Assembly: GCA_021604645.1 (NCBI GenBank)
Contig: BQJJ01000014.1
Span: forward strand, 1-64,000
Direction of reading: 5' to 3'
Source of the DNA: Methyloligella sp.
GTDB lineage: Bacteria; Pseudomonadota; Alphaproteobacteria; Rhizobiales; HXMU1428-3
DNA: 64,000 bases
How positions within the stretch are numbered: the first letter of the stretch is position 1; each line of letters begins with the position of its first letter. Below the pieces are notes generated by a model. It saw only the letters and a list, made by a program, of their open reading frames with translations, was not told the origin of the DNA and did not search any database. A program made the translations under genes and the position numbers. This document shows positions 1-64,000 of this stretch, piece by piece.

Positions 1-109
1 GTTAATCTTTTGTTAATATTTAAAACCAAAAACTATCCCTCCCCTAACCCATTTTTCGTCAGACCAAATCTCCAGTATTTTCTATTTAGCCACCTTAAAT
101 TTCGGCATC

Positions 110-125
110 AGTTTCACGTGGAAAG
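110..125. promoter_or_regulatory. degenerate parS-like site
   Basis: AGTTTCACGTGGAAAG, core TTTCACGTG preserved, 4 mismatches to parS. Confidence 0.4.
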
Positions 126-231
126 CAACAAGCTCCGATAAATTCCAGACTAATCCCTCTAAATCATAAAAATACGATTCCGATTTTTAGAAAAAATCCC
201 ATCGGAAAAATGGAATCTTTCTTCCAAAAAG

Positions 232-286
232 TGGGGAGGGAGTCATAAAAAATGGGGAGGGAGTCCCTTTTGCTAGGGAGGGAGTC
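232..286 (+). repeat. three direct repeats of TGGGGAGGGAGTC with exact 21-bp period
   Basis: copies at 232-244, 253-265 and 274-286 (third copy TAGGGAGGGAGTC); each ends in GAGTC. Confidence 0.85.
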
Positions 287-337
287 AATTTTGTTCCAAT
301 TTTGGCCAAAAGATTCCTCCCCACCACAAAATTTTCA

Positions 338-353
338 TGTTTCACGTGAAACA
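338..353. promoter_or_regulatory. parS: parS centromere site (ParB binding)
   Basis: TGTTTCACGTGAAACA, perfect 16-bp palindrome identical to the parS consensus; near mnmE, where parAB usually lies in alphaproteobacteria. Confidence 0.9.
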
Positions 354-442
354 ATCACATTGGGGACTCAATTGAGATAAGTAAGGGGCTCATTCAAAAT
401 CTGTGGCATTTAAGACTCACTCTTACCCACATACATGCCACT

Positions 443-1789
443 CTATTTCCCGATACAAAATTCAATAAAGATTTTATCAAGCACGTCTTCAACATCAACC
501 TTGCCAACAAGACGGCCCAATGAAAATGCCGCCTGCCTCAAATCCTCAGCTCTAAGTTCAGTATCAACAAGATCGCCTTCAATAAAATTTTCCAGATCAA
601 GAGAACATTTTCTTAAAAGTTCGCGGTGTCGTTCACGTGTAATAACCACCGTCTCGCCCTGCCCTACTCTTTCTTGAACCGCGTCTGAAATTAGCGCAGT
701 AAGTTCATTCAAACCCACGCCTTCAGACGCAGAAATTTGCACATCCACCAGGTCTGATTTCTCATCTGGTACATTCGATAAATCACTCTTGTTCCAAACT
801 TTCAAAACTGGAATTTGATCATTGAAATTTTCATCTGATAATTGGAAATGAGGATCTATTCCATCGATCAAAAACAAGATTAATTCTGCTTTGTCAGCTT
901 GCTCAAAAGAGCGACGAATGCCCTCAAGCTCAACCTTACTTTCAGTCTCACGAATGCCCGCTGTGTCAGTTACAATGACAGGCAGTCCATCAATATCCAG
1001 TCGAACTTCAATCACGTCACGAGTGGTCCCTGCTTCATCAGAAACAATCGCAACATCACGTTTGGCAAGAGCATTTAAAAGACGAGATTTCCCAGCGTTT
1101 GGCGGGCCAACAATAACCACCCGAAATCCATCACGAACAATTTCACCACGTGATCCGTCATTTAAATACTGATCGATTTTCGCTTGAAGAGCTTGAACAG
1201 TAGGAAGAGCCTCACCTGCAATATCTTCAGGCACATCCGCTTCATCAGAAAAGTCCAGAGCAGATTCAACAAGCGCAATTGCATAAATTAAATCTGCTCG
1301 CCACCCTTCATAGAGCTTAGATGTCTCGCCTCCAAGCTGGGTTAGAGCTTGAGACTTTTGCCCCAAAGTATCAGCTGCAATTAAATCAGCTAAGCCTTCA
1401 ACTTCAATTAAATCAAGTTTGCCATTTTCAAACCCACGGCGAGAGAACTCACCACGTTCAGCCATACGACAATTATTAAAGGTGCTGAGTTTATTTAAAA
1501 CAGAACTAATAACAGCCCGGCCGCCATGGATGTGAAATTCAACAACATCCTCACCTGTAAAACTACGCGGTCCTTTAAAATAAAGAACTAAAGCTTCATC
1601 AAGAACCGAATTATCATCAGGGTCTATCAACTGGGATAAATGCGCCACTCGATCCTCTGGTATTTTCCTACAGAGTGATTTTGTAATACTGATAACCTCT
1701 GGTCCAGATACGCGAATAACAGCAACCCCAGTTGGCCCAGCGCCGCTAGATAAAGCATAAATCGTTTCCAAACTCATTCGATTCCCCAA
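443..1789 (-). CDS. mnmE: tRNA uridine-5-carboxymethylaminomethyl modification GTPase MnmE
   Basis: 448 aa; GPPNAGKSRLLNAL P-loop, DTAGIRET, C-terminal FCIGK. Confidence 0.95.
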   Translation of the reverse strand: MGNRMSLETIYALSSGAGPTGVAVIRVSGPEVISITKSLCRKIPEDRVAHLSQLIDPDDNSVLDEALVLYFKGPRSFTGEDVVEFHIHGGRAVISSVLNKLSTFNNCRMAERGEFSRRGFENGKLDLIEVEGLADLIAADTLGQKSQALTQLGGETSKLYEGWRADLIYAIALVESALDFSDEADVPEDIAGEALPTVQALQAKIDQYLNDGSRGEIVRDGFRVVIVGPPNAGKSRLLNALAKRDVAIVSDEAGTTRDVIEVRLDIDGLPVIVTDTAGIRETESKVELEGIRRSFEQADKAELILFLIDGIDPHFQLSDENFNDQIPVLKVWNKSDLSNVPDEKSDLVDVQISASEGVGLNELTALISDAVQERVGQGETVVITRERHRELLRKCSLDLENFIEGDLVDTELRAEDLRQAAFSLGRLVGKVDVEDVLDKIFIEFCIGK

Positions 1790-1944
1790 AATAGAAAAAA
1801 CACAAAATCAAACCACGAAAGTCTAATTTAAAATCATTCTAAAGTAGACTAGTCTCCCTCATAATGATCTTTCATTTCACATAGAAGCTATCTAGTACTA
1901 TACAGAAATTATAAAATTGCCATTAACTAAAGGTTTCACCTCCC

Positions 1945-3993
1945 ATGTCATTGCCCGGAACACAAACACTGAACCAACTCGCTCAAGAAACCAGTCCCTA
2001 TCTCCTGGCACACAAAGATAACCCGGTTCACTGGTGGCCCTGGGGTGAAGAGGCTTTAAAAGAAGCTAAAAAAACCAATAAACCAATTATGATATCCATT
2101 GGCTATGCGGCCTGTCATTGGTGTCACGTTATGGCAGATGAAAGCTTCGCAGACCCTGATACAGCTAATCTGATGAACGAAAAATTCGTCAATATCAAAG
2201 TAGATAAAGAAGAACGACCTGACATTGACCATATTTACATGAGCGCTCTCGCTGAACTCGGCGAACAAACCGGCTGGCCTCTAACTATGTTTCTAACGCC
2301 AGAAGGAAAACCCTATTGGGGCGGAACATATTTTCCAAATATTCAAGGAGACGGACGCCCCTCATTCAAACAAGCTTTAGAATTCGCCGAAACCATCTTC
2401 AAAAAGGATAAAGAGGCCGTAAAGCAAAATTCAGAAAGCCTCACACAACTCATTGCTGCTGAGCGCCCTAAAATGATGGGGCCGGATATCTCGGATGATA
2501 TCCTCCTCAACATCAACCAACGCCTTGGCGATATGATGGATGGCAAACATGGCGGCTTAAGAGGTGCTCCTAAATTCCCGCAATATCCTATTTTTAATTT
2601 ACTATGGCGCATCGGTCTAAGGTTCAAACAAGACAGAGCGAAAACCGCTGTCGAAGCCCTCCTACGTTCTGTATTCCAAGGCGGAATTTATGATCATTTA
2701 GGCGGTGGTCTAGCCCGCTATGCTACAGATGAAAAATGGCTTGTTCCTCATTTTGAAAAAATGCTGTCTGATAATGCCTTAATGCTCGAACTGGCCATCA
2801 ACGTATATAAAGAGAAAAAAACACCCCTTCTAAAACAAAGAATTGAAGAGATTATAACTTGGCTTGAAAGAGATATGCTCACTTCTGAGGGAGCTTTCGC
2901 CACATCACAAGATGCAGACAGTGAAGGAACCGAAGGCAAATTCTATGTCTGGACAGTAGATGAAATCAAAGAGCTCCTAAAAGGTGAGTATGACTTCTTT
3001 TCTAAACATTACGATGTCACCACTGCAGGAAACTGGGAAAATAAAAATATACTCAATCGCCTGAAGTCAGCCGACTGGCTATCCGTCGAAGACGAAGCTC
3101 GCTTGAGCAAAGCCAGAGACATCCTATTGTCTGCCCGCAATCAAAGAGTGAAGCCAAACTTAGACGATAAAATCTTGGCCGATTGGAATGGCATGGCCAT
3201 AACATCACTCACCCTTGCCTCAGACACATTGGGCAAACCTGAATGGAGAGACCTTGCAATAAATGCTTACAACTTCATCAAAAACACAATGGATACGAGC
3301 GAAGGCCTTCACCATTCATACCGTTTAGGCAAATGCTCAAGCCCTGCAATCTACAGTGATTACGCTCAGATGATCAAAGCAGCCTTGAACCTGTATAATT
3401 CAACAGGCAATAAAAACTACGTTAATGATGCCATTAAATGGACAGAAGCACTAAACGAAGATTTCTGGTGTGAAGAATTTGGCGGATATTTCATCACTGG
3501 TAAAAATAGAAAGGATGTCATCATACGCGGCAAAACCGGCGCTGACGAAGCAGCACCAAATGGCAATGCTATAATGATGTCTAACTTAATGTCTCTGTAC
3601 CTTCTAACAAACGAAGAAAGTTACAGAGAAAAAGCCAAAAAAATCGTTCAGTGTTTCGGAAATGCGATTGCAAAAAACATCTTTTCCCATGTCAGTCTTT
3701 TAGCCGGATCAATTGATATTTTAGCAGCAGCACATATTGTTATTATCAAAACAGAAAAAGAAGACACTATTGCAGATGAAATGATTAGAGCAATTAAACA
3801 AGCCCCCGTGTCAGGCATTATCATTCAATCCATTGAACAAACAGAAACACTCCCGGAAAACTCTCCAATAAAAGAAAAAAAATTGGTTGGCGATAAAACA
3901 ACAGCCTATATTTGTGTGGGTCAAACCTGCCAACCACCAGTCACAAATAAAAAAGAACTAATAGAAAATTTAATCAAAGCTAAGCAAGCGTAA
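1945..3993 (+). CDS. DUF255 / YyaL-type thioredoxin-domain protein
   Basis: 682 aa; NPVHWWPWGEEA, CHWCHVM, GGIYDHLGGGLARY. Confidence 0.9.
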   Translation: MSLPGTQTLNQLAQETSPYLLAHKDNPVHWWPWGEEALKEAKKTNKPIMISIGYAACHWCHVMADESFADPDTANLMNEKFVNIKVDKEERPDIDHIYMSALAELGEQTGWPLTMFLTPEGKPYWGGTYFPNIQGDGRPSFKQALEFAETIFKKDKEAVKQNSESLTQLIAAERPKMMGPDISDDILLNINQRLGDMMDGKHGGLRGAPKFPQYPIFNLLWRIGLRFKQDRAKTAVEALLRSVFQGGIYDHLGGGLARYATDEKWLVPHFEKMLSDNALMLELAINVYKEKKTPLLKQRIEEIITWLERDMLTSEGAFATSQDADSEGTEGKFYVWTVDEIKELLKGEYDFFSKHYDVTTAGNWENKNILNRLKSADWLSVEDEARLSKARDILLSARNQRVKPNLDDKILADWNGMAITSLTLASDTLGKPEWRDLAINAYNFIKNTMDTSEGLHHSYRLGKCSSPAIYSDYAQMIKAALNLYNSTGNKNYVNDAIKWTEALNEDFWCEEFGGYFITGKNRKDVIIRGKTGADEAAPNGNAIMMSNLMSLYLLTNEESYREKAKKIVQCFGNAIAKNIFSHVSLLAGSIDILAAAHIVIIKTEKEDTIADEMIRAIKQAPVSGIIIQSIEQTETLPENSPIKEKKLVGDKTTAYICVGQTCQPPVTNKKELIENLIKAKQA

Positions 3994-4048
3994 ATAAAAA
4001 AACCATCTCACTATGTTTTACATTTCTAATCAAATGTTCCTAAACGGT

Positions 4049-4444
4049 TTAACCCATTTGTGCCCGAGCCAATTGGGTTAAACCATTATAGCCCCAACTA
4101 TCTCCAGCAACTTCATGTATCACCACATAACTCGCTTCAGCTATAGGTCCTATGATCTCTTTAAGCATCAAAGTGCTTTGTCTAATCATCTCAGACTTTT
4201 CTTCAGCAGTATTCGTCCCCTGTGTCACTTTAATATCCATATAAACAGCTGAACTTGATGACATGCTCATACGTTTGGAACCAATAGCCCAATCACCAGC
4301 TTCATAATTATCAATCCGCACTGAAGTAAGTTCCTCTTTTTTATGCATCACCTCATTCATAAGTCTTGTTGTTTCTTTAAATAATCCTTCTCTCTGTTCC
4401 TCTGTAAGTTTAGAACCGGAATGAGTAATATTAATAAACGGCAT
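4049..4444 (-). CDS. 4-oxalocrotonate tautomerase family protein
   Basis: 131 aa; MPFINITHSG...LTEEQREGL, two tautomerase-like halves. Confidence 0.75.
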   Translation of the reverse strand: MPFINITHSGSKLTEEQREGLFKETTRLMNEVMHKKEELTSVRIDNYEAGDWAIGSKRMSMSSSSAVYMDIKVTQGTNTAEEKSEMIRQSTLMLKEIIGPIAEASYVVIHEVAGDSWGYNGLTQLARAQMG

Positions 4445-4557
4445 GGCTAGTCTCCTTTCTTAAACACTGTTTTAAAAAAGCTAACCCACCACAAAAGATA
4501 ATAATAGTTTATTGTTTTTAAGAATTAGATTAATATAATTAATCTATAAAGATCGAA

Positions 4558-5451
4558 TTGGGTTTTAAAAATATGACCTTGAATCTGGACATGGATTGCC
4601 TACGCACATTCATTACAATTAATAATCTTGGAAGTTTTGCAGACGCTGCAAACCATCTTCATCGCACAGCTCCCGCTATTAGTCTGCAAATCAAGCGCTT
4701 AGAAGATCAACTCGGCACTAAGGTCTTTCAAAAATCAGGACGCAAAATGGTTTTAAGCGCAGCTGGAGAAAATTTGCTTCATAAAGCGCAACAAATATTA
4801 GATATAAATGATGAGATCGTTTTGCGCTTATCCAAAAAGCCCTTAAAGGGAAGAATAGCGCTTGGTGTAATTCAAGATTATGCGGATAAATTCTTACCCT
4901 TCATCTTGAATAAATTTAAATCAACACATCCAGATGTTCACATCACAGTCAATGTGGACAGCACAAAAAATTTAACATCACAAATTAAAAAGGGAACACT
5001 GGACCTTGCCATCGCAATTGATAATAAATCAAATTTAAAAAAAGAAAAATTAAAGCAAGAAAAAACGATTTGGCTCTCCAAAGCCTCTCTTGAATTCGAC
5101 CTAAAAAAGCCACTGCCCCTGGTTGTTTTAGACACACCCTGCACATTTAGAGAAAATGCTATTGAAGCATTAAACAAACAAAAAAGAAGTTGGGAAATTG
5201 TGTTCACAAGCCCAAGTCTATCAGGTCTTCATGCCGCTATCGAAGCAGGTCTCGGCATAACAGCTCGAACCAAGCTTTCATATAATGAAGAAATAACACA
5301 AACCACCAAAGCTCTAAAGCTACCCAAACTCCCAACAGTTGATTTCGTAATTTATGAAAAAAAGAAACAAACTGAAAGCACAGCAATTTTCAAAAAGATC
5401 ATACAAAACGAAAGCGTGAAAATGTATAGACAAAGTATAGATGCCCTCTAG
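4558..5451 (+). CDS. LysR family transcriptional regulator
   Basis: N-terminal HTH LRTFITINNLGSFADAANHLHRTAPAISLQIKRLE. Confidence 0.92.
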   Translation: MGFKNMTLNLDMDCLRTFITINNLGSFADAANHLHRTAPAISLQIKRLEDQLGTKVFQKSGRKMVLSAAGENLLHKAQQILDINDEIVLRLSKKPLKGRIALGVIQDYADKFLPFILNKFKSTHPDVHITVNVDSTKNLTSQIKKGTLDLAIAIDNKSNLKKEKLKQEKTIWLSKASLEFDLKKPLPLVVLDTPCTFRENAIEALNKQKRSWEIVFTSPSLSGLHAAIEAGLGITARTKLSYNEEITQTTKALKLPKLPTVDFVIYEKKKQTESTAIFKKIIQNESVKMYRQSIDAL

Positions 5452-5527
5452 CCTTGCCATAAAGTATTCATAAGCTTAATGTACAAAGTTTGATTTTATA
5501 AATGGATTTAGAAAAACTAGTTGTCAC

Positions 5528-5980
5528 ATGGAACTTTACACACAAATCGCAGCTCTACCCTATGTCTTCACCAAAGATGAACTTTTGATTTGCTTGATCA
5601 CGTCAAGAGAAACCAAACGGTTAGTCATACCAAAAGGCTGGCCGAAACTAGGTGTATCATCTCATCAAATGGCAAGAATTGAAGCTGAAGAAGAGGCAGG
5701 CCTAATCGGGCAAATTTCAAAAGACACCATTGGCACATATAATTATAGAAAAAAACTACACACATTCGCAAACATCACTTGTGAAGTAGAGATTTATCCT
5801 CTTCATGTTTCCCACCAACTTATGGACTTTCCTGAAAACAAACAACGCAGTCTTCACTGGTTTAACCCTATAGAAGCGTCAAATAGAGTTGAAGAAAAAG
5901 AATTCTCAGAAATTCTTTTAGAAATAGAAGGTAAACTGACCAACTCACATAAAAAAATAAAGACCAAAAAAGCCAGCTAA
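5528..5980 (+). CDS. NUDIX hydrolase
   Basis: 150 aa; KGWPKLGVSSHQMARIEAEEEAG Nudix-like box. Confidence 0.8.
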   Translation: MELYTQIAALPYVFTKDELLICLITSRETKRLVIPKGWPKLGVSSHQMARIEAEEEAGLIGQISKDTIGTYNYRKKLHTFANITCEVEIYPLHVSHQLMDFPENKQRSLHWFNPIEASNRVEEKEFSEILLEIEGKLTNSHKKIKTKKAS

Positions 5981-6083
5981 ATGCACAAGACTTCACTTAA
6001 AGTTTTGAATAAATAGATAGCGCTACGTCTAAATTCCCTGTAAACAGACAAAAATTGGAAGTCTTGGTGGGGGGGAACCAAAA

Positions 6084-7613
6084 ATGACGGATGACAAAAG
6101 TCATGCAAATGAAGGCAAAATTTCTATTCAGAAACCTTCCTTAGATAAAGATCTTCATAAACTCAGTAAATTAGAAGACGCAACGCGCAACGCTTCCCTT
6201 CACCTTGGTTCGTCTGGCATAGCATTTTTGTTTTTAGCCCTGGCCGGTATTATCGCTGCAACCCTACTTCCAAACCAGCCTCACTCCTTAATCATCATCA
6301 TTGCCGCAATCATCGGCGGTTACATGGCACTTAATATTGGCGCAAATGATGTTGCCAACAATGTAGGCCCGGCTGTTGGCTCCAAAGCACTCACTATGTT
6401 CGGAGCCCTTATCATTGCAGCTGTGTTTGAAAGTGCTGGTGCTTTGCTAGCTGGCGGAGATGTTGTAAAAACCATTGCCAAGGGCATTATTGACCCCTCA
6501 TTGGTCAAAGATAGCCAAACCTTCATATGGGCTATGATGGCAGCCCTCCTCTCATCAGCGCTCTGGGTAAATCTGGCAACCTATTTAAGAGCACCCGTAT
6601 CAACAACACACTCAGTTGTAGGTGGTGTAATGGGCGGTGGTATCGCCGCTGTAGGCTTCAATGCAGTAAACTGGTCAACAATGTCAGCAATTGCTGCCAG
6701 CTGGGTAATCTCCCCGTTTCTCGGCGGACTTATCGCAGCCATCATATTAGCATTCATCAAAACGTTCATTATCTACCGAGAAGATAAAATTAAAGCGGCC
6801 CGCTTTTGGTTGCCAATTCTCATATCTTTAATGGCCGGCGTTTTCTCAGCCTACTTAATGACAAAGGGCTTAAAAAAGATTTGGCGCCCGTCAAGCAATG
6901 AAATCATGATTTACTCTTCACTCATTTTCATTGCAGTCTATGTAATCATGTTGCCAACAATAAAAAAACAATCTGAAAATATGGCAAATAGAAATCAGTC
7001 CCTTCGGACCCTGTTTCACTTCCCTCTCATCTGCTCAGCTGCCCTGCTCTCTTTTGCTCACGGTGCAAATGATGTGGCAAATGCCGTGGGGCCACTAGCT
7101 GCCATTCTACATGCTGTACAATTTGAAAACATCTCAGCCACTGTACGCATTCCATCATGGGTTATGCTCATAGGAGCCGTAGGAATTAGCTTAGGCTTGC
7201 TATTATACGGACCTCATCTCATCAAGATGGTCGGAGAACAAATCACCAAAATGAACCCAATGCGTGCCTTCTCAGTTGCCCTTGCAGCCGCTATCACAGT
7301 GATCATTGCTTCTGCATTTGGTCTACCAGTGAGCTCAACTCACATCGCAGTCGGCGCAGTTTTTGGTGTTGGCTTCTTTCGTGAATATTATACAGCGAAA
7401 AGTAAGCGAAGAAAAAAGTTCATTAAAAAGAACCCAAAAACTACCAAATCCGAAACAGAATTTAATATTGTAAAAAAAGAAATTCAAAGAAGAAAATTGG
7501 TAAGACGCTCTCACTTCATGGTCATTGTAACCGCCTGGGTCGTCACCGTGCCAGCAGCAGCAGTGCTGTCAGCAACCATCTTCTTTATTCTGAATACGTT
7601 CGCTCGATATTAA
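6084..7613 (+). CDS. inorganic phosphate transporter, PiT family
   Basis: 509 aa; GANDVANNVGPAVGSKA and GANDVANAVGPLAA signatures. Confidence 0.93.
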   Translation: MTDDKSHANEGKISIQKPSLDKDLHKLSKLEDATRNASLHLGSSGIAFLFLALAGIIAATLLPNQPHSLIIIIAAIIGGYMALNIGANDVANNVGPAVGSKALTMFGALIIAAVFESAGALLAGGDVVKTIAKGIIDPSLVKDSQTFIWAMMAALLSSALWVNLATYLRAPVSTTHSVVGGVMGGGIAAVGFNAVNWSTMSAIAASWVISPFLGGLIAAIILAFIKTFIIYREDKIKAARFWLPILISLMAGVFSAYLMTKGLKKIWRPSSNEIMIYSSLIFIAVYVIMLPTIKKQSENMANRNQSLRTLFHFPLICSAALLSFAHGANDVANAVGPLAAILHAVQFENISATVRIPSWVMLIGAVGISLGLLLYGPHLIKMVGEQITKMNPMRAFSVALAAAITVIIASAFGLPVSSTHIAVGAVFGVGFFREYYTAKSKRRKKFIKKNPKTTKSETEFNIVKKEIQRRKLVRRSHFMVIVTAWVVTVPAAAVLSATIFFILNTFARY

Positions 7614-7656
7614 GGTCTAGATCATAAATTCAATTGTTTCATGTATTTATGATCTA

Positions 7657-8256
7657 TCACTGAACATTTAACCATCCACGATAAGCAATCAAACGGCCCA
7701 GAAAGGGCACAGACAGATCAATGTCAAAGGCATAACGCCCTTCATCATCTACAAACTCTTTTGTCTTACTTCTGGGTGCAAAAAACTTTGGCAAGGGAAT
7801 GTGAAAAAACCACCAACGATCAATGCTCCAAACCACCGTTTTATCTTCAACTGTTAAAACAATACCGAAACACAAGGGACCAAATCGTTCTCTTAAATAA
7901 AACCCATCTTCAGCAGTTTCATTTTTTTCATCCAAATATAAAACCGTACTAAAAAAACTTTTACCAAAATATCGAGCCCAGCTTTCACCCAAACCTTGTT
8001 TTTCAATCACTAATTTAACTGGAACTTTTGACGTTGGTGGCAAGCGAAGCAAAGTTGCAAGTGCCTGCAAGATTATATTACTCCCACGAATAACTTCAGC
8101 TTCTCCTTTAAACTCATGATGCCCAATCGCAGTATGAAAAATTTGCCACGGCTTGGGCATACTCTGAAATTGAGTTTTAAACAGTCTTTCAAACAAGGAA
8201 GTATCTAATAAAGACATTTGATTTAATGAAACTTCATTCTCAGTAAATTCATCCAT
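7657..8256 (-). CDS. DUF4166-like protein
   Basis: 199 aa; lipid/polyketide-cyclase-like sequence downstream of a DCC protein. Confidence 0.55.
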   Translation of the reverse strand: MDEFTENEVSLNQMSLLDTSLFERLFKTQFQSMPKPWQIFHTAIGHHEFKGEAEVIRGSNIILQALATLLRLPPTSKVPVKLVIEKQGLGESWARYFGKSFFSTVLYLDEKNETAEDGFYLRERFGPLCFGIVLTVEDKTVVWSIDRWWFFHIPLPKFFAPRSKTKEFVDDEGRYAFDIDLSVPFLGRLIAYRGWLNVQ

Positions 8257-8710
8257 CCTGTCCCACCAATCTCTTATTTAATTCAGCAGTTGGAATAAGG
8301 CACACATCCTGTTTCCCAAATAATACATAACGGTTTCTAGCAACCCGCTCATAGAGAAAGTTGAGCAAAAACTTAGGTAAAAATTTAAAGTAAGATATGA
8401 ACCGCCACGGATATCCAACAACATTGAAAACACAAAACGCTGCAAACATCTTCTCATAAAGCTGCCCATCAACGATCACTAAATTCGTTTCATAATTTTC
8501 TGGGTCCAAATTATAGTGATTATAGAGAGCCCGACCTAACTCAGATTGAGCTGTTGCAAACACAAAGTGTTCTTCTTTATCCCGTGCTAAAACCCATTGT
8601 GCAAAAAAAGAACACAAAACACAGACTCCATCAAAAACAATTAATGGCCGTTTTCCATCCCAATCATAAAGCTCTAACTCATTCATATAACTGTAAGATT
8701 CGCGTTTCAC
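8249..8710 (-). CDS. DCC family (DUF393) thiol-disulfide oxidoreductase-like protein
   Basis: LIVFDGVCVLCSFFAQWVL. Confidence 0.85.
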   Translation of the reverse strand: MKRESYSYMNELELYDWDGKRPLIVFDGVCVLCSFFAQWVLARDKEEHFVFATAQSELGRALYNHYNLDPENYETNLVIVDGQLYEKMFAAFCVFNVVGYPWRFISYFKFLPKFLLNFLYERVARNRYVLFGKQDVCLIPTAELNKRLVGQDG

Positions 8711-8927
8711 AGTTGGTCCCTCTCAAAAGTGAAAAATAAAAAAACATACCCTGCGGCAGAATGTCGCAAATTTAAACCGTGACAAGGTCTAATTCAATCG
8801 GTAAAAACCGCTCCGCTGCTTAAAAAAATGGCTGCGTCATCCTCTAACGGCGTTTTCAAGTCACTAAGCAGTGAACTTAAAATAACGAGTTTACTATCAC
8901 TGATTTTAACTTCACAAAGAAGAGATA

Positions 8928-9530
8928 ATGTTCAAAAAAACAATCCTTACCGGGATCATCGGCGCAGCGATGTTCGTCATGCTGTCTGCCGTTCCATCTG
9001 CAAACGTGTTTACAACTCAAGCCCAAGCTGCTGGCACTGGATGTCTACCAGCCAGCATCAAAAGCCGCTTACACCAAATTAGAAAAAAGTTTGGCAAAAT
9101 CCGTATCGTATCAGCACACCGCCCAGGCGCGCGCATTGCTGGTAGCGGCAAACGCAGCTATCACGCGTCATGTCGTGCTGTAGATTTCCACCCACCACGT
9201 GGTAAATATCGCGCTGTCGCAAACTGGCTCAAAAAAGTACACAAAGGCGGCGTTGGTACATATAGCTGCGGCATGCACCATATTCACATTGATAACGGAC
9301 CAAGAGTTCGCTTCCATCATTGTGTAAACAAGCATGGATCTCCCCTCAGAAAAGGACGTAAAAAACGTTACTATTCAAAAAAGAAATACAAAAATAAAAA
9401 ACATTACGCTAAGCGCAAAAGTCATCAAAAACATTATTCACTTGGTGCTAAACATAAGAGTGCTAAACATAAAACCTATTACCCAGCACCAAAAAGCGTT
9501 TATAAAAAAACATATGTTATTTATAACTAA
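8928..9530 (+). CDS. secreted M15/DUF882-like peptidase with basic His/Lys/Tyr-rich tail
   Basis: signal peptide; SAHRPGARIAGSGKRSYHASCRAVDFHPP ... GVGTYSCGMHHIHIDNG; tail KKRYYSKKKYKNKKHYAKRK. Confidence 0.8.
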   Translation: MFKKTILTGIIGAAMFVMLSAVPSANVFTTQAQAAGTGCLPASIKSRLHQIRKKFGKIRIVSAHRPGARIAGSGKRSYHASCRAVDFHPPRGKYRAVANWLKKVHKGGVGTYSCGMHHIHIDNGPRVRFHHCVNKHGSPLRKGRKKRYYSKKKYKNKKHYAKRKSHQKHYSLGAKHKSAKHKTYYPAPKSVYKKTYVIYN

Positions 9531-9543
9531 AAGATTAAATACA

Positions 9544-9580
9544 TTAGGTCACATTCGAAAAAATGTGGCCTAATTTTTTA
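9544..9580 (+). terminator. intrinsic terminator
   Basis: AGGTCACATT-cgaaaa-AATGTGGCCT followed by T-run. Confidence 0.85.
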
Positions 9581-9703
9581 TACATATTATCTGACAGCTT
9601 CTTACAAGTTCTTTTAATCTTTACTCAGATCTAGCACTTTCTGACACCCGCCAATTTTCAATTCACCTATGATTTATGAAACAACATTCATAGGAGAACA
9701 ATC

Positions 9704-10282
9704 ATGAAACTACTCATCACTTTGGTATTAGGAAGTTTAAGTCTCTCACTTATTTCCAGCTGTTTTGCCGCAGAATATAAAGACCAATATGGAACGACAA
9801 ATCCAATAGAGGAAAGCATCGAGTTTCAATTAGAAAATTTAAAAACATCCCCTCACAATGGAACACTCACAGTCCTATGCTGGAAAGCTCACGAATTGAG
9901 AAAAGCCAGTATGAATAAAAGAGCTCTTCCAGTTCTTTTAGAATGCGCAAAAAGAGGACACGACATATCAATGCTAGATTTAGCAAGTATGTATGAAACA
10001 GGCGCTGGTGTTAAAAGAAGTAATCAACAAGCTGCTAAATGGCTCAAAAAATCAAGCGATCGTGGTTTCAGCACAGCTCAGCTATATTATGGAATTGCTC
10101 TGTTAACCGGAAAAGGTGTTAAACAAAACATAGCTGAAGGCAAAGCACTCATTCATAGGGCAGCTGCACAAGCAGATCACCTGGCCATCAATCTCATCAA
10201 TTCAAATTATGATATTGAAAGCATCATTCCAGATGGTGATGTAAAATCAAACCAAACAGCTAAAACACACAATATAAATTAA
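9704..10282 (+). CDS. SEL1-like repeat protein, secreted
   Basis: signal peptide; LASMYETGAGVKRSNQQAAKWLKKSSDRGFSTAQLYYGIALLTGKGV. Confidence 0.8.
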   Translation: MKLLITLVLGSLSLSLISSCFAAEYKDQYGTTNPIEESIEFQLENLKTSPHNGTLTVLCWKAHELRKASMNKRALPVLLECAKRGHDISMLDLASMYETGAGVKRSNQQAAKWLKKSSDRGFSTAQLYYGIALLTGKGVKQNIAEGKALIHRAAAQADHLAINLINSNYDIESIIPDGDVKSNQTAKTHNIN

Positions 10283-10441
10283 GAAAAAAAGCCCTCACTT
10301 GAAAAAGAGTTTGTAAAATTATTGTTCAAACTCTTTTTTCAAAATCAAACTCCATTACAAGCCCACCTATAGAATATTTTACAAGTTCCAAAAAAGGAGT
10401 AAGGTCTCCACCAATAATAATTAATCTTTAAAAGGTGAAAC

Positions 10442-10831
10442 TTGCTCAACTCACTAACCCTCATATTATGCTGTCAACTGGCTGGTGAACTCACCGTAAA
10501 AGCCACAGGCATAACCGCACCAGGCCCCGTCATCGGCATGCTCTTTTTACTGGTCATCTTATTATTAAAAGGGTCCGTTCAAAACGAACTAGAAACAACA
10601 GCAAATAGCCTATTAAACAATCTCTCTCTTTTGTTCGTCCCTGCCGGTGTTGGTTTAATGCTGCACTTTCAACTCATCGGAAAAGAATGGCTTCCAATCA
10701 CAATTTCACTAATCATCAGCACCATCCTAACCATCGCAATAACCGGACTAATGATGGTTTGGCTAAGCAATGACAACAGCGATGAAACTTTAAGTAAGCA
10801 AAACAATAAAAATAAAGGCTTAAACGAATGA
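10442..10831 (+). CDS. CidA/LrgA family membrane protein (TTG start)
   Basis: 129 aa; overlaps LrgB-like ORF by 4 bp. Confidence 0.8.
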   Translation: MLNSLTLILCCQLAGELTVKATGITAPGPVIGMLFLLVILLLKGSVQNELETTANSLLNNLSLLFVPAGVGLMLHFQLIGKEWLPITISLIISTILTIAITGLMMVWLSNDNSDETLSKQNNKNKGLNE

Positions 10832-11544
10832 ATGAGTTCGGTGAAATTTGGGTCTACTTGAGAACCAACCCTCTCATGCACCTCACCCTCACATTGGTAG
10901 CCTATCAAATAGGAAACTGGATTTATAAAAAAACAAATCTAAACCCGCTTTTCAATCCAGTGCTAATCGCAATGATCATCATAGTGCCCGTATTGCTAAT
11001 TTCAAAAACAAGTTACGCAGACTATTTTCAAGGTGCTCAGTTTGTACATTTTCTATTAGGCCCAGCTACAGTGGCTCTAGCCATCCCTCTCTACCAGCAA
11101 TTCGAAAAAGTGAAACAATCAGCCTTTGCGATTACAGTTAGTATTTTATCCGGCTCCATAACAGCCATGCTGTCAGCCATTTTTATAGGAAAATTGCTAA
11201 ACAGCTCAACCACAGCCCTCATATCATTAGCCCCAAAATCAACCACCACACCTGTTGCTATGGGCATCACCGAACAATTGGGTGGCCTGCCATCACTAAC
11301 AGCCATCTTAGTAATTTTGACGGGGATACTTGGCGCTATGATTGGGCCGCTTATTTTAAATTTTCTAGGAATAAAAAACAAAAAAGCAAGAGGTCTTGCA
11401 ATTGGAACTGCCAGTCATGGCATAGGAACAGCCAGAGCTTACCAAATCAATAAAACAGCCGGAACATTCGCAGGTCTGGCTATGGGCCTTAACGCCCTTG
11501 CCACAGCACTACTATTGCCACTTTTATGGCATTGGCTATTTTAA
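10828..11544 (+). CDS. LrgB family protein
   Basis: LGPATVALAIPLY, SLAPKSTTTPVAMGI, ASHGIGTARA. Confidence 0.9.
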   Translation: MNEFGEIWVYLRTNPLMHLTLTLVAYQIGNWIYKKTNLNPLFNPVLIAMIIIVPVLLISKTSYADYFQGAQFVHFLLGPATVALAIPLYQQFEKVKQSAFAITVSILSGSITAMLSAIFIGKLLNSSTTALISLAPKSTTTPVAMGITEQLGGLPSLTAILVILTGILGAMIGPLILNFLGIKNKKARGLAIGTASHGIGTARAYQINKTAGTFAGLAMGLNALATALLLPLLWHWLF

Positions 11545-12614
11545 ATCGCCAATTCATAGTAATCAGGTTTAGATGCCACCTTAAATTGGTTTCGTCCCTG
11601 CTCCTTGGCTTCATACATCGTCATATCAACAAGCTTAATAAAAGCAGCAACATCTGTATTAGATTTAGGAAAAATAGTAGCAGCTCCAATGCTAACGGTC
11701 GTATCCAAAGCACCAATATCAGTTTTCATCTTTAAATTTTGAACAGCTGACATCAATCGTTCTAAAGCTAAGTATAAATCCCGTTTTTCACATCCAGGCA
11801 AAATGATCAAAAATTCTTCACCACCCCAGCGACTAACAACATCAAAAGTTCTCAGCGAACCAAGCAAAGTCTCAGAAACTTTTTGCAAAACCTGATCACC
11901 AATACAATGACCAAAACTATCATTAATCTGCTTAAAGTGATCAATATCAACCATAGCAACAGAAAGAGGTGTTCCGCGTCTAACGGCATAATCCCATTCA
12001 CGGTCTAGTAAATTTTGACCACCCGCTCTATTCCATAGACGAGTTAATGGATCAATCAAAGCTGCCCGTTCAGCTTCCTTTAAATCGTGAATGAGAGAAG
12101 AGTGTGCCTCGGTTAAAGCAATATTATTTAACTCAGATTGAACCATGGCAGCCAAATCGCTTAGTAACAAAATTTGATCATCAGTCATCTCTCTTGGCGC
12201 TTGGTCAATGGCACACAAACTACCAATACGAAAATTATCACCTAACGTTAAAGGACAGCCCGCATAAAACCGAATTTTAGGATCACTAGTCACCAATGGA
12301 TTATCAAAAAATCTCTCATCTTTTAGGGCATCTGGAACAATCAATACCTCTTCTTGAAGAATAGTATGTCCACAAAAAGATACTTTTCTTGATGTCTCAG
12401 AAACATCTAAACCTTGAATAGATTTGAACCACTGCCGCTCACTATCAATCAATGAAATTGCAGCAATAGGAACATCAAGTGCCTGACAAACAATCCGTGT
12501 TATTCTCTCAAAACGTTCCTCAATCGGCGTATCTAACAGATGTAATTTTTTTAAAAACTTGAGACGCTTTTCTTCATCAATCGTATTATCTGGCTCAATC
12601 ATTAAATATCCCAA
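11541..12614 (-). CDS. GAF-GGDEF diguanylate cyclase
   Basis: N-terminal GAF; VSRWGGEEFLIILPGC (GGEEF). Confidence 0.92.
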   Translation of the reverse strand: MGYLMIEPDNTIDEEKRLKFLKKLHLLDTPIEERFERITRIVCQALDVPIAAISLIDSERQWFKSIQGLDVSETSRKVSFCGHTILQEEVLIVPDALKDERFFDNPLVTSDPKIRFYAGCPLTLGDNFRIGSLCAIDQAPREMTDDQILLLSDLAAMVQSELNNIALTEAHSSLIHDLKEAERAALIDPLTRLWNRAGGQNLLDREWDYAVRRGTPLSVAMVDIDHFKQINDSFGHCIGDQVLQKVSETLLGSLRTFDVVSRWGGEEFLIILPGCEKRDLYLALERLMSAVQNLKMKTDIGALDTTVSIGAATIFPKSNTDVAAFIKLVDMTMYEAKEQGRNQFKVASKPDYYELAI

Positions 12615-12694
12615 AATTCACTTAGAGCAATAAAATAACTTGCTAAATCAGTTAGATATAAAATTAAAATTCTTAAATATAGTCAATCCTCAGT

Positions 12695-13150
12695 CTACGC
12701 ATTTTTTCTGAAAATATCAAAATTAAGAAAAGCAGCTACACTAACCCAAAGCAAATAAGGAATAAAAAGATAAGAAGCGACAGGAACGAGTTGGTAGGAG
12801 AAAATAATAAATAACAAAATAACGAGCCATAAAATTAAAATATCAATCAACCCAAGAAACATTTTCTTTCGGCCAAAAAATATAAAAGACCAAGCCATGT
12901 TTAAAATCAGCTGTAGTACCCAGAGAAAAAGAAGAAATCCAGCGTCGTGTTCTTCCCAAACAAACCAGCCGGCAAAAGCAATAAAAATATAAAGAACACT
13001 CCAAACCACGGGAAACATCCAGTTAGGTGGTGTCCAACTTGACTTATTTAAAGAGGCATACCACTCACCAGGTTTAAATAAACTACCGGTTGATGCAGCA
13101 GCCAAGACAAGCAACACAAAAATGAAAAGAGAAAGATAAGCCATAATCAA
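12695..13150 (-). CDS. TspO/MBR family protein
   Basis: WYASLNKSSWTPPNWMFPVVWSVLYIFIA. Confidence 0.92.
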   Translation of the reverse strand: MIMAYLSLFIFVLLVLAAASTGSLFKPGEWYASLNKSSWTPPNWMFPVVWSVLYIFIAFAGWFVWEEHDAGFLLFLWVLQLILNMAWSFIFFGRKKMFLGLIDILILWLVILLFIIFSYQLVPVASYLFIPYLLWVSVAAFLNFDIFRKNA

Positions 13151-13179
13151 ATTTCCCGCCCAAAAAAATCACTAAACAC

Positions 13180-13282
13180 GGGCATTCCACCTTAAAGTGA
13201 GCACCGGTTTTAGGATAAAAGGAATGGTTCAACAAAAAATTAGAGCATTTCTTTGAATTCATCAAAAAGAGGAATGCTCTAG
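13180..13282. repeat. palindromic intergenic repeat (Rhizobiales-type mosaic)
   Basis: CATTCC...accggttttaggataaaa...GGAATG followed by TAGAGCATT...AATGCTCTA perfect 9-bp arms. Confidence 0.65.
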
Positions 13283-13322
13283 AAAATATAGCTTACAGGA
13301 TTTTTTAAAGATGTCGAAATCA

Positions 13323-14363
13323 TCATCCATTTAAAAATTTATCTGTGAGGCCAGCAAAAATAAACATGGTAACAAGCGAGACCAACGCTGTGAGAGATAA
13401 AACCGAAACACCCGAGAGCCCAGCCCCGACACTACAACCAACGGCCAGCACCCCACCAAATCCCATTAAAGTCGCCCCAATTAAATAACGCACAAATCCG
13501 CTTTCTTTCGTAAAGAAAGCAAACTTAAACTCTTGAGCAATCAATGAAGCCAATAATGATCCGATAAAAACGCCACCTATCATTCCAATTTCAAAACCAG
13601 GCTTAAAAGGAATGAAAGCAAATAAGCTATTTAAAGCTTCAACCGATGGACCAATAAAACTAACAGATTCAATACGAACAATATCAAAAGAAACAGACGC
13701 ATGTAGTCCGGTTAAAACCCAACCTAAAATAACAGCCAATCCAACACCAAAAGCTGTCACAAATTGCCATATGCTAAGGCGAGCTTTCACTCCAAGATAA
13801 AACGCAAAGCAAAGCAAAATCAGCCCAAAAGCTAGACCAGACCCCTCAGGCAAATAAAGAGACATATCTCGAACTGAAGGTGAGATGGAAAACAATCCTA
13901 CAATAAATGAACGAGAAGGTGCCAAAAACCCACGAATGGTTTGCTCAGCCGCAATCGCGATGAGAAACCAACTTAGCAAAGCACGAAAGTTACCTGTTGC
14001 TGATAAAATCAACAATCGGCTCGCACAACCACGGGCCAAAATCATTCCAATACCAAAAATCGCTCCCCCAATAAGAGCACCAGATAAAGAACCAGAAGCA
14101 TTCAAATACCCAATTTTTGAAATATCTATTGATTGATTAAAAAGCTGAAGTTGAGTGAGAAAAAATGCAAATGAAAAAGCTAAAAGCCAGATAGGGACCA
14201 TACGTCCCTTTTGATTGCGCCAAAATTCAACGACCGCAGATCGCAAACAAAAACGACTTTGTTGAGCAAAAACACCAAACAAAGATCCAACAAATAAACC
14301 AATATAAAAAGAAGAATAATCAGCCCCTAAAAATTCTGTCAAAGCTTCAAATTCACTAATCAT
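13323..14363 (-). CDS. YeeE/YedE family sulfur-compound transporter
   Basis: 346 aa; FGVFAQQSRFCLRSA, GMILARGCASRLL, GGVLAVGCSVGAGLSG. Confidence 0.88.
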   Translation of the reverse strand: MISEFEALTEFLGADYSSFYIGLFVGSLFGVFAQQSRFCLRSAVVEFWRNQKGRMVPIWLLAFSFAFFLTQLQLFNQSIDISKIGYLNASGSLSGALIGGAIFGIGMILARGCASRLLILSATGNFRALLSWFLIAIAAEQTIRGFLAPSRSFIVGLFSISPSVRDMSLYLPEGSGLAFGLILLCFAFYLGVKARLSIWQFVTAFGVGLAVILGWVLTGLHASVSFDIVRIESVSFIGPSVEALNSLFAFIPFKPGFEIGMIGGVFIGSLLASLIAQEFKFAFFTKESGFVRYLIGATLMGFGGVLAVGCSVGAGLSGVSVLSLTALVSLVTMFIFAGLTDKFLNG

Positions 14364-14511
14364 CTAACGATCCAAACTCACAAATAAAATTATAAACTTA
14401 ACCAGTACGAAACCAGATAGCTCTTTAGTTAAGAAAAAAGGGAAACTAAATAGTTATGAGAGATTAGTCAAATATTCAATATTCTCTAAGTAAAATAGAT
14501 GGTAGAGTAAA

Positions 14512-14553
14512 AAAAGATAAAAAAACGCCCGGAAGATTATTCCAGGCGTTATT
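14512..14553 (-). terminator. rho gene terminator
   Basis: on minus strand AACGCCtggaataatcttccGGGCGTTTTTTTA. Confidence 0.7.
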
Positions 14554-14580
14554 CATTTAAAAAGAAAAAATAATAATGCT

Positions 14581-15843
14581 CTAAGCATTCATACTATCAA
14601 AGAAATCATTATTGCCTTTCGTTCCCTTTAACTTATCAATCAGGAACTCAATACCATCCATTGGCCCCATAGGGTTCAGGATCCGGCGTAAGACATACAT
14701 CTTCTTCAATTGCTCATCAGGTACTAGCAATTCTTCTTTCCGTGTACCAGACTTAGCAATATCAATCGCAGGGAACACCCTCTTATCAGCAACCTTACGA
14801 TCAAGAATAACCTCAGAGTTACCAGTACCCTTAAATTCTTCAAAGATAACCTCATCCATACGGCTACCCGTATCAATAAGAGCTGTTGCAATAATAGTAA
14901 GAGATCCACCCTCTTCAATATTACGAGCAGCACCAAAGAAGCGTTTCGGTCGTTGCAAAGCATTTGAATCAACACCGCCTGTTAGAACCTTGCCAGAAGA
15001 TGGAACAACAGTGTTATAAGCTCGGCCAAGCCGCGTAATCGAATCAAGCAAAATCACAACATCCCGCTTGTGCTCAACAAGACGTTTAGCTTTTTCAATC
15101 ACCATCTCAGAAACCTGAACGTGACGCGATGGCGGCTCATCAAAGGTGGAAGAAACAACTTCACCTTGCACAGAGCGCTGCATATCCGTCACTTCCTCAG
15201 GACGTTCATCAATAAGAAGCACAATCACATAACATTCAGGATGGTTCGTTGTAATTGAATGAGCAATATTTTGTAGAAGAACTGTTTTACCAGTACGAGG
15301 CGGCGCTACAATCAAAGCCCGTTGGCCTTTACCCATTGGTGAGACAATGTCGATCACGCGAGCAGACATATCTTCTGTTGGTTCTTCAATTTCCATCTTA
15401 AGCCACTCATCAGGATAGAGAGGTGTTAAATTATCAAAATGGATTTTATGTTTACCTTTATCCGGCTCTTCAAAATTAATGAGGTTAACTTTTAAAAGAG
15501 CGAAATAACGCTCACCTTCTTTAGGACTACGAATTTGTCCTTCAATCGTATCACCTGTTCGCAAACCAAAGCGACGTATTTGACTAGGGCTGACATAAAT
15601 ATCATCTGGCCCAGGTAAATAATTAGCATCAGGCGATCTTAAAAAACCAAAACCATCTTGCAAAATCTCAACAACACCAGTGCCAATAATTTCAATATTA
15701 TTGGAAGCAAGTTGTTTTAAAATAGCAAACATCAATTCCTGTTTGCGCATAGAACTGGCATTCTCAACTTCAACTTCTTCAGCGAAGGTTAAAAGTTCAG
15801 TAGGTGTTTTGACTTTAAGGTCCTGGAGTTTCATTTGATCCAT
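14581..15843 (-). CDS. rho: transcription termination factor Rho
   Basis: start re-set to [39 protein letters not shown]. Confidence 0.96.
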
Positions 15844-16084
15844 GGAAAGGACTCCAAAAAGGATGAGAGTGATTAAGGTGAGGATGCTTAAGTAGTGGTA
15901 AAGCGCTAAATCTGAATATAAAACCAGATAAAAGCACAACGCCGATAATAGGTCTACTTACACATATTTAATGAGAATTACGATAAGATCATTAATTTTT
16001 AGTTGACAAGACCTTACCAAAATATGTGCTCCTAGAAAAGGGGCCATTCGAGGTAAAAATCAATAATTCGATGCTAATTAACCA

Positions 16085-16528
16085 TTAAAACGGTTTAAAT
16101 ATCACCAAAACCACAATAATGATCATCAAAACCGTGGGCACTTCATTAATGATTCGAAAAAATTTATCTGTCCGTTCGGATCGATCTTCAGCAAACTCTC
16201 GGCGATATTTTGCAAGCATCATATGAGCGACGGTAAGAAACACAACGAGAAGCAATTTTGCGTGAAACCAAGGCTCACTTAGAAAGCCTTGCAAATATCC
16301 AGTGAGTAATCCCGCCACCCAACTAACAATCATAGCCGGGTTCATAATATATCGAAGCAAGCGATATTCCATCACTTTAAGAGTTTCAGAAAGCTCTGAA
16401 CTTCTCTTCGTCCCAGCATGATAAACATAAAGACGGGGAAGATATAAAAGCCCGGCCATCCAAGAAATCACAGCCACAATATGAAAGACTTTAGTAAAAT
16501 CAGCCCAAAAAGAAAGATCCATAATCAA
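16085..16528 (-). CDS. hemJ: HemJ-type protoporphyrinogen oxidase
   Basis: 147 aa; FHIVAVISWMAGLLYLPRLYVYH; adjacent to hemE. Confidence 0.88.
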   Translation of the reverse strand: MIMDLSFWADFTKVFHIVAVISWMAGLLYLPRLYVYHAGTKRSSELSETLKVMEYRLLRYIMNPAMIVSWVAGLLTGYLQGFLSEPWFHAKLLLVVFLTVAHMMLAKYRREFAEDRSERTDKFFRIINEVPTVLMIIIVVLVIFKPF

Positions 16529-16561
16529 CTCTCAAAATGATAATCAAAATCTTCGCTTAAA

Positions 16562-17599
16562 CTATCTTCGAACCAGTTTAATAAACTGCTCAACATGTTC
16601 AAGCGGTGTAAATTGCTGAATACCATGTCCTAAATTAACAATAAATGGTCCACCAGTCCAAGCTTCAAAAACCATATCAACCTGTCGTTTCAAAGCATCT
16701 CCCCCAGCCATCAAAGCCAAACTATCAACATTTCCTTGAACAGTTACCTTAGATTGCAAATGATCCCGTGCCCATTTTGGATCAATGGTTTCATCAATGC
16801 TCACACCTTGAACATCAATGGCTTCAATATAACGAGCATAAAGAGGCCCTGCACCACGAGGAAACCCGATAATTGGTATATGCGGATATTTAGAACGAAG
16901 AGCATCAACAATCCGAACAGTTGGCGCAATTACCCAGCGCTCAAATTGATCAACAGGTAAACTTCCAGCCCAACTATCAAACAATTGCAAAGCTTCAGCC
17001 CCAGCTTCAACCTGACGAGATAAATAATCAATCGACGCTTCAACCAATATATCCATTAAAGCTTGAAAAAATTCAGGATCCGAATAAGCAACCGACCTAG
17101 CCGGTGCTTGATTAACTGTTCCCTGCCCAGCAACGATATAAGTTGCCACAGTCCAGGGAGAACCGCAAAATCCAATTAATGCTGTCTCATTTGGTAAGCC
17201 TGCTCTTATCAATTTAACAGTTTCAGCAATTGAATTAAATTTCTCATCAACTTTGGAAAGATCTAACTGTTTTAATTCTTCCAAATTTGTAATCGGATTT
17301 AATCTAGGACCTTCCCCCGTTTCAAATCTAACTTCTTGTCCAAGAGCGTCAGGAACAACTAGAATATCTGCAAACAAAATAGATGCATCAAACCCGAACC
17401 GTCTTATCGGTTGTAATGTGACCTCACAAGCTAGCTCTGGATTGTAGCAAAGCTTTAAAAAACTACCTGCTTGCTCTCTTACCTTGCGATATTCATCCAA
17501 ATATCGTCCAGCTTGTCTCATCATCCAAAGAGGTGGCTTATTTAAAACTTCACCTTGGAGAGCTTTTAGAAAAATTTTATCTTCGATTTTTGTCATCAT
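16562..17599 (-). CDS. hemE: uroporphyrinogen decarboxylase
   Basis: PPLWMMRQAGRYLDEYR; GFCGSPWTVATY. Confidence 0.96.
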   Translation of the reverse strand: MMTKIEDKIFLKALQGEVLNKPPLWMMRQAGRYLDEYRKVREQAGSFLKLCYNPELACEVTLQPIRRFGFDASILFADILVVPDALGQEVRFETGEGPRLNPITNLEELKQLDLSKVDEKFNSIAETVKLIRAGLPNETALIGFCGSPWTVATYIVAGQGTVNQAPARSVAYSDPEFFQALMDILVEASIDYLSRQVEAGAEALQLFDSWAGSLPVDQFERWVIAPTVRIVDALRSKYPHIPIIGFPRGAGPLYARYIEAIDVQGVSIDETIDPKWARDHLQSKVTVQGNVDSLALMAGGDALKRQVDMVFEAWTGGPFIVNLGHGIQQFTPLEHVEQFIKLVRR

Positions 17600-18062
17600 T
17601 ACAATTCTTTTGGTTTCGATAACCTTCTTATCCGATGAGCTGAGCGACTTTTCAATATAAAAATAAAAGAATTTTTTTTAAAAATTGTAGTAGTTTTTAT
17701 TATGCCGTGGATTGTGAATATTAAAAATAATTGAAACCTTCTTAACAATTTTTCCAATTCATTAAATTTTAAAATTCAAATTTCTAATAAATTTATTAAA
17801 ACAAAAATCAAAAAACAAATTAGCTGAATGGATTCAATATAATTAGATCACAAAATAAAAGTGAATGATATGTGGCAAAGAATGTGTAAAACTGATTGGA
17901 TAAATTCTTTACAAAAAGAACAAATCACAGGAAGTGTAAAACCCATTAAAATTTAATTCACAAGTGATACTTTGTGGGTAACTTTTTGGACAAGTGTGAA
18001 CTTCGTGGGAATAAAATAAACACCCCCAATCAGTGTGGGGATAACATAAGACTTATCAACAT
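17600..18062. other. oriC: candidate chromosomal replication origin (oriC)
   Basis: AT-rich divergent gap between hemE and ppsR/RP001; DnaA-box-like 9-mers TGTGGGTAA (17973-17981), TGGGGATAA (18036-18044), TTATCAACA (18053-18061), each 1 mismatch to TTATCCACA or its complement. Confidence 0.8.
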
Positions 18063-18887
18063 ATGTTAACAGGTAATCCAAAATTCTTCCATTTGCATCT
18101 GGTCTCTGACGCAACAGGTGAAACATTAACGGCAATGTCAAAAGCCGTCACAGTTCAATATCCTGGTATAAGGGCAATAGAGCACATTCACCCCCTTGTG
18201 AGAACCAAAAGACAACTAAATAGAGTTTGCCAAATCATCGAGGCACAACCAGGTATTGTCTTACATACAATTATAAATACAGAATTATCCGCCGAACTAG
18301 ATAAACTTTGTAGTGACCTAAACATTCCAAGTATCGCAATTCTCAACCCAATTTTACAAGTTTTTGGCTCTTATTTGGGAGCACCATCTGAGCCAACAGT
18401 TGGTGGCCAGCATAGTTTGGATGCAGAATATTTTAGCCGCATCGATGCACTGAACTTCACACTGATGCATGATGATGGCCAATTACCTGAAAATTTAGAT
18501 GATGCTGACCTTTTACTCATAGGCATTAGTCGTACATCAAAAACTCCAACAAGCATCTATCTGGCAAACAAAGGTTATAAAACAACAAATTTACCACTTG
18601 TCCCATCACTCCCCCTGCCAGAAATTTTGGAAAAACCAACAACAGCATTTATTGTTGGACTGATAGCAAGTGCTGATAGAATAGCCCAAGTAAGACAAAA
18701 TAGAGTTATAGAAATGGGCGATAGTGATTTAAGTGACTATGTTGATAGAGATACAATCGCTCAGGAAATCACATTTACCCGCCGCCTATGTAGCCGCCAT
18801 GGTTGGCCAATTATTGATGTCACGCGCAGATCAATTGAAGAAACTGCTGCAGCTGTGATTAAATTATACAGTGATTACAAACGATAA
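18063..18887 (+). CDS. pyruvate, phosphate dikinase regulatory protein (DUF299 / RP001 homologue)
   Basis: FHLHLVSDATGETL; LLIGISRTSKTPTSIYLANKGYK. Confidence 0.94.
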   Translation: MLTGNPKFFHLHLVSDATGETLTAMSKAVTVQYPGIRAIEHIHPLVRTKRQLNRVCQIIEAQPGIVLHTIINTELSAELDKLCSDLNIPSIAILNPILQVFGSYLGAPSEPTVGGQHSLDAEYFSRIDALNFTLMHDDGQLPENLDDADLLLIGISRTSKTPTSIYLANKGYKTTNLPLVPSLPLPEILEKPTTAFIVGLIASADRIAQVRQNRVIEMGDSDLSDYVDRDTIAQEITFTRRLCSRHGWPIIDVTRRSIEETAAAVIKLYSDYKR

Positions 18888-18924
18888 AATTCTAAAAAGA
18901 TGTAAAATCAAGTGAGTAAATCTT

Positions 18925-19536
18925 ATGTTTGAACAACAAAAGACAAAAATCATTTTAGCTTCAAATAGTAAAATACGAGCAGAACTGCTTGAAAATACCG
19001 GCCTTTCATTTGAAATCCAACCAGCAAATGTTGATGAAGCTTCCATACGAGAAATTTTTAAAACGGAAGAAATGGATCCAGCTGATGTTGCTGAAGTTTT
19101 AGCTGAAACGAAAGCCACAGAAATTTCGAAAAAAAATCCAGATGCATTAGTTATCGGTTGTGATCAAATTTTGGCGCTGGGCGATGAAATTTTCGAAAAA
19201 CCCAAAAATAGAGATGAAGCTCAAAATGCGCTTTTCAAATTAAGAGGTAAAACTCATACTCTTATTTCAGCAATTGTTCTTGTAAAGAATAATGAAGTTA
19301 TCTGGCGTTATAGTGAAAATGCTAATTTAAAAATGCATGAATTTTCTCCTGAATTTTTAGGTCAATATATGGCCCTTTGCGGAGATAAAATTCTTTCATC
19401 CGTCGGTGCTTACCAACTTGAAAGTTTCGGCATTCATCTATTTGAAGAAATAAAAGGTGACTATTTCACTGTCCTCGGATTTCCAATCCTAGCCCTGTTA
19501 AAATTCCTACGCTCTAAAGGCTATACTAAATCATGA
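18925..19536 (+). CDS. maf: Maf-like nucleotide pyrophosphatase
   Basis: KIILASNSKIRAELLENTGL; SSVGAYQLESFG. Confidence 0.9.
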   Translation: MFEQQKTKIILASNSKIRAELLENTGLSFEIQPANVDEASIREIFKTEEMDPADVAEVLAETKATEISKKNPDALVIGCDQILALGDEIFEKPKNRDEAQNALFKLRGKTHTLISAIVLVKNNEVIWRYSENANLKMHEFSPEFLGQYMALCGDKILSSVGAYQLESFGIHLFEEIKGDYFTVLGFPILALLKFLRSKGYTKS

Positions 19537-20363
19537 CAACAAAAATTAATGCTGGAGTTATTGGCTGGCCGATTAAACAATCTCGCTCACCTTTAATCCA
19601 TGGCCATTGGTTACAAAGCCATAAAATTGACGGATCATATGAAAAAATTGCCGTCGATCCAAGCGATCTTCAAAGCTTCATAAAGAACTTAAAACTAAAC
19701 AATTTATCTGGTCTCAATGTCACCGTTCCTCACAAAGAAATGGTTTTTAAATTTGCAGATGAAGTTACTGATGATGCAAAAGCCATCGGTGCAGCTAACA
19801 CACTTTGGTTTGAAGGTGACAAATTAATTGCAGGTAATACAGATGCTTATGGATTTATCACGCATCTAAAACAAAGTGCACCTAATTGGGAAATTAATAA
19901 ACCAGCTCTAATATTAGGAGCTGGCGGCGCGGCTAGAGCGATACTCTATGCACTCATAAATGAAGGTGTTCCTGAAATAAAATTAACAAACAGAACAATT
20001 GAGCGCGCAACAAATTTAGCCAAAGAATTCGGCCCAAAAATTAAAGTCATTGAGTGGGGTGAAAAAGAAGATCATCTTGAAAATTGCGGTTTGTTAGTAA
20101 ACTCAACAAGTTTAGGTATGACAGGAAGTGCACCCTTGAAAATCAACATTAAGACACTTCCAGATACGGCCATTTGTTATGATATTGTCTACGCACCCCT
20201 AGAAACCCAATTGCTAAAAGATGCAAACACATTAGGGCTCGGCACAGTTGATGGCTTAGGTATGCTCTTACATCAAGCAGTACCTGGTTTTGAAAAATGG
20301 TTTGGCGTTCGGCCAACTGTTACAGATGAGCTACGTCAAATCATTTTAAACGATCTGAGATAA
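19533..20363 (+). CDS. aroE: shikimate dehydrogenase
   Basis: GWPIKQSRSPLIHGHWL; GLNVTVPHKE; LILGAGGAARAI. Confidence 0.95.
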   Translation: MTTKINAGVIGWPIKQSRSPLIHGHWLQSHKIDGSYEKIAVDPSDLQSFIKNLKLNNLSGLNVTVPHKEMVFKFADEVTDDAKAIGAANTLWFEGDKLIAGNTDAYGFITHLKQSAPNWEINKPALILGAGGAARAILYALINEGVPEIKLTNRTIERATNLAKEFGPKIKVIEWGEKEDHLENCGLLVNSTSLGMTGSAPLKINIKTLPDTAICYDIVYAPLETQLLKDANTLGLGTVDGLGMLLHQAVPGFEKWFGVRPTVTDELRQIILNDLR

Positions 20364-20375
20364 AGAGTAGAAAAT

Positions 20376-21005
20376 ATGCTGATCATCGGACTAACCGGTT
20401 CAATCGCGATGGGAAAATCAACGGTTGCCAAAATGCTTTTGAAAAATGGAATTCCAATGATCAGTGCTGATCAAATAGTACATGACCTCTATGAAGATGA
20501 AGCAGTACCTATTCTTGAAAAAGCCTTTCCTGGCAGCACTGAAAATAATCAAGTAAACAGAGAAAAACTTTTATCACTTCTATTGAAAGAAGAAGATGGT
20601 TTTAAAAAATTAGAAATTCTAATCCATCCGCTTGTCCGCCAAAAAGAATGGGAGTTTATCAAAGAAAATAAAGATAAAGGCTCTAATCTGGTCGCCATAG
20701 AAATCCCTCTCCTTTTTGAAACGGGTGCTGAGAAATTAATGGATGTAGTATTACTTGCAAGTGCACCGGCTGAAGTTCAAAAACAAAGAGTCATGGCCAG
20801 ACCAGGTATGACAACAGAGAAATTTAAAACATTACTAGCCAAACAAATGCCAGACGCAGAAAAAAGAAAAAAAGCCGACTTTATTGTTGATACGTCCTGT
20901 TCCCTCTCAGAAACAGAAGACCAACTCAAAGAAATTATTGTATTACTAAAAAACAAACAACCAAAAGCCTATGATCTATGGTTGCAGATTGAAGATGCTT
21001 TATAA
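20376..21005 (+). CDS. coaE: dephospho-CoA kinase
   Basis: IIGLTGSIAMGKSTVAKML; EIPLLFETG. Confidence 0.95.
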   Translation: MLIIGLTGSIAMGKSTVAKMLLKNGIPMISADQIVHDLYEDEAVPILEKAFPGSTENNQVNREKLLSLLLKEEDGFKKLEILIHPLVRQKEWEFIKENKDKGSNLVAIEIPLLFETGAEKLMDVVLLASAPAEVQKQRVMARPGMTTEKFKTLLAKQMPDAEKRKKADFIVDTSCSLSETEDQLKEIIVLLKNKQPKAYDLWLQIEDAL

Positions 21006-21030
21006 TCATTTAAAGCAACAACAGTAACTG

Positions 21031-21150
21031 TACGAAGAAGGAGCTCAGCCCTTTTCGGGCTGAGGGACATGGCAGCGTGAGCTGCCCGGCGCAAGTGCCG
21101 CCCCTCGGAGGCCTATGAGCTTCAGTTCATAGAATAGCCGTGAGAGATAA
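21031..21150 (+). repeat. long structured element LE-1
   Basis: tacgaagaaggag-CTCAGCCCttttcGGGCTGAG-ggacat-GGCAGCgtgaGCTGCC-...-cctcggaggc-CTATGAGCttcaGTTCATAG-aatagccgtgagaga. Confidence 0.92.
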
Positions 21151-21192
21151 AGAGTGAAATTATTCAGCGATTAAGTCCGTAGGTAACAGCGA

Positions 21193-21225
21193 CGGTTGCC
21201 TAGTGGGCAACTGAAGGAGTACTAA
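21193..21225 (+). repeat. short palindromic element SE
   Basis: cgGTTGCctagtggGCAACtgaaggagtactaaaa directly upstream of dnaQ ATG. Confidence 0.85.
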
Positions 21226-21226
21226 A

Positions 21227-21922
21227 ATGAGAGAAATTGTACTTGATACAGAAACAACAGGCTTCAATGCTGATGGAGATGATAAAATCATTGAAATTGG
21301 TTGTGTTGAACTCATCAATTATATCCCATCAGGTGAAAATTATCACATCTATATCAACCCAAAGCGCGATGTTCCAATTGAAGCTCAAAATGTTCACGGC
21401 ATCACAACCGAGTTTTTAAAAGACAAACCGCTGTTTCGTGAAGTTGCTGATGGCTTCCTTGAGTTCATTCAAGAAGACACACTCATAATTCACAATGCAT
21501 CTTTTGACGTTGGATTTTTAAATGCTGAGTTAAAACGAGTAAGACGCCCGATCATCGAAATGAACCGCGTATTAGATACCTTGGCCCTGGCAAGAAGAAA
21601 ATATCCAGCAGGACCAAACAGTCTTGATGCTCTATGCCGCCGTTATAATATTGATAACTCAAACCGAACATACCACGGCGCACTGCTTGATAGTGAATTG
21701 TTAGCTGAAGTTTATTTGGAATTAAGTGGCCAAAAACAAGCCAAACTCGAATTGGCCAATGATAAAAAATCAAATGATGATCAGTTTGCAAGTGAAGGGT
21801 CAAATAAAATCCGAGCTAGAGAAAATCAACTCCCCTCAAGGCTAACCACTGAAGAAGACACAGCTCATCAAGAATTTTTAAACAGCTTCAAAACAGAACC
21901 CCTTTGGAACAAATATTCTTAA
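21227..21922 (+). CDS. dnaQ: DNA polymerase III epsilon subunit
   Basis: REIVLDTETTGF; HNASFDVGFLNAEL. Confidence 0.95.
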   Translation: MREIVLDTETTGFNADGDDKIIEIGCVELINYIPSGENYHIYINPKRDVPIEAQNVHGITTEFLKDKPLFREVADGFLEFIQEDTLIIHNASFDVGFLNAELKRVRRPIIEMNRVLDTLALARRKYPAGPNSLDALCRRYNIDNSNRTYHGALLDSELLAEVYLELSGQKQAKLELANDKKSNDDQFASEGSNKIRARENQLPSRLTTEEDTAHQEFLNSFKTEPLWNKYS

Positions 21923-21930
21923 AAATAGCT

Positions 21931-21988
21931 CCGGTTGTTGGTGGGCAACCTAAAGCGCCACTAAAAAGCAATAGCCCGTGAGAGAAAA
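21931..21988 (+). repeat. SE followed by truncated LE 3' end
   Basis: cgGTTGttggtggGCAACctaaagcgccactaaaaagca + atagcccgtgagagaaaa. Confidence 0.85.
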
Positions 21989-22005
21989 CACCTCATAGTT
22001 GACAA

Positions 22006-22130
22006 CACGAAGAAGGAGTTCAGCCCACTTCGGGCTGAGGGACATGGCGAAGCGCTAGCGTAGCCCGGTGCCTAGCACCGCCCCTCGGAGGCCCAAGCGC
22101 CATAAGCGCTTGGAATAGCCGTGAGAGAAA
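22006..22130 (+). repeat. long structured element LE-2
   Basis: cacgaagaaggagtTCAGCCCacttcGGGCTGA...CGGTGcctagCACCG...CCAAGCGCcataaGCGCTTGG-aatagccgtgagaga; abuts secB stop. Confidence 0.92.
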
Positions 22131-22622
22131 TCAAGCATTACCCGTTTGAGCTTCAGTTTGCTTGCGCTGTTTATAAAGGCCAGCAAAATCAATCGGATCA
22201 AGTAGTAGCGGAGGAAAACCACCTTCATGCGTCATATCAGAAACAATGCGGCGCAAGAATGGGAAAAGAATAGATGGACAGTTGATCAGCAATAAAGGCT
22301 CAAGTGCGTCAGCTGGAATATTTTTTACGTTAAAAGCACCCGCATAAACTGCTTCTACAACATAAATGGCTCCATCATCATTAGTGGCGTTGCCTTTAAG
22401 TTCGATAGCGCTTTCATAAACATCTTCGTCAAGCTTCTTAACACTAACATTCAAATCAATTTGAAGGTTCGGGTTTTCACCAGGAGCTTTTAAAGACTGA
22501 GGAGCTTTTGGGCTTTCAAATGAGAAATCTTTTAAATATTGTCCAAGAACTTGAATACTTGGCTGTGCGGCACCGCCGTCAGCACCCGCACCATTTTGTG
22601 AACCATTTTGTTCATCAGCCAT
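22131..22622 (-). CDS. secB: protein-export chaperone SecB
   Basis: QYLKDFSFESPKAP; CPSILFPFLRRIVSDMT. Confidence 0.96.
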   Translation of the reverse strand: MADEQNGSQNGAGADGGAAQPSIQVLGQYLKDFSFESPKAPQSLKAPGENPNLQIDLNVSVKKLDEDVYESAIELKGNATNDDGAIYVVEAVYAGAFNVKNIPADALEPLLLINCPSILFPFLRRIVSDMTHEGGFPPLLLDPIDFAGLYKQRKQTEAQTGNA

Positions 22623-22807
22623 TAGTTAGCACCTCTAAAATCATTGAAAAAATTGAAAAAAGACCAGTACGGTCCATAGTCTTCCAGCTAACATGCAAAC
22701 AATGTCTTGGCAAGAAACGAATGAAATACAAATTATGCTAAATCAGATTAAGCTTACCTAGAAATAAAGTTTTTAGAGTTTATTCAGCACTGTAATTAAA
22801 TAAATCA

Positions 22808-23371
22808 CTATATAGTCATCGATAAAATAAGTTGGGTCGAGATACCATATAGAACCAAAAGACTGATACTCATAAATAGGCCTCGTAAACTTTCATTTCC
22901 AGAAATGTAACTGTATGTGTAACCAAGACGAGCAAGAGGGAAACTCAAGCACCAAATCCAGGTCGATAGCTCAGAAGCTGAAACAAGTAATAAAATGAAT
23001 GCTAGAGCAATAAAGTAAATTGTATTTTCAGTCGTGTTACGATGAGCATTATGCCTTTTTTCTATTTCCCTGACGCCTTCTATAGGAGCATCTTCAGCTG
23101 TTACGTTATTTTTATCTCTCTCTTCAGGCGTAGCAAACATATTAAACTCAACACGTGTAAGTTCAGTCGTTGTCATAAGCCAGGTATGATTAATAATTAA
23201 AAGTAAAACAGCAATCGTGAATGCTTGAATTTGACTGGTGTTAGGTAAGGCAACCAAAATCGGATTAATGTCTAAGATAAAAAAATTAACACCTAAAGCA
23301 ATTAAAATAAGTACAAAAGGGTAAAGCGTAATCATGGTGATGACCGCTAATTTGTTCTTTTTTTCTATCAT
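22808..23371 (-). CDS. membrane protein, MAPEG-like
   Basis: 187 aa; AHRNTTENTIYFIALAFILL, ARLGYTYSYISGNESLRG. Confidence 0.6.
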   Translation of the reverse strand: MIEKKNKLAVITMITLYPFVLILIALGVNFFILDINPILVALPNTSQIQAFTIAVLLLIINHTWLMTTTELTRVEFNMFATPEERDKNNVTAEDAPIEGVREIEKRHNAHRNTTENTIYFIALAFILLLVSASELSTWIWCLSFPLARLGYTYSYISGNESLRGLFMSISLLVLYGISTQLILSMTI

Positions 23372-23394
23372 AAAATAATTTCCAGCTAATAAAA

Positions 23395-23997
23395 TTACTT
23401 ATGCTTATTCCCTAAATCTTCATTATCATTCCAGGGAGATCCTAAACGAGATTTATCAGAAGGGTTTTTAGATTTTTTAGAGTCAGCTTCAGTAAACTCA
23501 CCATCAATAATCGGCCCATCATCCATTGAATTGGAATGACTATGATTGTTGTCCTGAAAATGAGTATCTTGAAAGTCATCTGAGCTATATTGAGAATGAG
23601 TGCCTGAAAAGGAAGCACTATTAGCAAAAAATGTGGTGCGGGGTAAAATATATTTTTTAAATACAGTGGTTGCTAAAGTACGCCGAAAGGGCGGAATAAA
23701 GAGCAAAAACCCAAAAATATCCGTGAAAAATCCTGGTGTAAGCAATAAAGCACCAGCAATAGCCAGGCAAATACCGTCAATCATTTCATCAACAGGGATC
23801 TTGCCTTCTTGAATCATCGATTGGGTGCGGAATAATACGGTCATGCCTTGATGACGCAAAAGCATAGACCCAGCAATGGCTGTCAAAATAACGACACCAA
23901 GTGTTGGCCACAGACCAATTAAAGAGCCAATTTGCATAAAACCGACAATTTCAATAATCGGTACCAGCAAAAATAAAGCAAAAAAGACCAAACCCAT
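23395..23997 (-). CDS. FxsA family protein
   Basis: LVPIIEIVGFMQIGSLIGLWPTL; LLTPGFFTDIFGFLLFIPPFR. Confidence 0.9.
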   Translation of the reverse strand: MGLVFFALFLLVPIIEIVGFMQIGSLIGLWPTLGVVILTAIAGSMLLRHQGMTVLFRTQSMIQEGKIPVDEMIDGICLAIAGALLLTPGFFTDIFGFLLFIPPFRRTLATTVFKKYILPRTTFFANSASFSGTHSQYSSDDFQDTHFQDNNHSHSNSMDDGPIIDGEFTEADSKKSKNPSDKSRLGSPWNDNEDLGNKHK

Positions 23998-24349
23998 CAG
24001 GTAAAAACCTCAGTTAAACGGTAAATTACATCAAATATAGAATTTAAAGAGTTATAAATTATATAAACTTAGATTCTTCTTTTTAAAGTGTTGAATGAAC
24101 GAATAAATCTCACAATCAAATCCAAGTCATATATTTGCCAAAGCAAAGAATAATGATATGAAAGATGACTGTCAGTTTTTATATCAGAAATCAAAATGAT
24201 GAAATAAAACACTTTCCTACAAAAGAGACATATGGAAAATAAGAACAAACAACATATATATTATGTCACATTGTATAACCAACGAACAATGATCATCTGA
24301 TCATTGGAAATTTTAAGACGAAACGACCAAATAGGGTACAGGCAAAAAA

Positions 24350-25066
24350 ATGGACAATAACGGCTTGGATATTGTTAGCGTAATATTTTTAGGTATAGCA
24401 GTCGTGATATTTTTATATCTACGCAGCATTCTAGGTAGCCGAACAGGCAATGAACGTCCCTATAATCCAGATACATCAGATCAAACTCAGTCAAAACGAG
24501 ATGACAATGTTGTCTCAATGCCGACACACCATCGTGAAAACAGAGAACCAGTACATGAACAACCTGAAATTGATATCGCTGAGCAGATTAGAAAATATGC
24601 TGAAGATGATACAGTTTTAAGTACTGGCCTGCATGAAATTGCAAACGCAGATAAGAACTTTGATCCTGAGCAATTTATGCAAGGTGCAGAACGCGCTTAT
24701 GAAATGATCATCACAGCATTTTCTGAAGGTGACAAACGAACCTTAAAGAAACTACTTGCGAAAGACGTGCTAACCGGGTTTTCAGCTGCGATTGATGAGC
24801 GTGAAGGCAAAGGCCAAAGCATGGCAACCCAATTCATAGGGTTTGATAAAGCTACAATGCTGGAAGCTGAAATTGAAAATAAACAATCTGAAATTACAGT
24901 GAAGTTTAAGTCCTCTCTCATCAGAACAGTATATGGCTCTGAAGGTGAAATCATTGAAGGTGATGAAAAAGAAATTGATAAAGTCACAGATATTTGGACA
25001 TTTGCTCGTGCCGCAAATGGCCGCGATCCAAACTGGAAATTGATCGCAACTGAATCAGAATCATAA
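24350..25066 (+). CDS. Tim44-like domain protein
   Basis: N-terminal TM; FDPEQFMQGAERAYEMIITAFSEGD. Confidence 0.88.
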   Translation: MDNNGLDIVSVIFLGIAVVIFLYLRSILGSRTGNERPYNPDTSDQTQSKRDDNVVSMPTHHRENREPVHEQPEIDIAEQIRKYAEDDTVLSTGLHEIANADKNFDPEQFMQGAERAYEMIITAFSEGDKRTLKKLLAKDVLTGFSAAIDEREGKGQSMATQFIGFDKATMLEAEIENKQSEITVKFKSSLIRTVYGSEGEIIEGDEKEIDKVTDIWTFARAANGRDPNWKLIATESES

Positions 25067-25067
25067 A

Positions 25068-26342
25068 ATGATGGAAAAAAGCCGGTTTCCTCTTCTTTTA
25101 AAACGTTTAAGGGAAAACAATTTTTTAAAAAAAAGAGGAGTTGTTATGGGGGGACTGGCTGGTTTTATTCTTGGATTTTTCTCACTCCTATTTTTCTATC
25201 CAGATTATAGTTCGAACAATCGCTCAGAAATTAACGAGCAAAAAGCTTCAAAACGAATACTGAAATTGAAGGTAAAAAGAAGAACAATGAAGCTAAGACC
25301 CGTTAGGTTTCAAACGTTGCGCGGATGGCAACAAGATGATCATTTAGCCGCCTTCAAAGCATTTCAAAAAAGTTGCAGATATTTTCTAACCAAACAACTT
25401 CGCTCCCACTCACCAGTTAATCTCAAGCGATTTGAAATTTGCAAAAAAGCTGTTCGCTTGAATTTAACTCACAAATCTCAAGCAAAAAAATTCTTCGAAA
25501 ACTATTTTCGACCCCACCGTGTTTTATCATCCAGCTCACTTCTCACTGGCTATTATGAACCCGAAATCAAAGGCTCAAGGATAAGATCAGCTGAGTACAG
25601 CATCCCTGTATATAAACGTCCATCAGATCTAGTTTCTTTAATCAATGATAAAGACCGCGCTGCAAAAAATCATCAACTCACCTTCATGCGAAAAAAGGGT
25701 GAAAAGTTAGAACCCTTTCCAACAAGAGAAATGATCGAACAAGGCGCCTTAAATAACAAAGGTCTCGAACTTTTGTTTTTAAAAGACCAGGTCGATAGTT
25801 TCTTTATGCACATTCAAGGCTCTGCACGTATTAAACTGGATGACGGATCATACATTCGAATTGGCTATGATGGTAAAAATGGTCATCCCTATTCATCAAT
25901 CGGCCAACATTTGAAAAAGGCCTATAAGTTCCGCGGTGAGCAATTAAAATTAGAATCTGTGAAACAATGGCTTAGGGACAATAAGTCAGAAGGCCAAAAG
26001 GTCATGTGGCATAATAAGTCATATATTTTCTTTCGCGAATTGAATGATGCACAAGCAGCTGACGGCCCCTTGGGCGCTGAAGGCGTGAACTTAAGTCCAC
26101 GTAGAAGTTTAGCTGTTGATGGCAGCTATCATCAGTTAGGCTTACCGGTCTGGCTAGATGTTGGCAGTTTAAGCCATCACGGAAATTCAGGCTTTCATCA
26201 TTTGATGATTGCACAAGATGTAGGATCTGCCATTAAAGGACCAGTACGCGGTGACATATATTGGGGCTCAGGTGACAAGGCCGGACTCTTAGCCGGTGGC
26301 ACAAAACACAAAGGCCAATTTACAATCCTTTTACCGCGTTAA
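25068..26342 (+). CDS. mltA: MltA-type lytic transglycosylase
   Basis: LLTGYYEPEIKGS; FFMHIQGSARI; DVGSAIKGPVRGDIYWGSGDKAG. Confidence 0.92.
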   Translation: MMEKSRFPLLLKRLRENNFLKKRGVVMGGLAGFILGFFSLLFFYPDYSSNNRSEINEQKASKRILKLKVKRRTMKLRPVRFQTLRGWQQDDHLAAFKAFQKSCRYFLTKQLRSHSPVNLKRFEICKKAVRLNLTHKSQAKKFFENYFRPHRVLSSSSLLTGYYEPEIKGSRIRSAEYSIPVYKRPSDLVSLINDKDRAAKNHQLTFMRKKGEKLEPFPTREMIEQGALNNKGLELLFLKDQVDSFFMHIQGSARIKLDDGSYIRIGYDGKNGHPYSSIGQHLKKAYKFRGEQLKLESVKQWLRDNKSEGQKVMWHNKSYIFFRELNDAQAADGPLGAEGVNLSPRRSLAVDGSYHQLGLPVWLDVGSLSHHGNSGFHHLMIAQDVGSAIKGPVRGDIYWGSGDKAGLLAGGTKHKGQFTILLPR

Positions 26343-26396
26343 TAATTATACAAAAAAGCAATTATAATTCTCCAGTAATCTTATATAATCATAAGC

Positions 26397-27242
26397 ATGT
26401 CTAAGAAAGATGATCATACAGGCCTCAGTTCTGAAGATGCCGCCCTATGGGAAAAAGTCACCAGAACTCTGTCTTCTTTTGGCTCAAAAGCAAAAAGTAA
26501 AAAAGATAAAATATCTTCAAAGACCCAGCCCAAAACAGCATCAGATAGTGAAGGTCAAGATCAGTTAACGAACCAAGAAGACTTTGCAGCGCTTTTATCA
26601 GAACAACAAAGTTCTAAAGAACAAAAGAGTGAAATCACAAACCAGGTTGCAATATCTGAAGATGAATTGAAAAGCACTTCAGTAAAACAAAATAAGAAAA
26701 ATCCAACACCAGCACCAACAAGAGAAGATTTCGCCGCACTGCTAGATGATCCAAATGCAGTGATTTCTACTGATAAATCTACTAAGTCAGAAAAAAACCA
26801 AAAAACCAAACCATTCATGCCTCCCTTTAGTCCGTCTACAAATCAAAGCCAAAATAAAAAATCACAACCAACCATCGAGAGCTTCAATCAAAGAGATGCC
26901 AGAAATATTTCTTCTGGCAAACAAACCATTGATGCAGCAATTGACTTACACGGATTAACTCAAGCCCAGGCAGAAACAGCTTTAAAGACCTTTTTAAAGC
27001 GCGCTCACCTTGATAATAAAAAAACGGTTTTGGTCATTACCGGCAAAGGTCAGAGCAGAAAATCCCACGAAAGATCCTTTGAACTTGGGGCACCTGAGCC
27101 AGGTATTATTAAAAGGTCAGTACCAAATTGGCTCGATGATATGCCAGATGTGGTTTTGAGTTACACCACTAGCCATTCAAGACATGGCGGTGAAGGCGCG
27201 TTATATGTGCGCTTAAGACGCTTTTCAAAACCCGGTCAGTAA
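26397..27242 (+). CDS. Smr/MutS2-domain protein
   Basis: IDLHGLTQAQAETAL; VITGKGQS; HGGEGALYVRLRR. Confidence 0.92.
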   Translation: MSKKDDHTGLSSEDAALWEKVTRTLSSFGSKAKSKKDKISSKTQPKTASDSEGQDQLTNQEDFAALLSEQQSSKEQKSEITNQVAISEDELKSTSVKQNKKNPTPAPTREDFAALLDDPNAVISTDKSTKSEKNQKTKPFMPPFSPSTNQSQNKKSQPTIESFNQRDARNISSGKQTIDAAIDLHGLTQAQAETALKTFLKRAHLDNKKTVLVITGKGQSRKSHERSFELGAPEPGIIKRSVPNWLDDMPDVVLSYTTSHSRHGGEGALYVRLRRFSKPGQ

Positions 27243-27316
27243 TAACCTCACAAATTCGTTATCAGCAGCCAATTTGATAAAAAATTAACCTTGAAAATTG
27301 ATAATGAGCTTCATAG

Positions 27317-27592
27317 ACGCACTACTAAACAGCGCGGCTGCTAGTGCGGATGCTCTGTGGGCATCTGAAGCAAAGAAAAGGCAACTTGAAGCGCAACTAA
27401 GTGAGTGCGATTGCTTCATACAGGTTTCTGGTGGGAAACCTGAAGGTCCACTAAAAAAGGCAACCTGAAGGAGCTTTGCGGCGGTTGTTAGTGCGGATGC
27501 TCTGTGAGTATTTGAAGTTAAGAAAAGACAACTGAAGCGCAACTAAAACAGCGCGGTTGCTGGTGGGCAACCTGAAGCGCAACTAAAAGAGT
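27317..27592 (+). repeat. cluster of SE copies, two with nested SE
   Basis: gcgcggctgctagt[gcgGATGCtctgtggGCATCtgaagcaaagaaaag]gcaacttgaagcgcaactaa and a second similar nest at 27481-27546. Confidence 0.8.
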
Positions 27593-27595
27593 CTT

Positions 27596-28459
27596 ATGAT
27601 ACTAAGTAGTGCTGGCTTTGCACCTAACCTTACTGGTCAAAATGGATTTCAATCCAAAAGTAGTGGTGAAGGTGGAGAGCAAAATAAAAGTACAGAACGA
27701 CTAAACAGTCAGGTCAATATCCAAAACGCTACAGAGCAAACTCTCTCTAGCGCAGTCTCTCCTGTTGTCAAATCAGAGAGCCTACAAAACAATCAAAATA
27801 AAAACATCAATAAACAAGCAATAGATAGCTCTCAATCGGCTCAGCTCTCAAAGCAAAATTCAAGCCCGCTAGCGGCTCCTGCAGAAGCATCCAGCAAATC
27901 TAAAGCTGACGATACTGAAGCAGTAGAAGAAAGCGGTCCAGAAGATCCTCAAGAACTAACTGAAGAAGAACAAAAACAAGTTGATGAATTAAAAAAGCGA
28001 GACGCTGAAGTGCGCGCCCATGAACAAGCACACGCAGCAGTTGGTGGCTCCTATGCCAGTGCGCCGACCTATGAATTTCAGACGGGACCTGACAATAAAC
28101 AATATGCAGTAGGCGGTGAAGTTCAAATTGATGCAGCCCCTGTTCCAAATGACCCCAAAGCAACTATAGAAAAAATGGACATTGTCATCAGAGCAGCACT
28201 AGCTCCGCAAGAGCCCTCAGCCCAGGATAAGAAGGTCGCTGCTGAAGCACAAAAAAACAGATCAGAAGCCCAAGCCGCATTGGCCAAACAACAACAATCC
28301 GAACTGGGCGGTGATGATGAAGATGAAAGCCTGAAGGCTCAAACCACCAAATCAGAAGAGTTAAAAAAGGAAGCTGAAAACAAAGCTGCTAATAATAATG
28401 ATCAAATACTTTCCGCCATTTTAGCCTACAATTCTGCCTCAAATTTAGGCATTGGTTAG
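27596..28459 (+). CDS. SprA-related putative metalloprotease
   Basis: VRAHEQAHAAVGGSYASAPTYEFQTGPDNKQYAVGGEVQID. Confidence 0.8.
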   Translation: MILSSAGFAPNLTGQNGFQSKSSGEGGEQNKSTERLNSQVNIQNATEQTLSSAVSPVVKSESLQNNQNKNINKQAIDSSQSAQLSKQNSSPLAAPAEASSKSKADDTEAVEESGPEDPQELTEEEQKQVDELKKRDAEVRAHEQAHAAVGGSYASAPTYEFQTGPDNKQYAVGGEVQIDAAPVPNDPKATIEKMDIVIRAALAPQEPSAQDKKVAAEAQKNRSEAQAALAKQQQSELGGDDEDESLKAQTTKSEELKKEAENKAANNNDQILSAILAYNSASNLGIG

Positions 28460-28584
28460 ATTTCCTGCACATATTTTAAGAGATCATTCCGATCTAACTC
28501 ATTCACACTTCACAACAAAAAAACTATGGCTTATAGAGAAAGAAATGAGAGTTTCTTCAGTATAGAAAGTCCCTGTTTTCATAG

Positions 28585-28620
28585 GGGTTGCCTTGTGGGC
28601 AACAGAAGGAGCTTCTAAAA
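28585..28620 (+). repeat. SE
   Basis: gGTTGCcttgtggGCAACagaaggagcttctaaaa. Confidence 0.75.
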
Positions 28621-28637
28621 GAGTGGAGTAAAAAGTA

Positions 28638-29690
28638 ATGTTAAATGTCACCGATCAGGTTTTAACAAAAGGTAATTCATCTCTGAGGTCAAAGGGTACA
28701 TATCGGCCAAATAACAGCCGAGATAAATTTTCACTCGATAGTTTTACAACACCGTCTTTCAGTTACAAAAAAGCACTCTCACTCGCAGAAGCCAGCAAAC
28801 TAGCCTATGAAAATGAATCGATAATAAAAACCACAGCTGAAACTGGTTGGGGTTTTTCAAATTGCGATTTTATTACTGTCGGCAGCACGCAACTTTTCGT
28901 GGCTCAAACAGAGAATATCATCTTGGTAGCGTTCAGAGGAACGCAAAGCAATCTGGAAGATTGGCTTGGCAATATGGATATTCGCACCGTCTCTAAAACT
29001 TATGGCAATGTCCATAAAGGCTTTGAAGCTCACTATGTAAATATCAAGCAACAGTTAGAGACAATCCTTTCAAATTCAAATGCAGCAAATAAATCCATCT
29101 GGTTAACAGGTCATAGTTTAGGCGGCGCCATTGCAACCATCGCAGCAGCTGAACTTATGTCTAGCTATGTCATTTCAGGCATTTATACCTTTGGCCAGCC
29201 TCGCGTTGGTTTTGAAGGTTTGAGAACATTCATGGAAACCAATTATGCCGATAATTTTTTCCGGTTTGTAAACCAAGATGATCCAATCACTTTACTCCCC
29301 TGGAAAGGTGCAAGAGATTGGCAGGATGTTGGAAATCTCATTCATATGAGCGGAACAACAGCCATTTCACCGTCCATTCAAAAGTCTAGCAAGGTTGCTG
29401 GCGGTGCACCATCTCTGAGCCCAACAGAGTTTCAAAATCTTCTAAAAACCATCACGAAATTCAAGCAAGAGCTAAAAGCAAAACGCTCAAGCTTCACCCG
29501 CCCAAAATTGCGCGATAAGCCAGTTGATTACAAATGGCCAATGGACAACACAAACAAATATAAAAAGATAAAAGAAACAAAGATGAAAAACTTCGGCCAA
29601 ATGAAAGGCCAATATCTAAGCGTAGACGACCACAGCCTAGATAATTACATAGCTGCGCTACATAAGCTTAGTCTGATTCAGGTTTCTTAA
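28638..29690 (+). CDS. class 3 lipase family protein
   Basis: VAFRGTQSNLEDWLGN; IWLTGHSLGGAIATIAA. Confidence 0.88.
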   Translation: MLNVTDQVLTKGNSSLRSKGTYRPNNSRDKFSLDSFTTPSFSYKKALSLAEASKLAYENESIIKTTAETGWGFSNCDFITVGSTQLFVAQTENIILVAFRGTQSNLEDWLGNMDIRTVSKTYGNVHKGFEAHYVNIKQQLETILSNSNAANKSIWLTGHSLGGAIATIAAAELMSSYVISGIYTFGQPRVGFEGLRTFMETNYADNFFRFVNQDDPITLLPWKGARDWQDVGNLIHMSGTTAISPSIQKSSKVAGGAPSLSPTEFQNLLKTITKFKQELKAKRSSFTRPKLRDKPVDYKWPMDNTNKYKKIKETKMKNFGQMKGQYLSVDDHSLDNYIAALHKLSLIQVS

Positions 29691-29785
29691 TTCAAAAAAA
29701 GAAAAAGCCATGCTCTTCCACAGAACCGCCTCAAGGAAGAGCATAAGTTAGCTCAAAACTATCTAATTCTAGTACTATCAATCTG

Positions 29786-29876
29786 CCGAAGACGAAAAAC
29801 GTAGGTGCACCGCACCGTCAGCGCCTAGCGCTGCCCTGCGGAGGGCGGGCACTTCGTGCCCATCGCCCGTGAGTAA
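29786..29876 (+). repeat. degenerate long element LE-3
   Basis: cgaagacg...gcggaGGGC-GGGCACttcGTGCCC-atcGCCCgtgag; abuts hslU stop. Confidence 0.65.
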
Positions 29877-29878
29877 AA

Positions 29879-31192
29879 TTAGAGAATAAACTTCGACAAG
29901 TCGGTGTTTTTCGCCAAGTCGCCAATGTTTTTCTGAACAAAGTCACCATCAATAGTCACGGTGTCTCCATCCATATCAGATGCATTAAAACTCAGCTCAT
30001 CGAGAACCCGCTCCATCACTGTCATGAGACGACGCGCACCAATGTTCTCAACATTCGCGTTCACCGCCACAGCAATATCAGCCAGAGCATCAATGGCGTC
30101 ATCAGTAAACTCGAGGGTTAAGCCTTCCGTTTTCATCAAAGCGGTATATTGCTTGATCAAGCTAGCCTTTGGTTCTGTTAAAATCCGTCTGAAATCATTA
30201 CGCTCAAGCGCTCGAAGCTCGACGCGAATAGGAAGCCGGCCCTGCAGTTCTGGTAACAGATCAGAAGGCTTCGCCACATGAAACGCACCAGAAGCGATAA
30301 ACAGAATATGATCAGATTTCACCGGACCATATTTCGTAGAAACGGTTGTTCCTTCAATAAGTGGTAGAAGATCACGCTGGACGCCCTCACGAGAAACATC
30401 ACCGCCGCGCTCTTGACGAGCACAGATTTTGTCTATCTCATCAAGAAAAACAATGCCGTCATTCTCAACCAGCTCAATGGCTTCTTGAGCAATGGTTTCA
30501 TCATCAATGAGCTTGTCAGATTCTTCTGCAATAAGCAGCTGATAAGAATCGCGAACAGTGGTGCGTTTGGTTTTTGTTTGTCCCTGAAAGGCTTTGCCAA
30601 GCATATCGGTTATATTGATCATGCCCATTTGCGCGCCCGGCATACCAGGAATATCAAAGTGCGGCATGCCGCCACCAGTGTCAGCAACTTGCACATCAAT
30701 CTCTTTTTCATCGAGTTGACCATCACGAAGTTTCCGGCGGAAATTCTCACGTGTCTCTGGTTTGGCGTCTTCACCAACTAAGGCATCAAGCACTCGTTCT
30801 TCCGCATTAACATGCGCCTTGGCTTTGACTTCAGCACGCTTTTCATCGCGAATAATACTAATGCCAGCTTCAACCAAATCCCTAACGATTTGATCAACAT
30901 CCCTCCCAACATAGCCAACTTCAGTAAACTTCGTGGCTTCGATTTTGATAAAAGGAGCGTTTGCTAATTTCGCAAGACGGCGTGAGATTTCTGTTTTACC
31001 AACACCCGTTGGGCCGATCATCAGAATGTTTTTAGGCAAAACCTCTTCGCGCATCTCATCGTCAAGCTGCTTGCGTCTCCAACGATTACGAAGCGCAATC
31101 GCAACGGCGCGCTTGGCAGCAGCCTGGCCAATGATATGGCGGTCAAGTTCTGAAACAATTTCTTTTGGTAAATAATCTTTAGATTTTGTCAT
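29879..31192 (-). CDS. hslU: HslU ATPase of the HslUV protease
   Basis: [33 protein letters not shown]. Confidence 0.97.
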
Positions 31193-31213
31193 GGATAAGT
31201 CTAAACGCGTCCT

Positions 31214-32302
31214 TTAATTGGCAACAGGAGGAAGTTTTTCAAAGAATTTTTGAGATGGTAAAAGTGAAAACAAGGCTTTGCGCAAGCTATACCAGCCTGT
31301 GCCGAGAGAGAGAATAAGAGCGGCTATTAAGATCATAGTAATGATCAAAGCAGCATTTCCTTCAAGATCGAATTTATAAATAATAAATCCAAGCGCTGCT
31401 GCTGCATAACCAAGAGACGATATAAGCAAAGCACGGCGATCAATGATGAGTGCGACAAGTGAGAACAGCACGAACATGGAAAGAACAATGACGACCATTA
31501 AATTAGGATTTGTCTCAGCTGTTGCTTCGTTGGCTGAAATCAATGGCTGCAAGCTCGTCCATAAAACGGAATGAGTGATGATAGGAGCAGCCAACAAATG
31601 CAGCCAAAAACCCTGGTCACTGGTTCGCTTGGTGCGATGCGGGTCTTGAACGTCAAACCACATAGCTGCTGCAAAAACCGAAAGACCAATTGCTAAGGTT
31701 ACCCAGCGCAAATAAGGAGTGATAATATCTTTACCAATCAGGGCCATGGAGCCAGCAAGGAAAAATACCGCAATGGAACCAGCAAACAATAAAACAGAAA
31801 AAGGTAATTTAAACCGAAGGAAAAATGCACCCATCGCAATAACACCAAGGCCACATATGGAAATTATACCAAGCGGCGTTGCTTTGTTTGCATTTTCTAG
31901 AAACAGAAACTCATAGCCATTAATCAAACTGTGCGAAACAAAATAAGCAAAGAAAATCGCAATGATAATACTTGGAAAATTGATACGTTTGTAAGCGGTG
32001 AGCCACTCACCAAGAAGCCAAAAAATCAGAACAGCAGTGACAGGAGCGACAAAGTTCATAAAGTCATCTCCCTTGCCAACAAGAGCAACCGCATATTTCA
32101 AGGCAAAGCCTAAAATGGCAACCCCCATGCCAATGAAAATATCATTGAAAGAGCGAAAAAATCGCGGTGCTTCATCTTCTACAGTTTGTGAGTGAGAAGC
32201 TGATGCAGCTTCAGGAGATGCGAGTGACTTTAATTCTTTCAATTGAGCATCAGTGATGATGCCATCTTGAACGGCTTTCGCCAATTGGGCTTCATTCAGC
32301 AT
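31214..32302 (-). CDS. multi-TM membrane protein between hslV and hslU
   Basis: [27 protein letters not shown] followed by multiple TM helices; start overlaps hslV 3' end. Confidence 0.75.
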
Positions 32303-32852
32303 CGAGGCTCTCCACAATCACATTATCATTGGTATAAACACAAATTTCACACGCAATCTTCATGGCGCGCCGCGCAATGTCTTCAGCGCTTAAATCTTGA
32401 TCAGCCAACGCTCTTGCAGCAGACAAGGCATAATTACCGCCAGAACCAATGCCCATCATGCCCTGTTCAGGTTCAAGCACATCACCCGTGCCCGTGAGAA
32501 CAAGTGTTGTTGATTTATCAGCCACAATCATCATAGCCTCGAGGCGGCGCAAATATCTGTCGGTGCGCCAATCTTTGGCCATCTCAACAGCCGCGCGCAT
32601 AAGTTGCCCGGGATATTGCTCCAATTTGCCCTCTAGTCGTTCAAAAAGAGTGAAGGCATCAGCAGTCGCACCTGCAAAGCCGGCAATCACAGAACCATTT
32701 CCAAGAGGACGAACTTTTCTCGCATTCCCTTTAATCACAGTCGCGCCAAGGCTCACCTGGCCATCACCAGCAATCACAACTTTATCACCTTTTCGAACGG
32801 TAACAATGGTGGTGCCTCGCCAACCAGTTGGGTCATTATTCATCTCGGACAT
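32292..32852 (-). CDS. hslV: HslV peptidase
   Basis: [24 protein letters not shown]. Confidence 0.97.
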
Positions 32853-33100
32853 TAAAGGTCCCTCTCAATTAAACACTGTATAGGGGTTATCCCTAGATAT
32901 TGGATGGAAATACGGCAAGGTCAAGGACTTGGCCAGATAAAAAGTTAGATAGATTAAGGTCTAAACCTAAAATCAGAGCTATTTATAGATTAGTTTCTTG
33001 TCCTGCAACAATGAAAAAGCCTAAAAATTAATTATTTACCAAATTTACTGGGTTATCACAAAGACAGAGTAACAAACTATATGATATGTAAGGTCTAAAT

Positions 33101-33205
33101 TTAGAGCACAATCCGACCGGAGTACAACGAGGATCGGTAAAAATGTGCGCCAAACAAATGACTAGAGCATTCAATCGGTTCCATTTGAAAAGATTATGCT
33201 CTAGC
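33101..33205. repeat. palindromic intergenic repeat (same class as 13180-13282)
   Basis: GCACA...TGTGC arm then TAGAGCAT...cggttccatttgaaaagatt...ATGCTCTA. Confidence 0.55.
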
Positions 33206-33239
33206 TATGGGGCTTAGACCCTATTCGGAGAAGAGTGAA

Positions 33240-33827
33240 ATGCGATCAGCGACAATAGAGCGTAAAACCAACGAAACAGAGATAAGCACCACCATTAATC
33301 TGGATGGAACAGGTCAATATGACATTGAAACAGGTGTTGGCTTCTTTGATCACATGTTGGAACAATTGGCGCGCCACTCCCTAATGGACATAACACTGCG
33401 TTGTAAAGGTGATTTACACATTGACCAGCACCACACAGTTGAAGATTGCGGCATCGCCATGGGCCAGGCATTTACGAAAGCGCTGGGTGATAAAGCAGGC
33501 ATTACGCGCTATGGTTCATGTGATTTGCCAATGGATGAAACGCTAACACGTGTGGCGCTAGATATCTCTGGCCGGCCGTTTTTAGTGTGGCAAGTTGAGT
33601 TCAGCAAAGACAAAATCGGCGATATGGACACAGAACTCTTCAGAGAATGGTTCCAGGCCTTTCACCAACATGCAGGGATCACATTGCACGTAACAAATCT
33701 TTACGGCGATAACAACCACCACATCGCCGAAAGCAGCTATAAAGCCCTTGCAAGAGCCTTGCGTGTTGCCCTGACTATTGACGAAGCCCAAAAAGATAGA
33801 ATACCTTCAACAAAAGGAACGCTTTAG
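33240..33827 (+). CDS. hisB: imidazoleglycerol-phosphate dehydratase
   Basis: start re-set to [40 protein letters not shown]. Confidence 0.96.
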
Positions 33828-33840
33828 CGCGCAACTACAA

Positions 33841-33880
33841 AGCGCGGTTGCTAGTAAAAATTGAAGGTGCTCTAAAAGAG
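33841..33880 (+). repeat. degenerate SE
   Basis: agcgcggttgctagtaaaaattgaaggtgctctaaaaga. Confidence 0.6.
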
Positions 33881-33901
33881 TTAAAAAACAAAACAAGCTT
33901 T

Positions 33902-34013
33902 CCGATGAAGGAGCTCAGCCCATTTCGGGCTGAGGGACATGGCGTAGTCCGGTGCTTAGCACCGCCCCTCGGAGGGCCCGCAGCGAAGCTGCGGAATTGC
34001 CCGTGAGAGAGAA
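33902..34013 (+). repeat. long structured element LE-4
   Basis: gatgaaggagCTCAGCCCatttcGGGCTGAGggacatgg...CCGCAGCgaaGCTGCGG-aattgcccgtgagaga; abuts start of 34015 CDS. Confidence 0.9.
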
Positions 34014-34014
34014 T

Positions 34015-34479
34015 ATGCAAACTTATACAATACATGCCCCGATGGAAGATAGCCGCTCATTAGAAGAACGCGCACTAGACTATCAATTCATCAAAGAAGG
34101 CTTTTCAATGTGGGCTGCACTTTTCGGCCCATTTTGGTTACTGATGAAAGGCATGTGGCTTGAAACTCTAGGTTATTTTCTGGCGGCAATCGGCTTGGGC
34201 TTAGCCCTGCAACTGTTAGGCTTCAATGAAGAAGCCATCTCAGCTTTCATATGGGCCGCGAATTTCATATTCGCTCTCTTCGCGCGCGATATTGAGCGAT
34301 TGCATTATGAAAGAAGTGGGTTTAATTTGATCGGAGTGGTCAATGGCAAAACGAAAGATGAGTGCGAAGCCCGCTATTTTCGTTCATCTAATTTTCGTGT
34401 CTTAAACCCAAATGAAACAGATCAAAACAATCAAACTCAAATTCAGACAAACAATAATAAAGAGGTCTTAGAGACATGA
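34015..34479 (+). CDS. DUF2628-like membrane protein
   Basis: start re-set to MQTYTIHAPM; upstream 21 codons of the ORF-track call lie in a long repeat element; FSMWAALFGPFWLLMKGMW. Confidence 0.8.
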   Translation: MQTYTIHAPMEDSRSLEERALDYQFIKEGFSMWAALFGPFWLLMKGMWLETLGYFLAAIGLGLALQLLGFNEEAISAFIWAANFIFALFARDIERLHYERSGFNLIGVVNGKTKDECEARYFRSSNFRVLNPNETDQNNQTQIQTNNNKEVLET

Positions 34480-35156
34480 CCTGTGTCATCATTGACTACG
34501 GCTCTGGTAATCTTCACTCCGCACTAAAATCTTTTGAACGAGCATCAAACGAGAGCGGTCTAAATAAATCCATCACCTTAAGCAACAATCCTGATGATAT
34601 CGCCAAAGCGGATCACATCGTGTTACCAGGCGTTGGCGCTTATGCTGATTGTCTAAGTGGTTTGGAGGCGATTGATGGTTTGAAAGACGCGCTTGAAGAA
34701 GCCGTGATTGAAAAGGGTCGCCCCTTTTTCGGCATCTGTGTTGGCATGCAGCTTATGAGCACTGAAGGCCATGAGTATAAAATCTCAAAAGGCTTAAACT
34801 GGATCCCAGGGCTCGTCGAAGCCATAGAACCAAACGACAAACACTTAAAAATCCCCCACATGGGCTGGAACACGCTCTCTGTACGCCCCTTCAGTTGCCC
34901 ACCAGCAACCGGGGCTGATACACACCCTGTTCTTAAAGACATCAAAACAGGTGAAGATGGCCTGCACGCTTATTTTGTCCATAGTTATCACTTCATACCA
35001 GATAACCCAGCGCATATTTTAGCCACTACAGAGTATGGCGGCGAAATCACAGCGATGGTGGCTAGAGATAATATGATCGGCACCCAGTTCCACCCAGAAA
35101 AGTCTCAGACCCTGGGCTTAAAGCTGATCAGCAATTTCTTAGGGTGGAAGCCATAA
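34476..35156 (+). CDS. hisH: imidazole glycerol phosphate synthase subunit HisH
   Basis: IDYGSGNLHSALKSFERA; FFGICVGMQLM. Confidence 0.96.
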   Translation: MTCVIIDYGSGNLHSALKSFERASNESGLNKSITLSNNPDDIAKADHIVLPGVGAYADCLSGLEAIDGLKDALEEAVIEKGRPFFGICVGMQLMSTEGHEYKISKGLNWIPGLVEAIEPNDKHLKIPHMGWNTLSVRPFSCPPATGADTHPVLKDIKTGEDGLHAYFVHSYHFIPDNPAHILATTEYGGEITAMVARDNMIGTQFHPEKSQTLGLKLISNFLGWKP

Positions 35157-35239
35157 GTGATTAGCCCATTGCATATCAATGCTTTCCAAGCTACAAGCTA
35201 AGCCTTAAAACTATAACCCCCTAATAAATAGGCTAGCCT

Positions 35240-35965
35240 ATGATACTTTTCCCTGCGATTGATCTTAAAGATGGAAACTGTGTGCGCTTGATTAAAGGCG
35301 AGATGGACCAGGCAACTGTGTTTAATGAAAGCCCTGCAAACCAGGCCAAACAGTTTGAAGATCAAGGCTTTGAATATCTGCATATTGTGGATTTGAATGG
35401 CGCCTTTGCAGGGGAACCAGTTAATGGCGGCGCGGTTGATGAAATTTTGGCGGCTATCAAAATGCCGACCCAGTTGGGTGGTGGCATCAGAGATTTAAAA
35501 ACCATTGAGATGTGGTTGGAAAAAGGCATCAGCCGGGTGATCTTAGGTACCGTCGCCGTGAAAGATCCTGAGCTCGTTATTGAAGCATGCAAAAAATTTC
35601 CAGGGAAAATTGCAGTAGGCATTGATGCAAAAGACGGGTTCGTGGCTGTAGAAGGCTGGGCCGAAGTTTCTGAACTCAGCGTCATTGAGCTGGCGAAAAA
35701 GTTTGAAAACGCCGGCGTAGCAGCGATTATTTATACAGACATTGCAAGAGACGGCATCTTGGCAGGGCTGAATATGAAATCAACAGTTGAGCTTGCCAAT
35801 GCGGTCTCCATTCCAGTGATTGCTTCAGGTGGTCTGGCTTCAATTGATGATATTCATGAACTGAAAAAGCCAGAAAATGCGATCTTGGAAGGTGCCATCT
35901 CAGGCCGCGCCCTCTATGACGGTCGCCTCGACCCAGCAGAAGCCTTAGCTGTGCTGAAAGCATAA
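35240..35965 (+). CDS. hisA: HisA isomerase
   Basis: [20 protein letters not shown]. Confidence 0.96.
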
Positions 35966-35998
35966 TTTTCAAGCACTGAAAAAAATATAAATTATCTA

Positions 35999-36114
35999 TA
36001 CGAAGAAGGAGCATTGCCCTTTTTGGGCAATGGGACATGGCAGCGCTAGCTGCCCGGCGCGTTGCGCCGCACCTCGTAGGCCTGAGCGTAGCGAGGAATA
36101 GCCGTGAGAGAAAA
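35999..36114 (+). repeat. long structured element LE-5
   Basis: CATTGCCCtttttGGGCAATG; GGCAGCgctaGCTGCC; cggcgcgttgcgccg. Confidence 0.92.
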
Positions 36115-36186
36115 TAAACTTTCTTTCATAATGTATTCCTGTAAATTAAAAGTCAGGTTTAATGATATTGGTTCGGGGATTGATGA

Positions 36187-37080
36187 TTGTTGAATTTTAA
36201 CTTTCTAGCAAAGGCCTTAATTATTTTAAGTCTGAGCCTATGTTTTAGTTTCACTAATATAAGTGATGGTCAATCCAAACAAAGTGCTCGAGATTTTAAA
36301 AAACAATTCCAAACCTTTACAAAATCAGATGATGGTCAAAAGGGAAACTGGTTAGACAAAACCTCACCGTGGGCGCCTTACTTTAATTCAATAAACACTT
36401 TAGAGCGATCCAAAGAACAAATAAGTTGGGAGCAAGAAGGACGCTGCCAAAAAGTTTTAACAGCTATTCAAGCTGCTTTCATTAAAGCTCATCCAAAACT
36501 AGCAGTCATTTTTTTTAAAGGGCCAATACGACTTAATTTTGAGCGAACAATCATCCCCTATCACTCCCCTTCTTACAAACGATGTCAAATCTGGAAGAAG
36601 TTAAACGTGGTGATCGAAACAAGCAGGCGAGCAAATGTGAACTTAACCGACCCGTTTGTGAATTTACCTTACATATATTTAGGGGAAGAAAAGCCAACTA
36701 AAAAACCAAGTCAGAAAAAGATGAAGCCTGAAGATGTCAGATTGTCTAAAATTTATAAAAAAGCGGTGATTGATCTTATCTCACTAGCTACTTGCAAAAA
36801 CGATAAAATGGCTCTGAGAGATATAAACGAACTTGATATGATGAGTTATTCGAGAGTTTTTACTGAAACTGAGGCTTATTTTTTAGATGCGATTGCACAA
36901 TCAATGTCAGTTAAAACAAACCTTTATCAAAATGTAAAAATACGGTTGAGTAAAAAATACTCGCAAGATCGAGCATCTTATGACCCTCAAAAACTTTTTT
37001 TTCTGCAAACCCATCTACAAAATAACGATATGGAAAAAGCAAAAAAGTTAGTTCCTAATCTTACTAGGCACTGTAGGTGA
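36187..37080 (+). CDS. secreted hypothetical protein
   Basis: 297 aa; N-terminal hydrophobic signal; start codon uncertain (TTG). Confidence 0.6.
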   Translation: MLNFNFLAKALIILSLSLCFSFTNISDGQSKQSARDFKKQFQTFTKSDDGQKGNWLDKTSPWAPYFNSINTLERSKEQISWEQEGRCQKVLTAIQAAFIKAHPKLAVIFFKGPIRLNFERTIIPYHSPSYKRCQIWKKLNVVIETSRRANVNLTDPFVNLPYIYLGEEKPTKKPSQKKMKPEDVRLSKIYKKAVIDLISLATCKNDKMALRDINELDMMSYSRVFTETEAYFLDAIAQSMSVKTNLYQNVKIRLSKKYSQDRASYDPQKLFFLQTHLQNNDMEKAKKLVPNLTRHCR

Positions 37081-37112
37081 TTTTTGAGTATCTAAAAATG
37101 ATAAGCTTGCTT

Positions 37113-37234
37113 TACGAAGAAGGAGCATTGCCCTTTTCGGGCAATGGGACATGACGCCGGGGGCGTCCGGTGCTTAGCGCTGCCTCTCGGAGGCCCATGA
37201 GCTTCAGCTCATGGAATAGCCGTGAGAGAGAAAA
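37113..37234 (+). repeat. long structured element LE-6
   Basis: CATTGCCCttttcGGGCAATG; GACGCCgggGGCGTC; CCATGAGCttcaGCTCATGG. Confidence 0.92.
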
Positions 37235-37242
37235 GTAAAATT

Positions 37243-37722
37243 TTATTTCATAAACGGCACCATGCTGCGCATTACACACACATAAAAAGCAAAGTGGCAC
37301 CAAAAGGGTGTGACAGTTTTTAACTTGCTGCATTTCTCAAAATCACTCAGACAGGTAAAAGGCTGACTATCAAATTTAATGGCCTCTTCTTTGGTGAAGG
37401 GCAGTTTGGTCTCCGCTCTTTTTTTAATGTTCTCAAGCCGCGTTAAAATTTCTTTTTGGCTGTGTTTTGGGAGTGATAAAAAATTATCAACTGTAATCAA
37501 ATCTCCATCAACCGCATTTTCGAGAGTGCGCAGTTGGGTTTCAAAAACTTTTAGGTTAAATTTCTGAGCTTTTAAAATCTTCGGGGCAGATTTTTTCTCA
37601 CTGGCTTTTTTGATGGTTTCAGCAAGCTTCTGTATGGCTGGTAATGATATTTTTCTTGTTTTCAAGCCTGATACGATTTCATCGTCTTTGACTTGTTTTT
37701 TCTTAGCCATATGGCCTCCCAA
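37243..37722 (-). CDS. hypothetical protein, Lys-rich
   Basis: MAKKKQVKDDEIVSGLKTRK; no recognised domain. Confidence 0.55.
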   Translation of the reverse strand: MGGHMAKKKQVKDDEIVSGLKTRKISLPAIQKLAETIKKASEKKSAPKILKAQKFNLKVFETQLRTLENAVDGDLITVDNFLSLPKHSQKEILTRLENIKKRAETKLPFTKEEAIKFDSQPFTCLSDFEKCSKLKTVTPFWCHFAFYVCVMRSMVPFMK

Positions 37723-37750
37723 AAAAGAACTTCTTTTAAAATGATATGAA

Positions 37751-37767
37751 TAACACCACTGGTGTTA
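37751..37767. promoter_or_regulatory. operator-like palindrome
   Basis: TAACACCA-c-TGGTGTTA in the divergent gap between 37722(-) and 37886(+). Confidence 0.45.
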
Positions 37768-37885
37768 GCTTATATTTAAATTGAAAATATGAACCAGATC
37801 ACAATCCATAACAAATAATTTGTTTCAAGCCAGAGCAATTGAAGGTTATGCTGTTTAAAAAATAAGCAATCACGAGGGCTGCCTA

Positions 37886-39115
37886 ATGTTAAAAACAACA
37901 ACAGAACGTGTCGAATTCACTGGAAGCACCGGAGAAAAAATCGCCGGTAAATTAGACAAACCCATTGGGCCCATTCGTACCTATGCTTTATACGCTCATT
38001 GTTTTACCTGTACAAAAGAGTTCATCGGATCACGTACAATTTGTGAGGCCTTGGCCAGTCACGGCATTGCTGTTCTTCGGTTTGATTTCACAGGGCTTGG
38101 CTCAAGTGGCGGAGATTTTGGTGAAACAAACTTTCTCTCAAATGTTCAAGACCTCATCGCGGCGTCTAAATTTATGGAAGATGAGTTAGAAGCACCATCC
38201 TTACTTATTGGGCATTCATTAGGAGGTGCTGCAGTTCTATCAGCAGCAAAACATATTGATAGCGCAAAAGTCGTTATCTCTATTGCTGCGCCAGCTGATG
38301 CCGATCATGTCATTCACAATTTCGCAGATCACGTTGAAGAGATTGAGACCAATGGATCAGCACAAGTGAAACTAGGCGGAAAAGAGCTGACCATCAGCAA
38401 GCAATTTCTAGAAGACCTCAGAGCGCAAAATGTGACGCAAGGCCTCTCAGATGTTCGCAAAGCATTTTTGATCATGCATTCACCAACAGATAATATGGTC
38501 GGGATTGAAAATGCAGGACGAATATTCGCTGCCGCCAAACACCCAAAAAGTTTTGTGTCATTAGATGAGGCAGATCACCTTCTAACCAAACCAGAAGACG
38601 CGGCTTATGTTGCTGCGAATATCAACACATGGGCCAGCCGCTATTTACCGCGTCCTGAAGATAAGAGCCAAAAATGGGAAGGCCATGTCCGCGTCTCGGA
38701 AACAAGGGCAAGTAAGTTCCAAAACTGGGTGCAAGCAGGGCCGCACGGGTTTATGGCAGATGAACCGAAATCTTATGGCGGGACTGAAACAGGCCCAACT
38801 CCTTATAACTTGTTAGCAGCCGCGCTGGGTGCCTGTACAAACATGACGCTCCGAAACTATGCAAGCTTGAAAAATTTAGAGATCGGTCAAATCAATGTTG
38901 AAGTTGAATATAGCAAAATTCATATTGAAGATTGCAATGAATGCGAGCAAAGCGAAAGTGGAAAAATAGATCAATTTGAACGCCGCATTGAAATTAAAGG
39001 CTTGAGAGACCCTGAATTAGAACAAAAACTACTCTCAATAGCAGATCGATGCCCTGTTCATAGGACATTGGAAAATCAGGCCCATATTGTAACAAATACA
39101 AAGAAAAAAACTTAA
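37886..39115 (+). CDS. alpha/beta hydrolase-OsmC bifunctional protein
   Basis: GHSLGGAAVLSAA hydrolase half; GPTPYNLLAAALGACTNMTLRNYA and CPVHRTLEN OsmC half. Confidence 0.9.
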   Translation: MLKTTTERVEFTGSTGEKIAGKLDKPIGPIRTYALYAHCFTCTKEFIGSRTICEALASHGIAVLRFDFTGLGSSGGDFGETNFLSNVQDLIAASKFMEDELEAPSLLIGHSLGGAAVLSAAKHIDSAKVVISIAAPADADHVIHNFADHVEEIETNGSAQVKLGGKELTISKQFLEDLRAQNVTQGLSDVRKAFLIMHSPTDNMVGIENAGRIFAAAKHPKSFVSLDEADHLLTKPEDAAYVAANINTWASRYLPRPEDKSQKWEGHVRVSETRASKFQNWVQAGPHGFMADEPKSYGGTETGPTPYNLLAAALGACTNMTLRNYASLKNLEIGQINVEVEYSKIHIEDCNECEQSESGKIDQFERRIEIKGLRDPELEQKLLSIADRCPVHRTLENQAHIVTNTKKKT

Positions 39116-39249
39116 AAACACCTGATTTAATCATATCGAAAAAGAGTGTGATCTAAATCACTGGTTTTGCTTGTCAAACCAGGCCCTATGTTTGATAAGT
39201 AAGAAAATGGATTAAACCAAGCGTTCTAAAACAATACTGGAAGACTGAA

Positions 39250-40041
39250 ATGCTTAAAATTAGGGTGATACCCTGCCTTGATGTAAAAGATGGCCGGGTA
39301 GTAAAGGGGGTTAATTTTGTTGACCTTATTGATGCAGGCGATCCGGTAGAAGCTGCAAAAGCCTATGACGCAGCAGGTGCTGATGAGCTCTGTTTTCTAG
39401 ATATCACAGCATCATCCGATAATCGCGGAACGATCTTAGACGTCGTGCAAAGAACAGCTGAAAATTGTTTTATGCCTCTCACTGTTGGCGGAGGTGTAAG
39501 AGAAGTAGCTGACGTTCGCCGCTTACTGGAAGCAGGCGCAGATAAAGTCTCCATTAATACAGCAGCCGTTCATAACCGCGATTTTGTAAATGCAGCTTCA
39601 GAAAAATTTGGTGCGCAATGTATTGTAATTGCAATTGACGCAAAAACTGTCTCTGAAGAGGGAGAGCCCTTGCGCTGGGAAATATTCACCCATGGCGGCA
39701 GAGAGCCAACAGGTATCGATGCTGTTGAATTTGCCAAAGATATGGTGGCAAGAGGCGCTGGTGAAATTCTTCTCACATCAATGGATAGAGACGGCACCCG
39801 CCAGGGCTTTAATCTACCTCTTACCAAAGCTATCTCGGACGCAGTTTCTGTGCCTGTCATAGCATCCGGTGGTGTCGGCGATCTTGATCATCTGGTTGAG
39901 GGAGTAACAAAAGGTGGAGCAAGCGCAGTCTTAGCAGCGTCGATTTTTCACTTTGGGGACTATACAATCGGCGAAGCAAAGAGTTATATGGCCAAAAAAG
40001 GCATTGATATGCGCTTAGATGGGATCCATGCGGATGCTTAG
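39250..40041 (+). CDS. hisF: imidazole glycerol phosphate synthase subunit HisF
   Basis: [28 protein letters not shown]. Confidence 0.97.
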
Positions 40042-40095
40042 TGGGCAACCTGAAGGTCATAACAAATGTTTGGTTGCTAGTAGGTAGCCTGAAGT
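40029..40095 (+). repeat. two SE copies; first overlaps hisF stop codon
   Basis: gcggatgcttagtgggcaacctgaagg and tggttgctagtaggtagcctgaag. Confidence 0.8.
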
Positions 40096-40108
40096 TAGAA
40101 TAGAATTG

Positions 40109-40233
40109 TACGATGAAGGAGCTCAGCCCATTTCCGGGCTGAGGGACATGGCGAAACGCCAGTGTAGCCCGGTGCCTAGTACCGCCCCTCGGAGGCCCAA
40201 GCGTTTAGCGCTTGGAATAGCCGTTAGAGAGAA
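40109..40233 (+). repeat. long structured element LE-7
   Basis: CTCAGCCCatttccGGGCTGAG; CCAAGCGtttagCGCTTGG; ends 2 nt before hisE ATG. Confidence 0.92.
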
Positions 40234-40235
40234 CA

Positions 40236-40553
40236 ATGAAAACAACATTAGAACAGCTTAGTGAAATCATTAAAGAGCGTAGAAGCTCCACCGCTGAGAA
40301 ATCATATACAAAATCATTGATTGAAGCTGGAACGGGCAAATGCGCTAAGAAAATGGGCGAAGAAGCCGTTGAAGCTGTTATTGCTGCAGTGAGTGAAGAT
40401 GATGATGCATTTAAAGAAGAAACGGCAGATTTGTTATATCATCTCTTAGTGCTTCTAGAGCAAAAAAATGTTTCTATGAAAGAAGTTGAAGATATTTTAG
40501 CCTCTCGTATGGGTTTATCTGGCCATGAGGAAAAAGCCCAACGCACACAATAA
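40236..40553 (+). CDS. hisE: phosphoribosyl-ATP diphosphatase
   Basis: KKMGEEAVEAVIAA; EETADLLYHLLVLL. Confidence 0.96.
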   Translation: MKTTLEQLSEIIKERRSSTAEKSYTKSLIEAGTGKCAKKMGEEAVEAVIAAVSEDDDAFKEETADLLYHLLVLLEQKNVSMKEVEDILASRMGLSGHEEKAQRTQ

Positions 40554-40556
40554 AAA

Positions 40557-40594
40557 GCGGTTGCTGGTGGGCAATCTAAAGCGCATTAAAAAAA
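40557..40594 (+). repeat. SE
   Basis: gcgGTTGCtggtggGCAATctaaagcgcattaaaa. Confidence 0.8.
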
Positions 40595-40619
40595 GAACAC
40601 TAAAAAGGTCTCAATCAGT

Positions 40620-41573
40620 ATGCAAGACCCTATTGAATTAGATAAATCTCCCTATTTGATCATGCACCGCGATGAATGGGCAGAGCAGCGCCGTGATACG
40701 CCAATGACATTAAGTCCTGAAGATGTTGAGCGGTTAGGTGGTTTGTCAGAGCGTTTATCAACCACAGAAGTTGAAGAGATTTATCTTCCCCTTTCAAGGC
40801 TGCTAAGCCTATATGTGTCGGCTTCTCAAGAATTACATATGGTAACCAACCGCTTTTTGGGCCAAAAACAGCAAAAAATGCCCTTTATCATAGGTATTGC
40901 CGGCTCTGTTGCCTGCGGAAAAAGCACAACGGCCAGGGTCCTAAAAGCTTTGCTTGCAAGATGGCCAGATCACCCGATGGTTGATCTTATTTCTACAGAT
41001 GGTTTCCTTCTTCCAAATAAAGTTTTGGAAGATCGAGACATTATGGACCGTAAAGGCTTTCCTGAAAGTTTTGATACGAAAAAATTATTATCCTTTTTAG
41101 CTGATGTGAAAGCCGGTAAACCATCGGTAACAGCGCCAGTATATTCACACTTTGCGTATGATATATTGGAAGACCAAGAAGTGGTCATTGATAGACCTGA
41201 TATTTTAATCGTTGAAGGTTTGAATGTCTTGCAGCCCGCACGTTTGCCAAAAAATGGCAGCGGCATTCCCTTCGTTTCAGATTTTTTCGACATCTCGATT
41301 TATATTGACGCAGAAACTGACCATATTCAGGACTGGTATGTTCAAAGGTTTTGGAGATTACGCGCAACAGCGTTTCGTGACCCTGCCTCATATTTCCATA
41401 AATATTCTCTTCTTGATGAAGACGAAGTGGTCAACACAGCCACCGGAATTTGGCAAAACATCAACCATAAAAACTTGGAAGAAAATATCCTTCCAACAAG
41501 GCAAAGAGCAGACCTTATCTTGAAAAAAGCGAAAGATCATTCTGTAGAAGAAGTGATGTTACGCAAATTATAA
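40620..41573 (+). CDS. coaA: pantothenate kinase type I
   Basis: [30 protein letters not shown]. Confidence 0.95.
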
Positions 41574-41587
41574 AACTGTCAAAAACA

Positions 41588-42562
41588 TCACTTGCGTTTT
41601 TTTTCTAACGAAATTTCACTGAGCATCGGCAAATGGTCAGAGCCAATTGAAGGTCCTGCTTCAAAGCGGTGTTTTTTAATTTTCCATAGATCACTATCTC
41701 TAATAAACACATGATCAATTAAAAGGTGAGCAAACGGGAAATAAATGTCAGCATTTTTTGAAGGCCAAGATCGCTCAAACAAGCCAAACTTTTTCAACTT
41801 GTTTTCTTGAGAAAATTTCAAAAGAGCATCTGACCACGGCGTTAAATTAAAATCACCAACGAGTAGTATGGGGTTTTTAAGAGGTGTTAGATAGTTTGAT
41901 AACCACCCAAGTGCATTTGTCTTAAGTTGAGCATTATATGGCCAGTGTAAATGCACTGCTATGAGCTCAATTTTTGTATCGCCAACAGTGAGAACACCAT
42001 GTGCCATAGGTGGGTTATTATTCCCTCTGTTCCAGTGTTTAAAACTTTTGAGCTCGAAGGGAAGTTTTGAAAAAATATAAATATAATTCGGTCGTTTTGT
42101 AGTTTCATCAAAAGGTCCAGAATATTGATAGTCAGACTTTAATAAGTTAACAACATCTTCTGAAATTCCTAGAAACTCTTCTAATATTATAACATCCGGT
42201 TTTTCTTTTCTGACAAGGTCAATAAAGCTATTTGAGTCTTCATTTCCAAAATAAGCATTGAAATTCAGTAACTTAATTTTCTGACTATTCTGATTTTTTC
42301 CAGTTTCGGCAAGCGTTTCAGAAAAACTAGAATAGAAAATAAAACCATTTGATAGAAGCACAAGTAGAGCTAGTGAAAGCCAAACGGGTTTCTTAAGCCA
42401 TAAAAACACAAGAAAAGCAAAGCCAGCACAAACGAAATAATGCAATCTTAAATGATCGAATATATCGAAGGACTGGCTTTGAAAGGGACTAAATGAAATG
42501 AGTGTTAGGGCGAGTATAAGGATTGTCCCAAGACAAAAAATAAAAGAAACTGCTTTACGCAT
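41588..42562 (-). CDS. endonuclease/exonuclease/phosphatase family membrane protein
   Basis: N-terminal TM helices; LLVGDFNLTPWS, SDHLPM. Confidence 0.85.
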   Translation of the reverse strand: MRKAVSFIFCLGTILILALTLISFSPFQSQSFDIFDHLRLHYFVCAGFAFLVFLWLKKPVWLSLALLVLLSNGFIFYSSFSETLAETGKNQNSQKIKLLNFNAYFGNEDSNSFIDLVRKEKPDVIILEEFLGISEDVVNLLKSDYQYSGPFDETTKRPNYIYIFSKLPFELKSFKHWNRGNNNPPMAHGVLTVGDTKIELIAVHLHWPYNAQLKTNALGWLSNYLTPLKNPILLVGDFNLTPWSDALLKFSQENKLKKFGLFERSWPSKNADIYFPFAHLLIDHVFIRDSDLWKIKKHRFEAGPSIGSDHLPMLSEISLEKKRK

Positions 42563-42590
42563 AACACTCTCATTTCAAAAAAAAATAAAC

Positions 42591-43580
42591 TTATAGCAAT
42601 TCATTCTTTTTAGCTAAGTCCACCAAATTGGCTTCTGGACGTGCCCCAATGTGAGAAATAATCTCACTTGCGGCCACTGCCCCAAGAGAGCCGCAAATGT
42701 CTAGATTTTTACCTTGCGTAAAGCCATATAAAAATCCAGCTGCATAAAGGTCACCAGCACCCGTTGTATCAACGACCGTTTCAACAGCAATGCTAGGCGC
42801 TGCCATGGTTGCATTACCATGTAAAATCATAGAGCCTTTGGCACCTTGAGTAAGCGCAGCCAGCTCCACATCATGACGCACCTGATCAGCTGCATTCGAG
42901 AAATCATCTGTTTGGTAAAGTGCTTTAATTTCATCTTCATTCGCAAAGAGAATATCAACATGGCTTTTGATAAATTTTAGAAAATCATCGCGGTGACGAT
43001 CAACACAGAATCCATCTGACAATGAAAGAGCCACGCGTTGCCCAGCCGAACTTGCAATTTCAGCAGCTTTAAAGAACGCTTCTTTCGCACGAGGCGGGTC
43101 AAACAAATAGCCCTCTAAATACGTGATTTTTGCTGACTGAACTTGTTTTTCAGAAATTTCTTCAGGGCCAAGCTCGACGCATGCCCCAAGGTAGGTATTC
43201 ATTGTCCGCTCACCATCTGGTGTCACGAATACAAGGCAACGAGCAGTTGGTGTGTTGCCTTCATTAAATGGCGTGTCGAATTTTACGCCAATGGCATTGA
43301 GGTCATGGGCAAAAACTTTACCGAATTGATCATCATCAACAACACCGATAAAACCGGTTTTACCACCAAAAGCACCAATTCCAGCGCACGTATTCGCAGC
43401 AGATCCACCAGAAATCTCAACCGCTGGCCCCATCGCATCATAAAGACGATCAGCATCGGCAGCAGAGATCAACTGCATATGCCCTTTTGGCAAATCAAAA
43501 TCTTGTAAAACTTTGTCATCACATTTAGCAATAATATCAACAATAGCATTGCCAATTCCAAGTACATCAATATCAGACAT
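42591..43580 (-). CDS. adenosine kinase / PfkB family carbohydrate kinase
   Basis: GGSAANTCAGIGAFGGK; VDTTGAGDLYAAGFLYG. Confidence 0.92.
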   Translation of the reverse strand: MSDIDVLGIGNAIVDIIAKCDDKVLQDFDLPKGHMQLISAADADRLYDAMGPAVEISGGSAANTCAGIGAFGGKTGFIGVVDDDQFGKVFAHDLNAIGVKFDTPFNEGNTPTARCLVFVTPDGERTMNTYLGACVELGPEEISEKQVQSAKITYLEGYLFDPPRAKEAFFKAAEIASSAGQRVALSLSDGFCVDRHRDDFLKFIKSHVDILFANEDEIKALYQTDDFSNAADQVRHDVELAALTQGAKGSMILHGNATMAAPSIAVETVVDTTGAGDLYAAGFLYGFTQGKNLDICGSLGAVAASEIISHIGARPEANLVDLAKKNELL

Positions 43581-43798
43581 GTTACCCCGTCAATGAGCCA
43601 AATGCTCATTTCTCAAATTGAAAATCATTATTAAATTCCACCCGTTATAGGCCAGACAGCCCCCCATAAGTCAAGTCTTGAAAGGCGACTAGTCTCAAAG
43701 CTAGCCGAAAGTTTTACAAGGCTATCAATTAAAATACTCTCGGATAAAGGCGCAGTATTGTTTTTATGAATTAACCAAAACAATTTTTGAACCCTCAT

Positions 43799-43915
43799 TA
43801 CGAAGAAGGAGCTCAGCCCATTTTCGGGTTGAGGGACATGGCGAAGCCCGGTGCAAGCACCGCCCCTCGGAGGCCCAAGCGCCATAAGCGCTTGGAATAG
43901 CCGTGAGAGAGAGAG
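43799..43915 (+). repeat. long structured element LE-8
   Basis: CTCAGCCCattttcGGGTTGAG; CGGTGcaagCACCG; CCAAGCGCcataaGCGCTTGG. Confidence 0.92.
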
Positions 43916-43918
43916 ACC

Positions 43919-44569
43919 CTAGCTGACAACTTTCTCATCAAAATTACAAACATCAGCAACCTCACAACGCACACAGGCCGGTTTTCGAGCTTTGCAAATA
44001 TAACGACCATGTAAAATTAGCCAATGATGAGCATGAAGAAGATAATCTTTTGGGACCCGTTTTTCTAAAGCCAGTTCAACTTCAAGTACATTTTTACCAG
44101 GCGCTAAACCAGTTCTATTAGAGACCCGGTATATATGTGTATCGACAGCTATTGTCGGATGCCCAAAAGCAACATTCATCACAACATTGGCAGTCTTGCG
44201 CCCAACACCAGGTAATTTTTCAAGCGCTTCCCTGGTTTGTGGGACTTGGCCCTCAAAATCATCCAGTATCATTTGCGACAGAGCAATGACATTCTTAGCC
44301 TTATTGCGATAAAGCCCAATAGTTTTGATATGGTTGATAAGCTTTTCTTCGCCCAAGGCGACCATTTTTTCTGGCGTATCAGCAATTTTAAAAAGATCTT
44401 TCGTCGCTTTATTCACTCCAACATCCGTTGCCTGAGCAGAAAGAGCCACAGCAACAACCAATGTATAATCATTTGTATATTGAAGCTCGGTCTCAGGCTC
44501 AGGAAGAGCCGTAGATAGGCGTTCAAACAGAGTTTCTATTTGTTTTTTGGTGAGTTTTTTAATTGTCAT
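43919..44569 (-). CDS. nth: endonuclease III
   Basis: LPGVGRKTANVV; CKARKPACVRCEVADVC 4Fe-4S motif. Confidence 0.95.
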   Translation of the reverse strand: MTIKKLTKKQIETLFERLSTALPEPETELQYTNDYTLVVAVALSAQATDVGVNKATKDLFKIADTPEKMVALGEEKLINHIKTIGLYRNKAKNVIALSQMILDDFEGQVPQTREALEKLPGVGRKTANVVMNVAFGHPTIAVDTHIYRVSNRTGLAPGKNVLEVELALEKRVPKDYLLHAHHWLILHGRYICKARKPACVRCEVADVCNFDEKVVS

Positions 44570-44638
44570 CTTTTGCCGCGCGAAATTGTGAATGTCTCAA
44601 GACTTGCCAGATCGGTAACTCTGAATATACTGAACATT

Positions 44639-45214
44639 ATGAGCGATTTTACAAGACGAAATTCAGGAACAAATGAAAGAGAAAATAAACTTTCCGCGCA
44701 CTCTTCGAGAAAAAACGATGAAGAGCGATTGAAAGTTAACACTCATGAGTTCTCAGCCATGCTCACCCCTAATCGCTCGTTAAGCCCAAAAGGCTTCATC
44801 ATTTTTATGATCTGCATTTCCATAGTGTGTTTTACAACAGGACTAGTTTTCACATTAGCGGGCGCTTGGCCTGTGATGGGTTTTATGGGGCTAGATGTTT
44901 TACTGATCTATCTTGCGTTTCGAAAAAATTATAATGATTTAAAAATATTTGAAACCATAAGCCTTACCTCAAATGAACTGATATTAGAAAGAGTATACCC
45001 TTCTGGCCGTAGCCAGTCTTTTCAATATAACCCGTTCTGGGTCAAAGTGGGTATCAAAGAACATTCAAGCGGTGCTACAAAAATGCAGCTGATTTCCCAT
45101 GGTAAGGTTCTTAATTTTGGTAATTTTTTATCCGATGACGAACGCCGCGAATTCGCTTCCGTTTTAAACAGAGAAATCAACTTAGCCAAGAAAAGCCTCA
45201 ACGCGAATATATAA
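44639..45214 (+). CDS. DUF2244-like integral membrane protein
   Basis: start re-set to MSDFTRRNSG; MLTPNRSLSPKGF. Confidence 0.8.
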   Translation: MSDFTRRNSGTNERENKLSAHSSRKNDEERLKVNTHEFSAMLTPNRSLSPKGFIIFMICISIVCFTTGLVFTLAGAWPVMGFMGLDVLLIYLAFRKNYNDLKIFETISLTSNELILERVYPSGRSQSFQYNPFWVKVGIKEHSSGATKMQLISHGKVLNFGNFLSDDERREFASVLNREINLAKKSLNANI

Positions 45215-45223
45215 AATGTTTAA

Positions 45224-45340
45224 TTTCTCTCACGGCTATTTCAAGCGCTAAGGCGCTTGAGCCTCCGACGGGCGGCACTCGCGCCGGGCAGCTGGCGCTG
45301 CCATGTCCTTACGCCGAAAAAGCGTCACTCCTTCTTCGGA
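45224..45340 (-). repeat. long structured element LE-9, the only minus-oriented copy
   Basis: reverse complement reads gaagaaggagTGACGCtttttcgGCGTAagg...ctcaagcgccttagcgcttgaaatagccgtgagagaa. Confidence 0.88.
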
Positions 45341-45385
45341 TGGTGATATTTTTTATGAATTCATAAACACACCTAAAATTCTTCT

Positions 45386-45503
45386 ATCCGAAGAAGGAAG
45401 TGCTCTACTTCAGAGCACGAACATGGCGCCATAGGCGTCCGGTGCTAAGCACCGCACCTCGTAGGCCCGCTGCATAGCAGCGGAATAGCCGTGAGAGAGA
45501 AAA
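45386..45503 (+). repeat. long structured element LE-10
   Basis: GTGCTCTacttcAGAGCAC; GGCGCCataGGCGTC; CCGCTGCataGCAGCGG. Confidence 0.92.
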
Positions 45504-45522
45504 CAAACCTATTAAAAAATAC

Positions 45523-46059
45523 TTATTTTTTAATAGGTTCTTGCTGAAATAAACCCCAGATGTGGTCCTGGCGAAGCCAACCTTTAATTTTTTTATTCAC
45601 TGCAACATGACACCAATCCCCTGTGCAGGTGATGATATGAACAATGACCCCCTTGCCAATTTTAGCAAGCGATGTGCTATTTTTTGACGAGCTTTCAAAA
45701 AGAGAAAAATACTCAAGGGCTTTATCTTTGGGATTTAGGGTGACACCAGTGCGCCGGCGTGAAAGTAAGCTATGAAATACCCATCCCTTAGCTCCGGTTT
45801 GATCTTCAATTTCTCGCCAATTTTCGTATTCAGAAACGATTTTGACCGGTAAACCGAGTTTCTTAAACACCCATAAAATCTTATGATTACGCCCAGGTCC
45901 ACGGCGCACATTCACCAAATCAGACTTTAAGCTAACAAAACGCGGGACAGTTTCACCGCTAGGGCCAATGGTTCTCTCTAAAGCATTTGCACTTTTGCTG
46001 TAAGGTATAGAGAGCAGAAGCAAACTAGATATAAGGACAATAGCTTTAAGACGGATCAT
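45523..46059 (-). CDS. secreted SH3-domain protein
   Basis: PRFVSLKSDLVNVRRGPGRNHKILWVF; second SH3-like repeat. Confidence 0.85.
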   Translation of the reverse strand: MIRLKAIVLISSLLLLSIPYSKSANALERTIGPSGETVPRFVSLKSDLVNVRRGPGRNHKILWVFKKLGLPVKIVSEYENWREIEDQTGAKGWVFHSLLSRRRTGVTLNPKDKALEYFSLFESSSKNSTSLAKIGKGVIVHIITCTGDWCHVAVNKKIKGWLRQDHIWGLFQQEPIKK

Positions 46060-46122
46060 AAAATAGCAAACTTAATCGTGTTAAATGATTGAGAAAAAGG
46101 TAAATCAGAGCATCATATCAGG

Positions 46123-46155
46123 CCGGTTGCGAAGTAGGCAACTAAAGGCCACAAC
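46123..46155 (+). repeat. degenerate SE
   Basis: ccgGTTGCgaagtagGCAACtaaaggccacaa. Confidence 0.65.
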
Positions 46156-46369
46156 AAGCACCAAACTAATAATATAACTATGACCTTAATAGGACAATAG
46201 ACCGCCTATTACAATGAGCACAGATATAAATAAGATGTGATATTTGATATTCATTCATAATTTTCTCTGTAAATTAATAAATGATGTGAAAATGCCTTTC
46301 CCCAAATCAGTTCCATTTGGTACAACAGTGATAACATATAACTCATAAAATTAAATAAGGGGGGAAACC

Positions 46370-47368
46370 ATGAATAAAGATCCACTTGTCATTGTTACCC
46401 GCAAATTACCAGATAGCATTGAAAGTCGGATGGCAGAGCTGTTTAACGTTCGCCTAAATCCGACAGATCAACCACTTTCACAAGCTGATTTAGCTGAAGC
46501 AGTGGCAGCCGCTGATATTCTGGTACCAACAGTAACAGATAAAATCACCTCTGAGATTATTGGTCATGCAAGTAACAATCTAAAATTAATCGCAAATTTT
46601 GGGGCAGGCGTTGATAATATTGACCTGGATGCCGCAAAAGACGCAAATATCATTGTCACCAATACACCAGGTGTCTTAACTGAAGATACGGCCGATATGA
46701 CAATGGCATTGATGCTAGCAGTCCCGCGCCGTCTTTTAGAAGGAGCAATCTTTCTAAATGATCCAGCAAATAAATGGGGGGGCTGGTCACCGACCTGGAT
46801 GTTAGGGCATCGCTTAAACGGTAAAGCTCTTGGCATCATTGGTATGGGACGAATAGGTCAAGCAGTGGCAAGGCGCGCCAAAGCCTTCGGTTTTAAAATA
46901 AACTATCATAACCGTCGTCCAATCTCTCAAGACATTGAAAAAGAGCTCGATGCAACATACTGGGAAAATCTCGACCAGATGCTTACACGCATGGATGTGA
47001 TCTCGGTGAATTGCCCCTCAACACCTGCGACCTATCATCTTTTGTCAGCGCGTAGGTTAAACTTGCTTAAACCCACAGCCTTCATCATCAACACCGCCCG
47101 CGGTGACATCATTGACGAAGAAGCGCTGGCCACTATCATTGAAAATGGAGCCATTGCTGGCGCTGGGCTCGATGTGTTCGAGCATGAACCGCAAATTGAT
47201 AAACGGCTCTTACATAATGAACGGGTTGTTGCCTTGCCTCATATGAGTTCAGCAACTTTGGAAAGCCGTATCGATATGGGCGAAAAAGTCATGATTAACA
47301 TCAAAGCTTACATTGATAATCATGCGCCACCAGATCGTGTTTTTCCAGCTTGTCGGCCAGTAAAATAA
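46370..47368 (+). CDS. D-2-hydroxyacid dehydrogenase
   Basis: GIIGMGRIGQAVARRAKAFGF; NTARGDIIDEEAL. Confidence 0.93.
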   Translation: MNKDPLVIVTRKLPDSIESRMAELFNVRLNPTDQPLSQADLAEAVAAADILVPTVTDKITSEIIGHASNNLKLIANFGAGVDNIDLDAAKDANIIVTNTPGVLTEDTADMTMALMLAVPRRLLEGAIFLNDPANKWGGWSPTWMLGHRLNGKALGIIGMGRIGQAVARRAKAFGFKINYHNRRPISQDIEKELDATYWENLDQMLTRMDVISVNCPSTPATYHLLSARRLNLLKPTAFIINTARGDIIDEEALATIIENGAIAGAGLDVFEHEPQIDKRLLHNERVVALPHMSSATLESRIDMGEKVMINIKAYIDNHAPPDRVFPACRPVK

Positions 47369-47494
47369 GAAAAAACGATAAACTATACGCATTTGTAATG
47401 TTTCTACAGGCTTAAGCCCAATTTTAGCCCTTGTTTGGTCCCGTTTTCACCAAGTCATCATGGTTTTCTTAAACAAGTAAATTATTTGTGAGAA

Positions 47495-47530
47495 TGCGGT
47501 TGCTAGTGGGCAACCTGAAGCATAAAAGGG
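47495..47530 (+). repeat. SE
   Basis: gcgGTTGCtagtggGCAACctgaagcataaaa. Confidence 0.8.
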
Positions 47531-47537
47531 AACCATT

Positions 47538-48914
47538 ATGACAATGCGCAAACAAGTCTCAAATTTAGTGCTTAGCGTGCCTAAAATTCTGGGCGTCGTA
47601 GCTCTAGCAGCTTTAGCCTTTACCACCACAGTTCAGGCATCCGAAGAAAGAGAGAGTTCAGACATCAAGCTTAGAACAGAGCTTGGTCAAAATTCTTACC
47701 TGGGTGACAAGGGACAGAAAACCTATCTACGTATTGACCTAGAAGGCATCCGAAAAGAAAAAACTGAACGTACACCCGTTAACATTGCTATCGTTATAGA
47801 TAAGTCAGGTTCAATGAACGGGAGTAAGCTTGCTCAAGCAAAAGAAGCCGCGATCATGGCAGTCGAGCGTTTGGGACGAGATGATTATGTATCAATCGTT
47901 ACATATAGCAGCAAAGTCGATGTGTTGATGCCGTCCACAAGGGTGACAAACACAACAGAGTTTCGCCGTCGCATTAGCTCGATTAGATCAACAGGGCAAA
48001 CGGCACTATACGCAGGCACAAAACGTGGCATCCATGAACTTGAAGCATTTCTAGATGAAAATCGCGTCAACCGTGTCATCCTACTCTCAGACGGTTTGGC
48101 AAATGTTGGCCCCTCAAAACCAAGTGACTTGGAAGCGCTGGGTCAAAGGGCTGGTGCTAAAGGCATCTCTATTACCACAATTGGATTAGGACTTGGCTTT
48201 AATGAAGATCTAATGACAAAACTCGCTTACGCAAGTGATGGTAACCATGCGTTTGTAAAACATGAGCGAGACTTGGTTGATATTTTCAACAAAGAGTTTG
48301 GTGATGTTCTTTCTGTAATCGCTCAAGATATTGAAATCATCATAGAATGCGAAGTTGGCATTCGCCCCATCCGTTTAATGGGTAGAAGAGCTGACATAAA
48401 TGGTCAAACCATACGTGTAAAATTAAATCAGCTTTATGGTGCTCAATCGAAGCACCTGATTATTGAAGCTGAGCTAGATGAGACTTATGACGAAGGCGAT
48501 CATAAATTTGCAAGAGTGACCATCGATTATCGCTCGCTGCAAAATAAATCGAGAGAAACCTTAAAGGCAGAAGCTAAAATCAATTTCACAAAATCCAAAA
48601 GCCGTGCAGCAAAAGCCGTGAATAAACGCGTGATGAGTGATGTGATCGAGCAAATTGCAACCGAGAAAAATGAAGAAGCTGTCAGCCTTAGAGATAAAGG
48701 TGACATAAAAAGAGCAAAAGAAATTTTGCAGGGCAACGCAGCCTATCTAGCAAAAGAAGCCCAAAATCTCGGTGGAGATTATGCCCCGAAATTAAAAGAC
48801 CTCGCTAAGAAAAATAGAGCAGATGCAGAAAACTTAACCGGCAACAAATGGCGCTCATCCCGCAAAGAAATGAAAGCCAGAGCCTACCGCCAGAAAACAC
48901 AGCAGTCATACTAA
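47538..48914 (+). CDS. secreted von Willebrand factor type A domain protein
   Basis: NIAIVIDKSGSMNGSKLAQAK MIDAS. Confidence 0.92.
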   Translation: MTMRKQVSNLVLSVPKILGVVALAALAFTTTVQASEERESSDIKLRTELGQNSYLGDKGQKTYLRIDLEGIRKEKTERTPVNIAIVIDKSGSMNGSKLAQAKEAAIMAVERLGRDDYVSIVTYSSKVDVLMPSTRVTNTTEFRRRISSIRSTGQTALYAGTKRGIHELEAFLDENRVNRVILLSDGLANVGPSKPSDLEALGQRAGAKGISITTIGLGLGFNEDLMTKLAYASDGNHAFVKHERDLVDIFNKEFGDVLSVIAQDIEIIIECEVGIRPIRLMGRRADINGQTIRVKLNQLYGAQSKHLIIEAELDETYDEGDHKFARVTIDYRSLQNKSRETLKAEAKINFTKSKSRAAKAVNKRVMSDVIEQIATEKNEEAVSLRDKGDIKRAKEILQGNAAYLAKEAQNLGGDYAPKLKDLAKKNRADAENLTGNKWRSSRKEMKARAYRQKTQQSY

Positions 48915-49021
48915 GTGGCACTTCTTCAGCGCCAGGACATGGCGCCAGGGGCGTCCGGCGCGTTGCGCCGACCCTCGGAGGGCTTGGCTGTTAAAGCAGC
49001 AGAATAGCCCGTGAGAGAAAA
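48915..49021 (+). repeat. degenerate long element LE-11
   Basis: ggacatggcgccaggggcgtccggcgcgttgcgccgaccctcggagggc...aatagcccgtgagagaaaa. Confidence 0.75.
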
Positions 49022-49032
49022 TAGACCAAATA

Positions 49033-49075
49033 AAAAACCCCTCGTGATTATATATATCACGAGGGGTTTTTTTAT
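49033..49075. terminator. bidirectional intrinsic terminator
   Basis: aaaaaACCCCTCGTGATtatatATATCACGAGGGGTttttttta. Confidence 0.9.
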
Positions 49076-49104
49076 TTTTAACAAGTTCAAAAAATCAGCG
49101 ATTG

Positions 49105-49377
49105 CTAATTAGAATTCTCAACTTGGATACCAAACATTTCCTCGACATTAATGCCATGCGGATAGTGTTTCCATCCAATAAAAAGTGCACCAAATATAAT
49201 GGCTGCTAGAATAGCACCAGTAATTGGATTTCCGCTAAAAATGATATTAATGAAATTACCAATAAATGCGGCAACCAAAACCAATACAGACAATGTAATA
49301 ACAGTCACCCAATTAATTTGTGACCAATCAATAAAATCCATGAAATTTACTCCTATCAACTTCCCCAATCTAGGCAT
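49105..49377 (-). CDS. small membrane protein
   Basis: two predicted TM segments; convergent with VWA gene. Confidence 0.6.
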   Translation of the reverse strand: MPRLGKLIGVNFMDFIDWSQINWVTVITLSVLVLVAAFIGNFINIIFSGNPITGAILAAIIFGALFIGWKHYPHGINVEEMFGIQVENSN

Positions 49378-49730
49378 GATCTTATGTCAGACGTGTGAAG
49401 TTGTCACATGCTTTTAACCACCAGACGTGGCTATTTGAACCCATATTGGAAAAATTTAAGTGAAAAAGAAAACACCATTTAGTTATTCTTATGAAATAAG
49501 AGCCTCTTTGCAGAAAAAAAAGACCAAAATTTTAGAAAAAACATTCCAATACTACTTTATTTTCTAGAGCCATCATATTATGTAATAATATAACAAATTT
49601 TTGTATGGAAACTATTCGATTAAAGGTCTAGGTTCTAACATCAAAAATAAATAACCAGTTTAAGTCCTTTAGAGACCAATTTTCTTAAACACTCTTTGGC
49701 TGTAAACACGAATTAAATCAGGGTAACCAA

Positions 49731-50312
49731 TTGAGTACGCTCAAAATTCTTGAAACCGTTCAACTCCCAACAGATCATGGGCACTTCATTATGTCGATCA
49801 TTTCTTATGGAGATGATTTAGAGCATATTGTCTTAGAACGCAGCTCAAATGTGAGTGAAATACCGATAATACGCATTCATTCAGAATGTATGACCGGCGA
49901 TGTCTTTCGCTCGCACCGCTGCGATTGCGGGGAACAGCTAGAGAAATCATTAAAAAAGATTGGTCAAACTGGCCACGGTTTTGTTTTTTATCTGCGTCAA
50001 GAAGGCCGAGGCATCGGCCTATTGAATAAAATGAAGGCCTATAATCTTCAAGAACAGGGCCTTGATACAGCAGAAGCCAATGAAAAATTGGGCTTTGACA
50101 TTGATTTGCGTGAATATGACATCGTCGCATCATTTTTAAAATCAAAAGATGTGGGTCATGTGAAACTGATCACCAATAACCCTGAAAAATGTGATGCATT
50201 GAGAGATGGCGGTATTGAGGTAGATCGGATCCCCTTACCAACGACAACCCATAATGCAAATGAGCGCTACAAAAGCACAAAAATGAACAAGCTCGGTCAC
50301 TACGGTCACTAG
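49731..50312 (+). CDS. ribA: GTP cyclohydrolase II
   Basis: IRIHSECMTGDVFRSHRCDCGEQLE; LRQEGRGIGLLNK. Confidence 0.93.
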   Translation: MSTLKILETVQLPTDHGHFIMSIISYGDDLEHIVLERSSNVSEIPIIRIHSECMTGDVFRSHRCDCGEQLEKSLKKIGQTGHGFVFYLRQEGRGIGLLNKMKAYNLQEQGLDTAEANEKLGFDIDLREYDIVASFLKSKDVGHVKLITNNPEKCDALRDGGIEVDRIPLPTTTHNANERYKSTKMNKLGHYGH

Positions 50313-50401
50313 CGCGGTTGCTTAGTGGGCAACTGAAGCGCCACTAAGAAAGCGCGCTTGCCGCGCTGGTTGCTTAGTGGGCAATCAGAAGGAGCGCTAA
50401 A
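50311..50401 (+). repeat. two tandem SE copies
   Basis: gcgcggttgcttagtgggcaactgaagcgccactaagaa and gctggttgcttagtgggcaatcagaaggagcgctaa. Confidence 0.85.
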
Positions 50402-50432
50402 CAAGCGGACAATTGAAAGTTCAATTTTTCCA

Positions 50433-50555
50433 TACGAAGAAGGAGCTCATCCCCTTTCGGGATGAGGGACATGGCGAAGCGCCAGCGCAGCCCGGCGTAA
50501 GCGCCGCACCTCGTAGGCCTATGAGCTTTAGCTCATAGAATAGCCGTGAGAGAGA
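50433..50555 (+). repeat. long structured element LE-12
   Basis: CTCATCCCctttcGGGATGAG; CGGCGtaaGCGCCG; CTATGAGCtttaGCTCATAG. Confidence 0.92.
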
Positions 50556-50588
50556 TAGAGAAAAAACAACCCTAAAACTCTCACTCTC

Positions 50589-51755
50589 CTATCTAACTAA
50601 AATCGCATGATTATCCCACTGGAGATGACGGGCTGTTTCAAACCGTTTAGAAACTTGAGTGCTTAAGCTCGTTTGTTCAACTTGGCCTGTACCGCTTGTT
50701 TGTACAAATTCGCTCTTAGAATGTGTTCGGGCGACCCCGCATCCATCTATTAATTTTCGCGTCCCAATAAACGTCCGATTAACGGCATCCCAATAAGAAA
50801 TAAATCCGCCACGTGGATGCGATGCAGCGATAATCTCACCTGAATTGTCAACCGTAACGGAGCCAACATAGTTTTTCATATCACGAAGAACTTCTTTGGG
50901 CGCTGCAACCAATTTAATCTCGTGCCCTCGATCATGAAACCCAATGAGAGGAGGTTGGTTTGTCTTCGGCCCTTTAAATTGGCCTCCAAAAACAACTCGG
51001 TTTTTACCAGCAACAGTAAGATGCCGGATAGACAATTGATGAAGCAAGGCAGGCAGTGTTTGCTTCTCGATCAGGGTTCCAGTGCGGCAGTCAATATAAA
51101 CCAGAGACGGCTCCATCTCAGTTAAATTTAAAATCTGTCGTCCCGTCTCCGGGCTTGTCTCAAGCCCACCATTGGCAATAACAAGTGTAATGCCATCATC
51201 AAGCAAAGCCATATCATGTGGGCCAATACCAAAACTGGAAAATTCACCAATTTGCTTATAACCTGCCGTTGCATCACGAATGCCTATAACACCAACACCA
51301 TTTTCAAAATCATTCTCAGTGGTAAACAAGAGCTTCCCATTCGGAGAAAAAACACCATGACCATAAAAATGTCGATCCTCTTTTGCAAAAAAATGAAATG
51401 GTTCTCTCGCTCTGTTTGTTGAAAAAGCAACAGCAAACCGTCCAGGGCGGCGTGCAAATGCAACGACTTCTACAGGCTGGGTAATCCGTTCGCCAAGTCC
51501 ATGCGGCCGCACAGCAACATCATGACCACGTCCAGGTAAAGCAACAGATCTTAAATCACCTGCGCTCGTAAAAAGAGCAGCCGAATATGAAGCGCTTTCC
51601 CCATTTGGTAGATGACGCCGGGCAGCGGCAAAAAGTTCTTCTGTCTTCTCTGAAGCTTGTACAGTTGGAGATAAAATAAATGCTGGTAAAGCACCGGCAC
51701 TAACTGCCAAACCAGATCGGATAAAGTCTCTTCGATTAATCGCCATCTGATGCAT
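50589..51755 (-). CDS. DUF1513-like secreted beta-propeller protein
   Basis: Tat-like signal INRRDFIRSGLAVSAGALPAF; downstream of imelysin. Confidence 0.8.
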   Translation of the reverse strand: MHQMAINRRDFIRSGLAVSAGALPAFILSPTVQASEKTEELFAAARRHLPNGESASYSAALFTSAGDLRSVALPGRGHDVAVRPHGLGERITQPVEVVAFARRPGRFAVAFSTNRAREPFHFFAKEDRHFYGHGVFSPNGKLLFTTENDFENGVGVIGIRDATAGYKQIGEFSSFGIGPHDMALLDDGITLVIANGGLETSPETGRQILNLTEMEPSLVYIDCRTGTLIEKQTLPALLHQLSIRHLTVAGKNRVVFGGQFKGPKTNQPPLIGFHDRGHEIKLVAAPKEVLRDMKNYVGSVTVDNSGEIIAASHPRGGFISYWDAVNRTFIGTRKLIDGCGVARTHSKSEFVQTSGTGQVEQTSLSTQVSKRFETARHLQWDNHAILVR

Positions 51756-52923
51756 TAAATCCTAAAGGCAAATCAGCTGCGAGCGCAAAATAACGAGCAA
51801 AGCCAACATTTAAATGTGATACGGTTTTAGCAATATCTTTGAGTTGGCTTTTCGCGTTTTCATCAGCTAATACATTAAAAATCAGAAATGATTTTTTCTC
51901 AAACCCGTCGAAAGAAGCATAAATCTTTTGAAACATTTTACGAACGTGGAATTGTAAATCGACGGGCGATTTATCTAAAAGAAGTTTAAAGCCACTTTTT
52001 CGGACAAAATGATCCATAGCTTCAATATTGGTTTTGATAACTCGCAAGGAAAGTCCCGAACGCCAAAAAGCAGCACGTTTTGGTTTCGTGGTTTTTCCCT
52101 TGCGCCCAAACAGCGGTTGAATTTTCAAATCATGAATCTTTTTCATCTCAACGGTAACGGATTGATAAAATTCTAGAATGACTTCCTTGCGGTTACGATA
52201 ATGTTCATTGGTGGCTGACGGGTTTAATAATTCTTTTATTGTCGCATTCTGCTCTTTCCAACCATTATAGACCTCTGCAGAAAGTTGCTGAATATTAGCT
52301 GTTAATCTAATGCCATAATCACAACGAAAACGACCCTGTTCGTCAGCAGTAAAAAGATTTTTAAAATCTTGTGTATTACCATTGCCAAAGAGAACGAACT
52401 CAAGTGCAGTTAACCCCTGCACCGCAATCGACTTTTCAGAAAATTTTTGAGGCGAGAGAGCTTGTCTGTCCTTAGCTTTTAGTAAACGCCGAACAGCTCT
52501 TAACCCACGCCCTTTATGGTCTGGCCAATAGGCAAGCTTCTCCAACCTATAATTTTTTACAATTGGCCCAAAATGAATATGTTCAATCGCTGCAAATGAA
52601 ATCACGGTGTTAGTAAAATTCTTTTTAACCAACTCAAATTGTACTGCGCTTTGGTCTGTACAAAATTGGATCATACTCGACTTCAATTTTTGGCTGTTCA
52701 AAAAGAGAGCTTTATAGCGAGGTAAAATATGTTTCGTATATGAGTTATAAGCTAACGTCTCCAAAACCTCATCACTAGTAAGCTCACTATCAGATTTTTG
52801 AATAGGTGTTTTTGTCTCTGTCGCTGCGCTTATAGTGAAAGGCATAAACATAAGACTGATAAAAAAAACAAATAAAAAAGAGCGAAAATTTTTAAAACTT
52901 AAAACAAGCACAATGTGCCTCAT
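51736..52923 (-). CDS. imelysin-family protein
   Basis: FGPIVKNYRLEKLAYWPDHKGRGLRAVRRLL; VQGLTALEFVLFG. Confidence 0.85.
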   Translation of the reverse strand: MRHIVLVLSFKNFRSFLFVFFISLMFMPFTISAATETKTPIQKSDSELTSDEVLETLAYNSYTKHILPRYKALFLNSQKLKSSMIQFCTDQSAVQFELVKKNFTNTVISFAAIEHIHFGPIVKNYRLEKLAYWPDHKGRGLRAVRRLLKAKDRQALSPQKFSEKSIAVQGLTALEFVLFGNGNTQDFKNLFTADEQGRFRCDYGIRLTANIQQLSAEVYNGWKEQNATIKELLNPSATNEHYRNRKEVILEFYQSVTVEMKKIHDLKIQPLFGRKGKTTKPKRAAFWRSGLSLRVIKTNIEAMDHFVRKSGFKLLLDKSPVDLQFHVRKMFQKIYASFDGFEKKSFLIFNVLADENAKSQLKDIAKTVSHLNVGFARYFALAADLPLGFNASDGD

Positions 52924-52966
52924 AATTTTTGTTGAGTTGAAGAGAAACTATAGCAAACCTAAAAAT

Positions 52967-54511
52967 TTAAAGCGATCGAACAAATTCCACCAGCCACATA
53001 CGTTCTGCTTTGCTAAGCTTGGAATAAGCCTCACGTGTCTTTAAAGCTTCACCACCGTGCCAAAGAATAGCTTCTTCAACAGAGCGTGCACGACCATCAT
53101 GTAGAAGGTTTTCATGACCATTAACTGTCTTGGTGAGACCAACACCCCATAAAGGCGGTGTTCGCCATTCAAAACCATCAGCTTTGCCCTCAGGTCGGTG
53201 GTCAGCAAGTCCTTCCCCCATATTATGTAATAACATATCCGTATAAGGCCAAATCAACTGCTGAGAGAGATGCTTATTTTTAGGTAGTGGTCCAGTTTTA
53301 AACGAAGGCCGATGGCAAGAGGCACACCCGATAGAATGAAACAAAGATTTGCCCTTTAAAACGCTCATCTTTTGCGGATTTCTTCTTTTCGGTACTGCTA
53401 AATTAGAGGCGTAAAAGGTGACCAAATCCAGCATTTGATCGGTGACTTCTACACCAGATTTTTTATCAACACCGTGTGGAGCTTTCAGACAGAAAGTTTG
53501 ATTAGGTGTGCAATCACCTGCTGCATTTTTATGCAGTGAAGTTGATAAGCCGATATCACCTGAAAATGCAGCTGCAGATTGTTCTTTGACAGAAGGAGAA
53601 CCAGCTTTCCAACCAAACCGACCAAGCATTATTTTTTGCTTTAAGTCAGACCAAACCATATTAGCCTTACCAGAAATTCCGTCACTATCCTGGTCATCAG
53701 GGTCTGCTAGTTTTAAAATTTCTTGAGCTGGAATTGCATCCAGCAAGCCAAGACCAATCATGGGAGGTGTAAGCCGGGGTGATATCAAAACATCCTTTTG
53801 CATCGGACCGTATTTGAGGTCAGTTGCTGAATAGTGTGGCCGTCTGAGTTGAACGGTCGTGCCATCATCTAGGGACACATCAAAATATTCATAGCGAATG
53901 TTCATATGACCTTCGCCTTGATGCCCCTGAATAGATAGATCTTGGAATTGTCCGCCATAAGTTGGTTCGGGAATAACAAGAGCACGGCTGCTTGAAATTA
54001 ATTTTTTTTGCTCAACAGTTTGCGGTGGAATTGAAAGGCGCAAAAATAGTGAGACTTGCGTGTCCTCAGGCCAATTAGCTTCGGGTGTGTGACCGCGCCC
54101 ATCTTTTAAATGGCACCGTTGACATGAGCGTGCATTAAATAAAGGTCCTAAGCCATCTGATGATTTTGTCGATGAAGGAGAGGAAACCCATAATTTTCTG
54201 AAAAGCCCATTGCCGACCTTAAAGAGAAGCTCTTTTTCAAATCCCATATTTCCAGATGAATGGGAAAAGGCATTTTTATTCTTGAAACTTTTCCGCGATG
54301 TAGCTTTGCCACCCGGTAAATGTTCACCAGGTTCAAATGGAGCAGGCACAGTTTCAGCTCTACTCTTTTGTGCCGCAATCGCTTTTTGAGCGAGTAACTC
54401 TATATCATTTAGCAGAAAGTTAGAGCAGATAAAAATAGTGGCTCCCGCAAAACTTGCGAGAGCCACCATTATCGAAACATTCAATTTTTTAATAAAGGTC
54501 ATAAAACCCAT
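52967..54511 (-). CDS. di-haem oxidoreductase (DUF1111 / putative thiol oxidoreductase)
   Basis: ARSCQRCHLKDGRGH; GCASCHRPSF. Confidence 0.9.
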   Translation of the reverse strand: MGFMTFIKKLNVSIMVALASFAGATIFICSNFLLNDIELLAQKAIAAQKSRAETVPAPFEPGEHLPGGKATSRKSFKNKNAFSHSSGNMGFEKELLFKVGNGLFRKLWVSSPSSTKSSDGLGPLFNARSCQRCHLKDGRGHTPEANWPEDTQVSLFLRLSIPPQTVEQKKLISSSRALVIPEPTYGGQFQDLSIQGHQGEGHMNIRYEYFDVSLDDGTTVQLRRPHYSATDLKYGPMQKDVLISPRLTPPMIGLGLLDAIPAQEILKLADPDDQDSDGISGKANMVWSDLKQKIMLGRFGWKAGSPSVKEQSAAAFSGDIGLSTSLHKNAAGDCTPNQTFCLKAPHGVDKKSGVEVTDQMLDLVTFYASNLAVPKRRNPQKMSVLKGKSLFHSIGCASCHRPSFKTGPLPKNKHLSQQLIWPYTDMLLHNMGEGLADHRPEGKADGFEWRTPPLWGVGLTKTVNGHENLLHDGRARSVEEAILWHGGEALKTREAYSKLSKAERMWLVEFVRSL

Positions 54512-54555
54512 TAGAAAAACGTTCCTAAACTAGTCTTAAGTCAGACGATATTGAA

Positions 54556-55851
54556 TTAAAAATCAATACGTGCACCAGCCATGATTGTGTAGAAGTCTTC
54601 TAGACCAGGTGCAGCAACTGCATTACCAGCTCCATCTACAACATCTAGATCAACTTCATAGTGACGGTAGCCAACGTAAAGTTGCATTTCAGCAGCATCA
54701 ATATGTTGAACGATACCAAAGCCAAATACTTGAGCTTCACTACCAGTTACTGAATGCATAGCATTACCAGTGATACCACTTGCATCATCAGTTGCAAAAA
54801 TGTCGTCAAACTGACCAAATTCACCGTAAATTGCTGTTTTACCTAGTGAATTATACTGTTTAAGAATACCACCTTTGAAGTAGTAGAAAGTAGCTTCATC
54901 ACGACCAGGTTCATTGTTGAAATCTCTTTGGCCAGCAGCAAAAGTGAAGTTCAAACCTGTTGGGTTATGAAGTACAGAAATAGAGCCGTTAAGTGTGTCT
55001 AAGCTTTCTTTAGCTCCACCATTATCGCCATCTCGGTTTTCTCTGTAAGCAATGCCAGCGGCAACTTCAAATTCACCTAGCTCTTTTTCATAAGCTAAAG
55101 CAACGTCCCACATGTCATCTTCACCCCAAGATGCTGAAAGAACAAAACCAGCAATCGTAGGTGTTTCATAGCGAATGATGTTAAATGTATCACCATTAAG
55201 GTTATCAAACACATCACCAATAGTTACACCAGAAAGGGCACCATTAGAAAGACGAAGTTGGAACCCACCAGCAACATCAGGAACTGCAGAATAAGCAACA
55301 TTTTCAGTACCAGAAAGATCCATTTCAGGTGCGCCATCAGAAGATTGGTCAGCAAAGCCCCAAGTCACACGACCATATTGCTCACTTTCAATGAACATGG
55401 CTGATTGAGCAAGTTCAATAGCTGTGTCGCCATCGTCGTTAGTTTGGTCAACACCATCAGAACCAGCAGCTACGATTTCAAGTTCAATCTCATAACCAGC
55501 TGTCCAGCCTGGACGGATTTTTGCTTCACCAGAAAAGTTAATAGCACCAAGGTCGTTACCATTACTTGTTACATAAGCGTCGCTCTCGTCGCCATCATCC
55601 CAAACAAGAATGTTTTGGTTCATCCAACCAGAAACTGTTAGAGATACTTTACGATTACCTTTACGAGCAGCAGTTGCTTCAAGAGTTGCAACACGCTCTT
55701 CAAGGTCAGCACAGCAATCACCACCAAGATCTGCCGCAAGTGCTGAAGAGCTAGACAAAGTCATCACTGAAAGACCAGCAAGTGCGCATAGTCCGGCAGC
55801 AGCATGTCCCCAAGCTTTGGATTGTCTAACCATAGTTTGTCTATAAGACAT
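54556..55851 (-). CDS. alphaproteobacterial porin
   Basis: signal peptide; GWMNQNILVWDDG; C-terminal ARIDF. Confidence 0.88.
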   Translation of the reverse strand: MSYRQTMVRQSKAWGHAAAGLCALAGLSVMTLSSSSALAADLGGDCCADLEERVATLEATAARKGNRKVSLTVSGWMNQNILVWDDGDESDAYVTSNGNDLGAINFSGEAKIRPGWTAGYEIELEIVAAGSDGVDQTNDDGDTAIELAQSAMFIESEQYGRVTWGFADQSSDGAPEMDLSGTENVAYSAVPDVAGGFQLRLSNGALSGVTIGDVFDNLNGDTFNIIRYETPTIAGFVLSASWGEDDMWDVALAYEKELGEFEVAAGIAYRENRDGDNGGAKESLDTLNGSISVLHNPTGLNFTFAAGQRDFNNEPGRDEATFYYFKGGILKQYNSLGKTAIYGEFGQFDDIFATDDASGITGNAMHSVTGSEAQVFGFGIVQHIDAAEMQLYVGYRHYEVDLDVVDGAGNAVAAPGLEDFYTIMAGARIDF

Positions 55852-56014
55852 TTGAATTCCCCCAAATGGTTAAATTTAAGACGTTAAAATACTTTGAATA
55901 TAAAAAATTTAAGAATGTTATAGTATTACAAAAGCGCAATTGTCCACCCAGTAAATTTTAAAAACGACTCAAAGTGGTATGTTAGCCTCAATGTGGTGCA
56001 AATTTGTTTATGCA

Positions 56015-56066
56015 AAAAATTGAGGCCTGATCAAGGGCAAGAATAGGTCCCCCCTTGATCAAGCTT
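56015..56066 (-). terminator. intrinsic terminator downstream of imelysin gene
   Basis: TGATCAAGGG...CCCTTGATCA 10-bp stem then cctcaATTTTTTG on minus strand. Confidence 0.75.
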
Positions 56067-56082
56067 TCAGTCACGAATGAAA

Positions 56083-57378
56083 TTATTCGGCTGAAACTTT
56101 TGAAGGATTATCAAGACTGTCTGATCCTTCAAATTCAATAGATTTCAAGTTCAAAGCAGCAACAGCTCGTTGAATAGCTTTGGTTTGATTTGTTAAACCA
56201 TCGATACTTGCTTGAACAACAGCGTTGCCTTCTTTATTCCCTTCGCCAATCATTTGGTCATAGGCTTCAACAGTTTCTGCACGCTTCACCATAGCTTTCA
56301 TAGCTGTGATCGTTGCAGCAAGCTTAGCTGTTAATTCTGCATCAGCTTTCGCATCACGCGCTTTCACCAAATCAGAAACACTTGCCCCTTTAACAACAGA
56401 GCCATCAACACGCTTGTAAGTGCCGAGGTAAACATTTTGAATGCCTAAAGCGTCATAGTAGTGAGAGTTATGAGTGTTATCTGAAAAGCAATCATGCTCT
56501 TCTTCTGGGTCGTGTAAAATCAAACCAAGTTTCATGCGCTCTCCAGCAAGCTCACCATATGAAAGTGAACCAAGACCAGTGAAAATGGTTGAAAGTACTT
56601 CATTGTCACTCTTAGCTAAAAGGCCAGTACGAGCAGCACCTTTCTCACCCCATTGAGCAACCATCCATTTTAGATCATCAATCAAAAGATTTGTTGCAGC
56701 AGTTAAGTAAGCAATACGGCGGTCACAATTGCCATTTGTACAATTTTTCAGATCGAAATCAGTGTGAGGGCGATTACCAGCACCTTTCTTAGTGCCGTTT
56801 AAATCTTGTCCCCAAAGTAAAAATTCAATGGCGTGATAACCTGTTGCCACATTAGCTTCAACATCACCAGCTTCATGTAATGTTTCAGAAATCAGCTCTT
56901 TGCTGATCTTAGTTGTATCAACTGTCTTACCACCAATTTTGATAGATTTAGCTGAAACAATATTCGCAACATAAAGGTCATTTTCATCAGATTCTGTTCC
57001 ATAATCTTTAGAAACGTAATCAATCAAACCTTCGTCTAGTGGCCAGGCATTCACTTTACCTTCCCAGTCATCCACAATCGCATTCCCAAAACGGTATGCT
57101 TCAGATTGTTGGTAAGGAACACGTGAAGCAATCCAGCTCAGACGAGCAGCTTTTAGTGTTTCAGCACTTGGAGCTTTAATGAATGCGTCAATTTTTGCTT
57201 TTAACGCTTCAGCTGTTTTTAAAGAATCTTCATATGTTGCCTGAGCAATATTCGAATAGGTTGTGACGATATCTTTTACTTTTGGTTCAGCCGCTACTAC
57301 AGCACCAGAACCAACAAAGCTTGAAAAGAGTGCAACAGCAACTCCTGTAGAAGCTTTTTGAAACAGTGTCTTTGTCAT
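56083..57378 (-). CDS. imelysin family (IrpA-like) protein
   Basis: YQQSEAYRFGNAIVDDWEGKVNAWPLDEGLIDYV; GYHAIEFLLWGQDL. Confidence 0.93.
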   Translation of the reverse strand: MTKTLFQKASTGVAVALFSSFVGSGAVVAAEPKVKDIVTTYSNIAQATYEDSLKTAEALKAKIDAFIKAPSAETLKAARLSWIASRVPYQQSEAYRFGNAIVDDWEGKVNAWPLDEGLIDYVSKDYGTESDENDLYVANIVSAKSIKIGGKTVDTTKISKELISETLHEAGDVEANVATGYHAIEFLLWGQDLNGTKKGAGNRPHTDFDLKNCTNGNCDRRIAYLTAATNLLIDDLKWMVAQWGEKGAARTGLLAKSDNEVLSTIFTGLGSLSYGELAGERMKLGLILHDPEEEHDCFSDNTHNSHYYDALGIQNVYLGTYKRVDGSVVKGASVSDLVKARDAKADAELTAKLAATITAMKAMVKRAETVEAYDQMIGEGNKEGNAVVQASIDGLTNQTKAIQRAVAALNLKSIEFEGSDSLDNPSKVSAE

Positions 57379-57416
57379 TTATAAAACGTCTCCTAAATTA
57401 AAGTAGAAATAAAATA

Positions 57417-58013
57417 CTAATTGGGAAAATGAGTTGGCTCAGCTGCCAGATGGGTGAGGGGCTGAGCAATTGAGTTAATTTGTAAAATCTGGCCTGCATC
57501 AACAAGGCCATCTGCAAAGTCTTGGGCTGCCAGTTGAGGTAAATCTATTTCGGCAGCTTCTGTAATGGCATAGACACATGCCTTTAGGGCCGGACATTCA
57601 CTGTGCTGGCAAGCGGCAATCATAGAAATAGCCACCACTTCATCATAACTAAACCCGGGCGTTACAATTTTTTCGATTTTGATCGGGCGCTTGGAAATTT
57701 TGTCCAAAGCATTAACCCAACTACCGAGTTTAGTTGATAGAACCAAGCCATCTTTCAAGCCAAAAGCTTGGATATATTGCCGGCTACACACATCGAAAAA
57801 CCGGGTATCATTTGTTTGAACGCCGCGCACCCAACACCGAAAGCCAAGTCCAACCAAACGTTCAGGTGATGCATTTAGCGTTATTGAAGTACCGCATCTT
57901 TTAACTGGCACATTTACAGGCCAATCAGATGTTAAGTCAGAAGATAAATCTTTATCCATTGATTGATGCTCATTTAAAAGAGCATCTTGAGAAACTTTAT
58001 TTTTCAGTCGCAT
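57417..58013 (-). CDS. uncharacterised protein with H-x2-C-x5-C motif (paralogue of 58947-59444)
   Basis: ERLVGLGFRCWVRGVQTND ... AACQHSECPALKAC. Confidence 0.75.
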   Translation of the reverse strand: MRLKNKVSQDALLNEHQSMDKDLSSDLTSDWPVNVPVKRCGTSITLNASPERLVGLGFRCWVRGVQTNDTRFFDVCSRQYIQAFGLKDGLVLSTKLGSWVNALDKISKRPIKIEKIVTPGFSYDEVVAISMIAACQHSECPALKACVYAITEAAEIDLPQLAAQDFADGLVDAGQILQINSIAQPLTHLAAEPTHFPN

Positions 58014-58158
58014 TATAAGGTCACCATAAAATCAAAAATTTCAGGTAGACGCTAAGAAGATGGAAGGTCGCTTATATATGGATAGGATCGAATTAAGTAC
58101 AAAGATCAAAAACAACAACAAACCAAAATCATACGTCCAATAAGTTGGTTTTAAATAA

Positions 58159-58224
58159 CGCGGTTGCTGGTAGGCAATCTGAAACGTTATTCAAAAATGA
58201 TTGCTCGTAGGCAATCTGGAGCGC
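58159..58224 (+). repeat. two SE copies
   Basis: cgcggttgctggtaggcaatctgaaacgtta and tGATTGCtcgtagGCAATCtggagcgc. Confidence 0.75.
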
Positions 58225-58230
58225 AAAAAC

Positions 58231-58500
58231 TTAACTGCTGTTATTTGAAGGTGAACGGTCAGATCGAAGCCATGAAACAAGAGTTGCCTCTCGAAGATGT
58301 AAACCCTGATTGATAAATCCACGTTTGCTAAACCCAAAGAGGTCTTCATTCAAAGCTGATTTAATATGATGTAATGAAAAAGAAAGCTCTGAGAGTAGAG
58401 CGAGAGGTCGAAGGTCGACGCTTTTAAGATTAGTAAAGTTGAGACTAGTAAAGTTAAGACCAGAAAACGCACCCCTGGTAAGGTGATAAAATCTAAACAT
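58231..58500 (-). CDS. small ORF behind conserved leader hairpin
   Basis: start re-set to ATG at 58498-58500 preceded by GGAG; no known domain. Confidence 0.4.
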   Translation of the reverse strand: MFRFYHLTRGAFSGLNFTSLNFTNLKSVDLRPLALLSELSFSLHHIKSALNEDLFGFSKRGFINQGLHLREATLVSWLRSDRSPSNNSS

Positions 58501-58516
58501 TTTTCTCTCCAATAAT

Positions 58517-58533
58517 CAGGGTTCAAGGCCCTG
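58517..58533 (-). promoter_or_regulatory. leader hairpin with CCTTGAA loop (minus)
   Basis: minus strand CAGGG-CCTTGAA-CCCTG then ...TTGGAGAGAAAAATG. Confidence 0.55.
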
Positions 58534-58743
58534 GTATTAGACTAAATTAGCGCCCCAATGACTGCGACACTAGCTAGACATAATCAAATATTCCAAACAC
58601 AGTCAAATAAAAAATCAATAAAACCAGCAGTTTAGAATTAATATAAATTGAAAGTAAAATTTGTAAAACTTGACAAATCGAAAATGCTAAGTTGATATGA
58701 ACACCGAAATATAACCCGCCAAAAGAGGGGTTATATCTGATTA

Positions 58744-58760
58744 CGGGACCTTGAATCTCG
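58744..58760 (+). promoter_or_regulatory. leader hairpin with CCTTGAA loop (plus)
   Basis: CGGGA-CCTTGAA-TCTCG then TCTATTGGAGAGAAAAATG. Confidence 0.55.
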
Positions 58761-58776
58761 TCTATTGGAGAGAAAA

Positions 58777-58950
58777 ATGTTTAACGAATTTTTGCAACGC
58801 ACACCCAAGGTGCGTTCGGTAATCTTGCATTCAATTTTGTTCTTAAAACAATTATTTGAATGCATAATTAGGCAATTCCACTCACTAACCAAGGCCTATA
58901 TGGCTACATCATTTAGCATGTCTCTCAGTATAGCGAGGGCAAGCAGATGA
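58777..58950 (+). CDS. small ORF behind conserved leader hairpin, ATGA overlap with next gene
   Basis: ATG at 58777 preceded by GGAG; stop overlaps start of 58947 ORF. Confidence 0.45.
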   Translation: MFNEFLQRTPKVRSVILHSILFLKQLFECIIRQFHSLTKAYMATSFSMSLSIARASR

Positions 58951-59444
58951 GTGTTGAAGTAACCCATCATGTTTTAGACAAAATAAATCAGGAAAGAACA
59001 CCGATTTATTTTGCTAAAAAGCCTCAAATTAAAAAATCTCCCGAAGAATTAGTCGGCTTAGGTTTTCGTTTCTGGATGGCTGGTTATCAAAATAATGATT
59101 TCGAATTCTGGAAAAAAACCTGGGATCATTTTAACCAAACAATCGGCACATCAGCAGCAAGGACAACAGTTTCAGAGCTTGCCTCTTGGGCCCAGACTGT
59201 ACAATCATCAGCACTTAGAGACATTGAAGTCTCACTAACCGAACAAGAACAATTCGGCAGAGACGAACGTATGGCCATCACCATGGTGGCAGCTGGACAG
59301 CACAATGCTTGCCCGGCCCTTCAAGCCTGCGCTGGGGCATTACTTGGTGCGGTCGAAGTTGAAAATGTCGTTGAAGCATCAACCAATTTTGGTCATCAAT
59401 TACTTGAAAAAAAATTACTACTCACTGATATAAAAAAACTATAG
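58947..59444 (+). CDS. uncharacterised protein with H-x2-C-x5-C motif
   Basis: EELVGLGFRFWMAGYQNND ... AAGQHNACPALQAC. Confidence 0.75.
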   Translation: MSVEVTHHVLDKINQERTPIYFAKKPQIKKSPEELVGLGFRFWMAGYQNNDFEFWKKTWDHFNQTIGTSAARTTVSELASWAQTVQSSALRDIEVSLTEQEQFGRDERMAITMVAAGQHNACPALQACAGALLGAVEVENVVEASTNFGHQLLEKKLLLTDIKKL

Positions 59445-59535
59445 TCGCGAGAGAATACAACTTCAATTTATCCGTACGAAGAAAGAGCCCTGCCTTTTCG
59501 GCAGGGGGACATGACACCATGGGTGTCCGGTGCAC

Positions 59536-59578
59536 CAGAGCAGCCCGGAAGGAGTGAAGCGAGTACGGATAAGCTGAT
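59536..59578 (+). repeat. third hairpin module, copy 1
   Basis: gagcagcccggaaggagtgaagcgagtacggataagctgatcg. Confidence 0.75.
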
Positions 59579-59611
59579 CGAAAAGAATGCCTCCCTTCGT
59601 AGGCAGATAGT

Positions 59612-59686
59612 GCGGATGCGTAGTGGGCATCTGAAGCACAGCGTAGGTAAACAGTGCGGATGCGTTGTGGGCATCTGAAGCACAGC
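59612..59686 (+). repeat. two tandem SE copies of the GATGC/GCATC subtype
   Basis: gcgGATGCgtagtggGCATCtgaagcacagc and gcgGATGCgttgtggGCATCtgaagcacagc. Confidence 0.85.
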
Positions 59687-60001
59687 AAAAAGCCTCGAGA
59701 GAGAAAGAGAAAACCACAAACATTCGCCTTTCGTTGAATGTTGCATCACCTTCAAACATCGGCATGCGAAAAACTCATTTTTCACAAGAGGCTCCCAAAG
59801 ATAATCTGAAAAGTAAGACTAATCTCTACTATCAAAATAAACGAAACAAAGATAAACATGCATTAAATATACATGTATATGTTTTGTCTTGTGACATTTG
59901 TCTGAAAAATAAAAAAACAAAAATTGGACGAATCTACAAGTGTTATTTAATGCAAAAATATGCAATATTTACAAAAATTAGGTAATCTAGGGAAGAAAAC
60001 T

Positions 60002-61540
60002 ATGGATCAGATTGTTAATACCCCAACACACGCATTAAATTTTCTTAAAGAGAAAATGAAACTAAAACCCAGATATGACAACTTTATTGGCGGTGAATGG
60101 GTTGCCCCAACAGACGGGAGATACTTTGATAATATCTCACCAATCGACGGAAATATCGTTTGTCAAATCGCCAGGTCTTCAGCAGCAGATGTAGAAAAAG
60201 CATTAGATGCAGCGCACAAAGCCAAAGATGCCTGGGCTGAAACATCACCAGCAGATAGAGCAACTGTTCTCTTAAAAATTGCTGACCGGATGGAAGCCCA
60301 CTTAACAGAAATCGCGACGATTGAAACCATCGATAACGGCAAACCAATTCGCGAAACAAAAAATGCCGATGTGCCTCTAGCCATTGATCATTTCAGATAT
60401 TTTGCCGGGTGCGCAAGAGCACAAGAAGGTGGGGTCTCAGAAATTGATAAAGATACTGTGGCCTATCATTTCCATGAGCCTCTAGGTGTAGTCGGGCAAA
60501 TCATTCCATGGAATTTCCCATTGCTGATGGCAGCATGGAAATTGGCTCCCGCTCTTGTTGCAGGTAACGCAATTGTATTAAAACCAGCTGAACAAACACC
60601 ATTTAGCATCATGGCTTTAATGGACCTGATCGGTGATCTCATCCCACCTGGGGTGTTAAACGTAGTAAACGGTTTTGGTATTGAAGCAGGCAAGCCACTT
60701 GCCACTAGCCCACGGATTGCAAAAATCGCATTTACAGGTGAGACATCCACTGGTCGTTTGATCATGCAATATGCATCTGAAAATATTATTCCATCAACTG
60801 TTGAGTTGGGCGGTAAATCACCAAACGTCTTCTTTGCAGATGTGATGGAACAAGATGATGCCTTCTTTGATAAAGCATTAGAAGGCTTTACATTGTTCGC
60901 GCTAAACCAAGGTGAAGTATGTACCTGTCCATCAAGAGCGCTTGTTCAAGCGTCGATCTATGATCAGTTTATTGAGCGTGCCATTGAGCGAGTGAATAAA
61001 ATTCAAATGGGTAACCCACTTGATGATACCACAATGATCGGTGCGCAAGCCTCATCTGACCAGTTAGAAAAAATTCTCTCTTACATAAAAATCGGTAAAG
61101 ATGAAGGCGCAAGTTTGCTAACTGGTGGTGATAGAGCGATGTTGGGTGGTAACCTTGACACTGGCTATTATGTTAAACCAACGGTTTTTGCTGGTAATAA
61201 CAACATGCGTATTTTCCAGGAAGAAATTTTCGGCCCTGTGCTTTCGGTTGCAAAATTTGAAGATGAAGCAGAAGCACTGCAAATCGCCAATGACACTATC
61301 TACGGTCTTGGTGCCGGCGTTTGGTCAAGAAACGGTTCAACTGCTTATAGAATGGGCCGAAACATTCAAGCTGGCCGCGTCTGGACAAACTGTTATCATC
61401 TCTATCCAGCCCATGCTGCGTTTGGTGGTTACAAACAATCTGGCATTGGTAGAGAAAATCATAAGATGATGATGGATCATTATCAGCAAACCAAAAACTT
61501 ACTCGTGAGCTACAGTCCAAATGCACTGGGCTTCTTCTAA
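60002..61540 (+). CDS. aldehyde dehydrogenase family protein
   Basis: start re-set to [32 protein letters not shown]. Confidence 0.93.
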
Positions 61541-61558
61541 ACTTAAATTATTTAAGGC

Positions 61559-61583
61559 GAGACCATATGGTCTCGTCTTTTTT
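61559..61583 (+). terminator. intrinsic terminator
   Basis: CGAGACCATATGGTCTCG followed by tcttttttta. Confidence 0.8.
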
Positions 61584-61613
61584 ATGAATTTGAGAATAAG
61601 GAGATAAATAAAA

Positions 61614-61994
61614 ATGAAGACAGTAAAACTTGTCTCTATCACTGATGAAGCAATAGAATTAGTAAATGAATTAAGAGATGCACATGGTGATTTAATGTTT
61701 CATCAATCAGGCGGCTGTTGCGATGGCAGCGCCCCAATGTGCTATGTTAAAGGTGAGTTTAAAACCGGTGACGCAGATGTCTATCTTGGAGAAATCGCTG
61801 AGTGCCCTTTCTACATAGGCCGTCAACAATATGCCGCTTGGAAACATACTCATCTTATCATCGATGTTGTAGAAGGCAGGGGCAGTGGCTTTTCTCTTGA
61901 AGCCCCAAGGGGTGTGCGTTTCTTGACAAGATCAAGATTATTCACTGAAGAGGAACAAGAAATTTTAAAAGAGCAAGAACTGGCCTCACTTTAA
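61614..61994 (+). CDS. DUF779 family protein
   Basis: LMFHQSGGCCDGSAPMCY; adjacent to aldehyde dehydrogenase as is typical. Confidence 0.9.
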   Translation: MKTVKLVSITDEAIELVNELRDAHGDLMFHQSGGCCDGSAPMCYVKGEFKTGDADVYLGEIAECPFYIGRQQYAAWKHTHLIIDVVEGRGSGFSLEAPRGVRFLTRSRLFTEEEQEILKEQELASL

Positions 61995-62648
61995 ATTTTC
62001 GATTATTTTAGCTGATCTGAAAGTAAGATTATAGCGATAAGCCCCAGTGAGTTCATGATGCCCCTCCTTTAATTTATCAATGCCATGATAGGCAAGACGA
62101 GACGCACCGCCCCATACAACAACATCACCGTGAGCAAGCTGTGTTCTTAAAGGTTTATCTGATCGTTTTAGGCCACCAAATAAAAATTTGGCCGGTAAGC
62201 CTAGAGAGACAGAAACAATGGGCTGAGAAAAATCATCCTCATCCTTGTCCTGATGCAAAGCCATCTTCGCCCCAGGCTCATAACGGTTGATCAAACAAGA
62301 ATTAGGAGTGAAGCTAGAAAAACCAGACTTTTTGGCAGCTTTCTCTGCTAATGATGAAAATCCTAAAGGCATAGAAGGCCAGGCCGTATTTGAAAGAGGG
62401 TCTAAATGATCATAGCGATAACCTCTTTTGTCAGTGATCCATCCTGCCAAACCGCAATTGGTCATAGCGACAGACATCTCCCGTCCACCCGGTGTCAACA
62501 TATGACGAAAGGGAGCTTCACTTGATACAGAATGAATAAATCTCATAAACTCTTGTTCTGAAGAAAGAGCAAACGCCTTTAATAAATAGGCTCCATCCTT
62601 AAGCTTTAAAATTCCATCATCAGTGCCTTCAAATAAATCTCTCTGCAT
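61986..62648 (-). CDS. alkB: AlkB family DNA repair dioxygenase
   Basis: start re-set to MQRDLFEG; NSCLINRYEPGAKMALHQDKDE; SLGLPAKFLFGG. Confidence 0.92.
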   Translation of the reverse strand: MQRDLFEGTDDGILKLKDGAYLLKAFALSSEQEFMRFIHSVSSEAPFRHMLTPGGREMSVAMTNCGLAGWITDKRGYRYDHLDPLSNTAWPSMPLGFSSLAEKAAKKSGFSSFTPNSCLINRYEPGAKMALHQDKDEDDFSQPIVSVSLGLPAKFLFGGLKRSDKPLRTQLAHGDVVVWGGASRLAYHGIDKLKEGHHELTGAYRYNLTFRSAKIIENLK

Positions 62649-62808
62649 GAACTCAAACTCTTTTTTACTTAGCTTTGAAAACAAGAATAACACAGCTCAA
62701 TGGGTATCTGCATCTCGCTTTTAGGAAAATTCAACAAACCTCTTGCCATACGAAGAAGGAGTGACACCTCTTTGGTGTCAGGACATGGCAGCTTAGCTGC
62801 CCGGTGCA

Positions 62809-62852
62809 CAAGATCAGCCCGAACGGAGCGAATCGAGTACGGATAAGCTGAT
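62809..62852 (+). repeat. third hairpin module, copy 2
   Basis: GATCAGCccgaacggagcgaatcgagtacggataaGCTGATCg. Confidence 0.75.
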
Positions 62853-62895
62853 CGCAAGAAAAACACCGCCCCTCGGAGGCCTAAGCACTTCAAGC

Positions 62896-62935
62896 AGCGC
62901 GGTTGCTGGTGGGCAACCTGAAGCGCCACTAAAAA
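62896..62935 (+). repeat. SE nested inside LE-14
   Basis: agcgcggttgctggtgggcaacctgaagcgccactaaaaag. Confidence 0.9.
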
Positions 62936-62962
62936 GAAATAGCCGTCAGAGATACAAAAAGG

Positions 62963-62990
62963 CCGTGTAATCTTTTGAGGGATTACACGG
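62963..62990. terminator. hairpin, terminator-like
   Basis: CCGTGTAATC-ttttgagg-GATTACACGG perfect 10-bp stem. Confidence 0.6.
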
Positions 62991-63183
62991 CAAGGTTTTG
63001 CTGCTTCATAGATGAGGAGAGAGCGAGTTTTAAATCCTATCCGTTCAATTGGGGAAAGGTCAGATAAAAAATAGTCACCCCTCAAAGGAGATAATGCTTA
63101 ATCAGAGGAGGTCGATTAAATGCATTGACCAGACAATGCCAAAGAAATATAATTTAGTAAAATGAATTATTAAAAAGGTAATA

Positions 63184-63200
63184 GATGCATATTGTGCATC
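63184..63200. promoter_or_regulatory. candidate operator of LysR regulator
   Basis: GATGCA-tattg-TGCATC perfect inverted repeat just upstream of LysR start. Confidence 0.5.
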
Positions 63201-63209
63201 ATAAAAAAT

Positions 63210-64000
63210 ATGCATTTAAAAGAATTAGACGCTAATTTAATCGTTGTCCTGGACGCTCTCTTAATGGATGCAAGTGTCACGAAAGCAGCCGCTCGTCTTG
63301 GGCGAAGCCCTTCAGCCGTTAGTCATGCATTGGCCAACTTGCGTTATATTTTCAATGACGAACTTTTTGTTCGAGCCGGTCAGCGCTTAGCGCCAACAGC
63401 CAGAGCAAAGGAACTCGCTCCGTCGGTTCATATAATAGTTTCAGGTTTGGAAAGTCTGTTGCGAAGCAAAGAGCCATTTAACCCAGGCACTCAAGAACGC
63501 ACATTTCGTTTTCACTGCCCAGAAATGGCTGAACTTTATTTCCTACCGAAATTACGCGCGCTTATTCAATCCGAAGCTCCAAACATACACATAGAAAGAA
63601 GTGTCTCTAATACAGAAATTATGTATGAAAATCTAAGGCGCGGGCAAACGGATTTTATCCTCATAGAGAATGAAATCATGGAAGATATTGTTGATATGTC
63701 TTGGCTGAAACTTAGCGAAGAGCCATACATAACACTTGTGAGTAAAAAGAGTGAATGGAAAGATAAAAAAATAACGTTAAAACATTTCCAAAATTTACCT
63801 CATGTCATAACAGATCAATCAGGTAAAAAAGCCGGAATTTTAGAACGCACTTTCATTGAAAAAGGGTTAGAGAGGCAAAATCTACTCAAAGCATCCTCCT
63901 CTTTAGCTGGTATATTAATGGCAATTGAAATGAGTGTTTTGGTCACAGTGCCACATCTTCATGCCAAATTATTGTTAAATCATGTTGCCGCTTCAGACGT
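63210..64000 (+). CDS. LysR family regulator, truncated by window end
   Basis: open frame MHLKELDANLIVVLDALLMDASVTKAAARLGRSPSAVSHALANLR; not in ORF track because it runs off the window. Confidence 0.9.
   Translation, partial: MHLKELDANLIVVLDALLMDASVTKAAARLGRSPSAVSHALANLRYIFNDELFVRAGQRLAPTARAKELAPSVHIIVSGLESLLRSKEPFNPGTQERTFRFHCPEMAELYFLPKLRALIQSEAPNIHIERSVSNTEIMYENLRRGQTDFILIENEIMEDIVDMSWLKLSEEPYITLVSKKSEWKDKKITLKHFQNLPHVITDQSGKKAGILERTFIEKGLERQNLLKASSSLAGILMAIEMSVLVTVPHLHAKLLLNHVAASD

Follow-up and report, generated by a model that had tools for sequence, protein, structure and literature searches.

The region analysed is a window of 64,000 nt in which ~14 copies of a long repeated element (LE, ~125 nt each) are present. 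LE-14, in the gap between alkB and a LysR gene, combines three families of non-coding palindromic repeats, LE itself and the shorter M and SE (Table 1). The first-pass annotation had described a nested arrangement of these three at 62749-62955, and both its sequence and its coordinates are confirmed. Copy numbers in this genome (G000) exclude chance, with at least 150 LE copies found by a covariance model, 48 copies of the M pattern (≤3 mismatches) against 0 for the reversed control, and 201 copies of one SE subtype, again against 0 in the control.

Within LE-14, the third module had been placed between the CGGTG and CACCG arms of hairpin 3, and the M unit is indeed found there. The proposal that the last hairpin is occupied by an SE is correct as to the SE, which is complete, but not as to the hairpin, in which the 5' arm TAAGCACTT is followed by AGC and the SE and then directly by AAATAGCC. 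As the 3' arm is gone, the SE replaces hairpin 4. The same armless form, in a TTYAGCAGCGCGG...CTAAAAAG.AATAGCC context, recurs in many other LEs. In the host fold, hairpins 1 and 2 are intact, M lies within the hairpin-3 arms and hairpin 4 is not preserved; the whole of LE-14 folds only weakly better than its shuffles (z -1.7). M sits at the same place in LE-13, 3.3 kb away.

Immediately after LE-14, a hairpin GCCGTGTAATC...GATTACACGGC is observed at 62962-62995, which is kept in three congeners (G002, G003 and G006) and also, in altered form, in G007, which has no LE there. This hairpin is native sequence beside the LE site.

Table 1. Repeat features of the window, all on the plus strand; comparisons are with the sister species G002.
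Feature	Position	Strand	Basis or locus
LE-14, composite long element	62750..62952	+	blocks and covariance-model match 62746-62957, 70.2 bits
LE-14 blocks	62750-62761, 62781-62789, 62869-62879, 62937-62952	+	sequence
LE-14 hairpin 1, TGACACC/GGTGTCA, intact, insert-free	62762..62780	+	sequence, fold
LE-14 hairpin 2, GGCAGC/GCTGCC, intact, insert-free	62787..62801	+	sequence, fold
LE-14 hairpin 3, arms CGGTG/CACCG around M unit	62802..62868	+	sequence; other M-bearing LEs arranged alike
M unit with usual flanks, ACAA-[GATCAGC...GCTGATC, 62812-62853]-GCAAGAAAAA	62808..62863	+	sequence, 48 genome copies, contexts
Hairpin 4 remnant, 5' arm and loop, 3' arm missing	62880..62895	+	sequence; context common to other LEs
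Complete SE, GCGC-[GGTTGC..GCAACC]-TGAA-GCGC and CACTAAAAA tail	62896..62935	+	sequence
LE-14 3' block GAAATAGCCGTCAGAGA	62936..62952	+	sequence
LE-13, M in hairpin 3, two SEs instead of hairpin 4	59475..59710	+	sequence, ortholog comparison
Plain LE; G002 ortholog bears M in hairpin 3	22003..22133	+	locus A
LE; G002 ortholog with inverted SE in hairpin-1 loop	40107..40235	+	locus C
LE, hairpin 1 wholly exchanged, remainder nearly identical	45384..45503	+	locus F
Solo SE, 34 nt, missing from otherwise identical G002 site, no target duplication	47493..47526 (C14:47492)	+	locus D
LE, compensatory pair change in hairpin 1, CTCATCCC/GGGATGAG against CTCAGCCC/GGGCTGAG in G002	50430..50558	+	locus H

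The LE, M and SE families

The layout of LE, 5' to 3', is ACGAAGAAGGAG, hairpin 1, GGACATGG, hairpin 2, hairpin 3, CCCCTCGGAGG, hairpin 4 and AATAGCCGTGAGAGA. In an alignment of ten plain copies, both-sided changes occur at 15 of the 30 pairs of the consensus fold, covariation which exceeds that of all 500 shuffles and of all slid versions. No Rfam 15 family scores above threshold with LE, and a known structured RNA family is rejected on this basis. By covariance model, LE is present throughout the genus, no genome lacking it, and 50 of the order's 298 genomes have it; the parts that are still recognisable outside the family are hairpin 3, the GGCC-hairpin-4 part and AATAGCCGTGAG. Among the congeners, copy numbers are high in G000, G002, G003 and G006, while G001, G004 and G005 are low in SE. 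The strict LE pattern matches two Hyphomicrobiales MAGs only among GTDB genomes. Plain LE has no match in a plasmid collection, and spread by phage is rejected since the exact pattern has no match in viral contigs.

Head-to-tail tandem LEs with differing hairpins and short spacers are also detected in this genome, at C6:37233-37493, C15:43738-43991, C2:412873-413165 and C3:104619-104880. At three sites where this genome has a single LE (LE-13, LE-14 and C14:65.4 kb), the sister species has tandem LEs.

In the contexts examined M is nearly always found in hairpin 3 with constant flanks, ACAA and GCAAGAAAA, an exception being a free tandem pair at C20:4224-4333. In one LE, at C15:87103, hairpin 3 and its M are inverted relative to the remaining element. 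SE is an imperfect palindrome of about 34-40 nt, high in copy number and intergenic, corresponding in size and abundance to REP sequences. SE (GYGC outer stem, TGAA bulge), M (GATCAGC, ATAA) and the 3' hairpin of LE (GGC, AATA) have one design in common, a two-tier hairpin that is bulged by 4 nt on its 3' side and bears an A-rich tail. Pairing of the SE outer stem is 0.68, compared with a shuffled mean of 0.56 and maximum of 0.59.

Orthologous sites in congeners

Differences between this genome and that of its sister species (G002, ~92% identity) were taken from a filtered indel scan of an ortholog comparison spanning about 390 kb. In the sister species, whose AlkB is 94% identical, the alkB-LysR gap contains LE-14 in the same composite form and, after it, another LE that is plain. 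The gap contains a plain LE with other hairpins in G003, a decayed LE end and two SEs in G006, and no LE in the more distant G007. Comparison of this locus, which had been suggested as a check, thus yields an LE free of the inserts in G003 but the same composite in G002, so that LE-14 is in part an ancestral variant. Since the composite occurs in G002 too, it is an inherited variant which predates the split of the two species. The ortholog of LE-13 in G002 has one SE, plus an extra plain LE 5' of it.

The reading of the inserts as insertion events, which is not supported for the inherited LE-14 copy itself, is supported elsewhere by orthologous LEs with and without an SE. On C11, near-identical orthologous LEs differ by an SE replacing the hairpin-4 loop, and SEs in the hairpin-1 loop distinguish the two species at two loci, one of these SEs being inverted. 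The solo SE at C14:47492, the one clean solo site, shows no target duplication, as is typical of insertion by IS200/IS605 elements. The fold of this site is better than that of its shuffles and, in this single case, the SE lies where an internal loop has its edge. Target-site duplications, which the first-pass annotation had proposed to look for, were not seen. The elements do not fit a MITE of a DNA transposon, which has terminal inverted repeats and a target-site duplication, as the 5' and 3' ends of LE are not inverted repeats and no duplication is present at the clean SE site.

M is present in one species only at several LEs, and the other hairpins there usually differ too. As the M site and its flanks are near-constant and the neighbouring hairpins usually change where M does, copying or conversion of M-bearing LEs appears as likely as repeated insertion of M. 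SE nesting and mobility are supported by orthologous empty sites, gain and loss being unpolarised by an outgroup at most of them, and those of M less firmly; insertion is partly demonstrated. Exchanged hairpins, compensatory change and clean SE differences (Table 1, loci D, F and H) together suggest that recombination among copies and insertion both act.

These data bear on an explanation in which the entry of M and SE into LE was an old event that happened only once or a few times, current variety resulting from gene conversion and unequal exchange with little present movement. Its basis is that M has a single site, that hairpin-4 SEs share a single context, that orthologous LEs are mosaic, their hairpins exchanged and their 3' ends kept identical, and that tandem LEs found in one species have end repeats which would permit deletion. 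However, the solo SE at C14:47492 and the hairpin-4 SE on C11 differ cleanly, with no flanking homology to mediate exchange, and SEs are found in several different loops, once inverted. We consider recombination as the sole process to be rather unlikely, although it ranks as the strongest competitor of movement.

Insertion sites and strand orientation

Nesting is general, SEs being found in each of the four LE hairpins, in M and within other SEs. Among 19 SEs flanked by LE on both sides, which are not all independent events, 13 lie in hairpin loops, compared with about 21% expected from the loop share of plain-LE positions (p 1.4e-5); under cruder trimming the count is 29 of 50. Of the remaining six, two interrupt the CCCCTCGGAGG mini-hairpin and the other four belong to the armless form of hairpin 4, and many hairpin-4 SEs accompany loss of an arm. 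An SE within an SE is in the loop in five of six matches, the sixth being a tandem pair. The earlier proposal that insertions fall in loops consequently holds for most SEs inside LE and other SEs, but not for the SE of LE-14, nor for solo SEs: a general test detects no enclosing palindromes around SEs outside LE, and is also negative when the SEs within LE and those adjoining it are pooled. Loop preference is thus observed only inside other elements and loop targeting is not general, solo SEs having no enclosing palindrome.

Orientation is nearly invariant within a contig, 108 of 110 LEs and 160 of 187 SEs lying on its major strand. With neighbouring genes called as simple open reading frames, LEs hold their strand whether the two flanking genes are opposed to it (19) or co-oriented with it (25), and they are common between convergent genes (34). 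A cis-regulatory or 3'-UTR element is rejected because LE orientation is independent of the neighbouring genes. In nearly all contigs, LEs on the plus strand go with a negative third-codon skew difference and LEs on the minus strand with a positive one, the relationship being strong in C2, C4 and C11, weak in C1 and C6 and near zero in C9. This suggests that the LE strand is the lagging strand, as judged from a base skew which is weak in C1, C6 and C9.

In our reading of the LE match lists, matches also run one way per contig in G032, from another family. Relatives of ~110 nt in G018 (L213, L217), from another family of the order, are set as inverted pairs, unlike the one-strand layout in this genus.

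Both loop use and pairing could alternatively reflect survival: insertion would be random, but LE would have a function that depends on its structure (as an RNA, for example), and only inserts that do not disturb the host fold would persist. In favour of such a filter, pairing of LE hairpins is kept through compensatory and whole-hairpin changes, between orthologs too, and few LEs (3 of 81) lie between divergent genes. Conversely, many SE-bearing LEs have lost an arm, LE presence varies among close species, LE orientation ignores adjacent genes and SEs inserted in SEs use loops as well, making selection of this kind an improbable cause of the pattern.

Candidate mobilising enzymes

A search of the genome for a RAYT or IS200-like transposase had been proposed as a check. 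Y1_Tnp (PF01797) is not found in G001-G007, including the sister species at 99% completeness, and occurs in G000 only. RAYT is accordingly rejected as the mobiliser, being absent in seven congeners while the G000 copies are flanked by unrelated repeats. These copies, L001 and L002 (C1:11499-11819 and C1:15047-15370), lie between TTACGGTGACAGT-type repeats and are an element of their own, recent and with no relation to LE or SE.

Some group II introns retropose at the replication fork, and the elements could likewise be structured RNAs, A-rich at the 3' end, of which a reverse transcriptase makes DNA copies there. The RNA-like covariation, the A-rich 3' tails and the strand bias would all be accounted for. 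However, RVT_1 is not found in the sister species (99% complete) nor in four other congeners, the only RVT_1 of G000 is on a short, foreign-looking contig, and the clean solo SE site has no target duplication. Reverse transcriptase is rejected as the mobiliser in view of its absence in G002, and templating by RNA is, in our estimation, highly improbable. The gene in G000 (L212) is of group II intron type and is located on C26, a short contig on which reading frames are dense and overlap on both strands; its composition looks foreign to this genome, and it is possibly contamination. Among the candidates searched, Y1 transposase and reverse transcriptase, no mobilising enzyme for LE, M or SE was identified.

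Comparison with known systems and proposed mechanism

How short palindromic repeats devoid of genes spread is an old question, usually answered by RAYT transposases. LE, M and SE resemble the REP/BIME sequences mobilised by TnpA-REP (RAYT) in being short, intergenic, high-copy imperfect palindromes with a bulged hairpin and no target duplication seen. TnpA-REP enzymes read irregular hairpins (PMC8266576), and REP dimers inside palindromes are known in A. variabilis, T. roseum and H. neapolitanus (PMC3733652). In REPs the hairpin is preceded on its 5' side, at a distance of 0-2 nt, by the tetranucleotide GTAG, GGAG or GTGG (PMC6006769). Such a tag is absent beside the SE 5' end, where the flank consensus is A-G-Y-G-C into the stem, GTGG being found in the loop only. 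In contrast to REPs, whose Y1 transposase gene is flanked by the repeats, PF01797 is not found in the congeners G001-G007. Orientation does not alternate as in BIMEs, LEs occupying one strand per contig and tandem LEs being head to tail, and three families are nested in one another here, unlike REP/BIME.

In single-strand transposition, IS200/IS605 elements are recognised by their hairpins and the process is coupled to the template of the lagging strand (PMC6006769). A comparable process would explain both the strand bias and the use of loops. As regards a bias of insertion to that template, the strand bias observed here is strong, and which strand it concerns is read from a skew that is weak in some contigs. 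The present elements differ, however, in that no cognate Y1 transposase acting on the element ends was found and in that, at 34-125 nt, LE, M and SE are very short and have no coding capacity. The three families thus probably work like REP or IS200-type transposition, yet lack features that define membership in either group.

Within the same order, the Rhizobium-specific intergenic mosaic elements (RIME) and the AB and C palindromes of Sinorhizobium are, compared by description, likewise mosaic intergenic palindromic repeats, of unknown function (PMC2573895); unlike for LE, M and SE, we found no report of loop nesting or strand bias for them. Repetitive hairpin-forming elements in the mitochondria of sponges and fungi are small, mobile-looking and often tandem or double (PMC2800124), but differ in genome and sequence, and insertion into the loops of other families is not described in that paper. 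In the citing account (PMC3116915), cyanobacterial small dispersed repeats (Elhai et al. 2008) are similarly very small mobile repeats lacking genes of their own. Added to these precedents are recursive nesting of three families, a near-absolute strand bias and no recognisable transposase where sites differ.

Strand bias, loop preference, lack of target duplication and the shared bulged hairpin lead us to infer single-strand insertion at the fork. LE, M and SE would move as single-stranded DNA exposed at the replication fork, where hairpins would present unpaired loops as targets, and one trans-acting enzyme, not recognisable as a Y1 transposase, would read the shared two-tier hairpin and its 4-nt 3' bulge. 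Recombination between LE copies would reshuffle them, also spreading M- and SE-bearing variants. In its general form, in which the elements are REP-like and an enzyme not recognisable as a Y1 transposase spreads them by way of single-stranded fork DNA, with hairpins also exchanged among LE copies, this interpretation is one for which we see an even chance. The fuller version, in which LE, M and SE are strand-locked mobile hairpins of common two-tier bulged design, moved as single strands at the fork by an enzyme neither Y1 transposase nor reverse transcriptase and stacked recursively through the use of other hairpins' loops as sites, is advanced more tentatively, as somewhat less likely than not. 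Weighing against movement at the fork are the failure of the searches to find a mobilising enzyme, the solo SEs unenclosed by palindromes, the hairpin-4 arm losses, the mostly unpolarised differences, the lagging-strand assignment from a skew that is weak in C1, C6 and C9, and the M differences, which may be conversion.

A missing enzyme is indicated, as the repeats differ between close species while a Y1 transposase is detectable neither in G002 nor in six other congeners. This lineage points to that enzyme and makes the replication-fork model directly testable.

Another repeat, TAGAGCA...TGCTC(TAG), accounts for three insertions of ~101-102 nt in G002 which are absent from G000 (G002 C1:~124090, C1:~249460 and C2:~302950). 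Each adjoins CTAG/TAG, which may be a short target duplication, and we take the repeat to be a separate MITE-like family common in Rhizobiales.
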